DNA of 64,000 bases from Polytrichum commune (lineage: Eukaryota; Streptophyta; Polytrichopsida; Polytrichales; Polytrichaceae): the NCBI GenBank assembly GCA_950295325.1, contig OX485803.1, forward strand, positions 14,942,001 through 15,006,000, in the 5' to 3' direction. Position numbers and translations under genes: made by a program. Shown piece by piece: positions 1-64,000 of the stretch (its first letter is position 1; each line of letters opens with the position of its first letter). Under the pieces are notes generated by a model, which saw only the letters and a list, made by a program, of their open reading frames with translations, ran no database searches and had not been told where the DNA came from.

Positions 1-2118
1 CATCTTGTACAAAACCCTAACTTCACTTGCTTCACTTGGCACTCATATATTAAGGCTACTGCCCATGGCAACGTTTTGTTGTATACTTTGAACTTAGTGT
101 TAAGCATATTCTAAGCATATCCATAACATTCTATGGCAGACTACCAACCTTTCACCTCAAAACTATAGTAAGAATGATGGGTCTTAAATGGTTACTTGTT
201 TCTGTGTAGACCAGTTCCCCTAGGATACGAAACACGTGAACGGTATGAGATTGTTAGCAAATCCAAATCATGGCCATGGCTGTGTTCCACATCATTTTTG
301 GAGTTCGTATGAACATCTTATTCATCATCAAAGTGACAATTCTCGTGCCCATTCTTTGGTCATATCGTAGGTCGGTCCCACTTAATTATGTTGACTATTG
401 AACTTAGAAAGATTATCTTGTTTTGAGCATGTAACACAACATTAGTCAACTATATGGGTCAGTTCCATGATCCTGGAATATGTCAATAATACTATGTGGG
501 CCCCTCAAACAAACTGGGATTATACGTTGACTATTCAATTCAATCACTTCGCCAAGGTGGACATGGATTTGGTGTTCCGGGAACCCAACTCCACTTTGCT
601 CGTTATCATGAAACTCCCTCGCAAATTGGTGGGTAACAAGGTTGGGAGGTTTGGAGGTTTGGAGGACATGATTCAAATCTTCCCACCCACATACTTGTGC
701 CTAAAATACGGAAATGCCATTTTCGCATGCACGCGCACAATTATGTTCAGTTTCTAAATTCCTTAATTTTGTGCACCTTTATGAAACAATGAAATAATGA
801 TTCTAATACATCATAACACTAAAATTGAATGAGGTAATTGGCATGTTGGTATACCCAAGGTGACTGTTGGGTACCTCATCTAAGACGAATGCCTTGAGCA
901 TGTCGTCATAGATAGCTATAGCTCGTCATGAAAGACATTACAACAATGGTTGGATTTCATGATCATCAACTTTTCTTATTATTTGAGTCAGCTAAAAGGG
1001 CTTGACCCGTGATGGGAGCCATTTAAAACTATTGGGACCATGATCGTTGGAGATGTGTGGAAGATTATGGGTTTGTCAACTACTCCACCAAATTTAAGAA
1101 AGACCTCATCATCAACACAATGCCAAGCCTCTCACATGCCGCAGAAAAATGACAAGGTTATCTTTCCTAATAACTACGTATTTTATAGGTCTCAATTATT
1201 TGGATCCTCTCCACTCTAGGAAAGAGGTAGCCTTCATGTGGTCCATCCGGCATCATGCTACAACGGTTAATGAATGGCGTGCTCAGACATCACCTCCACC
1301 ACTATCTCAAGCAATGCATCTTTTGCTTTGTTAATGCTAATGAATCCATGAAACACAAGTTATGGGATTGCATCCATGCTTGGAGGTTGGCTACCTTCAT
1401 TATGCATTAACTTAGTAGAGTGCAAACTAGAGACTATGACAACCTTCATTGGTAACGTGTTTTGTTCATGGAGAAGGCACATATGAAGTTGGATTTCCAT
1501 TTGGCATCTCCTCCACAGTATTACTCTCTCGACCTTATGGATTGAAAGGAATGACAAGGTGTTCAACCAAGTTCATGACACGAAACTAAAGTTAAACTCC
1601 TCATATGGTATGAAGTTATCATGTATGCCAAGTAGGCGTGGCGAGGGTTATCAAATGTGTGAAGATTAGCCTTTTCTCAGCAAAGGCACTCCTCCATAAT
1701 TTTGATCAAACTTGGAGAGCTAGAGGGTATTGTGCAAATGCAACAACTTGAAGACTTTTTTGAATTGGAATCTTCATTGACAATATTTTGTCCTTCCTTT
1801 TCTCTTGGCGGTTTGGGGTTGTCCTTCGGGGTGGTTGTAGGTGTGTCACTGGCTGATGGTTTGGGGGTTGTCCATCATAGTGGTTCTAGACGTGACACTA
1901 GTTGACAGTTTGGTGGGTTGTCCATGGTTGGGTTCAGTTCATTAGTTACTTTCTATGTGGTGGTATGATGCACTCGAAGTGCCTCCCCTAAAAGTGGGCA
2001 TGCTTTCTTGGTTCTTTAATCCATTTGGCATGGGCTTGTTGACCTTCTATTCAGCAGACGCACCATTAAATAAAGAAATGAAAAACAATGCTTTAAGATA
2101 TTATGTAAGTTTAAAGTA
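1..2118. other. AT-rich intergenic repeat-derived sequence
   Basis: No gene is supported. The only open frames are short, lack recognisable motifs and have no conserved neighbours. Positions about 170-280 resemble 12110-12460 (the same run of a fill-in sequence with 'ggatacgaaacacg' versus 'ggatatgaaacatg'), so at least part is an old dispersed repeat. Confidence 0.5.
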
Positions 2119-2473
2119 CTACATTGAATATTGTATTTAATGTCATACGATCCATTATATAATTGTGGTAACTTTTTGAACGACATTTCTTATCAATAAG
2201 TTTACAAATCTTGTCATCCCAACTTACTTTTAGTTCATCCACTTTTGTTATATTATGCATCCTAACATTTATGTAATGAAATATTGTCATGAATAATTAA
2301 AAATTGGATAGAAAATCGCTTAGTAAGTGACAATAATTGCCACATTGTAAATTTATGATGCCCAAAAACTCACAAGGAATGAAAAGTAAAGTTAGGTTTA
2401 CACTACACGGGTGGTTTACAATGAGTGTTGCATAAGGCAAGTAGAATTGGTGACACTAAATACACCATTTAGT
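2119..2473. mobile_element. small TIR element, family D, degraded copy
   Basis: Degraded copy of the element at 19855-20232. The left end reads ctacattgaatattgtattt and the right end, inverted, reads actaaatggtgtatttagtg; the better copy has ctacactaaatatgatattt. The internal parts also agree, for example 'gaaatattgtcatg.ataattaaa' and 'ttgtaaat.tatgatgccc'. It has no coding capacity. It looks like a MITE whose TIRs have drifted. Confidence 0.55.
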
Positions 2474-2570
2474 TTGAAGTAATAGGAATCAAAGTCACTT
2501 TGTGATCATTTTTGCAAAGAGTATAAATGTGCATTGAAGCTTAAATGCTACCAAGGTAGATGGATATTAA

Positions 2571-3160
2571 GGGTTGTTTAGAATATGGATCATGAAGTCA
2601 TCCCTTGCTCCTCTAAAATATGTGATTGGCCGTTGAACTAGTCTAGGACCAGTTCAATTTACATCAAGAAAAAAAAATGTAAGTGTGACCATGGAACTTG
2701 AGGTCCCCAAAAGGATTATTTTTAAGCCTACATTATCCACTGTCATGTTCCAACAGTTATTACAGTGGGACATGCAAAAGAGGTTTTCTTGCTACAAATT
2801 TCAAGGGACCATGACAAAGAAATGTTGTTTTAAATATTTTTAATAATAAACAAAATTCCCAAGTGTTTCCATAGTTACGAGGAAAGGAGGGACAAAGAAG
2901 GGGTGAAGAAGGGGAGAAGGTCAAACATGAAGAAAATTCTCAAAATTGCCCTTTTCGGACATATATTAAAAAAATCAACACATCCACTTTTTGATGCACG
3001 ATCACTTTTCTTGGTCCACGTTTGGTTTACACCTAGTTGGGGGGGGGGCAAAGGCTTTCAAAATGCATTTTTAAGAAATTGGACCATGGAAGTGTGATCA
3101 TGGGAAAAAAAATGTCCTCTGATATGGAACAACTTCGTGGTCCACGATGTAAACAACCCC
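2571..3160. mobile_element. MITE family B, diverged copy
   Basis: The ends are inverted repeats (gggttgtttagaatatggat against ggggttgtttacatcgtgga). The body matches the well preserved copy at 23664-24146, including the sub-terminal 'atcatgaagtc.tccc' and 'gtgaccatggaacttgaggt'. It is flanked by TAA on the left and TTAA on the right. It is non-coding. The TAA flank and G-rich TIR suggest a PIF/Harbinger (Tourist-like) non-autonomous element. Confidence 0.65.
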
Positions 3161-3191
3161 TTAAGTGGCTCGTTTTCTCAACCAGACCCCT

Positions 3192-3520
3192 ATATTATTT
3201 TTAATGATGTGTGGTTCAGTGAGGATCAATAGCAAACATCATAAAGACACGTGTTTAAAAAGAGATTGAACTGCGTCTTCAAATATTATTCACTACTCTA
3301 CACTCAAAAGTGACCACAATTTGGGAGCACCTATGTACCAAGTTTAGGAATCAACAAACATGCACTTCCGATAACCATACCTAAGTAAGGGGAGATATGA
3401 ATTTCAATCCAAATTTTGCAGATGTTCCATTATAGATTTGCTAATAATGCAACACGAGTTTGGTTGTGTAAATATAATCGGTAGAAGTTGGAGAGCATGA
3501 AAAATGAACCAAATAACACC
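3192..3520. repeat. dispersed direct repeat, copy 1
   Basis: About 330 bp are clearly related, in the same orientation, to 12848-13155. Shared blocks include 'gtgtggtt.ggtgaggatca', 'cataaagacac', 'ttgctaat' and 'ggtagaagttggaga.catg'. A further diverged part lies at 25240-25330. No terminal structure is visible. It overlaps a 164-codon reverse-strand open frame that I do not regard as a gene. Confidence 0.55.
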
Positions 3521-3886
3521 CACAAACCTTAACTCAAGCTGAGCCCTGGAGTCCCTTCTCTTTTGATACTTGGTTCCCTTTTCAAGCCAATGTTGACAAG
3601 TGGCCACAAGCCACAAGCCGCTTTTGCATGCACCACAATGTTCAAAATGGCTGAATTGTACAAGGACGGGATTTTTTAAATCTTCCGGATTTAAGGAAAA
3701 AGCATGCTTAATTTTTGTATCCGTGTTTTGTATCAAAAGAATCCCCTCCCCCTTTGATGGTATGTTCTTCATATAAAATGATTTCGTTGACAAAGAGAAC
3801 GTACATAGGACCCTTTCATTTACCCCAAGAAAAGCGTTGGAGAGGAGACACAAGAAAGTCCCACCCAAAGACCGATTTGGGTGAAC

Positions 3887-3963
3887 CAACCCATACACTC
3901 GTTCCTTGTTGGATGCCTAAACCCTTGCCTCCAAGGAACGAGTGTACGGGTTGGTTCGCCCCA
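3887..3963. repeat. short hairpin (26-bp arms)
   Basis: 'aaccaacccatacactcgtt' is followed after about 24 bases by its inverted copy (aacgagtgtacgggttggtt), with one mismatch. The arms and loop recur in diverged form at 27270-27345, so this is part of a dispersed repeat and not a terminator. Confidence 0.6.
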
Positions 3964-4004
3964 GCCCACAAAGACCTGCCACTATCTACATAACTTAACT
4001 AAGT

Positions 4005-4351
4005 AGTTCTATTAGTGTGGGTAGAAAATTAGCGTGAAAATGATTAGCATGGGACCCACTAATTTTTTGGTCGAGGTGGAATGAACGTAGGTCCAGAACC
4101 CCATGTCTTCCCTTTAGTCGTCACGAAGACTTCTAGCCAACATATTGATTAGTAGTTCCAAGACAAAAGCAACATGAAATCTTAATAAATTGTCCACATT
4201 AAGTTCAGAAAATCAATGGAGGTGGCCCGCACTGATTTTCTACTTGAAGTTTAGCGTGGGTTGAAAATTAATCAGGTCCACATTAATGCTCGTTATGAGG
4301 ATTAGTGTAGGTTTCAGAGAATATTATTGTGTGGCCCACAATAATAGGACT
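4005..4351. mobile_element. MITE family E, copy 1
   Basis: The terminal inverted repeats are agttctattagtgtgggtag against agtcctattattgtgggcca. A second copy lies at 22212-22562 and shares internal blocks such as 'gtcttcacgaagact', itself an inverted repeat, and 'gcggcccgcac'. It is about 350 bp and non-coding. I could not define a convincing target duplication. Confidence 0.6.
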
Positions 4352-5198
4352 ATTTGATGTAGTTTGGACATGTGTCATCCCGGTCTGTTATACATGTGCA
4401 TATGAAGTAATCACTAAGTGTTGGAGGAGGTTGATTTGAAAATAGGAAGGCCATAAAATAAGGGTTAATTGAGGAAAAATGTTTTTTTATTATAAAAAAG
4501 ATGGATGCAAGGAAAACATGAAAGAACACATTTAGAAATCCATTAAAATCATCAAATACATTAGTTTCCCTTTTGTGTGCGTGTGTAGTGTGCATTGTGG
4601 ACACCGTGATGTACATCGTGTGCTTCATGATGTGCCATGGAAAGCTCATCAATTGCTATTTTTATTAGAGGACCATACACGTGTGCCTTATAAAATGATT
4701 GATTGTCTTTAACATGTCCATTCTATTCTAAGTCCAAGTAATACCTCGCCCATGTATTCCTATTCTTAGCTTGTGTGGAAAAAATTGGCTTAAAATAATA
4801 TGATGAGTAACAACCTTGATTTATTTTGAGGTCCCTGCTTGAGAACTCCAATTTATAGTCCCTGGATGTCAATGATCATATGAACTGAATATAGTATGTG
4901 GTCTGGAAGCTATATTAAGGACACTTTTGCGTCACTAACTAACCACTCTTCAAGAATGAAACCCCTTCCAATTTGATAATCAAGCAATTGGGACCAGTTG
5001 GGCACCATGTCACTAAGGCATTATGAATGGAGAGTGTGTGGTTGTGGGCAGACCACATCCAAGTCATTCATTCACAGAGCCCCATCTTATGGTCTACGAA
5101 ATTGCTCGGGCAACCCATAAAACAATTCTGATGGATGAAATATTGGCGGATGAAAAATCAATGTTTGCAAGATGAAGGGGTTGATTGTTCATCCCGTC
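4352..5198. other. intergenic, nothing supported
   Basis: AT-rich sequence with no coding pattern, RNA gene or clear repeat recognised by eye. Confidence 0.4.
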
Positions 5199-5337
5199 GT
5201 ATGTGAGCATTTGTGTGAGGTTTTGAATGTTTCGAGAGGGTTCCCTAAGTTGCCAATGGAGTCTCTCCAAGGGGCTCCATTGGGAACTTAGGAAACCCTC
5301 TCAAAACCTTCAAAATCCCACACAAATGCTCTCATAC
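5199..5337. repeat. long near-perfect hairpin (63-bp arms, 13-nt loop)
   Basis: The left arm 5199-5261 and right arm 5275-5337 pair without gaps, with about eight mismatches, around a 13-base loop. Either strand would fold into a single long stem, as plant MIRNA precursors or young foldback MITEs do. There is no evidence here for transcription or for a specific mature small RNA. Confidence 0.7.
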
Positions 5338-8300
5338 AACTGGTTACATTTCATTTCATTTCAAGGTTATTCATCAAAAGGGATTTGGAGTTGATGGCTA
5401 GTACCCTTGGTTTTATCTTTCAGAAGAAAGAGGTAGGAGTTTAACCCCCCCCCCCATTGGCATCATTTCTTCCGCAAGTCCTTTTAATGAAGGACTCGGT
5501 TTGAAATTTTTCATTCAAGATTCGTGAGTAGATGAAGGTGGATATTTCGTCCAACATGGAGTTTAACAAGCTCTACCCGAGGGGAAGAGAAGCCAGAAGT
5601 TGGGGCAGCATAGGAGTCATTAGATTTGTGATATCAAAATCGACAACCGAGATCTTCCTAGCCCCCAACCACATAGGAGGCGTCAAAGCGCCGCAGTGTT
5701 GTGGATTGGACACCCACGCATGTGATGTTAAGAGCTCTAGAAGTGTAGTCTCATTTGTTTTATAAGAGAGAGAATCGCATGAGTCAAGAATTTCCTTAGA
5801 GATCTTGGGGAAGTGTCTCCCCTTGGCAAATGTCCATTGGTAATAGTAGAACCCATCCCTCAAACGGGGTCACCCATTTCTGGTTTCTTAGTGCCAGTTC
5901 ACACATCGTCCCAAGTCTTAAGTCCTAAGTAACTTGAGGTCAATCCATGCAATCTCAACCATTGAGAGCATGGAAGTTGGGACTTACCACTTCACATAGG
6001 GTCCCAAGTCCCAACATGGAGGCTTGCTAACACCCTCTCCGCACGACAATGAGCTCATGGCTTGACTTCTAAACTCCGCACAAAACAAGCCTTACATTAA
6101 TTAACCCTTATTTGTACTGGTTTCTAACTGTTACTGGTTACTTGTGACTATAGTGTCTACTCTCGAAAGGGAGAAGTAGTTCTTTACTTCTATTCCTATG
6201 TCCCGTGGACATAGGTCTAGGGGTGGACTGAACAGACACTCCATTCACATCGGTCCCCCTCCCGGGGTTGAAGTTTCTCCTCTCCCTTGCTAACGCAAGT
6301 GGACTTGGGACCCCATAAGAATTGGCCATTAGAGCATCTCCACTAGCACTTGCAACGGCAACACACACAAAAAATAAAATTTAATGGAGATGTGGTGGCC
6401 GGGTTGACCACCGGGCCGCTTCAAACTTGATGACCCAACAACTTTGCCAAGCAATTAAGTCCTTGAGGATGGACATACTACAAGATTCTTAAACCCATGA
6501 GGAGTTGTGTTAGTTGAAACTTGTGTTTCAAGGTTGCAAATTGAGTACATATATAGCTTGAAGATGACCTCTTGAAGACAATCGGAGGTGAAGCTTGTGT
6601 GTGGTTAACCCATGTGAGCCTATGTGACCATTTTACGGTCGCAATGATTTTTTGTTGCCTATTTTCACTTAGTTGGTTAGGTTATCTCAAAGAGGGGTTT
6701 GTGGGGGGGGGGGGGGGGGGATCTCTTCACCAACATGCACCCTACAATTTGCCCGTGTTAGGTTCATTAGAGTATATTTCATTTGCCCACATGACTCTTA
6801 TTTAGGTATGCTTAAGTACGTACACCAATTTCCAAGCCCCAATAGAACTAATGGTGAAGCCATAGACCAAATTTGGAGAAAAACAATTATGTTTAAAACA
6901 CTTCGGTCATTTGTGACTTTTTTTGGTTCAAATTAAAATTTTAAACCAAGCTATAGATGTACAAAATGTTGAAAATTGGAATCAACTTATTGGTGTCCAA
7001 GAGTTTCGATTGTTTAGTGTAGCACGAACCTTGGCGCCCTATCTATTGTGTTCGTTCATAATAGTAGTTGGGTTCCAAGAATTGCCATATCCCCCAACTA
7101 TTACCAAAAAAAATTCTCTTTGAATATCTTCATGAATTTGCAACACTTGTAGAACAACACCATCTTGATATGATGGAAAGTTGTTGGAGGTCGATCTTGA
7201 CAACACCTCGACCTTTGCATGCCTCCCTCCCATGGTGGGCCAAGGGTGCACTCACTAGGCACCACACACAACCCAATGCAAGTGTGGAAAAGGGTATTGT
7301 TTGAGACATTAATGTATAAAATATATAGAAAGGGGGCATTCCTTTTTTTATTATACTACATCCGTTGCCTACAAATAAAGGGTCGTTGTAAATTTCAAAG
7401 AAAGGCATATATATACAAAATGGGGTCCTAAATTTTAAAATTGCTTTTGGCAATATATGTGCTTACCTTACAACTTTATTGATCACACGTAGGTAAATCT
7501 ATATGCTATCATTTTCCTAGCGTTAATGATGTATGTTGCAAGGTTAAATTATCAAGATTTGCAACATATAGATGACAAATCCTTAAAAATACTCTCATTT
7601 GAAAGTGAAGTAAGTTGCACCTTGCAACCATAATGAAGACTCATTTTTTTTTTTCATGAAGCATATTATGTGTACATACTTGAAGAAATGATCACATTAG
7701 ACTAAAAACCTTAGTATAAATGCACGAGTTTGTTATCTAGGGTACCATTAGTACGTATGTCTTTGATTTCTTTTTTTTAAATATCACATATAGGGGTTTT
7801 TATTTCAGAGTCACCCGCACACGTCATTTAGAATAGCAACCCATGGTCATCAATCATTATGTGAAATAGAGCAAGAAGAATAATGTTTTTGATTGGGCAA
7901 ATACATGGCTAGTGAAGATTGGCATCATCAACTCTTGAGATGAGGTATTTGCATTCAAAGATGTTGATTTCCCACTCCTACAACATGAGGGTAGTATCTC
8001 CACATCAAATGTTGAGAATTGCCTTCTTAAACATCCTTTAAGTCGAGTCCTGCACCCGACTTCCGATCAATTCAGACAACCACCCCACACATGTTACTTC
8101 AAAACAACTTATTGCAATCCAAACGCACTTAGTGCATAGCAAATGGAAGAGTGTTGTTGCGTCATCTGGATTATGGTGATCCCATACCTGATATAAGGTG
8201 CCATAATGACCTTTGTACTTGACAAAAATTAGATCTACCATGTACCCATCAGCAATATCCCATGACGTACTTGCAAGCCACTTGCTTCAACTATACCAAG

Positions 8301-9053
8301 ATGTGCTCCAAATTCACGGTGAGGAGAGAACGCCAATGGGTATACTAAGAACACACATATCATGTATTTATGTATATATGCAAGGTTGTGTACTTGGCAA
8401 ACACCTTCATATAGGCGGACTAAACTCTACACTGCAACAAGGTCATGTATATTTATAGTTTTTCATTGTTATTCAAGATATATAGTCAATATTACATAAT
8501 TAATATGTGATGTTTGTACATTATTGATAATATTTGTTGATGGAATTTCAATATATTTTTATGATAATTGTAATTGTGGTGTTTTCAAGGCCTAAGTACC
8601 AATGAGCTATGGTAATATAAGGCTATCAAATTCTAGATTTATGGAAGGTTGGTTACATGGTAATAGGATTCATTTCCCAAATCGAATGACCCCTTGTGTT
8701 CATTTATAGCCATAATATTTGATGGTATTTTTTCTTGAAATAGGAAGATATCTCTCATGTTATTGCTTACTACCCACTTGCTAGCTTCCCCCCAGGATGG
8801 ATGGGCCAAGCTAGGCTTGCATAGACTGATCCAATAGTTAGGGTGATGGGTTCAGGAGCAAACCTTGCTTCAAATCCTAAAATTGTGTGAAAATTTTGGA
8901 ATTGAAACATGATGTCTTCAACATTGAAAATGAGGTTCTGACATGATACAAGCTAACAAGCTCTTATAGAAAAAGTCTCTCGTAGAGGCACCGAACTCAT
9001 AGTTCGGTCCTTCTTTCCTCTTTAAAGGACTTTACGGATAGCTCTACTTTGTA
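5338..9053. other. AT-rich intergenic sequence with a repeat and poly-G tract
   Basis: No gene is supported. 6130-6262 is an inverted, diverged copy of 52548-52676 (shared 'actatagtgtc', 'gaacagacact.cattcac'). 6702-6720 is an interrupted-looking run of G. The rest shows no recognisable coding or RNA pattern. Confidence 0.45.
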
Positions 9054-9535
9054 AGGGATGATGTTAAACCTCTCTGCATGAGCTTTTTAGGGGGAGGTGA
9101 ATAGGGGCTGAGGTAGCCCCCCCCCCTCAAAAAAAATCAAGATCTTATGAACTGACCAAGATTATAAAATATAATCACAAAAGTTATAACCTCAATGCTA
9201 ATGAGGATTTTGTAATGTTCTTGACTTCCAAGTTAATTACATGTTTTATTGACGGTTTCACTTCAAGGATGAAATCTTGCTTATTTACTAAGTGGAAGTG
9301 CACATAATATATCGGATTTTGGACCTTGAAGGTGAAGTGCATTCAACATGGGAATTGTGGACAAACAAACTTCAAGAATGCAAGGGTAATTTTGTTTCCA
9401 AAGTCGGGCGGGGCAAGCAACAACTTTCAGTCGGGTTTATAAAATCTTTTTTTTGGGGGGGGGGGGGGGGGGAGTTGCCTTGGCCCCTATCCTCCACCCC
9501 CTAAAAAGCTTGTAGGGGGAGGTTTAACGTCCCCT
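9054..9535. mobile_element. foldback element with poly-C and poly-G inner ends
   Basis: The ends form an inverted repeat of about 75 bp. The left end includes 'gttaaacctc', 'agctttttagggggaggtga' and 'ataggggc', then a C run at about 9118. The right end, inverted, has the same blocks next to a long G run at about 9457-9472. About 480 bp and non-coding. The homopolymer runs are complementary, so they would pair in a hairpin. Confidence 0.6.
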
Positions 9536-10139
9536 CTCTGTATGTGGCAAACATCATGCAAATGCCAACAATAGGGCTCCAATACAAACTAAGTTCATGC
9601 ACCCACTTTGAATAAGATGTCTTTGTCTCTATTTATGCAATTTTGCAATGTTGAACACAACCAATGGCTTGTAGTTCTTTAGGAATTTTGGATGTTGGAT
9701 TGAATTGGGAATTGTCCCATTTGATTAGCAATCAAGATTCACACAAATTGTCATTTCAAGTATGAAACTCATAGCTGATGAGATGCAAAACTCATAAGCG
9801 ACCAAAGGTCTCTTTCCCTCTCCTTGCACGATCATATAGATAAAAGCTCTCCCAATTGTATTAACTATTACAATTATGTATTTATAACACACCTTCCAAT
9901 CTCATCCTAACATGTGTATTTTTGGGGTCCATTCACAACAATATACCACTTAAAGTTAGGCCCGCATATCATACACGCCATGTCTCTATTCAAAAATTGG
10001 AGGCAGGTCACTAACTTGCTCCAAAGCCGTTACATTCCACATATAGATGCACACAATGCACAAACTATTCTCACAAGTCCCATAAATAGAAGAAAAAAGT
10101 ATGGAGGACCGCATGGCGTGTGAAAGGTAGGTGGACTAA
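9536..10139. other. intergenic with fragments of a dispersed repeat
   Basis: 9755-9830 resembles 25095-25150 ('tgtcatttcaagt', 'gagatgcaaaa'), so it is part of a dispersed repeat. No gene is supported. Confidence 0.4.
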
Positions 10140-10720
10140 GGGTGAGTTTCCATGTAGGCCGCTCGCCCACCAAATTTTAATGTGGATAAGGACAAAATCC
10201 GTCCAAATGTAGAGGGAATTTAGTGGGGTAGGCTTCATATGTGCCAACTACCGAAATATGATACTTGTTGTCACACACTATTTTGAATAACCTAACGTTA
10301 TATCTATTTGTTGTATATCTCATATTTTACCAACAAGGGTGAATTTGGTAGTTTGGACATTATAGAACATGAACATTTTTGCTTGGTGAAGAAATGACAT
10401 CAATAATAAAAAAATTAGCATTGTGTAAATCCAGATAGTAAGTGACACCAAATATCATACATCTTCTCAAATTCAAGCCCACCTACTAATCTTCCCCTCC
10501 TTCTAAAACCAACCTTCAAAACCTTCGTGACTGGCACTTCTAGGTTACAGATTCTTCAATGAGTGCATGAAAGTCTAGTGGCCCATGTCCACCACCCTCC
10601 ACATTCTAGCGGACCCCTAGAATATGGTTGGATGGCGGCTTGCGCTTGAGAACATGCGAACACCTCCAACCCATTTTTTCTAGAACCTAGTGGACGAGCG
10701 GCCTACATGGAAACTTACCC
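10140..10720. mobile_element. MITE family C with nested family D element
   Basis: The TIRs are gggtgagtttccatgtaggc against gggtaagtttccatgtaggc, flanked on both sides by TAA (10137-10139 and 10721-10723), a PIF/Harbinger-type signature. Positions about 10250-10462 carry a family-D-like element ('atgatacttgttgtcac' ... 'gtgacaccaaatatcat'). The same nesting is seen at 19585-20250 in inverted order. It is non-coding, about 581 bp. Confidence 0.7.
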
Positions 10721-13700
10721 TAAACTACCTCCTGTAGCTTCAAGCAATTTCCACATTGTTACTTTTAGGATGTTTAAGGGGATTGTGGATGTGGAGAGTG
10801 AATGGCTATGGAGAGGGAATGGCTACATATTCGTGGTGTCTAACATCCATTGCGAAGGTGAAAACATGATGAATTCTATTATAATATGTAAATGCATGTT
10901 TTAATAATAGCTGACTCCGGAAATAGGGTCATAGACCCCAAATTATTCTAGTGGTATCAAATTGAAATGAATCAACCCTCGATCTTGTAGGGGAGTTTTT
11001 CTTTCACTAGGGCCCCTTCATCCATGATGGATGAGTATAGACACCATAAATCCCAACCCAAGAGGGACTTATCTTATACGAGCATACCTCTCATACATCC
11101 AACATAAAAACTTGACCCCCTACAAGTTTGTCGCCAATTCATCCCAAATGATGTCGAGCACACTGATTTGGGCTCTTTAAAATTGATTCTGGTGTCAAAT
11201 CAACTTTAGAAAGTAAGTTGCATACTATTTCATGTATGAATGAGAGGTATATGATATATGATATTTCCCTCTCCTCTGTTTCACATCACAACACCTATTA
11301 CCAAAAGAGGCAATAAAACAGACCCCCTAAATGTTTGTGGTTGATTCATCCCAATTCAAATTCGTACTAATTTGAGGTTACGACCATGATTCAGGGGTGA
11401 ATATGGATAGTGATGATGAAGTTGTTGATCATTAGTGTAACCTAGCATACTCCTGAAAATAGAGTAAGTGACACTATTACGCATGTGACACTAAACACCA
11501 TAAACGGTGTAAAGGTTGAGGACATGTTGGTTTGTTTAAATCTAAAATCTCTCATTGGTGGCAAAAGTCAAGACCATCCCACATTACTCTACATTAGAGC
11601 TTGAGGGCCTAAGTGACCAAAGAGGTTTGAATGGATGAAAAACTACACATATTTTTACATGAATTTACCAATTCATGTCTACATATATTTCAATTTAAGC
11701 TACCTCAAGAGATGGATCTAACACAAAACCTGGAGATCTAACACGTAAAGGCCTATCACAACATTTCAATTTTCCATGGTCCAGCCTTCGAATGAGTTTC
11801 AAGGACCCTCACGAGCTCATGGTCATGTCCACTTGGTAATGTAGCCCTTAGGTACATATTGTGAATCTATAGAATTGATAGATGGTTGCATGGCCAAGTC
11901 ATGGTGGATGGATGGATGGGGGGGGTAGGTGTGAAGTTAGGGCTTGGATAAGGCTAGAGGAGTCACGAGTCATGTATTGCCGATCCCAAAAGGTTTGTGA
12001 CAAGTGGAAAAGGTTCGTGTCTTGGTCTTTGAGCCGGGTCCCCACCAATCGTAACCTAAGGAGAAAACCAAGTCATCTATATTCTAATAGACGAATGACT
12101 TCTTATAAGGTGGATGGGTCTTGAATGGTTGCTTGTTTTTTTTTTCCCAACTAGCCCACTTTAGTGTCCCGGGAGATTTTTGAGCATAATCGGTCAAGTT
12201 CCTAGTGTTTCCAAGTCCAATCGGTTACATGTTGACATCTTTTAGGTTTCCTTTATTAATTTGAGGGATATTCTCTACACTCCTTTAAAACGATCGGTCA
12301 TTTTTATGAAGTTTTGAACTTCAACCGGTTATTTCTCAAACTCGATTGGCTCATTTGTAACTAGCGGTCAGTTCTCCCATTCATTGGTCCACATTCTCCT
12401 AGGATATGAAACATGCGGCTAGTATGAGATGGTTAGCAAATTCAAATGGAGGCCATAGCCAATTACCTCATAAATTTTAGAGTTCATGTGAATGTCTTAT
12501 TCATTACCAACGTGAAGATTTTTGTGCCCATTAATTGATCATATAGGCCTCCTTAATCATGTCAACCATTGAGCCTGGAATGGTTAGCCTATCATAGTCC
12601 AATTTTTTAAAAACAAATGTCTTGTTGGTGTTTGTTCTCAAATGCACACATAACAACCTGCCACTCAAATATGGGTGTCCAAATTACTGTTGGGTTGGAT
12701 TTAGGGGCGTCTACCTTAGTGGTATCAAAATGAATCAACATTGCAGACAATGAATAATGGTGCACTTCCATGTGGAGTACAAGGGCCAACATATGAGAGG
12801 GTAAGGTATGCGGGTGTCATTTGGTTACTTTTGAATCGGAGATCTATATTTGATTGGTGTGTGGTTAGGTGAGGATCAAAAAACAAACACATAAAGACAC
12901 AAGTTTGAAAGAGGTTGGACTATAAAACCAACTTTTATTAACTACTCCACACTCAACAATGAATGCACTTGGGAGGACCTATGTGTTTGGTCAAGGAATC
13001 CACAAACTTGCACTTCCAATAACCAAAACTAAGTCAAGGGATGTTAAATTTTCAATCCGATTTTTTTTCCGCTAGTGCTACATTGTAGATTTGCTAATCC
13101 TACACTAGTGTTGTTGTGTAGTTGGTAGAAGTTGGAGAACATGAAAAGTAAAATAAATTATGCCTGTATACCTTAGAATTGCCTTGTTGTCCAACATGCA
13201 AGTTTGGAATGTGACCTTCCTCACACTTACCCATGTTGAATGTTGAATGATTGGATGAATTGAACTTTATACCTTGAGATGCTAGAAACATGAAAACAAT
13301 CCAAAAATCATGAAAACTTTGGGCAAGGTTAGAATATTAAGATCATTAAACCTTTGAAAAGAAGACATTGTAAAATACAACATTGTCGGGTCCACACCAA
13401 CATGCTTAAGGAAATCAAGTTTTCGCCACTCAAATGAGAGTTGATTTATGGGTTTTGGAAAAGAGAGGGAGTCAAGTACCCTTACTCGAAATTCAACTAA
13501 CCGTTACAATTTGTTGGTCATTTTTTAATGGGAAGATTTAGCGTACACTTCCATGTGGAGGTCCCCTAGTGGTTTGCCATCTAGTGGTTACCACTAACTT
13601 TGCCGTCACATCGAAGTGTGTCCTTAGTCTAGTGGGATCGAATTGTGATGAATTAACTATAAAGCTATGTAGGTGGGGGAGGGGAGGACTCAAAGTGAGA

Positions 13701-13810
13701 TGTCTAGCATTGGTCTTACAAGAGTTGGACTAGAGTTGCATGTTAAATGTACACCAAAACCAAAATTGCCAATGTTGGATAGATATTGCTTATTTTGTTT
13801 TATTTAGACC
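10721..13810. other. intergenic, several decayed repeats
   Basis: No gene is supported. 11540-11880 contains scrambled blocks of MITE family A ('ctctcattggtgg', 'acacaaaacc.ggaga'). 12110-12460 is related to 170-280 and 27030-27240 (the blocks 'cggtcaa..tcctagtgttt' and 'ggttatttctcaaactc'). 12848-13155 is copy 2 of the repeat at 3192-3520. Confidence 0.5.
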
Positions 13811-13976
13811 CATAACATTACTTAGATCCATAACAATATTATGTGGGACTGACATTATTCCACAAAATATTCCCTAATATCTCCCACATTTAGATTGAAA
13901 GTGGGAATATGAGAGAATATTCCACATAATAATGTTAATCCCACAAAACATTGTTATGGATTCAAATAATGTTATG
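13811..13976. repeat. long hairpin (about 77-bp arms, 13-nt loop)
   Basis: Arm 13811-13887 is the inverted partner of 13901-13976, with scattered mismatches. The outer ends are cataacatta and taatgttatg. The loop is 13 bases. It is AT-rich. It could be a foldback MITE or a MIRNA-like precursor; no further evidence is available from the sequence. Confidence 0.7.
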
Positions 13977-14746
13977 CCACTTGGGTACACACATGTGAAT
14001 TTTACATTTTATTTTATTTTTTGATATCATAAGGGTACAAGTATTGCCATGCATGCGTGGAATTGCTCAAGCATTAACATGATATTAGATGGTATGAATT
14101 GGCTTAGGATATATGCCACTCAAGCAAGGATTTCAGTAAACCTACCTTTCTATAGGCACATTGTTGATTCATCTCAACTTAATCTCACTAGACTAATTTG
14201 AAGCTTCTCACGCTTACTCTATGGTCACATATGTTAAGATAAGGAATTTTCCAGTCATAAGAAGTTTCCAACTGTTGTTTTCACCTTCAACTTTCTTGAG
14301 TGACACGAATCCTTATCAATATTAACTCAAATAACAACTCGGGTATACAAAAATTCTCTCGACTATGTACATTATAACAATACACAACTCCTTGGTTGCG
14401 TTCCATGGGACCATGTATCACATGAGCATAATTATCCTTTAATTATGGGATCCCGCGTTTATGGGGAGGACTCAAATTATGTATTGGGAACTTTTTGATA
14501 AGCAATTGTAAATAATCTTGGTTTTTTAAGTGCAACCTCTTTCCTTGGATAATGACCATCATGTAGTTGCTTAGGATTACTTCACAAATGAGCTAGGGGC
14601 AGTGACCATGTAATTGCGATGGCCCTTGATTCTCACTCAAAGGCCATCCCATTGATATGGTATGTTGGAATTTGCGTTAGGCCTACCTCTTGGGGGTGGG
14701 CCTAACGCAAATTTTGATAGACTATGAAACAATATATATAATTTGC

Positions 14747-14895
14747 CATGTAGGAATCCATGTAGACATTTCATCCATGATTATTTCTTTGGACCCTTAG
14801 TCCTTCACCTTCTAGTGCAAAGTGAACTTGGATGGTCTCGACCTTTCAACCAACGAGAGGTCTTAGAATGCAATGGTCATGGGCCTTCATGTGGA
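14747..14895. repeat. fragment of MITE family A, inverted orientation
   Basis: Resembles the right half of the element at 22871-23368: 'aatccatgtagac.tt.catcca', 'aagtgaacttgga', 'ccaa.gagag' and 'gcaatggtca.gggc' occur in the same order. The terminal repeat is not intact. Confidence 0.5.
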
Positions 14896-14943
14896 GGCCT
14901 TACACGTCCAAAAACACTAGTCTCGAAATGGAGTTTGGTAAGA

Positions 14944-15113
14944 CAAAGTAAAATAATCTTAGCCTTGACATGTGCCTAACTTTGAGGACCTAGGTTTCAA
15001 GGTTGGCCCCACTTTCATTGGGTAAAATTGTTCGTTTCCAACTCCGATCCAAGATCCTTGAAACCGAGCTCCTCGAAGTTAGACACATGTCAAGGCCAAA
15101 TTCTTTTACTTTG
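14944..15113. repeat. long hairpin (about 64-bp arms, 42-nt loop)
   Basis: Arm 14944-15006 pairs with 15049-15113. The shared inverted core includes 'ccttgacatgtg', 'ctaactt' and 'ggtttcaagg'. It lies immediately next to a MITE A fragment. It could fold as RNA, but transcription is not shown. Confidence 0.65.
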
Positions 15114-15853
15114 GCTTTGTGAGCCCAAAATGGTGCCCACATGTGGTGATTAACTCTTCGAAACCAATTTTAGTTTGACTTTGATGTGTTATGATTATTC
15201 ACAAAACATAAAAAGAGTGAAGTGTGGTGTGGATTTAAGTTTAGGCATTAGAATGTGTTGTGTAGTTAATTCAAGGTTTGATTTCAATAAGAGGATGCCT
15301 TGATTATGTGAGTAAGGGGGTAAGGTGAAGCAAGGTGAGCTCCGCGGGTTAAATGCCCACTTTTGGATCCACCTTGGTAGTTTAGGAAGAAGGAAGCTTG
15401 GTGGATGGGGATGAGTCCCTACTTTGAAGGAGAGGGTTAAAGGATTGTGATTGGAGGTGCTAATCCTCTCATCCTATCCTCACCTCTCTCACCCTCTCTT
15501 CCCCTCTCCCTCTTTGCTACTTAAGGTGTTTTTCTCTCATTTTTCTCTCTCTCCATCAAGCGCTCTCAAGGGAGCAAGCTCTTAAGAGCTTGAGCCACGT
15601 GTGTGGATTATTAGTTTTTAGTGAAGTTAATTGGATAACTCTCTCTCTCAATACCTCCCAAGTGAGTGAGCTCTTAGGAGTAGGGTTGCATGTGTTGATT
15701 AGTTAGTAGTTAGTGAAACTAGAGTGTTAGATTAGTTCATTAGGGGCAAGGGAAAGGAAAGAGTAAGAGAAACTTAGAAAACATTTGGTTAGTGAATGAA
15801 GGGGGTTGTGTTAAGGCGCAACTAGTAGGGGGTTACCCATTCGGGTAATCGAC
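15114..15853. other. intergenic, pyrimidine-rich then ordinary
   Basis: 15460-15560 is rich in CT and CTC repeats, followed by 'ctctctctct' runs and several copies of 'gagctctta'. It could be the leader of a decayed retroelement, but I see no PBS, TSD or coding motif. No gene is supported. Confidence 0.35.
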
Positions 15854-16524
15854 GGCCTTGGCCACTGGTGGAGTTTTGGTTACTAGGCAGCAAGGCCTTG
15901 GCCAACTGGTGGAGTTCTGGTTACTAGGCAGCAAAACCTCGGCCAACTGGGTGGAGTTCTGGTTACTATGCAGCGAAGGCCTCGGCCACTGGTGGAGCTC
16001 TGGTTACTAGGCAGCAAGGCCTTGGCCAACTGGTGGAGTTCTGGTTACTAGGCAGAAGGCCTCGGCCACTGGTGGAGTTCTGGTTACTAGGCAGCAAGGC
16101 CTTGGCCAACTGGGTGGAGTTCTGGTTACTATGCAGCGAAGGCCTCGGCCACTGGTGGAGTTCTGGTTACTAGGCAGCAAGGCCTTGGCCAACTGCTAGA
16201 GTTCTGGTTACTAGGCAGCAAGACCTCGGCCAACTGGGTGGAGTTCTGGTTACTATGCAGCGAAGGCCTCGGCCACTGGTGGAGCTCTGGTTACTAGGCA
16301 GCAAGGCCTTGGCCAACTGCTGGAGTTCTGGTTACTAGGCAGCAAGACCTCGGCCAACTGGGTGGAGTTCTGGTTACTATGCAGCGAAGGCCTCGGCCAC
16401 TGGTGGAGCTCTGGTTACTAGGCAGCAAGGCCTTGGCCAACTGGTGGAGTTCTGGTTACTAGGCAGAAGGCCTCGGCCACTGGTGGAGTTCTGGTTACTA
16501 GGCAGCAAGGCCTTGGCCAACTGG
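15854..16524. repeat. minisatellite, 16 units of 40-42 bp
   Basis: Sixteen tandem units run about 671 bp. Each contains 'ggag.tctggttacta' followed by 'ggcagcaagg' or 'tgcagcgaagg' and then 'ccttggccaactgg' or 'cctcggccactgg'. Unit variants recur in ordered blocks of three or four (the 'tatgcagcga' variant marks units 3, 7, 10 and 13), so there is a higher-order repeat. There are no unique spacers between conserved repeats, so it is not CRISPR. GC content is well above the surroundings. Confidence 0.92.
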
Positions 16525-18747
16525 CTTGGAGTTGCTTAACAACAACCTACCATTAATGATATTTAGGGGTTAGCAAGGCTACACCCAATTAGTGGGTGTT
16601 AGCATATAAAAAACTAGATTACATTAGACCACTTTAGGGGTGGATAAGTAGTTAGACCTATTAGGCTAGTTGTGCTACATGTGGGATTGTATGAGTGTGT
16701 GTAGCCGTTGAGTAAAGTGTTTTTCAACACTTGAAGCTCCCGGTCAGAATAACTCACTTGCATTATTAATGGAGAAGGTGGAAGACTCTTGCGATGACAA
16801 GAAAAAAGAAGTGAAGGTTAAACGAGCAAGGGGAATGTCCTTGAGGGCATGTGTGGCTAAAGCCGCGGGGTGGACTCTTGAGAAGGCCACCTCTAGCACA
16901 AGCCAAGAGGCTAACATTAATAAAGCACGATGAGTGAAAACAATATGCTTTCTTTGTACATGGTTCAAGGTTGTAAGAGATACGTGTGATTCTCAAAGCC
17001 ATCACCCGGACTAGGACGCTTAAGGGTGGTGGATTTGGCCTCACAGGCTTTCCAAACTGTCATTCTGAATCTGGCGTTTTCAAACGTGTGTGGCCTCCCC
17101 TTAAGTCTCATGTGTGAAGTGGCCCTAAAGTTGATACCATCATTGATTGCTACTGTGGATTGGTGCCATCGATTCACCTCAACATTGACATATACTACTA
17201 AGATGACGTGCTGACATAGAAGGATTTCGATCCCTAAATCCCTTAGAGACCCAAAATGACCAATTTTTGAGGTTTTTGTCTCAAATGAGAGCTTTGATTT
17301 AATTTATTTTTTTTTTCCGATGGAGGTGAAATTCATGATTGTATTAATAAATTTCATTTTGCATCCAAAGCCCCAAATGTCATTGGATTTGGACTAAATC
17401 TCAACCTTGTGAATTTTTTCAAAGTCATCCAATGCCCCAAATTCCATTGGATTTGGACTAAACCTCATCTACACTAGGTAATGTATTAGATAGGAAAGCA
17501 ACACTCATATGTACTTGGAAATCTATGAAGATTTGCAAGGATTTAGTTTATTTTATGTTTCAAATATCTACCATTGGGATTGGTAATTGGAGTTTTTGAA
17601 GTTACTCAACAAATATTTTGTACAATTGGATTTAAAATGGAGTGCTATGCATTGCAAGGGCTCCCAAAACCACATGTGGTGCAAACATAAAAAATTCAAG
17701 CCTCAATGATTCAAAATTTGGTTGGAAATCTTATGTAAAAAAATTCATCTCGATTGGCTCTCATCCAGTCATTCATTTGATGATGTCATTAGGTTAAAAG
17801 TTTGTTCTCAATCATTTATCCTGCCTATTATACCTTCAAATATGTACTAGCTTCTCATTCACATTGCCACGTGGACGGTTGATATTTTTTCAAATAGCTC
17901 ATACAAAGGCTGATATCATATCCGTACGGTTGGATGCTCAAAAACACCTATAGATCGAGTCTTAAATTATCTCTCTTATGCCATCTTCCCACTCAACTTT
18001 AGCTAAGCCTAAAAGTTGGTTCTAAAAACACAACCTCAAAACCATCGACACTATCTACTCCCGAGCCTAGTTGGCAAATGACGTGGCATGGTTTAAAATC
18101 GGAGGTTTTAAGCCCCAAACACCGACCCTCCCATCGGTACCTAGACATGAGGCAGGAATGTCTAACCTTTAAAAGTGTCACCTCCAGCCCTTGTGATTAA
18201 TTGGTTTTAGTCTCAGCTACGAGGGCAGGAGGAGCTCCATCAACAAAAACTGATGGTCAGATAGATGAGTAGTAAGGCATTTGGAGATGGGACAAAAACT
18301 ATCTAGCATGGCATTGCTTGGTAGATCAGACAACGAACACGTGTGAAAACCACTTAACTAAAACCTACCCGAAAATGTCCGGAGCAAGTTCTTGTAGGTG
18401 CATTGGGATAGCTGGATGCTTTCGCCACAACCGAGAGAGCTTCGCCCGGGTTTTAAGGGAAAAAAAACTTTACTTATTTGGCATTAGAAACAATGCATTT
18501 GAGGCCAATTTTGAGGAGAATGGTGCTTAGGATTTAGGGGTTTTCGTTATCCGAATCCAGCAGCAGCAGCAGCATGAAAGTGGCCTTGAGTGTTTGTCCT
18601 TTACGGATGGAGTTTGTCCCCGGCCAAGCAAGGTGGACAAGTGGCAGCATCAGCCTTTTGAAATGGAGAAAGTTAGGGTGCTGCAACAACCCGAGTGCTG
18701 ACTGTATGTAGTGCCAATCCTCAAAGATACGTAGAGTAGTAGAGGTG
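16525..18747. other. intergenic with small repeats
   Basis: No gene is supported. 17103-17126 is a lone terminal repeat of MITE A ('catgtgtgaagtggccct'). 17360-17470 contains a tandem duplication of about 65 bp ('ccattggatttggactaaa.ctca'). 18558-18573 is a (CAG)n run. Confidence 0.45.
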
Positions 18748-19180
18748 CCCATAACCCATCACCACTTTAGATATTATGTGCCAGAGATGGAGAAGTACAA
18801 GGCGGTGCAATTTTTTATGTGTAGAAAGATAGAAACCAGGAGGATTGCAATTTTTTTGGTGATTTTATTCCTTGAATTGAAATTACTATGAATTTTTGAA
18901 GTCAAAAGTTGGTTTGAATATATTACCAATGTCTAGAGTGTGTCACAAGTGCTCATTTTAACCGCTCATTCCTTCTCGCTCTAGCACACATAAGCAAGAC
19001 ATGTGTCGTGGCACTGTCGGTTCGGCCTAATCGAAATTCAATTCGAGCCTGATTGGATTTGGAACCCAACATCATCGACATTCAGTCCCAATTTAATCAA
19101 ACTTCCGGTACCTTGTAGATTGTAAATGGGGTACTGATCAAGAACATATGCCTCCACTATACATGTTATTCATGAGCCTG
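18748..19180. repeat. dispersed repeat family F, copy 1
   Basis: A tandem neighbour of copy 2 (19204-19572), with a third copy at 40785-41162. Shared blocks are 'ggtgcccataac', 'aaggc.gtgcaa', 'ttgaaattact..gaatttt', 'gaagtt' and 'attaccaatg.ctagagt'. No TIR, poly-A or coding is seen. About 380-430 bp per copy. Confidence 0.7.
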
Positions 19181-19203
19181 CCAAATTCCTACTTGTGCAT
19201 GTA

Positions 19204-19572
19204 CAGGTGCCCATAACCGGTCACTTGAGAGATTCCATGCTAGATCTTGACAAGAATAAGGCAGTGCAAATTTTTCCCATGTACAAAGATAGAAATCAAG
19301 AGGATTGCAAATTTTTTGGTAATTTTATTTCTTAAATTGAAATTACTTTAAATTTTTGAAGCCAGAAGTTGGCTTGAACTTATTACCAATGTCTAGAGTC
19401 TTCCATAACCGCTCATTTTAGCTATTCATTCCTCCTCGATTTAACACTCAAACCATGACATGTGTCATGGCACTATTGGTTCCGGCTTGATTGAAATTTA
19501 ATCCCACCCATATTGAAATTTTGGTATCCTATAGATTGATGATGGAATCTTGATCGGAAATAGGCACCTTTA
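19204..19572. repeat. dispersed repeat family F, copy 2
   Basis: Same family and orientation as 18748-19180, only about 25 bp downstream of it, so the two form a head-to-tail pair. The end is cut by the family C element beginning at 19585. Confidence 0.7.
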
Positions 19573-19584
19573 ATATACAACTTA

Positions 19585-20260
19585 GGGTGAGTTTCCATGT
19601 AGGCCACTCGCCCACTAGATTCTAGATAATAATGGGTTGGAGGTGTTCTCATGTAGATAAGCACAAGCTGCAAATCAACCACATTATGATAGCCTATTAG
19701 AATGTGGAGGGCCATGGAAATGGGCCGCTAGACTTTCACGCCCCCACTAAAGTACTCGGTTGAAACCTACAAGTGCCGGTCACCAAAGGATTGAAGGCCA
19801 ATTTTAAAAGGAGGAGGTTAGAAGGCAGGCCTGGATTTGAGAAGATGAGAGTAGCTACACTAAATATGATATTTAGTGTCATATGGTATTTTATGTCACT
19901 ACAATAACTTTTTGGATGACGCTTCGTATGCATAAGTTTACAAATACTATCATAGATGATGGATGAGTTCATCCATTGGCCAAAACCCTGCCTTCTCTTG
20001 TCAATAGCTTGTGATGAAATATTGTCATGGATGATTGAAATTTGGATGAAAAATCACTTGGTAAGTGACTATAATTGCAACGTTGTAAATCTATAATGCC
20101 CTAAATTTTTTACAAGGAATAACAAATAATGTTGGGTTAACATTTGGCGTTGGTTACACTATACCACGGTTTACAATTAGTATTGAGCAAGACAATTATA
20201 ATTGGTGACATTAAATATCATATTTAGTGTAGTTGGCACATACGAACCCTATCGCACCCA
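19585..20260. mobile_element. MITE family C, copy with nested family D
   Basis: The left TIR gggtgagtttccatgtaggc is clear and the body matches the inverted 3' part of 10140-10720 ('caggcctg', 'aagtgccggtcac', 'agactttcac'). It is interrupted at 19855 by a family D element. The right TIR is not recognisable. Confidence 0.55.
19855..20232. mobile_element. small TIR element, family D, best copy
   Basis: Both ends are ctacactaaatatgatattt in inverted orientation, about 27 bp with one or two mismatches. It is 378 bp, AT-rich and non-coding, and is nested within a family C element. A related copy lies at 2119-2473. Confidence 0.75.
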
Positions 20261-20310
20261 ATTTCATCTATCTTTGGGTGGGTTTGCCCGTATTCCTACT
20301 AGAATATGAT

Positions 20311-20436
20311 GGGTGAGATATCATGTAGGTTGTTTGTACATTAGATTCTAGAAAAAAGTGGGTTGAAGGTCTTCGTGTGTAGTTAAACACAAGCCGCCCT
20401 CTAACCACATTATGGCGGTCTGCTAGAATGCGGAGC
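20311..20436. repeat. MITE family C, 5' fragment
   Basis: 'gggtgagatatcatgtagg', 'attagattctaga', 'gtgggttg.aggt.ttc' and 'attatgg.gg.ct.ctagaatg' repeat the left part of 19585-19720. It is bounded by a short C run at 20439. Confidence 0.5.
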
Positions 20437-20886
20437 CCCCCCCCCCTAGTGCGTATCAATGCCACTTATCCTATTTTGAGGCGTATGCTACGTTACACTA
20501 ACGATCAACAACCTCACCATTAATATCACCTCATCACACTTGGCATTCATTTGCGGTTGCTAATACCTTGGCATGAGTATGCTCAACAATGTTATGAAGT
20601 GTAAGCCTGTGTTACATCAATGATCTACAAGTTAACTAAAGTGTACACAAATGACACTCGACATTAGTATGCTCGATAACATCTTCCCCTTGCATACTAA
20701 AACGCAAAACTATCATCTCGAGTATCCCAGTGTGCTATGCTACATGTCATGATGAAAAAGGAGTTTCACTTTAAAAGTTTACTGAAGTTGATGAAGAATA
20801 TCATATTGGCAATTAGCATACATGACACTTTGAGACCTCTAGGCATCTAGTTTAGGCCCTTTCGCAAATAGTGTATGTTACACTAA

Positions 20887-21386
20887 GGGCCACTTCACAC
20901 ATGAGTTTGAGAGCCCATGACCATTATACTTCAAGCACTCTCATTGGTGGAAAAAGGCTAAGCTAGTCCAAGTTCGCTTCACACTACACTTGAGGGACCA
21001 ACGCAATATGTGAATGCAAGATGAATGTAAAGTCTACATGGATTCCTACATGGCATCAAATGGACCATGTCTCATGGTCACTTGGATTATTTTCAAAAAC
21101 CACCTCTTGGAGGTATGCCTAACACAAAACCGGGAGACCATGGCACTCCAAACGCTCACAACTGATGGTGTATTCTATTTTATCATGTGTGAGGACCTGC
21201 ATGAATAGAAATTCATTAAAATAGCATTTGGTTGAGGGCACGGTCACATATGACTTTGCACTACACTTGAGGGTCCGTGACCACACTACATGATTTTGGA
21301 GGTGCCTTGCGATGGCCTTTGAACACTTTCTTTTGGGCTCTCACAATTCCATGGTCACGGCTCTTGGCTCATATGTGAAGTGGCCC
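20887..21386. mobile_element. MITE family A, copy 1
   Basis: The TIR begins gggccacttcacacatgag and the right end, inverted, is gggccacttcacatatgag. Both flanks are TAA (20884-20886, 21387-21389). It is 500 bp with no coding. Copies at 22871-23368 (inverted) and 34237-34742 are alignable over their full length, which fixes both ends. Confidence 0.85.
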
Positions 21387-21389
21387 TAA

Positions 21390-22211
21390 ACACCATAAGT
21401 AGTGTAGCCCGGTTTTTTTAAGAGAATCCTTTTTCAGTCTTTTCAGGTATGACAAATGCACCATAAACATGCAAGCATTGAATTGTGGGTAGGAGATGGA
21501 GAGTTGGATATACTTGGGGGTTCACTTCCAATCAAAAATGTATCATAAAGTATGGTTTGAAGATCTCGGTTGAAGTTGACTTCCAAAGTGAAAGTTGTGA
21601 AGGATGAGTTTCGAACTACATTTGTAAGGTTGAAACCATTTATGTTTATTTGAAAATTCCAAGAGAGGAGCATTGGCCATAACCATTGTAGCAACCAAAG
21701 CATATATAAACTCTCATCCCAAATTGTACAAATCAAACATCCATCCAACATGTGGACATTTCATCCGATTATGTGATCCTTAGGGATTTTCTAGCTATTT
21801 CATCTACAATATGGAATAATCACATGATAGTATGTGTTGTAGTTATAGAATCACAAACTAGCTATAGATGGCGAAATTAAAAATCAGTGGTTGAAACAAG
21901 CACATCAATAATTGATCCGAATATTTATGAACATTTTTTCTATTTTTAGTATTTCAAAAGATCAAAGATTCACTAGAGTTGTCCTAAACATTTCTCAAAA
22001 AATTATGTTTTGGTAGGGACTTTTCACTCAATTATGACAAATTTGTTAATGTTTGATGAGTGTTCAAGTAGTACCAATATATGGAAATTTTGGTGAAAAT
22101 TTGAAGGGGGATGTTTGACTTTGGCCAAAAGATGGCTACATAAAAGTGAATTTCATGTCAAACTTTTGAAGGCATCAATGATGCTCTCAAAAGTTTGACA
22201 AGTGCACTGCA
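21390..22211. other. intergenic, nothing supported
   Basis: A reverse-strand 102-codon open frame at 21443-21751 has no recognisable motif. No RNA gene or clear repeat is seen. Confidence 0.4.
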
Positions 22212-22562
22212 TAGTCCTAACATTGTGGGCCAAAGTATTTTTCTAGAGCCCACGTTAATTTTCATAATGAGTATTAATGTGGCCCACATCCATTTTCAAC
22301 CCACACTAACTTTCCAATAGAAAATTAGTGTGGGTCAAATTCATTTGTTGTTAAGGAATTAATGTGGGTGGCTACTATCATTTTGTATTCCTTCTTATGT
22401 AAGTGATTACTTTAGTTTATGTAAGGTGTTACTTGGAAGTCTTCACGAAGACTTAGGGGAAGACCCAAGGTCTTCAATCCACAATAATTCCACCTTGACT
22501 AAAAATCAATGCGGCCCGCACTAATTATATCCACACTAATTTTCCACCCACACTGAAAGGAC
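22212..22562. mobile_element. MITE family E, copy 2
   Basis: The ends agtcctaacattgtgggcc and ggtcctttcagtgtgggtgg (inverted) match the copy at 4005-4351. The internal 'ttaatgtggcccacat' and 'gtcttcacgaagact' are shared. Confidence 0.6.
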
Positions 22563-22870
22563 CACTTAGCGTATTTCATATTTATGTAGCCATCTTTTGG
22601 GCGAAGTCAAACGTCTCCCCTTCCAATTTTCACCAATATTGAATGCTTTACCACCACTCAAACACTCCTTAAAGGCTATGATTTGTTGAAAATGGACAAA
22701 ACTTCCTACCAAACATGAGTTTTTGAGAGACCTTAAGGACATGTCTATTGATATCACTCTTGGCTTCATTGGCCAAGACTCTTAGTTGCATAAGATGGTT
22801 GAAATCGACAAAAATCATAGTGTCATGAACAATTGATAATTGCCCCCTATATAGTACTCTAAATACTTAA

Positions 22871-23368
22871 GGCCACTTCACACACGAGCCAAGAGCCATG
22901 ACCATGAAATTGTGAGAGCCCAAAAGAAAGTGTCCAAAGGCCGTCCCAACACACCTCCAAACTCATGTAGTGCGGTCACGGACTCTCAAGTGTAGTGTGA
23001 ACTCATATGTGACCGGGCCCTCAACCAAATGCTATTTCAATGGATGTCTATTCATGTGGGTTCTCAAACATGGTAAATTAGAACAAACCAACGGTTGTGA
23101 GCGGTCGGAGTGCCACGGTCTCCCGGTTTTGTGTTAGGCCACCCTCCAAGAGATGGTTTTTGAAAGTAGTCCAAGTGACCATGAAACATGATCCATTCGA
23201 TGCCATGTAGGATTCCATGTAGACTTTACATCCATCTTACAGTCACATACTCCGTTGGTCCCTCAAGCGTGGTGTGAAGCGAACTTGGACCGGCTTTGCC
23301 TTTTCCACCAATGAGAGTGCTTGAAGTGCAATGGTCACGGGCTCTTAGTCTCGTGTGTGAAGTCGCCC
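22871..23368. mobile_element. MITE family A, copy 2 (inverted)
   Basis: A full-length copy in the opposite orientation to 20887-21386. The left TIR ggccacttcacacacgag is preceded by TAA. The right end has lost one base of similarity (gaagtcgccc) and is followed by TTA. It lies 1.5 kb from copy 1, so the two could pair as an inverted repeat. Confidence 0.82.
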
Positions 23369-23389
23369 TTAGTGTCACTTACTATTCGT

Positions 23390-23600
23390 AATTACGCAAT
23401 ACTATAAATGTTTATTGTATATACATATATAGTCAACAAAGGTCGAATTGGCTGTGTGGGCATTATAAAACATTCATGTCTTTGCTTCGTAAGAAACGAC
23501 ATTAATAGTAAACGTATATAGCATTGTATAAGTCCAAATAGCAAGTCAGACTAAACATATAATATTCAGTACGTGTAGTTTATGGGACAAATGGATACTA
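23390..23600. repeat. degraded TIR element related to the insert in 10250-10462
   Basis: 'attataaaacattcatgtctttgctt', 'aa.gacattaatagtaa' and 'gcattgtataagtccaaatagcaag' parallel 10360-10450. No clean ends were found. Confidence 0.4.
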
Positions 23601-23663
23601 CTATTATTGGTTGTCAGGGGACTTTTAAAACTATATCCATGTGATGTAGGCTTCTCACATTAA

Positions 23664-24146
23664 GGGGCGGTTTACACTATGGACCATGAAGTCGTCCCAC
23701 GGCCGTCTAAGCGATGTGATTGGACATTGAAGTCGTCCCGGGACGACTTGGGTTTACACCAAGGAAAAAATGGCAGAGTGACCACGGAGGTTGAGGTCCA
23801 CAAATTTGTTTTTTTAAGCCTACTCTATCCACTGCCATGGTCCAACGGGTTTTCCGTTGGGACAAGCAAAAGAGGTGGTCTAGGAAAAATAGCAAGGGCC
23901 CATGTCAGAAAAATGCCGTTTTAATGATTTTTTTGGATTTTTTTAATGATTTTTTTTCCAACTTAGTTAATGACTCCACTTTTTGGTGCATGGTCATTCT
24001 TCATGGTCCACATTCGGTTTACACCTAGTGAAGGGCCCACAAACCATGAAAAATAATATTTTAGTAACTCGGACCATGGAAGTCGTCCCACGCAAAATAG
24101 GCCTCTTACGTGGGACGACTTCATGGTCCATAGTGTAAACCGCCCC
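23664..24146. mobile_element. MITE family B, best copy
   Basis: The terminal inverted repeat is perfect over about 36 bp and begins ggggcggtttacactatgga. TAA flanks both sides (23661-23663, 24147-24149). It is 483 bp and non-coding. The near-identity of the two ends implies recent insertion. The TAA duplication and G-start TIR are typical of non-autonomous PIF/Harbinger elements. Diverged copies are at 2571-3160 and 51846-52427. Confidence 0.88.
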
Positions 24147-24149
24147 TAA

Positions 24150-27100
24150 GACCGAGATCGATTAGTACAATTCCATCAGATATACACATGATATCTATAT
24201 ATAGACCCACAACAAATACAATAGGGGAAGTCCTAATTAGTGATTTTGAATCCGGCTATGCGGTTGTGATTTGCGACTTTAAATATAGGAAGTACAAATT
24301 ATGCAATCATTCCATGATTTGTGCGGCTGAATTAGCCATAATTATCCATATAAATCTTAAAATTTGGTTGAGATTGTTAGCTTTTGGATGAATGTGTAGA
24401 TATTGGGATGAACTTTGTATAACCGTGCAAACATGGCTTTGTCACTCCAATAGTTGTAGCCAATACTCTTCTATTGGAAACTTGAAATTAAGTCACTTAT
24501 CCCAATGTTAGATTGTTTTTTCTTCCCCTTTGTTTAGATTTTATAGTAACTCTAAGCGAGGACATTGAACCACATATTGGTAAGCTCTCTATTGAACCAT
24601 ATAAAGCAAGGGAATGAAGGCCCAACTTGAGGGTGAACTTAAACCAACATGCAATGTTTTGTAGCGAGTAACTACATAGAGGAATTAACTCTCACGTAGG
24701 TTAGCTTAGTGGCTTGCAACATTTGAAATGCTCAAGAGTTGTCATTATAACACTTGGATGCTTGAGATACAATTTGTGGGTTGTGTGCACACGTACAAGA
24801 GTGCAACCTTCTTCAAAAGGACACTCTTCTCCTTTATACTAGTGCAGTCATATGTTTGAACCTTGAGTCATTTTTGTCACATCGTGGATCATGTTTATTT
24901 ATTTATTTATCTATCTATCTATCTATTAGTTTTTTAAGTCTTCTAGCATCATGGAGGGTTGCTAGTGGCAATATATAGAGGATTGGTATCGTATGTGGCC
25001 ATGTTGCATGAGTAGTTCAAGCTCCTTGAATGTTTTGGTAGTTGGACCGAATCAAGGATTGACCTATCATGTTAGCAATTGTAAATGTTCAAGGTTGTCA
25101 TTTCAAGTTTTAGAATAAGAGTTGAGATGCAAAAAACAATAAGACGTCAAAGCATAAATCCCTCCCCTCTCTTCCATTCACTATTCACATGATATATGAC
25201 AAGCTTTGTTGTGGACAACATACACAAAATGACAAGTGTTGGGATGAGATTGGACTATGCACTAAAAATATAGACACCATTCCATGTCCCATAGTGAACA
25301 CAATTGGGAGGACGCGTGGGATTGCTTAAAAAGAACAAGAACCTTCACTTTGACCTCTTCTAACGTTTGCATCCTGACTCTTATTCTAAAACTTGAAATA
25401 TAGTAAAACAAATGAAATTCTCGGTTAGGTCAAGGGGCCAACTCATTCCATATGGACACAACATACTAATTCGGGGTCTCATATGCCATTTGGGAGTCAT
25501 ATTGTCTACAAATAGAACGTCACATATAGGAGATGGATGAAAACGCTAAATATTATTGTAGAGTCCAATTGTTTCTATTTATAAAAAGACTAGCCCTTAG
25601 AGAGAGAGAGAGAGAGAGCCTCTAGTGTTGCCATGAGTGAGGGACGCTTCACCTTGACTATAGCCGTGAGCTCATATGTGAACTTGTGATGAGTTTATTG
25701 AGCATAGATGTGGGACAAGTGTTGAGATCATGCAGTAATATTGTGACCTTAAATTGGGATGAACCAGTAACCAACTTGTAAGAGGTAATTTTTTTAGAAG
25801 TTTACATTTGCCTAGGGGGTAAATTATTAGACATTGTACGCGAGAAGTCGTGCTACAACATGTAGTAGCAAAACACGCACAATATATCAATCGTAATGTT
25901 CACCATGTCGCGCGGACTGCTTGCTCGTTGTGCTCATGTCCATTAGAGACATGACACATCAACCAAATCCAAAATGGTGAGCGCTATGAAATGAAATCCT
26001 TCTAAGGTAGAGGATGCTTAAACCGACATTTAAAGCGATTTAGCCTTATTTTGAGTCTATTTGGATAAGTGGTATGCATGGTTGGGTTAGCAATTTGGAG
26101 TAGACATAGTAGAAAAAACAATTGTACATCATATGAATATATTACAAATGTTTGAGTCAACTTCTTAAATCCCTCCATAGACCTACATTTTTTCCCCTTT
26201 GCAAATGGCTTCTAAAACTGTCTTGGCATTTGTCCAAGCCGCCCTTGTTTTTTGCCCAAAATCAACTTGGTTTCATCCAAACCACTCAAGCACTTATACC
26301 AATACTCCCATAACCTTTGCATGCGGGCCTCTAAAACATCATCTAAATAACCCACCCCTAACTAAAGTCCCAATGCTTACCCAAATCCAATCTCATTTTC
26401 CCCCAAAACCGGCCCCACACTCTTTCAAGACCGCCCCGCTTTTCACCCAAATCCACCCCCACTTCGCATTGGAGACATTCAAATAATATAATGTGTGCTC
26501 CAATTTTAGGATTAGGAGACATGCATAGGAAACACTTTTAAGAAGGGGTTGGAATTAGCACCCTCTACCTTACATTGTTGTTGAAATCTTGTATCACTAT
26601 TGCCCCCTCGGTCAATGTCATGAATCGAGGTCCCTCTACCCTTGAGAAAAAATGTTCATCAAAGGCCCATAGCGGGCCTTTTGGTAACTTCCATAGCACT
26701 CAGAACTTAGTGATCGGGTGAGCCAAGAGGCCGACCCGCACTGCCACAAACAAGCATGTGGGTGGGACTTGCAACCAACAACCCACAAGCAAGCTAGACG
26801 ATTGAGCGATCATATGCCCACAACAATGGCCGGAGATAGATGGCCACCTCCTTGAATTGAGCCCCTACCACTTTACCCAAGGCGAAAACGCATGGAATCC
26901 TATTATAACACGTGCTTAGATATCTCTTAAAAAAACATGACCCCAAAATGAACACCAAAAACCCTAAATTAGTCTAGAGAACCCACATGATATGAATAAA
27001 CCGCAACAATGTCCAAGGAGATTTTCGGGCATTTAATCGGTCAAAATCCTAGTGTTTCCAATTCCGACCGGATACACGTTATCACATTTCGATTTCCCTT

Positions 27101-27400
27101 CATCGATTCGAAATATATTCCATAGATTCATATAAAACGATTGGCCATTCGATTTTTTTCCAAAGTCTTGATGAACTTCAACCGGTTATTTCTCAAACTC
27201 AACCGCTTCATACGTAGTTGGCAGTCGGTTCCTCCCCTTTCATTGAACCACAAAGCTAAGGCTGGGGCGAACTAACTCGTGCATTGGTTCCTTGAAGGCA
27301 AGGGTTTAGGCATCCAACAAAGAACAAGTGTATGGGTTGGTTCGCTCAAATCACAAACCTAGCCCAAAGAGGGGCCATGTTTCTTCTTACTAGACCCCTC
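24150..27400. other. intergenic with repeats and microsatellites
   Basis: No gene is supported. 24895-24926 is a TTTA/TCTA microsatellite and 25600-25618 an (AG)n run. About 25090-25410 has inverted ends ('tttcaagttttagaataaga') and may be a 320-bp TIR element. 26186-26490 is C-rich with a motif-free frame. 27030-27240 is related to 12175-12380, and 27270-27345 to 3887-3963. Confidence 0.5.
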
Positions 27401-28527
27401 CTTTCCTTACCTTGCTAAGATATAGTGGTAGGGGTGGCCCACGACGCCCCTCCCGCGACGTGCGAGGGACATGACCCTACTCACCTTACATTTACTTCTC
27501 CGCTTTCCACTGTCCCAAGCCGCGCGTCCCGACTTCCTTCCCCCTTGCCAAGCCCCGCGAGGAAAAGCAACTAGTCTGGCAAGCAAAGCCAGGCAGATGC
27601 GCGCCGCTTCACTCCAGCTCCTTATTTGTGGCCACTTACATCCTCCCTCACTTCTCGCTGCTCCTCGTGATGTGCTAGCTCGCACACTGCCGTGTTCCTC
27701 TCCGACTCAGCTGCTGCTTTGCGTACTGCAACTCTCCAAGTGCCTCCCCACCTCCTTCAACTTAACTAGATCTTGCGCGCCCTCTGCGGAGCTCCAGGCA
27801 GCCTCCTACTTGAAGCCTTCGTGGAGTCGTCGCGGTGCAGGAGGTGTTGAATTTGATCCTCGGACCGAGAAGAGTGATTTTGGGTGGGAGGAGGAGGAGG
27901 AGGAGGAGTCTGTGTACTACTACAAGCAGAGAGAGGTTTACAGTTTTTGAGGATTAAGTTACGTGGGCGTTTAAGTGGTTCTAGTAGATCCTCGTACTAG
28001 CAAGGTGCTGATGATGGATTTTCTTCAGTGGTCGTGATGAACCTCGGAGTGGTCTGCCAGGGGACGTGATCTTTGAAGAAAGGATTTTTGAGGTAGAGCT
28101 CAAAGGAGGCGGTTTTGCAGAATTAGGTGGGTAGAGAATTTTTATTTTATTTTTTGGTCCGGTGTTGTAGACGACTTACTACTACTCGAGGTGTGGTTGG
28201 ATACATCGAATTCAGATGGTTGAAACAAAGAATTGGATGACGAGCGGAACGACGCGGAGAAGCTCCTCCTCCTGCACATGGCTTGTGCGGAGGTCATCTT
28301 GTTAATCCTCGAGACTCAAGCTCGGTATTTACACCTTCTTGCAGAAAGAATCGGTAGCAGTGAATTCACCTCCGAGATTTAGAGCCCGGTGTTTCTGAAC
28401 ACCGAGCTATCGGTTTGTGGTTTCGGTACCAGGTTCAACCGCGCACTGCAACTATCGGAATTTGTTTCCTAGTCCAACTAAGTAATCTTTTCCATCGGAG
28501 AGAAATCATCCCCATCAATCATCAATC
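27400..28527 (+). promoter_or_regulatory. GC-rich promoter/5' leader region of the GT47 gene
   Basis: Base composition rises sharply here relative to the AT-rich surroundings and stays high into the coding exon. It contains a (GAG)n run at about 27890-27907. Several upstream ATGs occur, including a 159-codon frame at 27471-27950 with no recognisable domain and a frame at 28415-28609 that overlaps the real start. I cannot place the transcription start or a TATA box. Upstream ATGs could restrain translation, but the leader might also contain an unrecognised intron. Confidence 0.45.
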
Positions 28528-31500
28528 ATGTCCACGTTACGCGAGGTGGCGGTGCCCCGGATCACGCCATTCTTGCAAATCCTGTATGGGCTATTCAACT
28601 TACTTCTGATCGGGGGGTTGGTGTACAGCTTCAAAAACACGGGAGGGTTTCACCACAAATTATCCTCTTCTCCGAAGAATCTAACTTCAGGGTTGATGAA
28701 TCAACATGATGCGTGCCCACCCGTTCCAGCAGCAAAGAGAGTTGAGAAGGTGGTAGAAGGCGCAGTCCTGGACCCGTGGCACGCATCTTCCAAATCGTTG
28801 CACTCGCCGTTCCGGTTCCCACGATGCTCCATGGATGTCTGCTTCAACTTCTCACGGTGCGACAACATGGACGAGCTGCTGGTATACCACTACGACGAAA
28901 TCAACCCTCCCAAATGGTTCTTCCAAGCTCTCAAAGCGAGCCCGTACTCCACCACCGACCCGGAGAAGGCGTGCATCTTCCTGGTCACGGTGGACAGGCG
29001 GATGGAGGAGCCTCGAATCCCTGACTTGAACACCTTGCCGCACTGGAACCATGGGTTGAACCATGTGCTAATCTCGTTCGTGGACAACTGGTCCAAGTGG
29101 AAGAACCCCATGGCCTCCACGCTGGAGAAAGCGGCCGTCATGACCAGCATCACGCACCAGACCACCTACCGCCCTGCGTTTGATATTAGTGTCCCCCTCC
29201 CTGCGTTGAAGTACTACGAGGATCTGCAGGAGCTCAAAGCGTTCCAACGAAAGTATTTTCTTACGTTTAAGGGGACCAGGTATTTGTCGGAGTTCGGTGG
29301 GGGTGGTTTCCGGAGCCACCCTTCCATGCGAGGCATGCACAATGGGAAGGATGTGATTGTGGTTACCACTTGTCGACAGGTACCTCACTCATCCTCTTGG
29401 CCTTTTTCATTGAATCTCTGCATACCTGTTTTTGCTACTCTGGCCATCTGTGCCTCCATAATTGTAATTCTATTTTTCCCTGGTCGCAACAACAACAAAA
29501 AAAACATTTCCAATCCAGTGGGTAGCTCAATCAGGATAGGGGTTCCTCAGTGCGAGATGAGGTGGGGGATTCTGGATTGGGAAGCATGTCCTCACTCATC
29601 CTCTCTGCTGCTTTCATTTCTTCAGATACCTGTTTTCGCTACTCCTAGTACCTTTGCCTCCAGTTGCAATTTAATTGGCCCCTGGTAGCAATACCTCCTC
29701 CTTCGACTGGGTAGCTCGATCAAAATAGGGGTTCTCCGTGAGAGATGAGGTGGGGCATCTTGGGTTGGGAAGAACGTCCGTAGTCATTGGTTTCTTTCAT
29801 ATCTTTGCCTCCAATTGCAGTTTAATTTGTCTCAAGTTACGAAATTAAATTCAATCCAGTGGGGTAGCTCAGTCAGGATAGGGGGTTCCCGTGTGAGATT
29901 AGATGAGGGTCCTTGGATTGCGAAGGATTTCATTATAGCTACAAGCTGTCGGTAGGTGCCGAAGAATGGCCTCAGACATCCTCTGCCTTCATTTCTGTGT
30001 CTGTATACTACTCTATCTGTTCCTCCGATTGCAATTTAATTTGTCCCAGGTTGCAAAATCTAATCCAATTCTACAGGTTATCCTGTGCTTGATTTTCTCT
30101 TGTTTGTCGATTTCAATTTTCCCTGGTTTGGGAAATTGGATTCTATGGGTAGCTCAGTCTGTAGAATAGGGGGATAAGTCCCAAATTGAGGGGAGTTCTG
30201 GAAATGGGAAGGGTGTAAGATGTTTCTTACAAGGTGTGGGCAGCTTCCCAAGCATGTCCTCACCCTCTAGTTTCCTCTTATCTTTTTAGCTGGTTTGTCA
30301 ATTCCAATTCGACCTGCCCCTGGTCTGCGAATTTGATTCATTAGTTAGCTTAATTAGTAGGATTGGGGCAACCGGATGAGACTCAATGTGACATTAGAAG
30401 GGTTTACTTGAATGGGCGCACTCGAAGTGGAGAACAAAAGCAATCTCCTGGATGGTTAGTTTTTTGAGGGTGTTTACTCGAAGCAGAAAAAATAACAAGA
30501 AATCTCTGAGTTGCTCGGAGGGTAGTAGGTTAGTCAACGTGACACTTAAAGTCTGCCGCGTACGACAGTAATGACGACTACTGAAAATGCTTGAGAAAAC
30601 AGAAGATGGCTCTCATCCTTTGCTACTTTTCGCCCGAGTCTTCCTGTGCCTTGAATTTCACTTCCCTGGTTGTAAAAATTATTTTCCATGGGTAGCTTAT
30701 ATAGGATATGGGTGTCTCTAAATGCGAGGTTTGGAAAAATTGGGGGCAGTAGAAGCAGAGACCTAAACAATCTTCTATTGCTCTTCGGTAGGTAAGCCAT
30801 TGTGACACTGAGATGCTTGAGAAATGGAAGGTGGTTGCGTGTACACAGATATTAGAGAGAAAATTAAATCATTTGAGAGAGTATTTTTGGTCAGCACAAG
30901 TGTTGGTGCAATCTTAGGTCTACAATCTCAGCCATGTGGCCAGTGAACAAGTACTACTTTTTCTTTTTGCCATCACGTGGGTTTCTCATTGCCAAATTGT
31001 TGTTTTTGATAGGGGGAAGGGGGTCTAGTTTGAGTGATCTGTAGGGACCCAAGGTAGGGAATTGTTGGTGATTCTCTTACGATGCTCTTTTTTGAGTGTT
31101 CTCTGAATGTGGTCTTCTTAAACCAGGTTTCAAACAATGAATATTTGAAGGAGCACCCGGAATTGGTACCCGAGTGCGAGGCGAACCATAAGGTGTACAA
31201 GGAATACAATTTTGGCGACTTGATGAATTCCACGTTCGGCCTTGCCCCCGCGGGGAGGGGCCCCTCCTCCTTCCGTCTGTTGGAAATCTTATCAGCGGGT
31301 TCCATACCTGTGCTTGTGTCCGACAACTTTGTCCTACCGTTCGACATGCTCATCCAATGGGAGCGGTGCGTGTTGATGTTCCCGACAACCGAGATGCACC
31401 GGATCCTGCCCACGCTTCGGGCCCTCAAGCACGAGGAGGTTGAATTTCGGAGGGAGTATTGTCTCTTCATCTACCGCGAGTTTCTGGAAACCGACCAAAA

Positions 31501-31621
31501 GCTCGTTGCAACCGTCATGCTCGCGTTGAAAACCAGGTTCTACGGCATGCTCCCCCGGCTCGCACAGAAAATCCCGGTCCCCACCAAGTTCTTGCGGGGC
31601 ACGACGCAACAACCCGCGTGA
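28528..31621 (+). CDS. exostosin-family (GT47) glycosyltransferase, EXT-like, two exons
   Basis: Exon 1 is 28528-29379 and exon 2 is 31127-31621. The donor is CAG|GTACCT and the acceptor CCAG|GTTTC, phase 0, joining to 448 residues. Residues 12-35 are a single hydrophobic segment with no cleavable signal, so it is probably a type II Golgi membrane protein. The exostosin domain runs from about residue 100 (CSMDVCFNFSRC) to about 410. It includes the central PAFDISVPLP and FKGTRYLSEFG blocks, HNGKDVIVVTTCRQ, and after the intron the family hallmark GLAPAGRGPSSFRLLEILSA (about 322-341) followed by GSIPVLVSDNFVLPF. Reading through the donor would stop soon after in non-homologous sequence, which supports splicing. 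The order of blocks resembles the first domain of animal EXT proteins, but there is no GT64 domain. GT47 enzymes build cell-wall polysaccharides; the specific substrate cannot be told. Candidate poly(A) signal at 32076. Confidence 0.88.
29380..31126 (+). other. GT47 intron filled with diverged tandem units
   Basis: This 1747-bp GT-AG intron contains at least six related units marked by 'gggtagctca.tcaggatag', at about 29519, 29709, 29863, 30150, 30342 and 30689. Most are associated with 'ttgcaatttaatttg' and 'ccctggt'. Spacing is irregular, from about 150 to 350 bp. The marker resembles a pol III A box (TAGCTCAGTCAGG), but no B box accompanies it. Confidence 0.6.
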
Positions 31622-34236
31622 TTGTGATCACTTGTTCATAGCCATTTGTTGTTTGAGGTGGCGTTCTGAGATTGGGTAAGAGGATGACTTCCCTAGAGCA
31701 TAATCCTCGCCCTTTTCCTCCGCCCTCAATCTATGTCGTAGATCTTCATGTCCGGAGGGCCTCTAGAGGAGATGGTGCACAAATAGTTTTGTCCACTGCG
31801 GTCCCTGGCTTGCTTGCCATTCCCTAGTAGCTATTGCAGAGAAATCATTGATTAAGAAAGGAGATCCCCAAGCCGGAGTAGAGTAGGTAGATAGGTAAGT
31901 GGACATTGAATCCACATGTAGGCAGGGAACCAAAGATGTACCAAAAATATGAATCAAAACCCCTCTGGAAATGGCCTAGGTGTTGGAACAAAGAGAATTT
32001 ACTTACTTAGATACTAGCGATTCATCCTCTCGATTTGTAAAATTGTATCATACAGCGTTAAAATGATCCCCGAAAAATAAAAACACTCGTCTTTGAAAAT
32101 TGGAGGGAGTCCTTGTGTGTGCTTCGATCCTTGTGCTGGGAAGCACCGTGGGTCGGCTGGGGAGCATTGTCTCATTTCATTTGCAATCGTGATGAATCAC
32201 ACAGATTGACCTTTTAAGTTATATGAGATTAAAATACAATGACTCTCGTCACCTTGCAGTTCGCATGTGTACTTTCTGAAGGTAGGATGGTAATTAGAAT
32301 TTGAGCACATAGTCCAATCTCAGGTGTAAATGGTGTCCACCAACTCCACTCTTGTCACACACACATCTATCTATCTATCCATATATCTATCTATATGTAT
32401 ATATACCATTCAAATGGAGGTGAATCGTGAATCCTGACCAGATAGGCCTGCAAACCATAAATTGTGTTGATGATTTGTTTCTGACATCTGTTTTGTAAAA
32501 AGTATGCGTGGGAAATTGGGAAGCACTTGCCACTGATGGAAGTTAAGAGAAAATGCTGGGGACATTCTCTTACTGTCAAGTTTCAACTCTTTGACTTGAG
32601 GACTGAAATTCGGACTGTTCGACCTTTGAGATCTGTATCTGGAATTTTATGGTGGCAGAGAACAAAAAGTCACTCCACATTTCCTTTGTAGCATTCGTGC
32701 TCTTCAACGTTGTTTATTTTTTCAGGATAGTGGGAAGGATATGGTGGGGGCATTGTGTTTGGCTTCTAAAGAGGAAGCGGTCACCAATTGGGTGGTGACT
32801 GTTGGCGTTTCGGGAGGCAGAGGTTGTTACCTTCGTAATTTCAACCTCCTTACTGTCATTCCTACAACTGATATTTAAGAAAACTTGGACTACGTCTGAC
32901 TTCAAAATTATAATTTGTTGAGTTTTATCATAGGCTCTTATAATACGATTGTATGGTAAGATCTTCCGATGGAATATGTAAAGTTGGTTTTGATAATATT
33001 GAAGTAGTTCTTCTGATTGTATATTCACTATTCATCATTTAGCATTGCAAAATGGATATTTTATTTTTTCCATCATATCTTAAGAACACAACATTCAAGT
33101 AATCACTTAGGATTCATGTCTCTCCCATAAATGTTTCATATAGCAGAAGTATATCGACGGATTCGTCAAAGGAATTGAAGCAACTGGCTAGATTTTTAAA
33201 ATATGTCCAAATTTACTTCAAATACGTCATCTTGCATTGTGTAATTCCAAGTAGTAAGTCACACTAAATACCATAAAGGGTGTAGTGGAATTACCTCGAC
33301 CCAAATATTGTTATTACATGATACTCTTTTCTCTTGACAAATCACTCTCATGGTTGAGGCTTTGGGGAGGGGGGGGGGGGTTAAGGTTTTAAGGCGCGTT
33401 AAGGAAGCAAAGAACAAAGACTTTGAGAAGGCTTGATGAACTTAGAAAACCGAAGTTGAGCTAATGTGCAACGAAGATCACCTTCGGACATTGTGAAAGA
33501 CAATCACCTTCGGAGAGCTCCGTGGGTTAGGAGCTCTGACATGTCAGAGATGTGAGGTGTGTTTCATACTTTCTTTCAGTGTCGTTTCTCCTCCTTACCT
33601 TCATGTGACGCATACCTCACTAAAGAAAGATTGAAACATGGCAGCAAGGACTTCGGCTACAGTGGTTGCAGAAACAATGTCAGAACTCATTCCCCATTAC
33701 AATTTATTGTGGTTCGTCACTAGAAGAAAACAGAAAAAACCAATGAACTCACTAAACTAATGAAATCTCTAATCCCAATTTACACATTCATCAAACTTAA
33801 AATTCGAATGTCCGGGCTCTACATAGCAACCAACGTTTTCACCCCTCCCGCTTTACTAGAACTACGAAACATCACTCGATGGGTGGATGGACGGTTAAAT
33901 GGATACATGGACTTTGACCTCCCTCCCCCGCATGGCACCTCCGAAACCCAAAAGCCCCATTTCCAATTCCCGAATCATCTTTTTCATCGATCCGGATATA
34001 AAAAGCTGACTTGAGGGTACAATATCCACAGTCTCGAATCGTGACTGGTCCCAAGAAGACCAACGGCAGGGAAGGGAAGGGAAGTGAAGTGGCTAGCAAA
34101 CAACGGAGCCGGCTGCACGGGGATCAAGGTCTTTGTAAGCAGCCCAGCCTTTTGCAGTGGAATTAAATTAAAGGTAACTTAGGTGGGGGAGTAACGAAAG
34201 TAGATAGATTGGTGAGACCGCCATTGCACAACTTAA
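31622..34236. other. 3' region of GT47 gene and intergenic sequence
   Basis: The 3' UTR probably ends soon after the AATAAA at 32076-32081. 32366-32406 is a TCTA/TATA microsatellite. 33240-33290 resembles a family D/E-type end ('agtaagtcacactaaatacc'). 33368-33380 is a G run. No other gene is supported. Confidence 0.5.
32076..32081 (+). promoter_or_regulatory. candidate polyadenylation signal of the GT47 gene
   Basis: The AATAAA hexamer is about 455 bp downstream of the stop codon. It was chosen because it is a canonical form in an AT-rich stretch; plants often use weaker signals, so the assignment is tentative. Confidence 0.3.
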
Positions 34237-34742
34237 GGGCCACTTCACAGACGAGACTGAGGGCCCGTGACCACTGCACTTCAAGCACTCTCGTTGGTGG
34301 AAAAGGCGGGCCGGTCCCAAGTTCGCTTCACACTATGCTTGAGGGACCAACGGAGCAAGTGAACGCAAGATGGATGCAAAGTCTACTTGGATGCGTGCAT
34401 GACACCAAGTGGATCATGTTTCATGGTCGCTTGGACTATTTTTAAGATCCACCTCTTGGAGGTAAGCCAAGTCTAACACAAAACCGGAAGACCATGGCAC
34501 TCCGAACGCTCACAACCGTTGGTTTATTTTATTTTATCATGTGTGAGGACCCCACATGAACATAAATTCATTGAAACATCATTTGGTTGAGCACTTGGTC
34601 ACATATGGCTTCACACTACACTTGAGGGCTTGTGACCACACTACATGGCTTTGGAAGTGTCTTGGGATGGCCTTTGGACACTTTCTTTTGGGCTCTCACA
34701 ATTTCACGGTCATGGCTCCTTAGCTCGTGTGTGAAGTGGCCC
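34237..34742. mobile_element. MITE family A, copy 3
   Basis: The TIR gggccacttcacagacgag and the right end gtgtgaagtggccc are flanked by TAA on both sides (34234-34236, 34743-34745). It is 506 bp and alignable over its whole length to 20887-21386 in the same orientation. It is non-coding. Confidence 0.87.
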
Positions 34743-35329
34743 TAAGGTGGGTGGGCGAGGAGTGAAACAACACTTCAACAACCCCAAGACTCCCGGCCCA
34801 CGTAGTTGACCTAAGCCAACCCTTGAAGCAAGAAAAGAAATGGTTAAAGTCGGGGACCATCCTTCAAACGTGCCTTGATCCTTGGCCAAACTTCCCTCCC
34901 CTATTTTCCTGCCAATTGTGTTGGGGCCGGGCCCTCATGGCGACGATCATGATCAAGCTCCGTACGTGGATTAACTTGCAAACCATTCTTCTCACTTTTT
35001 GCATCGAACAATGAGCCCCAGATTGGAATAAGGTGAGGTAACCTAGCACGCGGTACTAATTTACAATTGTCTCAAGTCCGAGCATGCAATCAACTCTATT
35101 TTAAACACATGTTTCTTTCATGTCTGTTTTTAGAACAAATGGACTTATAACACTAGGGTCCACGACCGATGAAACTTCAAAATTGAGCAATCTTACTCAT
35201 GGAGAGCAAATTTGAGGACCCAAGGAGTCTCAGGTGGATGAGCCCGATTTGGTTAGCTCCCTTACTTGGACACTTTTTTGGATTCCCAATCGGCAATATA
35301 GTCGCTTTAATTCAGTGGATAAGCAAATA

Positions 35330-35872
35330 TGTTGATTTAGCCGTCACCTTAATGATATTTGGGTCAGTCGCCTTCGCAAAAATCAGACTACACCCACCAT
35401 CCTTCATAATTAAGAGTGCTACGCACTTAGCTATGACACACTAGATTCTTGTAGGCCAGGTGGGCAAATTAGGAAGCCGCTTGTGGCTATGAGGTTGTGG
35501 GTATCCTATAATGAATAGCTAGTTCGGCGGCATCTGATCTTACCCGTGACCACTTTAGAGACATGACACGGTCAATATTGGCATTAAACTTGGTTTTCAC
35601 TGGCGAATGACCTATGTAGAATCTCCTAGTGATGTCATCCACTTACATAACATTGAACGATGGAAGAGTTCCCCCCTATACCACCAGATTGGGAAGCAAA
35701 GAATCTTTGATTCTAGAACCTAAGTCAACACAATCCTCAACTCCAAATTCAATGATCTCAAATTCTTTGGTCTTAAGTCGCAATTGCAAAGCTGCTGAAA
35801 CTTCTTATGCTCGAATCCAACAGTTGGATGATCCACAAGGCTAGTGATGTCCACATTAACCTCATCTACCTC
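35330..35872. repeat. dispersed repeat family M, copy 1 (interrupted by a solo LTR)
   Basis: An inverted partner of about 40200-40790. Matching blocks include 'atgatatttgggtcag.cgcc' against its inverse, 'acacccaccatcctt', 'catgacac', 'acataacattgaacgat' and 'gcaattgcaaag'. Similarity resumes at 36851 after the solo LTR is skipped ('cctcatctacc' then 'tcacact'), which shows the LTR inserted into this repeat. Origin unknown; possibly an old retroelement. Confidence 0.65.
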
Positions 35873-36845
35873 TGTCGCAACCCTTGCTAGCCCCCTTGAC
35901 CATCTTGCCAATTTTCGTTTCTAGCAAAGGTTACGAGAGCTAACCCTTCGCATACCGCCATGCTAATGGTTAGCTCCTCCTACCCCGGACCTTATAGTTC
36001 ATAAGAGGGAACCAACCCTCCTACTTTGCTTTCAGGACTCACCCCTTAATCGGTAACCCATTCCTAGATGTGGACTTCCATCCATGGAAGCCCAATCCCA
36101 TGTTGATCATCGCGTTGCCGGAGCAACACTACAACAACCCGAACCATACTAGGCAACTATGGCCTCACATTGGGCCAATGCCCATGGAGGCCGTGCCGTT
36201 CGGCCTCGGGTGGGTGAGGCCACACCACCTCACCCCTATAAGCCTCTAGGACTCTACGCGGGACCCCTACCCCACCGTCAACCAACCTCTTGTCTCTCTA
36301 CCAAGAGTTGGAGCCAAGTGGACACTTTCCTTTAGCTGCTGGGCCTAAAACCCCCCCAGCAGCTTCAGACCATCATAACTTCCTTGTATGATGTCTGATC
36401 AGAACAACCTACCACTCCATCCTCATCTACGCTTCACGTAGATGCCGATGGACTCCTCACTTGCCCCATTTGGGCAAGTCTTGAGGAAGTTATGCCTGTT
36501 TGAATCCTTGCAGTCCCGGGAATCACTCCCAGGCACTGCTGTACCAGGGCGCTGTCCCGGGACAGCGCCCCACTCAAATGGCCATAACTCCTAGCTCACA
36601 CCTCCGCTTGAGGTGATCTTGAGCATTCTAGAATCACCACGCCATGAGCTACGCATAGCTCATGGCCTTACCCTCATGCCTCCTAGTCTCCGTGGGTGGG
36701 AGGCGTTCCCAACGCCCGGGGCCCTCACCCACACTAGGATCACTTGGGCCCTCTCACCAACGGCGCCACAAGTCCCGGGTGTCACTCCGGGGTCCCCCTT
36801 GTGCCCATGGTGTTTCGGGCACTCCTCATGGAGAGGTGCGCGACA
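35873..36845 (+). mobile_element. solo LTR, 973 bp, perfect 5-bp target duplication
   Basis: It begins TGTCGCAACCC and ends GTGCGCGACA, a perfect TGTCGC...GCGACA inverted terminus, and is flanked by ACCTC on both sides (35868-35872, 36846-36850). The first about 600 bp match the LTR of the element at 55871-57861. It is GC-rich against the surroundings. This is what remains after recombination between two LTRs. There is no PBS or internal sequence next to it. Confidence 0.9.
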
Positions 36846-36850
36846 ACCTC

Positions 36851-39800
36851 ACACTAAGGTTTGGATCCAAGGTATGGAAAGTATAAAGTGCCTCAAACTT
36901 CAAACTATGTTGTCAATGATGGGAAAGGTAAGCCTTTCAATGAGCCCTCAAAGGTCACTTTAAGCCCAAAGCCACTCAAATTTGGTTGCGTTTGAATTTG
37001 GACATTCCGAACATTCCAACCATGAAAATGTTTTGGAGATGGTGAAATGTTTGTTCTACTTCAGTGCTCAATAGTGTTTGTACAACCTCTCAATTTGGGG
37101 ATCTCCTTGCCCAAAACCATGTCTCTAATACTTCTGTGTTTTTGTTGATGATCTAAAGTCAACTTACTTTTTTTAGTGCAATCATATGTAAGGTGCCCTA
37201 AGGGTGGGTCACCCTAAAGTTCAAGACTAGGAACTTTGAATATGAATAATCCTATTCATTGAGAGCAAAACTTTGGACTCAAGGTGTTTATCATGGGATT
37301 TGAGTCCACCTATGTCAAGAAGCGAAACTTCAAGGTTGGATTCATCCTTGAGTCCCTAATGTAAATTCACCCTCAGAGATCTGAACATATTATAGAGACA
37401 TTTCGATTGACTGATGATGTTGTGTGTTCCCAAAGTTAGTATTGTTTGAGCTAAGTCACAATTAGTATATCGCCCATTAATTGCAGACCTCAATTTCAAT
37501 TTTCCTAGTTGGGTGTGACCATGATGTGTTAGGTTGGCAAGGTTGAGACTCGTGGGTTTATACAAGGGTCCAGGTCCCAAAAACGTTGGGTTCGAAACAA
37601 CCCTGAATGGACATTATCTTTGAACTCAAGATTGGATCCAAGTGTGACAATTGATTTCGCAAACAAGGAGGACCACTTTTTAAGGTCGAGACTTGAAAGC
37701 AACAAGATTTGGCAAGAAAACAATGAGAGAGATTGTTACCACTTTGTTCCTTCATACCTTGGACTTTGACCATAGTGTAAACTCCTTGAGTCCAAAATCT
37801 CGCTCTCAACCAAAAGATTGTGGTTTTGAAGTTTCTTTGGTCTTCGATTCCAATGTAAACCCACCCTTGCTCTTCGAATTTGTCTCTAAGGAAAGTGGCA
37901 AACAAAGGCTACAAGAACATTGGGGTTGGAGCCTTTCGACTCGGTCACGCCTATTGGTGGTACGAAGCCATTGCATGTGACTACTTATATTACAAACATA
38001 TGCATGGAGCCTCAAAAAGCTGGGCAAACAAAAGGTGCATTCGAGCGGAACCATCAAAAAGAATAGGAGCTTTCTTACCTTGAAAAATCTTTACCCGACG
38101 TCTAGGTAGAAGCGCCAAACGTACAAACACTTTGGCTCAAAGAATAGTACAAGGGTAACAACTTTAGATTAGCAAAGAAAACCTTGGATTATTATGAGTC
38201 GATCTAAATCACATCATAGGATTTTACTTTTTTAAGAGTTTAATTAACAAGTTGATTGCATTGACCTCCTTATGAATTCGTTAAGAATCTTTGTGAACTT
38301 TGTTGAGCATGTTAAGGTTCTGAAGTGTTCATGGTTAACATGACTGATCAAGCAAATCATACTTCATATTATTGGGGAAAGAAAAAGAAAAAGAAAAAGA
38401 AAAATCGATTTGAGTTGGCTCCTCCAAGAACCACTCATGAATCACTCTCAAAAAGAAGCACACCCAAACATCCTCCGAACCCAACCATCGGCACCCCACA
38501 CTACAAGCCGATGCCCAACTCTACGAAGCTTTGCTTGATCCTTACAAAACAAAAACAGCCGGTGGAGTCTTTCTTACTATCTAGAGTTACACAACGTCAT
38601 ATCTGTTCACTATCGACGCAACTTTTTGCCACGTAAAGACGTCATTGTTCTACAACATCCAAACCAAACAACTAATCTGACCTATGTTGCCAAAAACATC
38701 AGACATATCGTAACGAGATATAGCACTCTGCAATCCCAAATAGCAAGTGTCACCAAACACAATATAAACCAATATAGTTTCGTTGGCCAAATGTTTGACC
38801 TTTCGATGGGTGCCAATCTTCACCCACCCACCCACCCACCACTCAAAGATGGGTGTCCGGTCCGATCAAGGTAAGTAACCGAAACCGGCGCACTTGCTTT
38901 AGTGATAGCATCCAAATGCATGCATAGTGTGACAAAACTAGGGCTGTTTGTCTGAAATTGACTTCCTCTTTCTCCCAATTGACTTTGAAGTACACAAATC
39001 TTTTGGGACTCGCGACAATTTGGAATATATATATGTATATGTATACAGTACTATGGGAGGATAACTGTAGTGGAATCTGTAAACTTTACACAAAAAAATA
39101 TGAGGAGAATGCCACATGTCAGCCCCACTTGCCTTTTCAAAACACGAATCCCACTGCCACGTCATCATCGCTCATCATCATCATCATCATCTCCTCGTCT
39201 CCAAAGTCCCCATCCATGTCATGTTATTTTCTTTTTGTGTATTTATTTTTTTGTACACGTGTCGCAATCCGGGTGGCACACATTTCGAAACCAGATAGAG
39301 GGGCCTTTTGTGCTCCTCACGTTCTCAAAGCCACAGTCCGGGGAGTTCTATACAAAGATCGGTATATTTCGTACCTTTTATAAAGAGGTTCAGATTTTCT
39401 TTTCTTTTCTTTTTACTCGGGGGGTATCAAAATCCTTTTTTAGTTTTTTCTTTTCCTTGGTTGATTTCCTACATTTATCTTTACCATTCAGTAAAGTTTT
39501 TCAGTTTCTAAATTTTACTTCGGTATGTTTTCTGTAGTTATGTATAGTAAGTTGGCGGTTTTTTATGTTAAAAACATTTATTAATAAGAAAAACTTGGTG
39601 TTATGCTTTTATGGGGGCGAATTTGTGTTGAAAGAGATCGCAAGTGGTCCTGGAAGGAGTTGAGCCTTCGGTGTTGTGGGTGAGGATGAAGATGGAATGG
39701 TGACACGTCTTTGATAAGTGAAGAGTAGCCCGAAAACCCTACGAACAAACGAAGGTCAACGGGCGGCACATCGTGAGAGAGGGTCCCTGGATGCTTAGAG

Positions 39801-40190
39801 CCTCAAAACCCTAATCGGCCCAGTATGTCAACAGAACCAACCATAAATTAGCCTTCATGGTTTTTGACCTTGTGACTCTAGTATTATAACCCTAGTTAAA
39901 ATTTTCCGCTCTATCCCTAGTCACTTCGGCTACTTGCCTTAAATAAATAAAAATACTCTCGGTAAATATCCCAAACTATGACGCCTCAACCGGCCATATT
40001 GCCGGTCTATTCTCCCTCGAGTCGGTCGGTTTCCAGCCTCGACAATTTTACATCGGTACGTCGTCCCAATCCTTGCAAACTCATTCGGAAATCTCCAAAA
40101 AAAAAAAATCAACTAGCTCCTAGCTAAACCTTGGTACTTCATGTACATTGCTCAAAACCCCCTCATCCAGTAAAGGCAAGACTATAATAT
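36851..40190. other. intergenic, repeats and microsatellites
   Basis: No gene is supported. 38373-38403 is a (GAAAAA)n run, 38821-38839 (CCCA)n, and 39168-39190 (CAT)n. A 155-codon frame at 39070-39537 is low-complexity and Ser/Phe-rich, with no domain. Isolated 'aaaccctaa' at about 39805 is a telo-box-like word without a gene behind it. Confidence 0.45.
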
Positions 40191-40199
40191 GTTATTCAA

Positions 40200-40790
40200 G
40201 GAGCATCCTAGCTCACACACTAAAAGGTGTGACATAGATGAGGCTAATATGGACACCTCCAGCTCTATGGAATTGTTCAGCCGATGGTTTCAGCATTAGA
40301 AGTTTGAGCATGATAGCAATTGCAAAGTAATCGATGAAATTGGAGTTGAGGAAGGTGTTGATCTAGGCTCCGGAATCCAAAATTCTCTACTTCCCAATGT
40401 GGTGTTATAGGGGGACACTCCTTGATCGTTCAATGTTGTGTAAGTGGACAACAATCATTAGTAGATTCTACATGGTGATCTACAAATAAAAACCAATTTT
40501 AATGCCAATATTGGTTGTGTCATGCCTTGAAAGTGGTCATATGTAGGATAAAATGTTCTCTTGTTGTTTTTTTTTACTTACAAAATACCCATAATACAAG
40601 TTGATCGGCACCTCACAACCACATGCCGCCTCCTAATTTGGGCACCTCGCGCACAAAAACCAAGTGTGTCATAGCTCGGTGGATAACACTCCTCGTTATG
40701 GAGGATGGTGGGTGTAGTTTGACTTTTGCAAAGGGGACTAACCCAAATATCATAAAGGCGGCGACTAAATCACCATGTAGAGCATAGGCA
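40200..40790. repeat. dispersed repeat family M, copy 2 (inverted)
   Basis: An uninterrupted relative of 35330-35872 plus the bases after 36851, in the opposite orientation. It is immediately followed by family F copy 3. A short reverse-strand frame at 40613-40795 is shared with the other copy ('FAK.(K/R)LHPPS' and '(I/V)HRAMTH' type residues), so the repeat may descend from a coding retroelement. Confidence 0.6.
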
Positions 40791-41162
40791 CCCACAACTG
40801 ATCACTTAAGATACTATGTGCCGAATTTGGGGAAATATAAGGCAGTGCAAATTTATTCCATGTAGGAAGATAGGAATCATGATGACTGCAAGATTTTGGT
40901 AATTTCATTCCTTAAATTGAGATTACTATGAATTTTTGAAGCCAGAAGTTGGCCTAAACATATTACCAATGCCTAAAGTCTGCCATGACCACTCATTTCA
41001 ATTAGGCATTCCTCCTCACTTTAACACTCAAAACCAGGACATGTGTCATGGCATTATTGGTTCCGGCTTGATCAAACTTCCGTCCCAACCTGATTGAAAT
41101 ACCGGTACCCTATAGATTGCCAATGAGGTCCTGATTGGGAACATGCGCCTCTGCTATATTAC
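40785..41162. repeat. dispersed repeat family F, copy 3
   Basis: Matches 18748-19180 and 19204-19572 over nearly their full length: 'cacttaagatactatgtgcc', 'aaggcagtgcaaatt', 'attactatgaatttttgaag', 'attaccaatgcctaaagt'. Confidence 0.72.
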
Positions 41163-41665
41163 TCACCCAACAACTGTACTGCAAACTAAGAGCCAAAAAT
41201 AGATGTCCAATTAAAGAAGCTAATTGAATTAGCCTCATCTACTCTTTAGGAAGCCCTTATACCAGAATGAAAAGAGTTTTATTTTTATTTTTATTTTTTC
41301 CATGGTGACCGATCATGGAGAATCACAAACATAATAGTTTCCACTTTGGTTGATTGTGTTCCCAGATAGGTTTTATTCTAGCTTCATTGGGAAGCTTGTG
41401 CAGTTTTCTGCGCATACTGGCTTTTTATAGATTTCAATGATTTTTTTTAATTAAAATATTGGGTTTTGAATTTGAAATTTTGTACAAAACCGATGTTTGA
41501 TTCAAATGTTCGAGTAACATGTCTGGATTTCATTTGGAAAGGCTAACCCAACCAGATAACTAACACATAAATCATGTCATTAATTGTATAGAGATGTGTA
41601 ATTAGGTTGCCCCAAGTTTATTTTATTGACATTCCACACTATTTTGAACATTCATGACCACAATG

Positions 41666-41706
<41 letters not shown>

Positions 41707-42811
41707 TTGGGCTTGCTAATCACATGAATAAACAAAGATGTAAGTTTGGTAATATGATTTCATTCAAGGTAGTTTGCAAGTGTAAAGAGACAACCTAATT
41801 GCACATATCAATGTAGTTACAATGTTGAGAATATGTGCAACCGCCTTAGGATCTTACTAATGCCAAAGTTTTTCTATGTGTGTGCTTAAGGGCCATCATA
41901 CAATACCGATTTCTTCTAAGTTCTATAAAGTGTGCATTGCAAAGGCCATAAGCCACTTGCCAACATTTCCTAATACTCTACACAATTTTGAAATAAACAT
42001 CTTCCACCACTAACATATGAGAACCACATGTGCTCCAATGATAGACCACCTATGCTCAAACTATTAACTAATTACACAAATGCATGTTAACACAAAAGGA
42101 TACCTATGGTTTACCATAGTTTGAAGTTAATCCATAACAAAATGACAACAATACATTAACAGTACATGCAAATAAAATTGAATGGTACTTGGTTGTAGCA
42201 CAATCTTGAAACTCATAGTGATCACCCCAAGCTTTGCAACATCTATATTAGATAAGTTTTAGTCCATCAAGACAACTCCTCATCCAATCCAAAGACATTC
42301 ATTGAACCTCAAATAATTTTGTTCTTCCAAATACACCTACTCTGCTTTATTCATGAAAATAAAATAATACCTATATTTTTTTTACTTACCCTATTCTAGA
42401 AATAGTATTTTATGGGTCAATTCATTCAAGCTATAGTAGATCCAAAAAAACTACAAGTTTTTTCCATTCTTGGATTAAAAGTACCCTACATTTTTTCTCA
42501 CATGGTTTAATTAAATTTCAACGATGACCTCCCTGTACTATGAAACTACTTACTAAGGGCTTTAAAATATGTGAAGGACAAGTACTCTAATAGAATAGAA
42601 TAGAATAGAATAGAATAAGTATAACATTAGTGCTTTTAGTTTGCACCGACATGATTCGGAGCATGTTCTTCCTTACCTTGATCATGTTTCACTAGGCATA
42701 TTTCCTACCTTCTGGGAGGTGGGTGCCATTAAGTAATAGTTTTAGGGGAGTCTATCAATTCTGAGCTTTCGGTGGGATCGGGATGGTGTCTGAGTTCATG
42801 GGGGTAGGTTG
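41163..42811. other. AT-rich intergenic sequence
   Basis: Holds a (TA)n(CA)n microsatellite at 41669-41706 and a (TAGAA)n run at 42588-42617. No gene, RNA or transposon end is recognised. The right edge may include the 3' tail of the LINE fragment that starts at 42812. Confidence 0.45.
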
Positions 42812-43880
42812 ACTGGGACTTGGTTATTATCGAGTTTCCTTTTATTCACGACAAGGTGTGTCATGTATTTTATGGCTATCTGATGTACGTGTTTCATGAG
42901 CTTTTTGACTTCTCATGGGGGTATTTTGAGGTCATCTAGTACTTCTACTGATTGTTTGTGAATGTCTCCTCATACCCATGATGTGATGGTAATAAGGGGA
43001 TTAACATTCCAACGAACAATTTTTAATGTCTATATGAGGGGGTCATATTTATTGCATTTTTCTCTTAGGGTTGTCTCAGGAAATCTACTGTAACAGTAGA
43101 TAAAATCTATGAATTGTATGGTGTTTGATGGGTTTGGGGGGGGGGGGTGTTGTGGCTATCTATGGGGGAGGGGGCTAGAATACATAGGATGTCAGGTCTT
43201 AGCTGGGCCAAGCATGTCCATGTGTTTGGGTGGTATTTTGGTGTTTGGTGTGATGTCTAGACTAGTTGTACATAGTTGAGTGCGATGTTAATTGGGTAAT
43301 GGTATGAGTTTTGATGTTGGTGAGTTTAGGTTTAGCATTTTGGTATGATATGGAGTGGGATGCTAGTAAAGAAACCATTTATAAGGCTATTGAAGGTGGA
43401 ATTGTTGCCACCTTGTCATGAGAAGGTTTCATTGTTGTGGGCGGGGTGTAGGCCTTGCATGAATTATGCCCAATCTTTGTCCTCTCGATTGCAGTTTTAG
43501 GGGGTGCCATCGTGTAGACATCCAACTAGGAGAATGTCTCTATTGAAATCCACTACTAAAAGTACTTTGTGTGTAGGTGGTTTTTGGTGGGGATTTAGAT
43601 TTGATTTAGATTTTAGATTTTAGAGATCAGTTGGAGGTCAATGGGGTGTGAGCACATGTATAAGTTCATTATGAGCAGTGGTGTAAGTGGTTTGTTAGAT
43701 ATTTGAAGACTAGTAGTATGGAGATATGTTACTTAGGGTGGGGATTTGGTAATATATTTAGTGGAATATATGTTTGTGTGGATTATGGCAAGGGTGCCGC
43801 CGCTTGAGGGTTTGGATGTTATGAATTGTGGGTGTCTTCATAGGTTTGTGTCATTTGTGTGATTATAAAGGATTATGTAA
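42812..43880 (-). pseudogene. fragment of a second dual-endonuclease LINE: EEP joined directly to RLE
   Basis: Conceptual translation of the minus strand, allowing frameshifts and stops, first gives an EEP endonuclease segment: SGGTLAIIHTNIY near 43790, VDFNRDILLVG at about 43525-43555, then a QGG...LINGFF stretch. It parallels the element at 52900-61450. It then runs without any reverse transcriptase into the restriction-like part: QLRPDILCI at about 43200, QFIDF at about 43100, RFPE...KCNKY at about 43060, WNVNPLITIT, and KYMTHLVVNKRKLDN at about 42830. The D in QFIDF matches the E in QFIEF of the other copy. RT and RNase H (about 4 kb) are deleted. Several in-frame stops show it is dead. 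The upstream end is cut at the pogo-like insertion. Confidence 0.72.
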
Positions 43881-43903
43881 TCTGAGAATTGGTTGTCTAT
43901 GTA

Positions 43904-44520
43904 CAGTAGTCTCCCACTTAAGTACACACTTTAAACCGGAGCCGTTGGTGCGCACTTAGTTGGTAGGTGCCTACTTTACTCACATTGTAAGTGTTCCAGA
44001 TTGGGCTAGTCAGAAAAAACAATTGTTTAATACCCATCCAGCTTACCCTTGAAGAATACATGTTAGGGTGCTCACGAAGCCGCTAGTTTTGTTCGATCCC
44101 CTTCCCATTGAGGCTTGATATTGATGGACAAGCTTCGACAACCTCAAAAAGAACCACCTATCAATGACGAAATCTAGTCTATCGAGACATTTGCTAAATT
44201 GGAAAGTGCTACCAACTTTAAAGGCTTTGAAGCTCTACACAACATTGTCCTCGACATCGACGACCAATTGCTTTGCTCTGATGTTCAAATAGAAGTTGGA
44301 CATATGTATGATGGACTGCGACGATCGTTTGAGACGTTTCAACAAAACGTTAACAAACTGACATTGAATGTCAAGCGTAAAAAATTCATGCATTCACGGC
44401 AAATGACTATGCATGATATGTTCAAACAATTAAATATGAACCTTGATTTTTGTCAAAAAAATTGTGCACTTAACCAGAATGCATACCTAAACGGGTGCAT
44501 ACTTAAGTGGGAGAACACTG
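43904..44520 (+). mobile_element. pogo-like (Tc1/mariner superfamily) element, internally deleted
   Basis: The left end cagtagtctcccacttaagt and right end (inverted) cagtgttctcccacttaagt match over about 26 bp with four differences. Each is bounded by TA (43902-43903 and 44521-44522). A CAGT-start TIR with TA duplication is the pogo/Tigger signature. The 617-bp element contains a frame from about 44199 to 44531, a plausible remnant of transposase C-terminal sequence, but it lacks a complete DDE domain. It probably moves or moved in trans. Confidence 0.8.
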
Positions 44521-44531
44521 TAAGTTGTTAG
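44199..44531 (+). pseudogene. possible remnant of pogo-type transposase
   Basis: Up to 110 codons, with the first codon TTG and not ATG. It includes DIDDQLLCSDVQIEV and a basic stretch NVKRKKFMHSRQMT. It sits inside TIRs that define a pogo-like element, which is the main reason for the call. I do not see a full catalytic triad, and the frame runs into the right TIR. It could be chance; confidence is low. Confidence 0.35.
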
Positions 44532-47233
44532 CAACTAGCGTAGTGCTTAGGCGAAGCACAGATGGGTTGTCGGCTTCTTGGTTGCAGGGTAATGCTCACC
44601 TTGAGCTCCTCATAGTTGTAGGTGAAACCGTTCTCCAAGATGCCATCTCTTGCTTCTTCAGTGGTCAATGTAAGGAAGGCAAAGTCCATTTTGAGCTATG
44701 GCTTTGTCAATGTCAAGAATTCGTGTTGGGTCCATTGTAGTGGCTATTATGTACAATCTCCTTGAAGATGCTATGTGCGGGTTCATTACGGAGTGTGTCT
44801 CCCTTGAGGTGGAGGTGGAGGCGGAGGCGGAGGTTGATTGCCATGGTAGCAAGTTTGAAGCCTTTTTGGACTTTTCCAATGACTTGTTTTCCATCTCCAT
44901 TACGAAAGCTCTATTCCATCTCAAGAAATCCAAGGCAACCTTAAGTAGGTTTCGGAGGTGTAGCTTGATGAACCCCACCTAATTTTTGGTGATGGTGTTG
45001 GCTCCAATGTCAGTCAGGTTTAAGTATTCTGTGTCAAAGGTGATGTTCATCGTTCAGAGACTCCATGCATGCTCCTTGTGTTTCACCTCTACTAATGTTC
45101 TTGAATCCGTGGTCAAAGCATATGATAACGTGGAAACATCAGAGAGTTTTGTTTCTTTATTCACCTTTTCTAAGACAAGTACTCTATATTTTATAAGCTA
45201 GTTGACTACTTACTAAAGCTTTTGTGAACTTAAGGTAACTTATTCAAAGAATGTTTTCAACAACTAGTACATATAAATGCACATATTCTAGTCTATAGTA
45301 TGAAAATTATAAATAATATATCTATGTAATCTCTTCAAACCATCCATTATTTACTTACATTAGTATGATAATCATGGATGTCCAATTAAGTAGCATACTC
45401 AATATATGAGTAATATATTTCACTTTACAGTTGAATAGCTTACTATTCATTATCTATGTCAATAAAACTATGATGGGTAGGGCAACTCCACAAGAACAAT
45501 GGAGATTTCTGAATGAATAAATGTCCATAATGGAGCAAGAAAACCTATTAATTCCAGTAATCATCTAAATAAGTTAATTGATGTTATGTTTTGTTTTTTG
45601 AAATAAAGGATCTTCATTGCAAGAGAAAATACAAACACGGCCAAGACATGGAAACTCCAAAGCGCCGGACATTAACCCTTAAGGATCTAAGGGCATCGCC
45701 AGCCCATTCCCGGCAACGGTAACTACCGGGAACAATGAGCCGGGGCTCGGCCAACGGGCTCGGTACCCAGCCCGTTATGCACAGGGTCCTGTAAAGCTAC
45801 TCCCGCTCTCGGCACATTTTTGGAGTTTGCCGAGAGAAGTTGTCCTCCCGCTACACACTGCCTTATCCAAAAGTAGCTTGTGAAGCTGGGACACCTGTGT
45901 GCCGGGGGGCCCTTGCCAGGCAATGGGATAGACCCCCCTCCCGCCAAACCCTCCCTCCATTGAGCAGGGCTCCCTGCATCCCGCCCTGCCGGGAGCTGAT
46001 GCCGGGAATGGACTGGCGATGCCCTAAGAGGCCCATACTAGGCCTCTCCAAGGGAGTTTTAAAATAAAAATAAAAATAAAAAAAGCATATTTGAGCTCAA
46101 TACTTTCATTTTTAGCTAATCGTATCAAAAGTGACCCCATCCAAAATCAATTTATGTAAATCCAAAACCAAGTGTATTATGTAAATAATGTAAACACTTT
46201 GATGTTATTGAAGATTTAAGTTCAAATATGTAGCATGCGTGCCCTTGGATGCAAATGCATACATTGAAATTTGATCGTCAATGTCTAAGTATGAGCATAT
46301 ATTTTTTCCTTGACATAAGACAATGCAGGTTTTTTCCTTGACATAAGGTTTCAAACACATAAATACATAATTTATGAAGTTGGTGTAGCCCATATAAATT
46401 GTGTGTATGACCGTATATTGAGACCCCGCGTCCTTTCAGGTTAAACTAGCACATCAATTCATAAATGAGAATTCATGAGCTTTCACAGATTAATTTCTAT
46501 AATTATTACAGTAATACGCATTCAAACTGATTAAGTGCAAGTAAGCACATTAAGTCCAACCAAGCCTATTCAACGGTGGATGACTCCCTTTTCCAATAGC
46601 CTGCTAAACAGTGCATCGAATCTCCCATTTTGTTGTAGAAACTGTTCTTTGTATCCGCCCAAGTGCGTAACTCAAATTTGATTCCTTTTGCTATGCGAAC
46701 TATCAATTTCATGGTGTGGAGATTGACAGGAATTGCAAGCGTCTGAGCTACATCTAAAAAAACCGACTTTCCAAGTCGCTGAAAGTAATGTAACGGCCAT
46801 TGCACTTGGTATTTTTGTATGCAAATTTACATAGCTGGTATGAACTCTTCTGAGGTAGTATATGGATGATATAATCTGGTGACAACTGCGGTCTACATTC
46901 CCACTTGAGGTAAGATTCTATTCAAATATCCAGGTCTGCCTACACAAGTTACAGTGGCAATTACATTCATCAAGCAAGACAAGAAGGCAGAAAACCCATG
47001 GTTTCCGCGAAGCTCATTCATAACAATTCTCACTGTAACCCACGTTACTCGTAAATCAAAATGTGCCCCCTTAAAAAACACTCAAAATATGTATTAAATT
47101 AAAGTCTGACTCAAATTTGGATCAGGTGGACTCTATTGAGATATCCATTATACATGTGCCCTGTTCTGATATTCTGTAGATAGCGAGTCCATACTAGTGA
47201 CCAGGAATCGCTGCAGCCCAGCTCCTCAAAAGT
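44523..47233. other. intergenic; possible decayed coding at 44540-45200
   Basis: On the minus strand 44658-44978 is an open frame (106 codons, Ser/Thr-Ala rich centre) that might be a relic of retroelement ORF1, but I recognise no domain. 45720-46020 is GC-rich and contains the blocks 'gccggggg' and 'ccgggaa'. 46040-46080 is A-rich. The eEF1B 3' UTR begins at 47233 on the minus strand, and its end is not defined. Confidence 0.4.
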
Positions 47234-49583
47234 CTCTGCAAAGATAAACGTGTGTCAGGCATTGCTGCAAGTATAGGTGGCAATGACAATAGACATCTCC
47301 ATTCAGCGGAGACCTATCTAGTTCGATTTGAACCATGACCTCTTGATGAGAGAACCACCTCCAAATCATTAGGGCTCCCTATGTAAAAAGAAAAGGTGAT
47401 CCAAAGCTCGAACTTAACAACTCGAGGAAACTTACAGATCTTGTTGAAAGCAACGATGTCACAGCTCTGGATGTATTCGTTGTTTGGCTCAGAGGTCAAA
47501 AAGTCTTCAATCAAGTTGTCCACACTCACTTCATCATCGACAATGGTCATCATGATTGACAGCTTCTTGATACCAGCAACCACTGTCTGGAGCTTAGCTG
47601 CAGACATTTACAACCAGTCAACCATATCAATTAGCCTTAACCCTTTCATATGGAACAGAGAACAGACTCCGCCAGATGCATCAGCTATTCAAATCTCCAC
47701 AGAAAATATTTGCAAGCAAGCAAATGTATGAGTAAATGATTGTACAACTCACATGCTCCCCAGTGAAGACCAGGCATCTGAACTGCTCTCACACACTCCT
47801 CCAGCTTCACCATGTCAGTCTCGTCATCCCATGGCTTCACATCAAGAAGCACAGAAGACTTGCCACCTGCACAGTACCCACAGCTTCAACAACATGACCT
47901 GTACATTGACAATCTGAGCTAGTGGAAAACTTCATATTTGATGCGCATTGAACTACAGAAAGTTCTAAAAAGAGCCCTAAGAGGCACTTACTTTCTTTCT
48001 TCTTGGCCCCTGCGGCAGCCTTCTTGGCGGCTTCACGCTCATCTGCAGCTGCCTTCTCCTCTTCAGTCTCATCTCCAAAGAGATCGAGGTCTTCATCATC
48101 CTGGACACAGGAGAACAAATAGCACGAAAATGGTTAACTACATATCTAACAGGTCAGATTTATATGCCCTCTAGTACAACTATTTTCCATTGCCTTGATC
48201 TCTGTAACCGAACTCTGCACAACCCACATCACTCTTCACACGTACAACGATAGGTACTTTATGAAGCCTGACTCTAACTTGGATTAGGTTGGCTTTGCAA
48301 GTACAACTGTGCGAAGCTATATCGTATTACCATCTGTCCCTGTTACTTAACATGCGACGGTTAGGTTAAATAAAGCCTTACATCAGCTGGGGCAGCGGGA
48401 GGGGCTACATCCCTAGAAGTGGTGTCTGGTGCAGCTCCGCTCTCGAGTCGTACTCCAACACCTGGAGTAGAGAACCTAGAGACAGTATAGACAAAATCAG
48501 GCAAAAGCAGAGTCTTCAACTTCGTATATTGCATCATCCAGTAATCTCTAAATGTTGCTTCACCACCCAGTATACTCTATAACCGTTTCTGGTTTGCGAC
48601 GCATAAGGCATGTCGATGGTAAATAACCAAAAGGAGCTTCTCCAAGCTCAAGAATTGTTAGGTTCACAAGAAAGCTACACTCGCAGACATAAGAATCACA
48701 ATTCAACACACCCTTCACTGAGTGACCTCATGCAACGTCCAGTTACTATGGCTCTCAAGTACGAATAAGGAAATCGAAATACAACTGTGCGTACCTGGGT
48801 CCAGCCAAAGCTGCGATGTGGGAGTACCATCTGGACACGTTCACATACTCGGCAGACACGCCTTTCAAGGCACCGAAGACGGCAAGGTCGTCTCTGGAAG
48901 CTTGATACCTGCAGGCACGGATTCGCACAACTTAAAACCTAATCTTTTCACTCCGGTAACCTTCCACAGAACCCCAACCTTCCCTAAACCTCGTAACAAG
49001 TGTCCGTATTCAGACACAAATCGCATCAAGTTTCAACAGATTCCTAAACAATAGTCTCAAACCTTCTGTACAAAGAGCAACTGCTACTGCAGCACCCAAA
49101 ACTGCTAGCTTCATATGACCATGATTAACATAAAACATGAAACCCTATCGCTCCCTAAACCGCCTAGCAGGACTCTTGAATCTAGAAACAAAGCACATCA
49201 AGTTTCAACAAACCCCGAAACGCTCATATTGAGCTTCATTTAAACTACAAGCATCCAGCACTGCAGAATCCAGCACTGCTTTCACGACATAACCATGATT
49301 CACATCCTAGGACAGGAAACCCCAACATTCCCTGAACCCCATACCAGGTCTCTGAATCCAGAAACAAATCACATCGAGTTCCAACAAATCCCTTGAATAT
49401 AACCTCGAACCTTTTACACAACAAACAACTGCGACTGCAGCATCCAAAACTGCTCAAATAACAGGATAGGACACGATAGGGTTGAAGGAAAACTCACCCG
49501 GTGATGTAGCTGCGGGTCAAGAGGTACTCGTCGAGCTTCTTAAGGCCCGCGGGGGTGCTGAGGTCATCAAAATGCACACCCAT
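47234..49583 (-). CDS. translation elongation factor eEF1B nucleotide-exchange subunit (beta-type), seven coding exons
   Basis: The coding exons (minus strand) are 49583-49498, 48908-48795, 48475-48382, 48100-47992, 47866-47753, 47597-47436 and 47235-47234. All introns are GT-AG, and the frame is continuous over 681 nt, giving 226 residues plus stop. Residues 1-28 ([20 protein letters not shown]...) start the short N-terminal GST-C-like domain. About 99-116 are the acidic [15 protein letters not shown] region, followed by an Ala/Lys-rich linker. Residues 135-226 are the EF1 guanine-exchange domain, with [27 protein letters not shown] and the canonical C-terminus DIVAFNKI. The protein reloads GTP on eEF1A in the cytosol as part of the eEF1B complex. 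Length is normal for plant eEF1B beta/alpha-type subunits. The stop codon TAG is split T|AG by the last intron. The promoter carries translation-gene motifs. Confidence 0.95.
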
Positions 49584-49696
49584 TGTGAAGCTGGAGACAA
49601 GAAATCGGCAGAGTGCCTAGAGTCGGAGGGAGAGCTGGAGCAGATGCGACTGCGAGGACGAGGAAGAAGGCTCCAAATGGTCTCGCGAGCGTGGAG

Positions 49697-49740
49697 GGTG
49701 TTTAGGGTTTGGAAAAGTTTTAGGGTTTGGGCCCATATAT
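49697..49740 (-). promoter_or_regulatory. telo-boxes and site II-like element of the eEF1B promoter
   Basis: On the coding (minus) strand the order is TATA-like catatatg, then gggcccaaaccctaaaac and aaaccctaaacac. Two telo-boxes (AAACCCTAA, at 49701-49709 and 49720-49728) sit next to a TGGGCC/GGGCCC site II-type element (about 49728-49734), about 115-150 bp before the ATG. The telo-box plus site II arrangement is well known in plant genes for ribosomal proteins and translation factors, where it links expression to growth. This supports both the gene identity and a land-plant origin. Confidence 0.8.
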
Positions 49741-49844
49741 GCCGCAGGCTCCAGTTTACCGGGGCTTGACAACTGTACCCAATGTATCTCCAACGTGCCC
49801 GCTACATCTCCATCCAATTCTTACTCCAAAGCGGTACACTAACT

Positions 49845-50066
49845 ACCCGTACCTGCATGGCCAGTTCAGCAGAAAATAAGTCATTTTGTGAGGTGCCGAA
49901 ATATGTGATAAATACAAGGCCTCACTGCCCAAAGATAAGATACTTATTGGGTATTGTTCATGGGTGTCGAATAATGATTTAAATATTGTTGTAACTGCAG
50001 AATGACCTTGTAGTAATTAAAATAATTATTCGGCACTTAAGTGCCGAATTGGCCATGCAGGTACGG
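49845..50066. mobile_element. short TIR element, 220 bp
   Basis: The ends are acccgtacctgcatggccag and (inverted) accgtacctgcatggccaat. The interior is AT-rich with 'ggcacttaagtgcc', a palindrome. It lies directly upstream of the eEF1B promoter and abuts the next element. It is non-coding. Confidence 0.65.
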
Positions 50067-50492
50067 TATCCTCACGGGGAGGTCACTTCATTGTCAAGTT
50101 GACATCACGTGCGGACAAAGTTTGCTACCCCTATATTACATGCCATATATAATTTTAAAATTTATGATATTTTTTCTACATATACATAACCATTGATAGT
50201 ATCTTTTTTACATATTTTATATATTTTTAGTCATCTTTATTGTTTTTAGTAATTATTTTAGTTCAATTCTGTGTCATTCTAGTTAGAAACGGTATGTTTT
50301 ATTAAAAAAAAAACAAATCATCAAATTTAGTTACCACTTTTAACTATGTCATAGGTACTGTGTATATCTACTCATGAAAAAAAATTGATAAAATTTTGAC
50401 CCATTTTGGTGGTGCAACTTACCAAAAGAAGATTTTTTTTGGTCGCACGTGGTGTTCAACTTGACAATGGAGTGATCTACCCGTGGGTATCC
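50066..50492. mobile_element. MITE with about 50-bp TIRs
   Basis: The left ggtatcctcacggggaggtc...cattgtcaagttgac...cacgtgcg pairs with the right end, inverted (ggatacccacgggtagatca...cattgtcaagttgaacaccacgtgcg). The interior is AT-rich. It lies back to back with 49845-50066. About 427 bp and non-coding. Confidence 0.7.
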
Positions 50493-51845
50493 TATTTAGT
50501 GTTTGATACACTAAATACGAACGCATACACTAAATATCAAAAGCCCTATGAAAGTAAGTAACATTAGGCGTAAACTCAAACACTAAATATCTACTATGGT
50601 AATATGTGGAAGTGACATGTTTGAATTTAGTCTTAGTGAGGATATAAAAATTAAAAATTATAGTTATAAAAAAATGATAAAAGGAGAATTCCAACATATC
50701 TTCTAACATTAATTTTCAAAAATTTGAAAATTAGTGGTGAGCATGGTAGGGTGGTAACAACATCAAATATAATCAAACATTATATATCTTATTTAGTGTA
50801 GTGGAGGGGTTTGTGAAGTACTACATGAGAAGGTCTTCAATTTATCATAATGGCGGAGGCATCACTGCTATACAGATTTCAATTGATGCTATATACATAG
50901 TATTCTACTTAAGATGAATGGGTTTATGTTGACATGAATAAAGTAACCATGTAAATTTCAATAGAAAGCTTTGAATTGTACGAGCCTTTTTAGAATTGAA
51001 AGCGGTTTGACTAGGGTCGAGCAATCCACTATACATTGTTGCAGCAAAATTCAATCCATTTTTTTCATTTTTGTGCCTCAAAATGTACATTGACTGGTGT
51101 AGAGGGGGTTATGGTAAGATGTTGTGGTCATTGTTATACCTCTTCCCCCTCGAAAAATAATGTTGGGGAGAGATGTGGTGGAATTGTTCTTAAGAAAAAC
51201 ATGCCCACACGAGCATGAACATTATATGCCATCCTATTGGTTTTTAGAGTCCTTGGATCCCTAGGTCTTGGTGGGGGACACTTGTTCTTATAATGGAAAA
51301 AAGGGGGAGAAGAATTTATTTTTTCGGCCCTTGAAAAGTCTCAAAAAAATGATGTGATGTAGATGTGATGTAGATAACTTAGAATAAAGTTTTGACTTTG
51401 GTATAGATCGTGACGATGGAGACAATGTGGTGTTAGACGTGTCACAAAACATTGTCAAGATTGATTTTCATGCCTATGGAGAAAACACTTTGTTCGTGTT
51501 GAAACCGTCACTAAAATAACAATTGAATATTTTATTCGATGCCCTAATATTACTCAGTATAAGGATGTTACTCTCCCGTGCCAAGAATCTAAGAGATTTA
51601 GAGGAAATTGCTCTCCTTTTATGTTGGGCCACCCTTGCAAAGGAATTAGTACTCAACCTAAATATTGTGTCGCTTTGCGTGAGCGGACCTCCTATTGAAT
51701 CGTCCGATTACCGAAAATATATGTTGTTTAAGGATTAAAAGAAAGAAGGGTTGATAAGCCCAACTAGTGCATGTTTGTTGATTCCTATGAATCTCTACGC
51801 GTCATAGTTGTGTCAAACTAGTTGAGTGTCAATTGCAAAAGTACA
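50493..51845. other. intergenic, nothing supported
   Basis: 50500-50560 and 50760-50800 carry 'cactaaatat' and 'atttagtgta' words like family D ends, but no element could be delimited. No coding pattern. Confidence 0.4.
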
Positions 51846-52427
51846 GGGTTGTTTACACTATGGACCATGAAGTCGTCCTAAGGCCTTGTAAAATTTGTGA
51901 TTGGACGTTGAACTCATCCTAGGACTACTTCGGTTTACACCAAGAAAAAAATATATCAAAGTGACCATGGAGTTCGAGGTCCCCAAAAGACAAATTTGAA
52001 GGCCCACATTGACACACTAACATGGTCCCAACGGGTTTTGCGGTGGGAGAGGCTAAAGAGGTGCTCTCGTACAAAAAGGCAAAGGCCCATGGCAGAGAAA
52101 CGATGTTATGATAAAATTTTAATGATTTTTTTGGGGCGAAGAGAATATGAAGACAAGAGAAGACAAAATATTGGTCAAACTTGAATTATTTGTCAAAATT
52201 GCCTTTTTTGGACATATATCGAAGAAAAAAAAATCAATACATTCACTTTTCAGTGCATGGTCATTCCTCTTGGTTCACATTGGGTTTACACCTAGTGGGG
52301 GGCCCAAAGGCTTTGTAAATTGACTTTTTAAGGAAATCAGACCATGGAAGTTGGACCATGAAGTCAGGCCATGGGAAAAGACCATCTTCCACGATCTAAC
52401 CTCACGATCCATGATGTAAACGGGCAC
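51846..52427. mobile_element. MITE family B, diverged copy
   Basis: The left end gggttgtttacactatggac and right end (inverted) gtgcccgtttacatcatgga match the copy at 23664-24146. Sub-terminal 'catgaagtcgtcc' and internal 'gtgaccatgga.ttgaggt' are shared. No clean target duplication remains. Confidence 0.65.
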
Positions 52428-52547
52428 TATGTAGTGTGCTTGTAGCACATAAGTTCCATCTTTCGTGTAGGCATGCTAGCCTTCACCATATAGGGATCAA
52501 ACTCTACAACCTAAGTAGATAGATAGATAGAAACTCTGGTCCCTATT

Positions 52548-52676
52548 TAAAGGGGCCGGCGTGAATGAAGTGTCTGTTCGTATTGTCAAATGACCCGATG
52601 CCCACCAGACAAGGGGAAATTAGGACAATACTACTCTCCCCTTCCGGGGATGGACACTATAGTAACCGGAAAACAA
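52548..52676. repeat. dispersed repeat shared with 6130-6262
   Basis: Inverted, diverged copy of 6130-6262; 'actatagtgtc' and 'gaa.agacact.cattcac' are shared. The type of element is unknown. Confidence 0.45.
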
Positions 52677-52739
52677 AATAAAGGTAACCCTCCTTGGTTG
52701 TTTAGCACATAGTTGCGTCTATGTTATAGTATAAGTTGT

Positions 52740-52890
52740 AATTTGTTGTGTTTGGTGGTCGCCAAGTCATGTTTCCTTGGTTGGTTGAGGGAGGATGTTT
52801 AACTACATGTAGACGGTCCGGGTTCGGCTCCCGTTGGGTCCGTTTGAGCGTTTAGTGTGTTATACGTGACTTGGTGCTGCTAGTGATTTA
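52740..52890 (+). mobile_element. possible tRNA-derived SINE
   Basis: tggttgagggagg (52782-52794) fits the pol III A box. ggttcggctcc (52821-52831) fits the B box (GGTTCGANTCC) with one change. The spacing is about 27 bp. There is no cloverleaf, so it is not a functional tRNA gene. It lies beside the 3' end of the LINE in the opposite orientation. No target duplication or tail was identified. Confidence 0.35.
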
Positions 52891-53018
52891 AAGGCAGGAA
52901 AATTGTACCAACCAGCTGGCTCCTACCCATCTTCATGAGCTTATTGGTGTTTATATTGTTCAATAAATAAAGGACTACCTTATGATCATTTTCTTGTTCT
53001 TGTTTGTTTATTTGTTGA

Positions 53019-53546
53019 TTATTCTGTTGGTATTGTTTGGTTATTTTCAATACGTCTTTTATGTAGAAGGATTGAACTGGCATATTGTATGGCAATGGTG
53101 TTTATTTCTTTGAATGTATAGTTTATAGAATTTTGAGGTAGTTTAAATGTTTGTTCAATTTGTTTCATTGACGGGATATGCGTGGTTCCTCTAGCTCCAG
53201 CCGAGATGACTATAAGTGGGTCTACTTTCCAGCCTTGTTGGGTGATGTCATTAATTAGTGGTTGATATTTTTGAATTTTATTGTCAGTTGTATCTTGTGG
53301 GAATCTGTCATTTGTGTATGTGAATTCAATAAATTGTACCGTGAGGTTGTATGTTGGGTGTGGTGGTGGCGTGCTTTGGTGTGGGAGTTCTTTGATACAC
53401 AGGAGGTCGGGTTTAAATTGTGCGTTGCAATGGCATCTTTGTTGTTCACATGTACATGGTAGGAGCCATGTGAGGACTGTATTATCTTGTGGGTTGTTGT
53501 CGAATGTCCCTGCATTCATAAGGATGTAGCATATTGATTTTTGCAA
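53019..53546 (-). pseudogene. LINE C-terminal restriction-like endonuclease (RLE) segment
   Basis: An open stretch of 175 codons. C31, C33, C38 and C40 form a small cysteine cluster (CTCEQQRCHC). FKPDLLCI (P46, D47), then QFIEFTY (E74), then K90 and KY at 93-94, give the PD...(D/E)...K..KY order of the RLE found in R2-like elements, where it nicks the target DNA. A conserved region GWKVDPLIVISAGARG and LLHKRRIEN follows. The second copy at 42812-43880 keeps PD, D and K..KY. It is in the same frame as the RNase H segment, separated only by one TGA at about 53571, so both were one protein. The RLE assignment rests on motif order, not on a structure match. Confidence 0.7.
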
Positions 53547-53570
53547 TGTTAGGATTAGTTTTCCTAGTTT

Positions 53571-54300
53571 TCATACTGATTTGTTATGTCTTTTGGTTCT
53601 TAGGGCATGTACATGGTGTTGATTGCATTTTAAGAGTACATGTAGCCATGTATCTGCATAAGAGGAGTTACAGATTGGGCATGTGGTAGATGAGAATCTT
53701 TCTATGCCAAAAAATAGTTGTTTTCTGGCATTGCCCATGTATTGTCCAGTTCGGAATTTTAGTATGCATGTTTTTTGTGAGTTTGTTATTACAGGGTTAG
53801 ACCATAAATTATTCGATATTTCATTATCAATGTCAGGGTTCATTGTCCATTTGCTAATGTTGGGGAATTGTTCTGACATGGTTTTTAGGTTGTTAACTCG
53901 GTCGTGTTTAGTTATGTATGTTTCGAGGCATCTAACAGGGCCTTTGTCAGGTCGCTTGTTTGGTCCAGGCCATGTGTCTTTTTGGAAGTAGTATGGTGTG
54001 ATGTGTGCAAATTCGTATGACTTGGCAGCGAATCTGTATCTCTTTTTGGCGCCATGTTTTGCTAATTGGTCTGCTTGCTCATTCCCATCAATGTTTGTGT
54101 GTGCTTTTACCTTATATATCGTAGTAGGTTGCGTTCGGCTTTTTAGCATTTCTATCATAGATGTTAATATAGTTTTGTAAGTAGTTGTGTTGATGTCTTG
54201 TATAATATTCTTTTAGTAATTTGATGTTGTGTTCGATTACTGGGGGTTGGTTTAGTGGGAAGAGTTCGCATTGTGGCATTCATTTGTTATATGTGGTGTT
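53571..54300 (-). pseudogene. LINE RNase H and zinc-finger segment
   Basis: From 54158 the frame is open for 195 codons; upstream, frame shifts are needed to follow the RNase H fold. Visible are IYKVKAHTNIDGNEQADQLA (residues 14-33), which includes the VKxH and GNExAD motif with the last catalytic Asp, and later a CPIC...H...C finger (C160, C163, H173, C178) with a basic tail. RNase H removes the RNA strand after reverse transcription. The earlier catalytic Asp/Glu residues are not clearly seen, so the domain is damaged. Confidence 0.75.
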
Positions 54301-54599
54301 GTTTTGGAGTGACCATTGGCATAGATATGTGTTGATTTTTTTTGTTATTTTATACTTATATTTGGTTTCGTTTGATTTGTGGTTTAGTATAATGTGGATG
54401 TGGAATCTGAGTGGGTTATTTTTTATGTTGGGGGGTAAATTGGGTTGTTGTGGTAGTGGTGGGTGTAAGGGGTTTTCTTGCATTCTGGGTGTTAGTTCTC
54501 TATTTCCTGATATATATATCTTGCTTTGAGTGTGCGGGCTTGTAGGTGCGTGTTACACAGATTTGGGCAGTTTTGGTTGCAATTTTGTTGGCAAAAAAG

Positions 54600-55870
54600 T
54601 TGTTACGCTATACGTAGTACAGTTTTTTCAAGTTTTGTTGGTGTTTTATAATATATTTGAAAGTCTTTTGGTGACATTAGATTTGTGCCATTGGGGAGAG
54701 AGATGTAATTTACTTTTTGTATATTGTGAGTTAGGAGTTTATGAAGTAGTTTTAGGGATAGCTCGGGGTTTAGTTGTGGTAGTTCGGTTGTGGCTTGTGT
54801 TCTCCATTCATGTTCTAGTTCTATTGTGTGGAGTTGGAAGTTTGCTTCTATACTTTTGAGGTGAGCTCCTCCTTCTTTTTTCATTAGAAATAATATTCGT
54901 GTTGTAGGTGATCTTATACAGTCTTGGTATTTAATTTTTTGTATGTCCTTTGCCCCACCGTGTTTGGCTAGTATGTGTTGTATGAGCCCTTTGTATATTA
55001 TTCCTAATCTTCCGGGGTCGTTTAGTGCGTTTCTATGTTGTTCACTAATACATCTTAGGTAGGCATTTTTTAATGAGAATGCTTCTAGTCCAAATAGGTC
55101 ATGTGATAGTTGGGTTATTATATTTGTTGTGCATTTGGGTAGACCACATATTATTTTTCAGATTCCAATTATTTTTTTGTCTAATTTTTTGATGGTTGGT
55201 AATGAGTATGGGATTGCGTAGAAGCTATAGGCTATACCAGCTCTGATGACAGTATCCACCATGCTTATTTTTTGTTTGATTGTAGCTGGGCATTTTGTTA
55301 GTTCTTTGTATTGGTTTATTATTTTGGCCAACGTGATGTGTGTTTGGAGCTTCCATTTTAGTGAAGGTACTAGTTGTATGCCTAAATAGACGTAGGGTTC
55401 GTTTTGGTGTAGGATAGGTAGTGGTTGGTTTATGTAGTTGATGTTTTGGGCTTGGATTTTGACTTTGAATGTTTCTGGTTTTGTTTTGATTTATTTGGGC
55501 ATCATGTGATGGCATATTTTGGTACTCCCAAATCCATTCCGGCCCAATCACAGTATTTGTGTAATTTGCTTAGTTGTGTTTGTATTGATTGAAGATTGCT
55601 TGTGATAGCAGCAGATCATCTGCATATGCTGCCGAGCTGATTGTTAGTTTGGACGTACCAAATGTGTATCCATTCTTTCCTCTCTGTAGCCATCTTAGTA
55701 GAGGTTCTAGGAATATTAAGAAGAGGTATGGGTTGAGTGTGTCGCCTTGTATTGTGCCTCTTTGTATTGGTATAGGTTTTGTCTTTCCGAAGTGTTCACC
55801 GGTGAATATGGTATTGGAGTTTGAATAAATGTTTCCTATTAGGGTCACCGCATCTTCTGGGTATCCTAAG
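54600..55870 (-). pseudogene. LINE reverse transcriptase, C-terminal part
   Basis: Next to the LTR element insertion the frame reads LGYPEDAVTLIGN, then RGTIQGDTLNPYLF (motif B, about 55760), then AAYADDLLL (motif C, catalytic YADD, about 55620). A shift is then needed; the region to 54600 encodes thumb/connection sequence (LPTIKKLDKK, MKKEGGAHLKSI). The YADD aspartates are intact. The first three codons of the open frame belong to the inserted element and not to the LINE. Confidence 0.85.
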
Positions 55871-57861
55871 TGTCGCAACCCTTGCTAGGTCCCTTAACAA
55901 TCTTGCCAATTTTCGTTTCTAGCAAAGGTTACATGCATCGCGGCCTCCTTTGTCTCATGCGGTTCGCCCTTTCCAAACCTCACCTTGGTGGGCTTGACCG
56001 CTCTACCAATCGGCAAGCCCGAACTCCCTTATGAGTTTTGGGCTCAAGAAGAAGTGGTAGCCTCTTTATCAATACATGAGACATTTCTCCCATTCATTTG
56101 AGCCTCAAGGTACAAAAGACTTGGCCTCGGCTTAAGGCTACTAGCCTTGGCCACAATGCCATAGTCTTACATTCGGTTCGCGGCACAAGTATTATTTGGC
56201 GGGGAACCTATCTCCCCTCAACGTCCATTGTTGTAACGCACCGCCAAATTGCTTAATGGGGTCATCGGCCTTGATGCTCATGGCAATTTTGATGATCCCC
56301 GCCACAACCTCAATAAACTTTGGAAATTTGAACTTGGTATTCACCACCCGCTTTTGAAACCCACCTAAAACGATGCATTTCTTAGAAAGCTCGTTCATCA
56401 AAGATGTACTATTCATTTGGGTGCGAAATGGGCGCATATACGCCTTAAGAGGCCCAGACGCCTCATTTCCACCAAATTCATTCCAACATCAATACCTTCC
56501 AAGCATTTCGAATTGGAATTTCAATCCAACATTAATGCCCTCCAAGGTTTTGGGTGCATTCGGTATTCTAGGCCCCAAATGTTTTTTTGAGGTGTGCGGG
56601 AGCCCTTTCAAAGGACTCCACCATTTTCCTTACTAAATCCACCATCATGCCCACCATTGTCATTAGAACTAATGGTATGGCCAAATTCCATTTACACATG
56701 ATCTTTGTTCCAATTTGAGCCTTACAACCTTTTGGAAAACCCGGGCTCACCATAATAACCCTCAGGTTTGATAGCCATGTCTCCCTCAAAGTGCTAGCTC
56801 AAAATATTGGAACCCTGCTCTGATACCACGTGTCGCAACCCTTGCTAGGTCCCTTAATAATCTTGTCAATTTTCGTTTCTAGCAAAGGTTACGAGCGCTA
56901 ACCCTTCGCATTCTGCCATGCTAATGGATAGCTCCTCTTACCCCGGACCAATAGTTCATAGGAGGGAACCATCCCTCCTACTTTGCTTTCGGGACTCACC
57001 CCTTAATCGGTAACCCATTTCCCCAATCTGGACTTCCATCCATGAAAGTCCAATCCTATGTTGATCATCGCGTTGCCGGAGCAACACTACAACAACCCGA
57101 ACCATACTAGGCAACTATGGCCTCACAATAGGCCAAAGCCCATGGAGGCCTTGCCGTTCGGCCTCGGGTGGGTGAGGCCACACCACCTCACCCATATAAG
57201 CCTCTAGGACTTCACGCGGGGCCCCTACCCCACCGTCAACCAACCTCTTGTCTCTCTACCAAGAGTTGGGGCAAGTGAGGAGTCCATCGGCATCTACGTG
57301 AAGCGTAGATGAAGATGGAGTGGTTGGTTGTTATGATCAGACATCATACAAGGAAGTTATGATGGTCTGAAGCTGCTGGGGGGTTCTAGGCCCAGCAGCT
57401 AAAGGAAAATGTCCACTTGGCCCCAACTCTTGGTAGAGAGACAAGAGGTTGGTTGACGGTGGGGTAGGGGCCCCGCGTGAAGTCCTAGAGGCTTATATGG
57501 GTGAGGTGGTGTGGCCTCACCCACCCGAGGCCGAACGGCAAGGCCTCCATGGGCTTTGGCCTATTGTGAGGCCATAATTGCCTAGTATGGTTCGGGTTGT
57601 TGTAGTATTGCTCCGGCAACGCGATGATCAACATAGGATTGGACTTCCATGGATGGAAGTCCACATTGGGGAAATGGGTTACCGATTAAGGGGTGAGTCC
57701 CGAAAGCAAAGTAGGAGGGATGGTTCCCTCCTATGAACTATTGGTCCGGGGTAAGAGGAGCTATCCATTAGCATGGCGGAATGCGAAGGGTTAGCGCTCG
57801 TAACCTTTGCTAGAAACGAAAATTGACAAGATTATTAAGGGACCTAGCAAGGGTTGCGACA
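55871..57861 (-). mobile_element. non-autonomous LTR retrotransposon with palindromic LTR, inserted in the LINE
   Basis: It has TG...CA ends and a perfect 5-bp target duplication CTAAG (55866-55870, 57862-57866). On the minus strand the 5' LTR is 57861-56831 (1031 bp), followed after two bases by a primer binding site (tggtatcagagc, 56828-56817) for initiator tRNA-Met, an internal part of about 900 bp and a 3' LTR reduced to its last 62 bp (55932-55871). The 5' LTR is a 442-bp-arm inverted repeat (56831-57272, 57420-57861; about 99% identical) around a 147-bp centre. A normal LTR of the family is at 35873-36845. No pol genes. Confidence 0.85.
55933..56808 (-). pseudogene. internal, gag-like remnant of the LTR element
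   Basis: Short frames follow the primer binding site: MAIKPEGYYGEPGFSKRL-type residues near 56780 and an 81-codon frame at 56437-56192 with FQKRVVNTKFKFPKFIEVVA. There are stops and no protease, integrase or reverse transcriptase. Nothing specific can be assigned; 'gag-like' is by position only. Confidence 0.4.
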
Positions 57862-58400
57862 CTAAGTCTTTTGTTATTGCTAACAGCCTTGCGTGATCGA
57901 GGGAACCAAAGGCATTTTTGAAGTCAATATATAATAGGTATATATCTTGGTTTATAAATCTTGCATCATCTAGTGCTGCTATGAGGAGTTGGAGTTGTAT
58001 GGTCGTGTTTTTTTCTGATTTGAATCATTTTTGGCTGTCGTGTAGGATTTGGTATTTTTCTCCATATATTGATAATATGAATGTTATGGTACTTGTAAAG
58101 AATTTGTATATTGTGTTTGCGAGTGCAATTGGTCTATGGTTTGATAATTTTGAGGGGTCTCCTTTTTATATAAGAGTATAGTTAAGCTTATTTTCCATGA
58201 TATTGGAATTTATTTTTGTTTGTAACAGTGGGAGAAGAATAGGAAGAGTAGTTTGTGGAAGCTTTCGGACATAGTCTTTTTAATTATATTGGGAATTTTA
58301 TCGGGACCTGGTGTTTTGTTGTTTGCTAGGTTTTTAAGGCAAATGTCGTATGTTTCTCTATCAAAGTATTCATGTAGTGAAATTTGCGGGTTTCCTATTT
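57862..58400 (-). pseudogene. LINE reverse transcriptase, N-terminal part
   Basis: Conceptual translation gives NNKTPGPDKIPN (about 58300), WKISLTILLYKKGDPSKLSN (about 58180), NHRPIALANTIYK, and motif A in LLYIDFKNAFGSLDHARLL (about 57920). It ends at ITKDL exactly at the insertion, and the sense continues beyond the LTR element. One stop (TAA) interrupts it near 58220. The catalytic motif A aspartate is present. Confidence 0.85.
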
Positions 58401-59059
58401 TGTTGATAACAAAATCATCAAGATCATGCCAGAGGTATTGTCTTACACCGCATGTACAGTATGATGTGTGTTCTGGTTGGTGATAGCATGTTGGTACTGT
58501 GGGTTTGTTGCTTATGAATTGTTGTATGTGGATTTCGTTGGCTATGTCTATAGGGTTTGTAAGTATGTTGTTGTGTTCATCTGTAATGCAATCGAGTGGG
58601 GGTGTTTTTCTTTATTTTTGAAGACTCTTTTGTTAATTTTCTTTGGACTTTTTTCATATAATTGTTTGTATTTGGATATGGTTTTTTTGATGCATTCTTG
58701 GGTGTATTTTGTGGTAATTTTTCGGGCATGTATATTTGCAGTTTTGGCTATTTGGGCTAGTGTTTTTATCCATTCTTGTTGGTTAGGTTATTGGTTGGGG
58801 GGGGGGGTGGAATAACCACTTGAGTATGATTACTTAGTTCTTCTATGATTGGGTGTGTCGACCAGTTAGGTGACTTTTTTATTTGGTAGATTGTTTTCCT
58901 AATTAAGTGGTAGGTGGAGAGATGGTTTTTCCATTTTGTTTGTAGTTTTCTTGGTAGGAAGCCTCTTTGTTGTGATGTTCGGTTTGTGAGGTCTGGGAGG
59001 GGTGGTGCGCTACACGTGTCCTGAATTTTTTCAGAAATTTGTTGAATTAGGTGGTCTAA

Positions 59060-60035
59060 CTTAGTGCAAGATGTTTGTCATTGTTCATTTGTTATTTGGT
59101 TGTTATTTAATGTGTTTGTGAGTTCGTTTATTTGGAGTGCATTTTCTTCAAAAAAAATTGTTTCGAATATTTCGATATTTGCATATGGGATGGGGTTTAG
59201 TAGCCTTGGTGGTTTTTCTGTTGTTGGTGGCATACAACGGGTTAGTAGTGTATTTGGTGGTATATGTAGTGTTACTGAGGAGTGGTCTGAGTTTAGGTTA
59301 TGGTCATTATTTGTGGTTGATGAGTATAGAGCATTATTGGTTGTTTTAATGTAATATCCATCTATTAAGCTAGTTTGGTTGTAGTCTTGACCCCCTTGTC
59401 TAGAGTATGAGCTATCCATGGGGATATATGTGAGTTGGAGGTTATTCGTAAATGTATGTCATTCTATATCTTCAACTTGTGGTGGAGTTGTTATGTATTT
59501 ATTTTGTCGTCCAATTAGGGCTATGTCTCTATTAAAGTCTCTGCATAGGATGAATGTGTGGTTTGGGTGGTTAGTATTTTGTTGTGTTATGTTTTGTTGT
59601 ATTATTGGTATAAGTCGTATGTCCTCTTCGTATGATGACATGTAAATGTGTATTATTAACCATGGTTATAGGGGTTGGTTGTTTATTTTTATTATTTGTA
59701 AATATGGTGATATTGCAGCTGGAGTGGGGATTTTGGTGATGTTACCAGGATATGCGTATGATTTGTTTATGAGTGTAAGGAATCCACCTCTTGCAGGTGT
59801 ATATGGCATTATTTGTTGTATACATCTTGTTAATGTATGTGTATTGTTGAATATTAATTTGTATTGTGAGAATAAATTTTGTATGTACTTTGTGAATTTT
59901 GTTGCGGTTAGTTTAGTTTTTTTGTATAGTGATGATTGCGGGGTTATTTGGTGTATATGATATAAGTTGGTGGAGGTTTGGTAGGGCTGTGTTTAGTGAC
60001 GAAGCGTTCCATGTAATTAAGTGTGTGCTGTGATT
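59060..60035 (-). pseudogene. LINE EEP (apurinic-type) endonuclease segment
   Basis: The segments, in order, are ITWNASSLNTALPNLHQLI (about 60020), PAIITIQKTKL (about 59930; family consensus has Glu where this has Lys), PARGGFLTLI, CRDFNRDIALIGR (about 59540; consensus GDFN) and LNSDHSSV (about 59220). This is the endonuclease/exonuclease/phosphatase fold that nicks target DNA in APE-type LINEs. The Asn, DFN and SDH residues are retained, but the catalytic Glu is replaced and frame breaks occur, so the domain is inactive. Confidence 0.8.
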
Positions 60036-60622
60036 TGTTGTTTGGTTTTCTTGGGGGCGCAACGTGGGTATGTCGGGTAATGATGGGGGTGAGAATATTC
60101 ATTTAGCGGGTCTTTGCATTTTAAAGCTTCTCTAAGTAATTCTTCTGGTAAAAAGGAAATTTGTCTGTTATTAGCTGTATGTTTAAGGGTGCATTACTTT
60201 GTTTGATGAAGTTATATAGTTCTTTGTGGATGGTTTTGGGTGGGTTGATAATGTCTTGGTTTGTTTGTAAGAATTGTGTGTATGGGTGTGTGGTTGTGAT
60301 GTGTTTTTCGGGTGGGTTTTGGAATGAGGTCATGCGTTCTAAAATTGTTGTTGTCCAATCATGTTATGGGGTTTGTATTAATAAATAGTTGCATGTTTCT
60401 ATTGCGAGGTGGTGGACGATGTTGGTTTCTGTAGATGTATCTTGATAGGTACGGGTAGTTTATGATTGTTTCGTGGTGTTTTGGGTGTGTTAAGTTTATG
60501 ATAGGGGAGAATTGTTTTGCTAGATGTTGGTATTCATGTTGTAATTTGATTGTGCATTCTATAAAATACCTTTTACATCTATTTTTGTGTGTGGTTGGAT
60601 GTGTTTGTAGGATGTTGGGCAT

Positions 60623-60649
60623 GGGTCCCGGGTTGGTTTCAATGTCCCC
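60623..60649 (-). other. 2A-like ribosome-skipping motif
   Basis: On the minus strand these bases encode GDIETNPGP, directly followed by Pro-less MPNIL. The DxExNPGP consensus is fully met, and it is preceded by a hydrophobic FFLHLLIL stretch, as usual for 2A. A TGA stop lies two codons upstream (60655-60653). 2A-like motifs near the N terminus of ORF2 are known from several animal and trypanosome non-LTR elements. Here it would have split a short basic leader from the replication protein. Confidence 0.8.
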
Positions 60650-61420
60650 ACTTCATAGTATTAGTAAGTGTAAGAAAAATGCTTGGATTATGAGCAGGTT
60701 TTTTCGTTCTTTGTGTGTTGTGTGTTGTTATTTTTTATTTTTCTTTATTTTAGTGTCTAGATTTGTTATGTGGTTTGGGTGTTCAGTGGTTCTTTTTTGT
60801 GGTTTTTTGGGATGCGTAGTTTTGTATTTGTTTCTTTTTTCTTTTTCTTTTTTATTTTGTTATTTTGATTTTGGGCGAGGCCGGTAGGCCGAGCCCGTCT
60901 TAGGTGGTTTTCGTTGATTCTGTTTTGTGTTTTTGTGTTTTTGTGTTTTGGGGGATTGTTTGAGAGGATTGGGGTGATGTTGTGGGTTGTTGTTTTTGTA
61001 GTGGTATGGTGTGCGTTTGTTTGTTTTCTTATTGATTTTTGTGTTTGATATGGTTTTGGTTTTTTATTTGTATTTTGAAGGTGTGCTTTGGTTATGTTTG
61101 TTTGTTTCTTGTGTTTGTTCGTAGTGTTTATGTTTATTTTTGGTAAGGTTTTACGTATATTATTTTGGTTTTGTTTTTTGTTTTATTTGGTCATTGGTTT
61201 TGAGAGATGTTTTGTTTTTATTGTTGTGGTTATTTTTTATAATTTTGGTTGTTTGTGTTTGTTTGTGGTTTTCTTGGTTTTTGTTGTTTTGGTTTTGGCT
61301 ATCAATCTTTTCTTGTTTATTATTTTGCTTTGTTCCTATGAGTTTTGGTTTGAAGCATAGTTTTAGGTGGGTTTTGAGGTTTGGGTGGGGTTTGGGTATT
61401 TTTGGCTTAGTTTTATTTAT

Positions 61421-62950
61421 TTATTGGTTTTTTATGAGTGTGTGTTTGGTTAATGTGCTTTGGATGTCCAACATTTGCTTCTTCAATTTGTCGTTGATGT
61501 CATCTACATAGTTGTGGGCCTCTTTGACTATGTCATCCTTCAAGACCTTCATCTCTTCGTGTAGTTCAAGCTTGAGTTTCTTATTACCTTCTTCAATGGC
61601 CTCGTTCATGATGGTAAAAACTTCGCTTTTGGTGGCATTCTTCTCACCTTGGTTTTGGTTTTGGATTGCTTCAATGGTGTTCACCAAGCAAGTGTTAGTA
61701 TCTTTAAATCCAAACTTAACCAACAAGTCTTTGGAAGGCTTGTCAATACCCTCAAGACTTCTACGGTGTGGAGTGATTTCCACATGATAAACAACAATTT
61801 ATTCGTCTTTTCCTACAAACTTTTTGTATACAAAGGGGTTGAGGCATTCAACATTTGCACTACCATTGTGTCTAATCCCATCTTGCTTGTGGAACTAAAT
61901 GGAGACAACATTCTTGGTTCCAATTATCTTCCAAATTTCAAGAGATGTGTCATCTATGCTCATCAAGATGGGAAGGTTATAGAAGGTGAGAGTTAGAGCT
62001 TCTTTCCTTTGTTTTTGCTCCAAGGTAAGAGAAGGCCCTTCCTTCACTTGTCCTTCCAAAATTTCATGGTGTGTTGCAACTTGAAGTTCTTGAATTTTCT
62101 TGGTTTGTGAGGGAGTTGGTGCAACAATGTAAGCACGGTTGTTGGAAGTGCCCTTTTGCACCTCTACAATCTCAAATTCATAACCTCTTTTAAAACTATT
62201 CTCTAAAACATCCTTGAAGAGCATGTGTGAAGAGACACCAATCAAAGTTTCGCTAGTGATTTTCATTGAAAGGTTGTTCTTCATAGCTATGGAGTGGTAA
62301 GTCTTACCTACCTTTCCAAGAGTACCTTGGGTTGATTTCGGGTCCAATTGTAGAATGAATGGTCTAAGTCCTTTCAACAAGGCCACCCCATCAATTTTAG
62401 GGTGGAGAAGGTGGATTTTGGCAATTCCCGCCCAAATTCCTTTCTCCCCACCTCTCTTAACACTCATGCACATGATAGATATGGGCTCAATAAGATTAGT
62501 GCCAAGTGGTATTTGCATAAAATCAAGTATTGTTCTTACTAGTTCTTTCACATGGTTGTGTAGGAGAGGGGTGTTAGGTAACTGAAATTCAATAGCAACA
62601 TGGAAGTCCAAAGCGAGACATGTATTGGGATCAATAGGGATATCATATGGAATTTGTATTAAATTTAGGTGTTGTCCAAGGACACCATCCTCTCTCTTAC
62701 CTGGGTAATAGATTTGGGGTATCCTTCGGAAGGATATTGCGATCCCCTCCATTTCTTCCGCTTCCTTCCTTGGTACTCCCCTAAGTACCGTATCTTCAAT
62801 GGAATCACCATCGAAAAGCTATTCCATAGCCAATTTCTTTATGTTAGTAAAACAATACCAAATTTTTTTACGGAACCCTCGTTCCGGGACAATAGAATTT
62901 ACTTGTGGGCTTGTGGAATTTGGTGTAGAAATTTGTTCGGTGTTGTCTTA
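61421..62950 (-). pseudogene. ORF1/gag-like protein with RRM-like and coiled-coil regions
   Basis: The main open frame is 62752-61895 (285 codons). It extends upstream to about 62940 through one TAG and downstream, after breaks, into 61783-61421. In the N-terminal half, WAGIAKIHLLHP begins a first possible RRM-like fold. LTLTFYNLPILMSIDDTSLE with NGSANVECLN further on suggests a second. The last part (NKKLKLELHEEMKVLKDDIV) is helical and likely coiled coil. That order is compatible with a LINE ORF1 RNA-binding chaperone, and it lies upstream of the Dualen-like ORF2 in the same orientation. It could equally belong to another element cut by the LINE. I do not recognise the family. Confidence 0.45.
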
Positions 62951-64000
62951 TCTTGGGTTCTCTTGGTACCTATTTCTTTCGTAGCTTGATTCTCCTTTGC
63001 CTTCTCCGCTGTTAAGAAAAATATGCATTATCCGGTAAGCACGGGTTTTTTTTTTTTTTTTTTTTTTATGGTAGTGTTTAAAAATTTATAGTACCTTTCC
63101 CTTCTCCTAAACCCTTGTTGTAAATCCCTCTCAATATTGTCCTACTAAACTTCAGAATAATATAACTCTCACATAACTCATTGTCTTCAAGTGAAACTTG
63201 GTCCGCTTATTAAGTACCTTACTAAAAGTATCCACACCAAATTTCAGCACAAATGGAGCTCATACTAAAAATTTATGCGTGTTTTTCTAACTCTAACTTC
63301 CTAGCATGAATGTTGTGGTATAACATCCGGTCACTAAAACTTTAATAACTTCGAACCATTAAGTCCAATCAATCTCAAATTTTGACACATAATAGATAGA
63401 TAAGATTAGAAGGCAGTGTCAAATTTTTGTAGCCATAGCTATAATATTCAGAAAAATTCATATTTTCAAACATTATTATCCTAGTTGTCTTTGTTCCTAG
63501 ACACCCTTCAGTTCAACTTTGTATAACTTTTTCTCCCCAAAGACAGAAGCTTCGAAATTTTTATCTCAACTTCTATATCTCATAAAAAATATCCTCTCAA
63601 ATTTTCATAACAATCCAACACTCTAACCATTCATAATTTATAAATATTTCATTCCTAAGTTCTGCTCACTTAATAATGAATGAAACAATACAAATAGTGC
63701 ACTTAGTGCAACCTAGTCATTCTAAAATTTTCACCCCGTCATTCTCTTATATAGATGGGCTTCTTAAACACTTATTTTTTTTAAATGCTCAAAGTTCTTT
63801 CAACTCTATACAAGTACTAATTCCAAATGCTAATGTTCCTCCCTTTAACACACTTCTAACACCCCTTAAATACTCTTCTACCTTGCCTACTTCGGCCAAT
63901 AGAAAAAAATTAGGGTAAGGATTTCTAGAACCCCAAAAGGCTAACTAATAGGAGACATTTTGGGTAAAAAATTTCTAGAACCCTTATCTTGCTTGAAATA
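62951..64000. other. AT-rich intergenic sequence with a poly-T tract
   Basis: 63047-63067 is an unbroken T run of about 21, i.e. a poly-A on the minus strand; it might be the tail of a retroposed copy lying to its right, but no body is recognised. No gene is supported. Confidence 0.4.

Follow-up and report, generated by a model that had tools for sequence, protein, structure and literature searches.

Does the nuclear genome of a moss carry a LINE with two endonucleases, one of APE type and one restriction-like? Dualen/RandI elements of green algae combine an APE-type with a PD-(D/E)xK endonuclease (PMC3636483, in excerpt) and also encode RNase H, and two-endonuclease LINEs have been taken as a step between R2-like and APE-type LINEs (both from the available part of PMC4640811). 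A 2015 survey listed the group from green algae alone (PMC4438587), and a 2025 report places it in cryptophytes (PMC12747079). The question is raised here by a locus of Polytrichum commune within a window of 64,000 nucleotides, the whole stretch of DNA analysed, where a preliminary description had read an EEP endonuclease, reverse transcriptase (RT), RNase H, zinc finger and C-terminal nuclease from the minus strand and assigned the element to the Dualen/RandI clade.

Results

A broken copy interrupted by a later insert

All of these domains are present on the minus strand, but as parts of a broken copy (Table 1). The element had been placed at 52900 to 61450 as one LINE; its strand and 5' side were recovered, but it ends at 52517, so that the 3' end lies about 380 bases past the start first given, and between the LINE parts lies a later transposon flanked by a 5-bp target duplication (CTTAG at 55866-55870 and 57862-57866). 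Homology with genome copy L010 covers the whole element, and its best long stretch is 94% identical. Insert excepted, the sense strand from about 53000 to about 61500 is rich in A and C (A about 0.45, G about 0.10). By our segmentation, the protein composite comprises 22 frame segments; in-frame stops number 9, and the frame changes 12 times, once at the transposon insert. Compared with the close relative P0002, 428 codons (residues 387-814 of P0002) are gone near 54160, a loss that removed the N-terminal part of RNase H together with a methyltransferase-like domain. Rfam gave no match on the window and a tRNA scan of it found none, and viral contigs scanned with protein P0001 gave no match.

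Table 1. Features of the window, with the evidence on which each was placed.
Feature	Position	Strand	Evidence or remarks
Whole LINE copy	52517..61451	-	Homology with copy L010; 5' end approximate, may be 5'-truncated
2A-like (StopGo) motif SGDIETNPGP, N-terminal of EEP	60623..60652	-	Direct reading
APE-type (EEP) endonuclease domain, broken and mutated	59237..60035	-	Family profile, composite residues 216-482; coordinates from segment table
RT domain	55122..58350	-	Split by 55871-57861; family profile, composite residues 783-1196
Later transposon insert, not part of the LINE	55871..57861	.	Ends inverted TGTCGCAACC..GGTTGCGACA; related stretch 35867-36468
Linker after RT thumb, to deletion junction near 54160	54115..54492	-	tblastn with P0002 residues 247-386
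C-terminal part of RNase H (KVKAHTNIDGNEQADQLAK)	54048..54167	-	N-terminal part deleted; Pfam RNase_H
CCHC zinc knuckle CPIC..H..C, before nuclease	53625..53681	-	Aligned to R2 zinc knuckle
Restriction-like endonuclease (RLE)	53022..53570	-	D of PD is residue 137 of a 265-aa stretch; E164, K183-Y184
Stop codon and 3' untranslated region	52517..53021	-	Terminal hairpin 52536-52560; (TCTA)n tail ends near 52516
Second, older relic: EEP fused directly to RLE, RT lost	42820..43903	-	
Host exostosin GT47 gene	28528..31618	+	Exon-like pieces 28528-29685 and 31082-31618; Pfam 6.2e-11 and 4.3e-15; tree; gene served for placing the host

Two nucleases, an RT and RNase H

Family profiles whose source sequences included close relatives matched the window composite with E values of 9e-59 for EEP and 1.9e-133 for RT (best of 200 shuffles, 0.022 and 0.53). 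Both domains had been called correctly: the RT motifs A, B and YADD read YIDFKNAF, RGTIQGDTL and YADD, and the EEP has one catalytic motif mutated (IQET to IQKN) and reads RDFN for GDFN, while L028 and L030, two genome copies, have the EEP motifs. Among ten bare window fragments, the relevant Pfam matches were RVT_1 (1.3e-6 on 55573-55884) and RNase_H (1.8e-5, profile positions 97-140 of 141), each just below Pfam's own cut-off, and the remaining matches were weak and unrelated. The full RNase H motif set is found in L028.

The RLE had been called earlier from motif order and regarded as the weakest link. An RLE profile that left out the window and P0002 matched the window composite at 1.1e-24 (best of 200 shuffles, 0.38). 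The 10 aligned sequences agree without exception in the D of PD, the E and three zinc ligands, the zinc knuckle columns being C46, C49 and C64 of RLE alignment A2, and the A2 profile matched PDB entries 9nl3 (1.5e-8), 9dou (2.2e-8) and 9nl2 (5.8e-5), the next match being at 0.38. When a predicted structure (pLDDT 74.6, pTM 0.77) was compared with known ones, ranks 1-7 of 997 aligned chains were all R2. As judged from profiles and this model, the C-terminal domain is an R2-type restriction-like endonuclease fold with a predicted cleavage function, and the non-nuclease outcome that the preliminary description had allowed for did not occur.

An ordinary APE-type plant LINE (L1/I), whose C-terminal PD and KY motifs arose by chance or belong to a non-nuclease zinc-finger region, would fit some of the searches. 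Pfam found no C-terminal nuclease in the window fragments, phmmer with the 183-aa RLE piece alone found no match in the PDB, and several APE-type proteins outside the element's clade match the RLE profile in the zinc-knuckle part alone (for example P0030, 2e-6), for which reason an RLE was counted solely when the match spanned the PD-E-K core. However, the reading is contradicted by the profile, the structure and the RT tree described below, as well as by the invariant residues and by an RLE dN/dS of 0.08-0.12 against L028 (6 pairs), and we regard it as very improbable; for the fold, the RT tree and RLE tests rule out a single-endonuclease L1/I LINE.

Intact copies and selection

Collecting the copies of the genome, as had been proposed, gave at least 151 RLE matches (150 of 4,663 candidates scored). 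L028 holds 2,919 open codons and L030, scanned for domains, 2,625, each with both nucleases in one frame. The order in the single frame of intact copies is leader, 2A-like motif, APE-type endonuclease, RT, PCIF1-like domain, RNase H, zinc knuckle and R2-type RLE. L031 has a frame as long as that of L030 and 99.4% DNA identity to it; as far as the two were read, this pair may be a duplicated segment. Of the 71 proteins scanned, 5 (P0008, P0057, P0058, P0059 and P0061) likewise carry EEP and full-length RLE in a single open frame, and the frames of two more, P0014 and P0060, start within EEP. On this sequence evidence, the moss-like genome is home to many copies, some of them recent and intact.

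The 22 frame segments and the insert of the window copy could suggest two adjacent insertions read as one, of an APE-type LINE and of an R2-type element, but both nucleases occur in the same order and in single frames in L028, L030 and the five proteins. The intact frames rule out such a chimera, to which we give next to no chance.

In comparisons with L028, dN/dS was 0.10-0.16 for EEP (8 pairs), 0.05-0.08 for RT (7 pairs), 0.05-0.13 for RNase H (12 pairs) and 0.15-0.27 for the PCIF1-like domain (6 pairs), all measured on stop-free stretches, which biases the test toward conserved ones. Medians over all pairs were mostly higher (EEP 0.15, RT 0.08, PCIF1-like 0.21, RLE 0.16, RNase H 0.19), with single-pair extremes of 0.66 for EEP and 0.97 for RNase H. 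On paper a LINE has no need of two nucleases, and in the window copy one EEP motif is gone, so one of the pair could be a passenger, a folded DNA-binding module that no longer cuts. This is unlikely in our judgement: for both nucleases L028 has the catalytic motifs that were looked for, and both lie at a dN/dS of 0.08-0.16 against that copy, a measure blind to binding versus cutting.

Position of the RT

In the RT tree, whose rows included no labelled plant L1 and no Chlamydomonas Dualen/RandI sequence, the element falls in a separate clade (100/99) that is joined to the R2-side clade (96/91) and stands apart from L1 and other APE-type rows. Placement inside the R2-side clade was rejected (p-AU 5e-46), and the L1-type structure 8c8j (49% of columns filled) sits in another clade (100/100). 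Searches with the element returned no labelled algal Dualen sequence among the matches listed, one search covering the best 8,000 candidates by shared words. Both nucleases are not shown in 9 of the 17 clade rows (8 without RLE in frame, of which P0016 also has no EEP, and P0011 without EEP), so that the label of these rows rests on RT and partial domains.

The element thus has an APE-type nuclease N-terminal of the RT, a PD-(D/E)xK nuclease C-terminal of it, RNase H, and an RT outside the RLE-only and APE-only groups. An R2 element is not indicated, with the RT outside the R2-side clade and EEP present, nor a plant L1, the RT not grouping with 8c8j. The two nucleases, RNase H and the separate RT clade support the Dualen/RandI assignment, and the proposed check that the RT lie outside any single-endonuclease clade came out in its favour, within a tree that held no Chlamydomonas reference. 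With that scope, we hold with high confidence that the window element is a dead member of a large family of two-endonuclease LINEs of Dualen/RandI type with recent activity in a moss-like nuclear genome.

A PCIF1-like domain

The methyltransferase-like region absent from the window copy is found in relatives and genome copies as a core homologous to that of PCIF1, a cap-specific m6Am methyltransferase. Pfam PCIF1 matches P0002 at 5.9e-10, and a profile of the domain matched two PCIF1 sequences alone in the PDB (3.5e-11 and 1e-10). The SPLN, FG and GS..NP blocks are kept, and together with the dN/dS against L028 they leave some room for an active N6-adenosine cap methyltransferase acting on element RNA, a possibility we consider doubtful. 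At the place of the catalytic NPPF, 8 of the 10 relatives aligned read NPEY and the remaining two HPNN or HPPE; L028 reads HPPN and L030 HPHN. The domain is also under weaker constraint than the others. Most likely, it would bind or mark the capped 5' end of the element RNA and not be a normal cap methyltransferase.

Leader and ends

Motifs like the 2A-like motif of the window occur in P0003-P0006, P0009, L028 and L030, and are in frame with the downstream protein as GDIETNPGP in L028 and GDIEPNPGP in L030, making ribosome skipping a putative property of the element. Long frames arise easily in A/C-rich sequence, and the stretch before the motif may therefore be non-coding. At the other end, the terminal hairpin folds, and 15 of 20 fetched copies share a common 3' end followed by differing sequence, while 5' start points differ among many copies. 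This is as expected of target-primed reverse transcription without a fixed target. A clear target duplication was seen in 1 of 9 junction pairs tested (L011), the others being unclear and six further copies having no 5' or no 3' end to compare; imprecise 5' breakpoints in A/C-rich sequence are perhaps the cause.

Discussion

In the mechanism that we propose, the leader would be released by the 2A motif and the 3' hairpin held by the element protein. The RLE, packed on an R2-like RT, may well make the first nick and prime reverse transcription, and the APE-type nuclease would make or help the second-strand cut or widen target choice; a first nick by the APE-type nuclease is also a serious prospect. 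RNase H would then remove the RNA template.

It is reasonably probable that these elements form a land-plant two-endonuclease LINE lineage that is still amplifying in a moss and whose single polyprotein unites 2A recoding with two endonucleases under selection and a captured PCIF1-type domain altered in its catalytic motif. If a moss-like plant has young copies whose frames are intact, the role of each nuclease could be asked there, and the need of one element for two cutters would become a question open to testing in a land plant. The 2A motif, lying in frame, suggests that a plant genome makes natural use of motifs of this kind. The PCIF1-like domain would give retrotransposons a new kind of RNA-modification module and, if the same domain is present in diverged relatives, would be an overlooked trait of a wider Dualen-like group.

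Several known systems share parts of this design. The element domain has PCIF1 as its only profile match in the PDB, but it is embedded in a LINE polyprotein and has not kept NPPF. Elements bearing 2A are reportedly APE-type, going by the title of Odon 2013, whereas the moss element has two nucleases. The D(V/I)ExNPGP motif is common to it and to APE-type non-LTR elements with 2A, a non-LTR element with such a motif being known (PMC4981915, in part). Retrotransposons of dinoflagellates and Klebsormidium have been described as capturing cytosine methyltransferases: in Symbiodinium the carriers are a LINE and a DIRS-like element, in Klebsormidium a Gypsy element (PMC5890265, accessible portion). 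That methyltransferase family is unrelated to the PCIF1-like domain.

The element resembles R2 and Utopia/NeSL in its RT, zinc knuckle and C-terminal RLE, with R2 as best structural match and the R2 side as sister in the RT tree. However, R2-type elements have no APE-type nuclease and mostly fixed targets in the excerpted text of PMC4640811, unlike the moss element with its differing 3' flanks. With Dualen/RandI, as far as the partial descriptions at hand go, it shares both nucleases, RNase H, an RT apart from APE-type groups and a short tandem-repeat 3' tail, (TCTA)n in the moss element as against (ATT)n or (CTATTT)n in algae (PMC3747384, in excerpt). Set beside those algal descriptions, it has a 2A-like motif and a PCIF1-like domain, and it resides in a land plant, whereas Dualen/RandI are elements of green algae.

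Results

One minus-strand non-LTR retrotransposon copy lies in the window, with a strikingly A/C-rich sense strand. The preliminary description of a multi-domain LINE was borne out, although this copy is broken: reading it takes 22 frame segments by our own segmentation; nine stops fall in frame, and of the 12 frame changes one is a 2-kb insert. The span first proposed, 52900..61450, stood on its 5' side; the 3' end lies further out, and the insert within it arrived later.

Features of the window, in window positions
Feature	Position	Strand	Remarks
Non-LTR retrotransposon copy (one)	~61451 to 52517	minus	Extent by homology
Later insert in the LINE copy	55871-57861		Transposon whose long inverted arms (449 bp) are 98.7% alike; TG..CA ends, inverted ends TGTCGCAACC..GGTTGCGACA; target site CTTAG (5 bp) duplicated
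Stretch related to the insert	35867-36468
Deletion, PCIF1-like region gone	near 54160
Relic of a related element	43903-42820		EEP joined directly to RLE, RT region lost; much older than the LINE copy
Open reading frames adjoining the element's 5' end	61421-62752		Apparently split by the element; the 285-aa frame has no Pfam match
GC-rich motif around GGCCTACCGGCC	60879-60890		In an otherwise G-poor 5' region
tRNA-like AGCTCA..GGTAG block, 3' UTR	52800-52960		GGTTCG-like block on the opposite strand (by eye; window and genome copies)
Tandem array	15854-16533		Period about 124, 5.5 copies, 93% matches

The assembly comprises 408 Mb in 64 contigs, and seven contigs of 42-78 Mb, which fit a moss with n=7, as in Polytrichaceae, make up nearly all of it; the window lies in contig C1. 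Searching it with a piece of the reverse transcriptase (RT) gave at least 40 copies at 81-100% identity, the window included (40 of 338 candidates scored), and a protein search with the restriction-like endonuclease (RLE) gave at least 151 matches (150 of 4,663 candidates scored). Twenty copies, a subset of the match list, were fetched around RT matches. One of them, L028, reads through 2,919 codons in one open frame, which contains a 2A motif, the APE-type endonuclease (EEP), RT, a PCIF1-like domain, a complete RNase H, a zinc knuckle and RLE; the ~580 codons that precede the 2A motif are of low complexity and may be non-coding. L030 and L031, picked for long frames listed in the RLE search, each have an open frame of 2,625 codons, and their identity over 9.2 kb is 99.4%. 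L018 and L019 are 98.4% identical. Recent spread is indicated by ten loci among the RLE matches listed, which lie on six contigs and all have the same score at 63% identity.

The copy in the window and 15 of the 20 fetched copies have a hairpin at the 3' end (for example GCCGGCCCCTTTAAATAGGGACCGG; GCCGGCCTCGAAAGAGGACCGG in L028), after which come AGTT and TCTA repeats and then differing sequence; the motif search hit other positions in L014, L018, L021, L026 and L027. Similarity at the 5' side ends at differing points in many copies. A 15-base repeat at both ends of L011 is a target duplication, and eight other tested end pairs had no clear one. The common 3' end with varied 5' points and flanks is the pattern expected of target-primed reverse transcription at no fixed target.

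Related proteins numbered 71 distinct sequences, from 56 in a first search and 17 in a second (best 8,000 candidates by shared words). Both endonucleases in one element, as originally proposed, were confirmed by L028 and by five of these proteins (P0008, P0057, P0058, P0059 and P0061) with complete EEP, RT, PCIF1-like domain and RLE in single open frames. P0014 and P0060 start inside EEP. In other members of the same RT clade the frame lacks an RLE, and EEP is missing from P0011 and P0016. The greater part of the RLE profile matched P0017-P0022 weakly (2e-3 to 5e-6), P0018, P0020 and P0021 being named oomycete proteins, and the profile's zinc-knuckle part alone was matched by several APE-type proteins (e.g. 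P0030, 2e-6). Some distant relatives have a Josephin-type protease domain on the N-terminal side of EEP (P0010, Pfam 2.4e-10; P0008, a weak 0.051), and others a PHD finger (P0012, 4.2e-5; P0007, 4.4e-4; both under Pfam's cut-off). The peptides RARPTGLA and SAYRPRHK recur by eye in the 5' regions of P0004-P0006 and P0009, and may reflect the GGCCTACCGGCC motif.

In P0002, 61% identical to the joined reading of the window copy over the aligned part, a PCIF1 domain (5.9e-10) sits between RT and RNase H. PCIF1 matches were also found in P0012, P0058 and P0011, with P0061 just under the cut-off, and a seven-sequence profile of the domain matched only PCIF1 in PDB. Ordinary catalysis is doubtful, because the catalytic NPPF is replaced by NPEY in eight of ten aligned relatives, HPNN in P0002, HPPE in P0061, HPPN in L028 and HPHN in L030. 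L028 and L030 have the 2A-like motif in frame, N-terminal of EEP.

dN/dS by domain in stop-free stretches, chosen beforehand and so biased to conserved stretches
Domain	Versus L028 (pairs)	All-pair median, dS > 0.05 (pairs)
EEP	0.10-0.16 (8)	0.15 (36)
RT	0.05-0.08 (7)	0.08 (27)
PCIF1-like	0.15-0.27 (6)	0.21 (20)
RNase H	0.05-0.13 (12)	0.19 (77)
RLE	0.08-0.12 (6)	0.16 (20)

Both nucleases show about twice the RT value, well below 1. The highest single-pair values, 0.66 for EEP and 0.97 for RNase H, are expected if copies decay after insertion.

Discussion

The 68-row RT tree placed the window in one clade (100/100) with the 16 rows that had been designated near kin in advance. After removal of eight rows (five flagged long branches, three by our choice), the 60-row tree kept this clade at 100/99 and joined it to a clade with three R2 structures (96/91), in which RLE is shown for some rows and not every one; L1 fell in another clade (100/100). 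Placement of the window RT inside the R2-side rows, a group named after the first tree, was rejected (p-AU 5e-46). The proposed Dualen/RandI identity is supported by the two-endonuclease architecture and by tree position, in a tree without a labelled Chlamydomonas Dualen.

As for the host, at 21 kb from the element lies an exostosin GT47 gene that groups with four JGI and ENA proteins, and this group is sister to a clade containing the moss Ceratodon (100/100; 35-row tree, 34 rows chosen from 101 matches).

The find is larger than first described: a family of two-endonuclease LINEs that was recently active in a land plant and has a methyltransferase-like module. Among the papers listed, drawn from outside Repbase and subscription journals, neither a Dualen in a land plant nor a PCIF1 domain in a retrotransposon was found described. 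Earlier reports give Dualen/RandI from green algae only (PMC4438587), Dualen in Chlamydomonas and relatives (PMC8226300) and LINE/Dualen in cryptophytes (PMC12747079).
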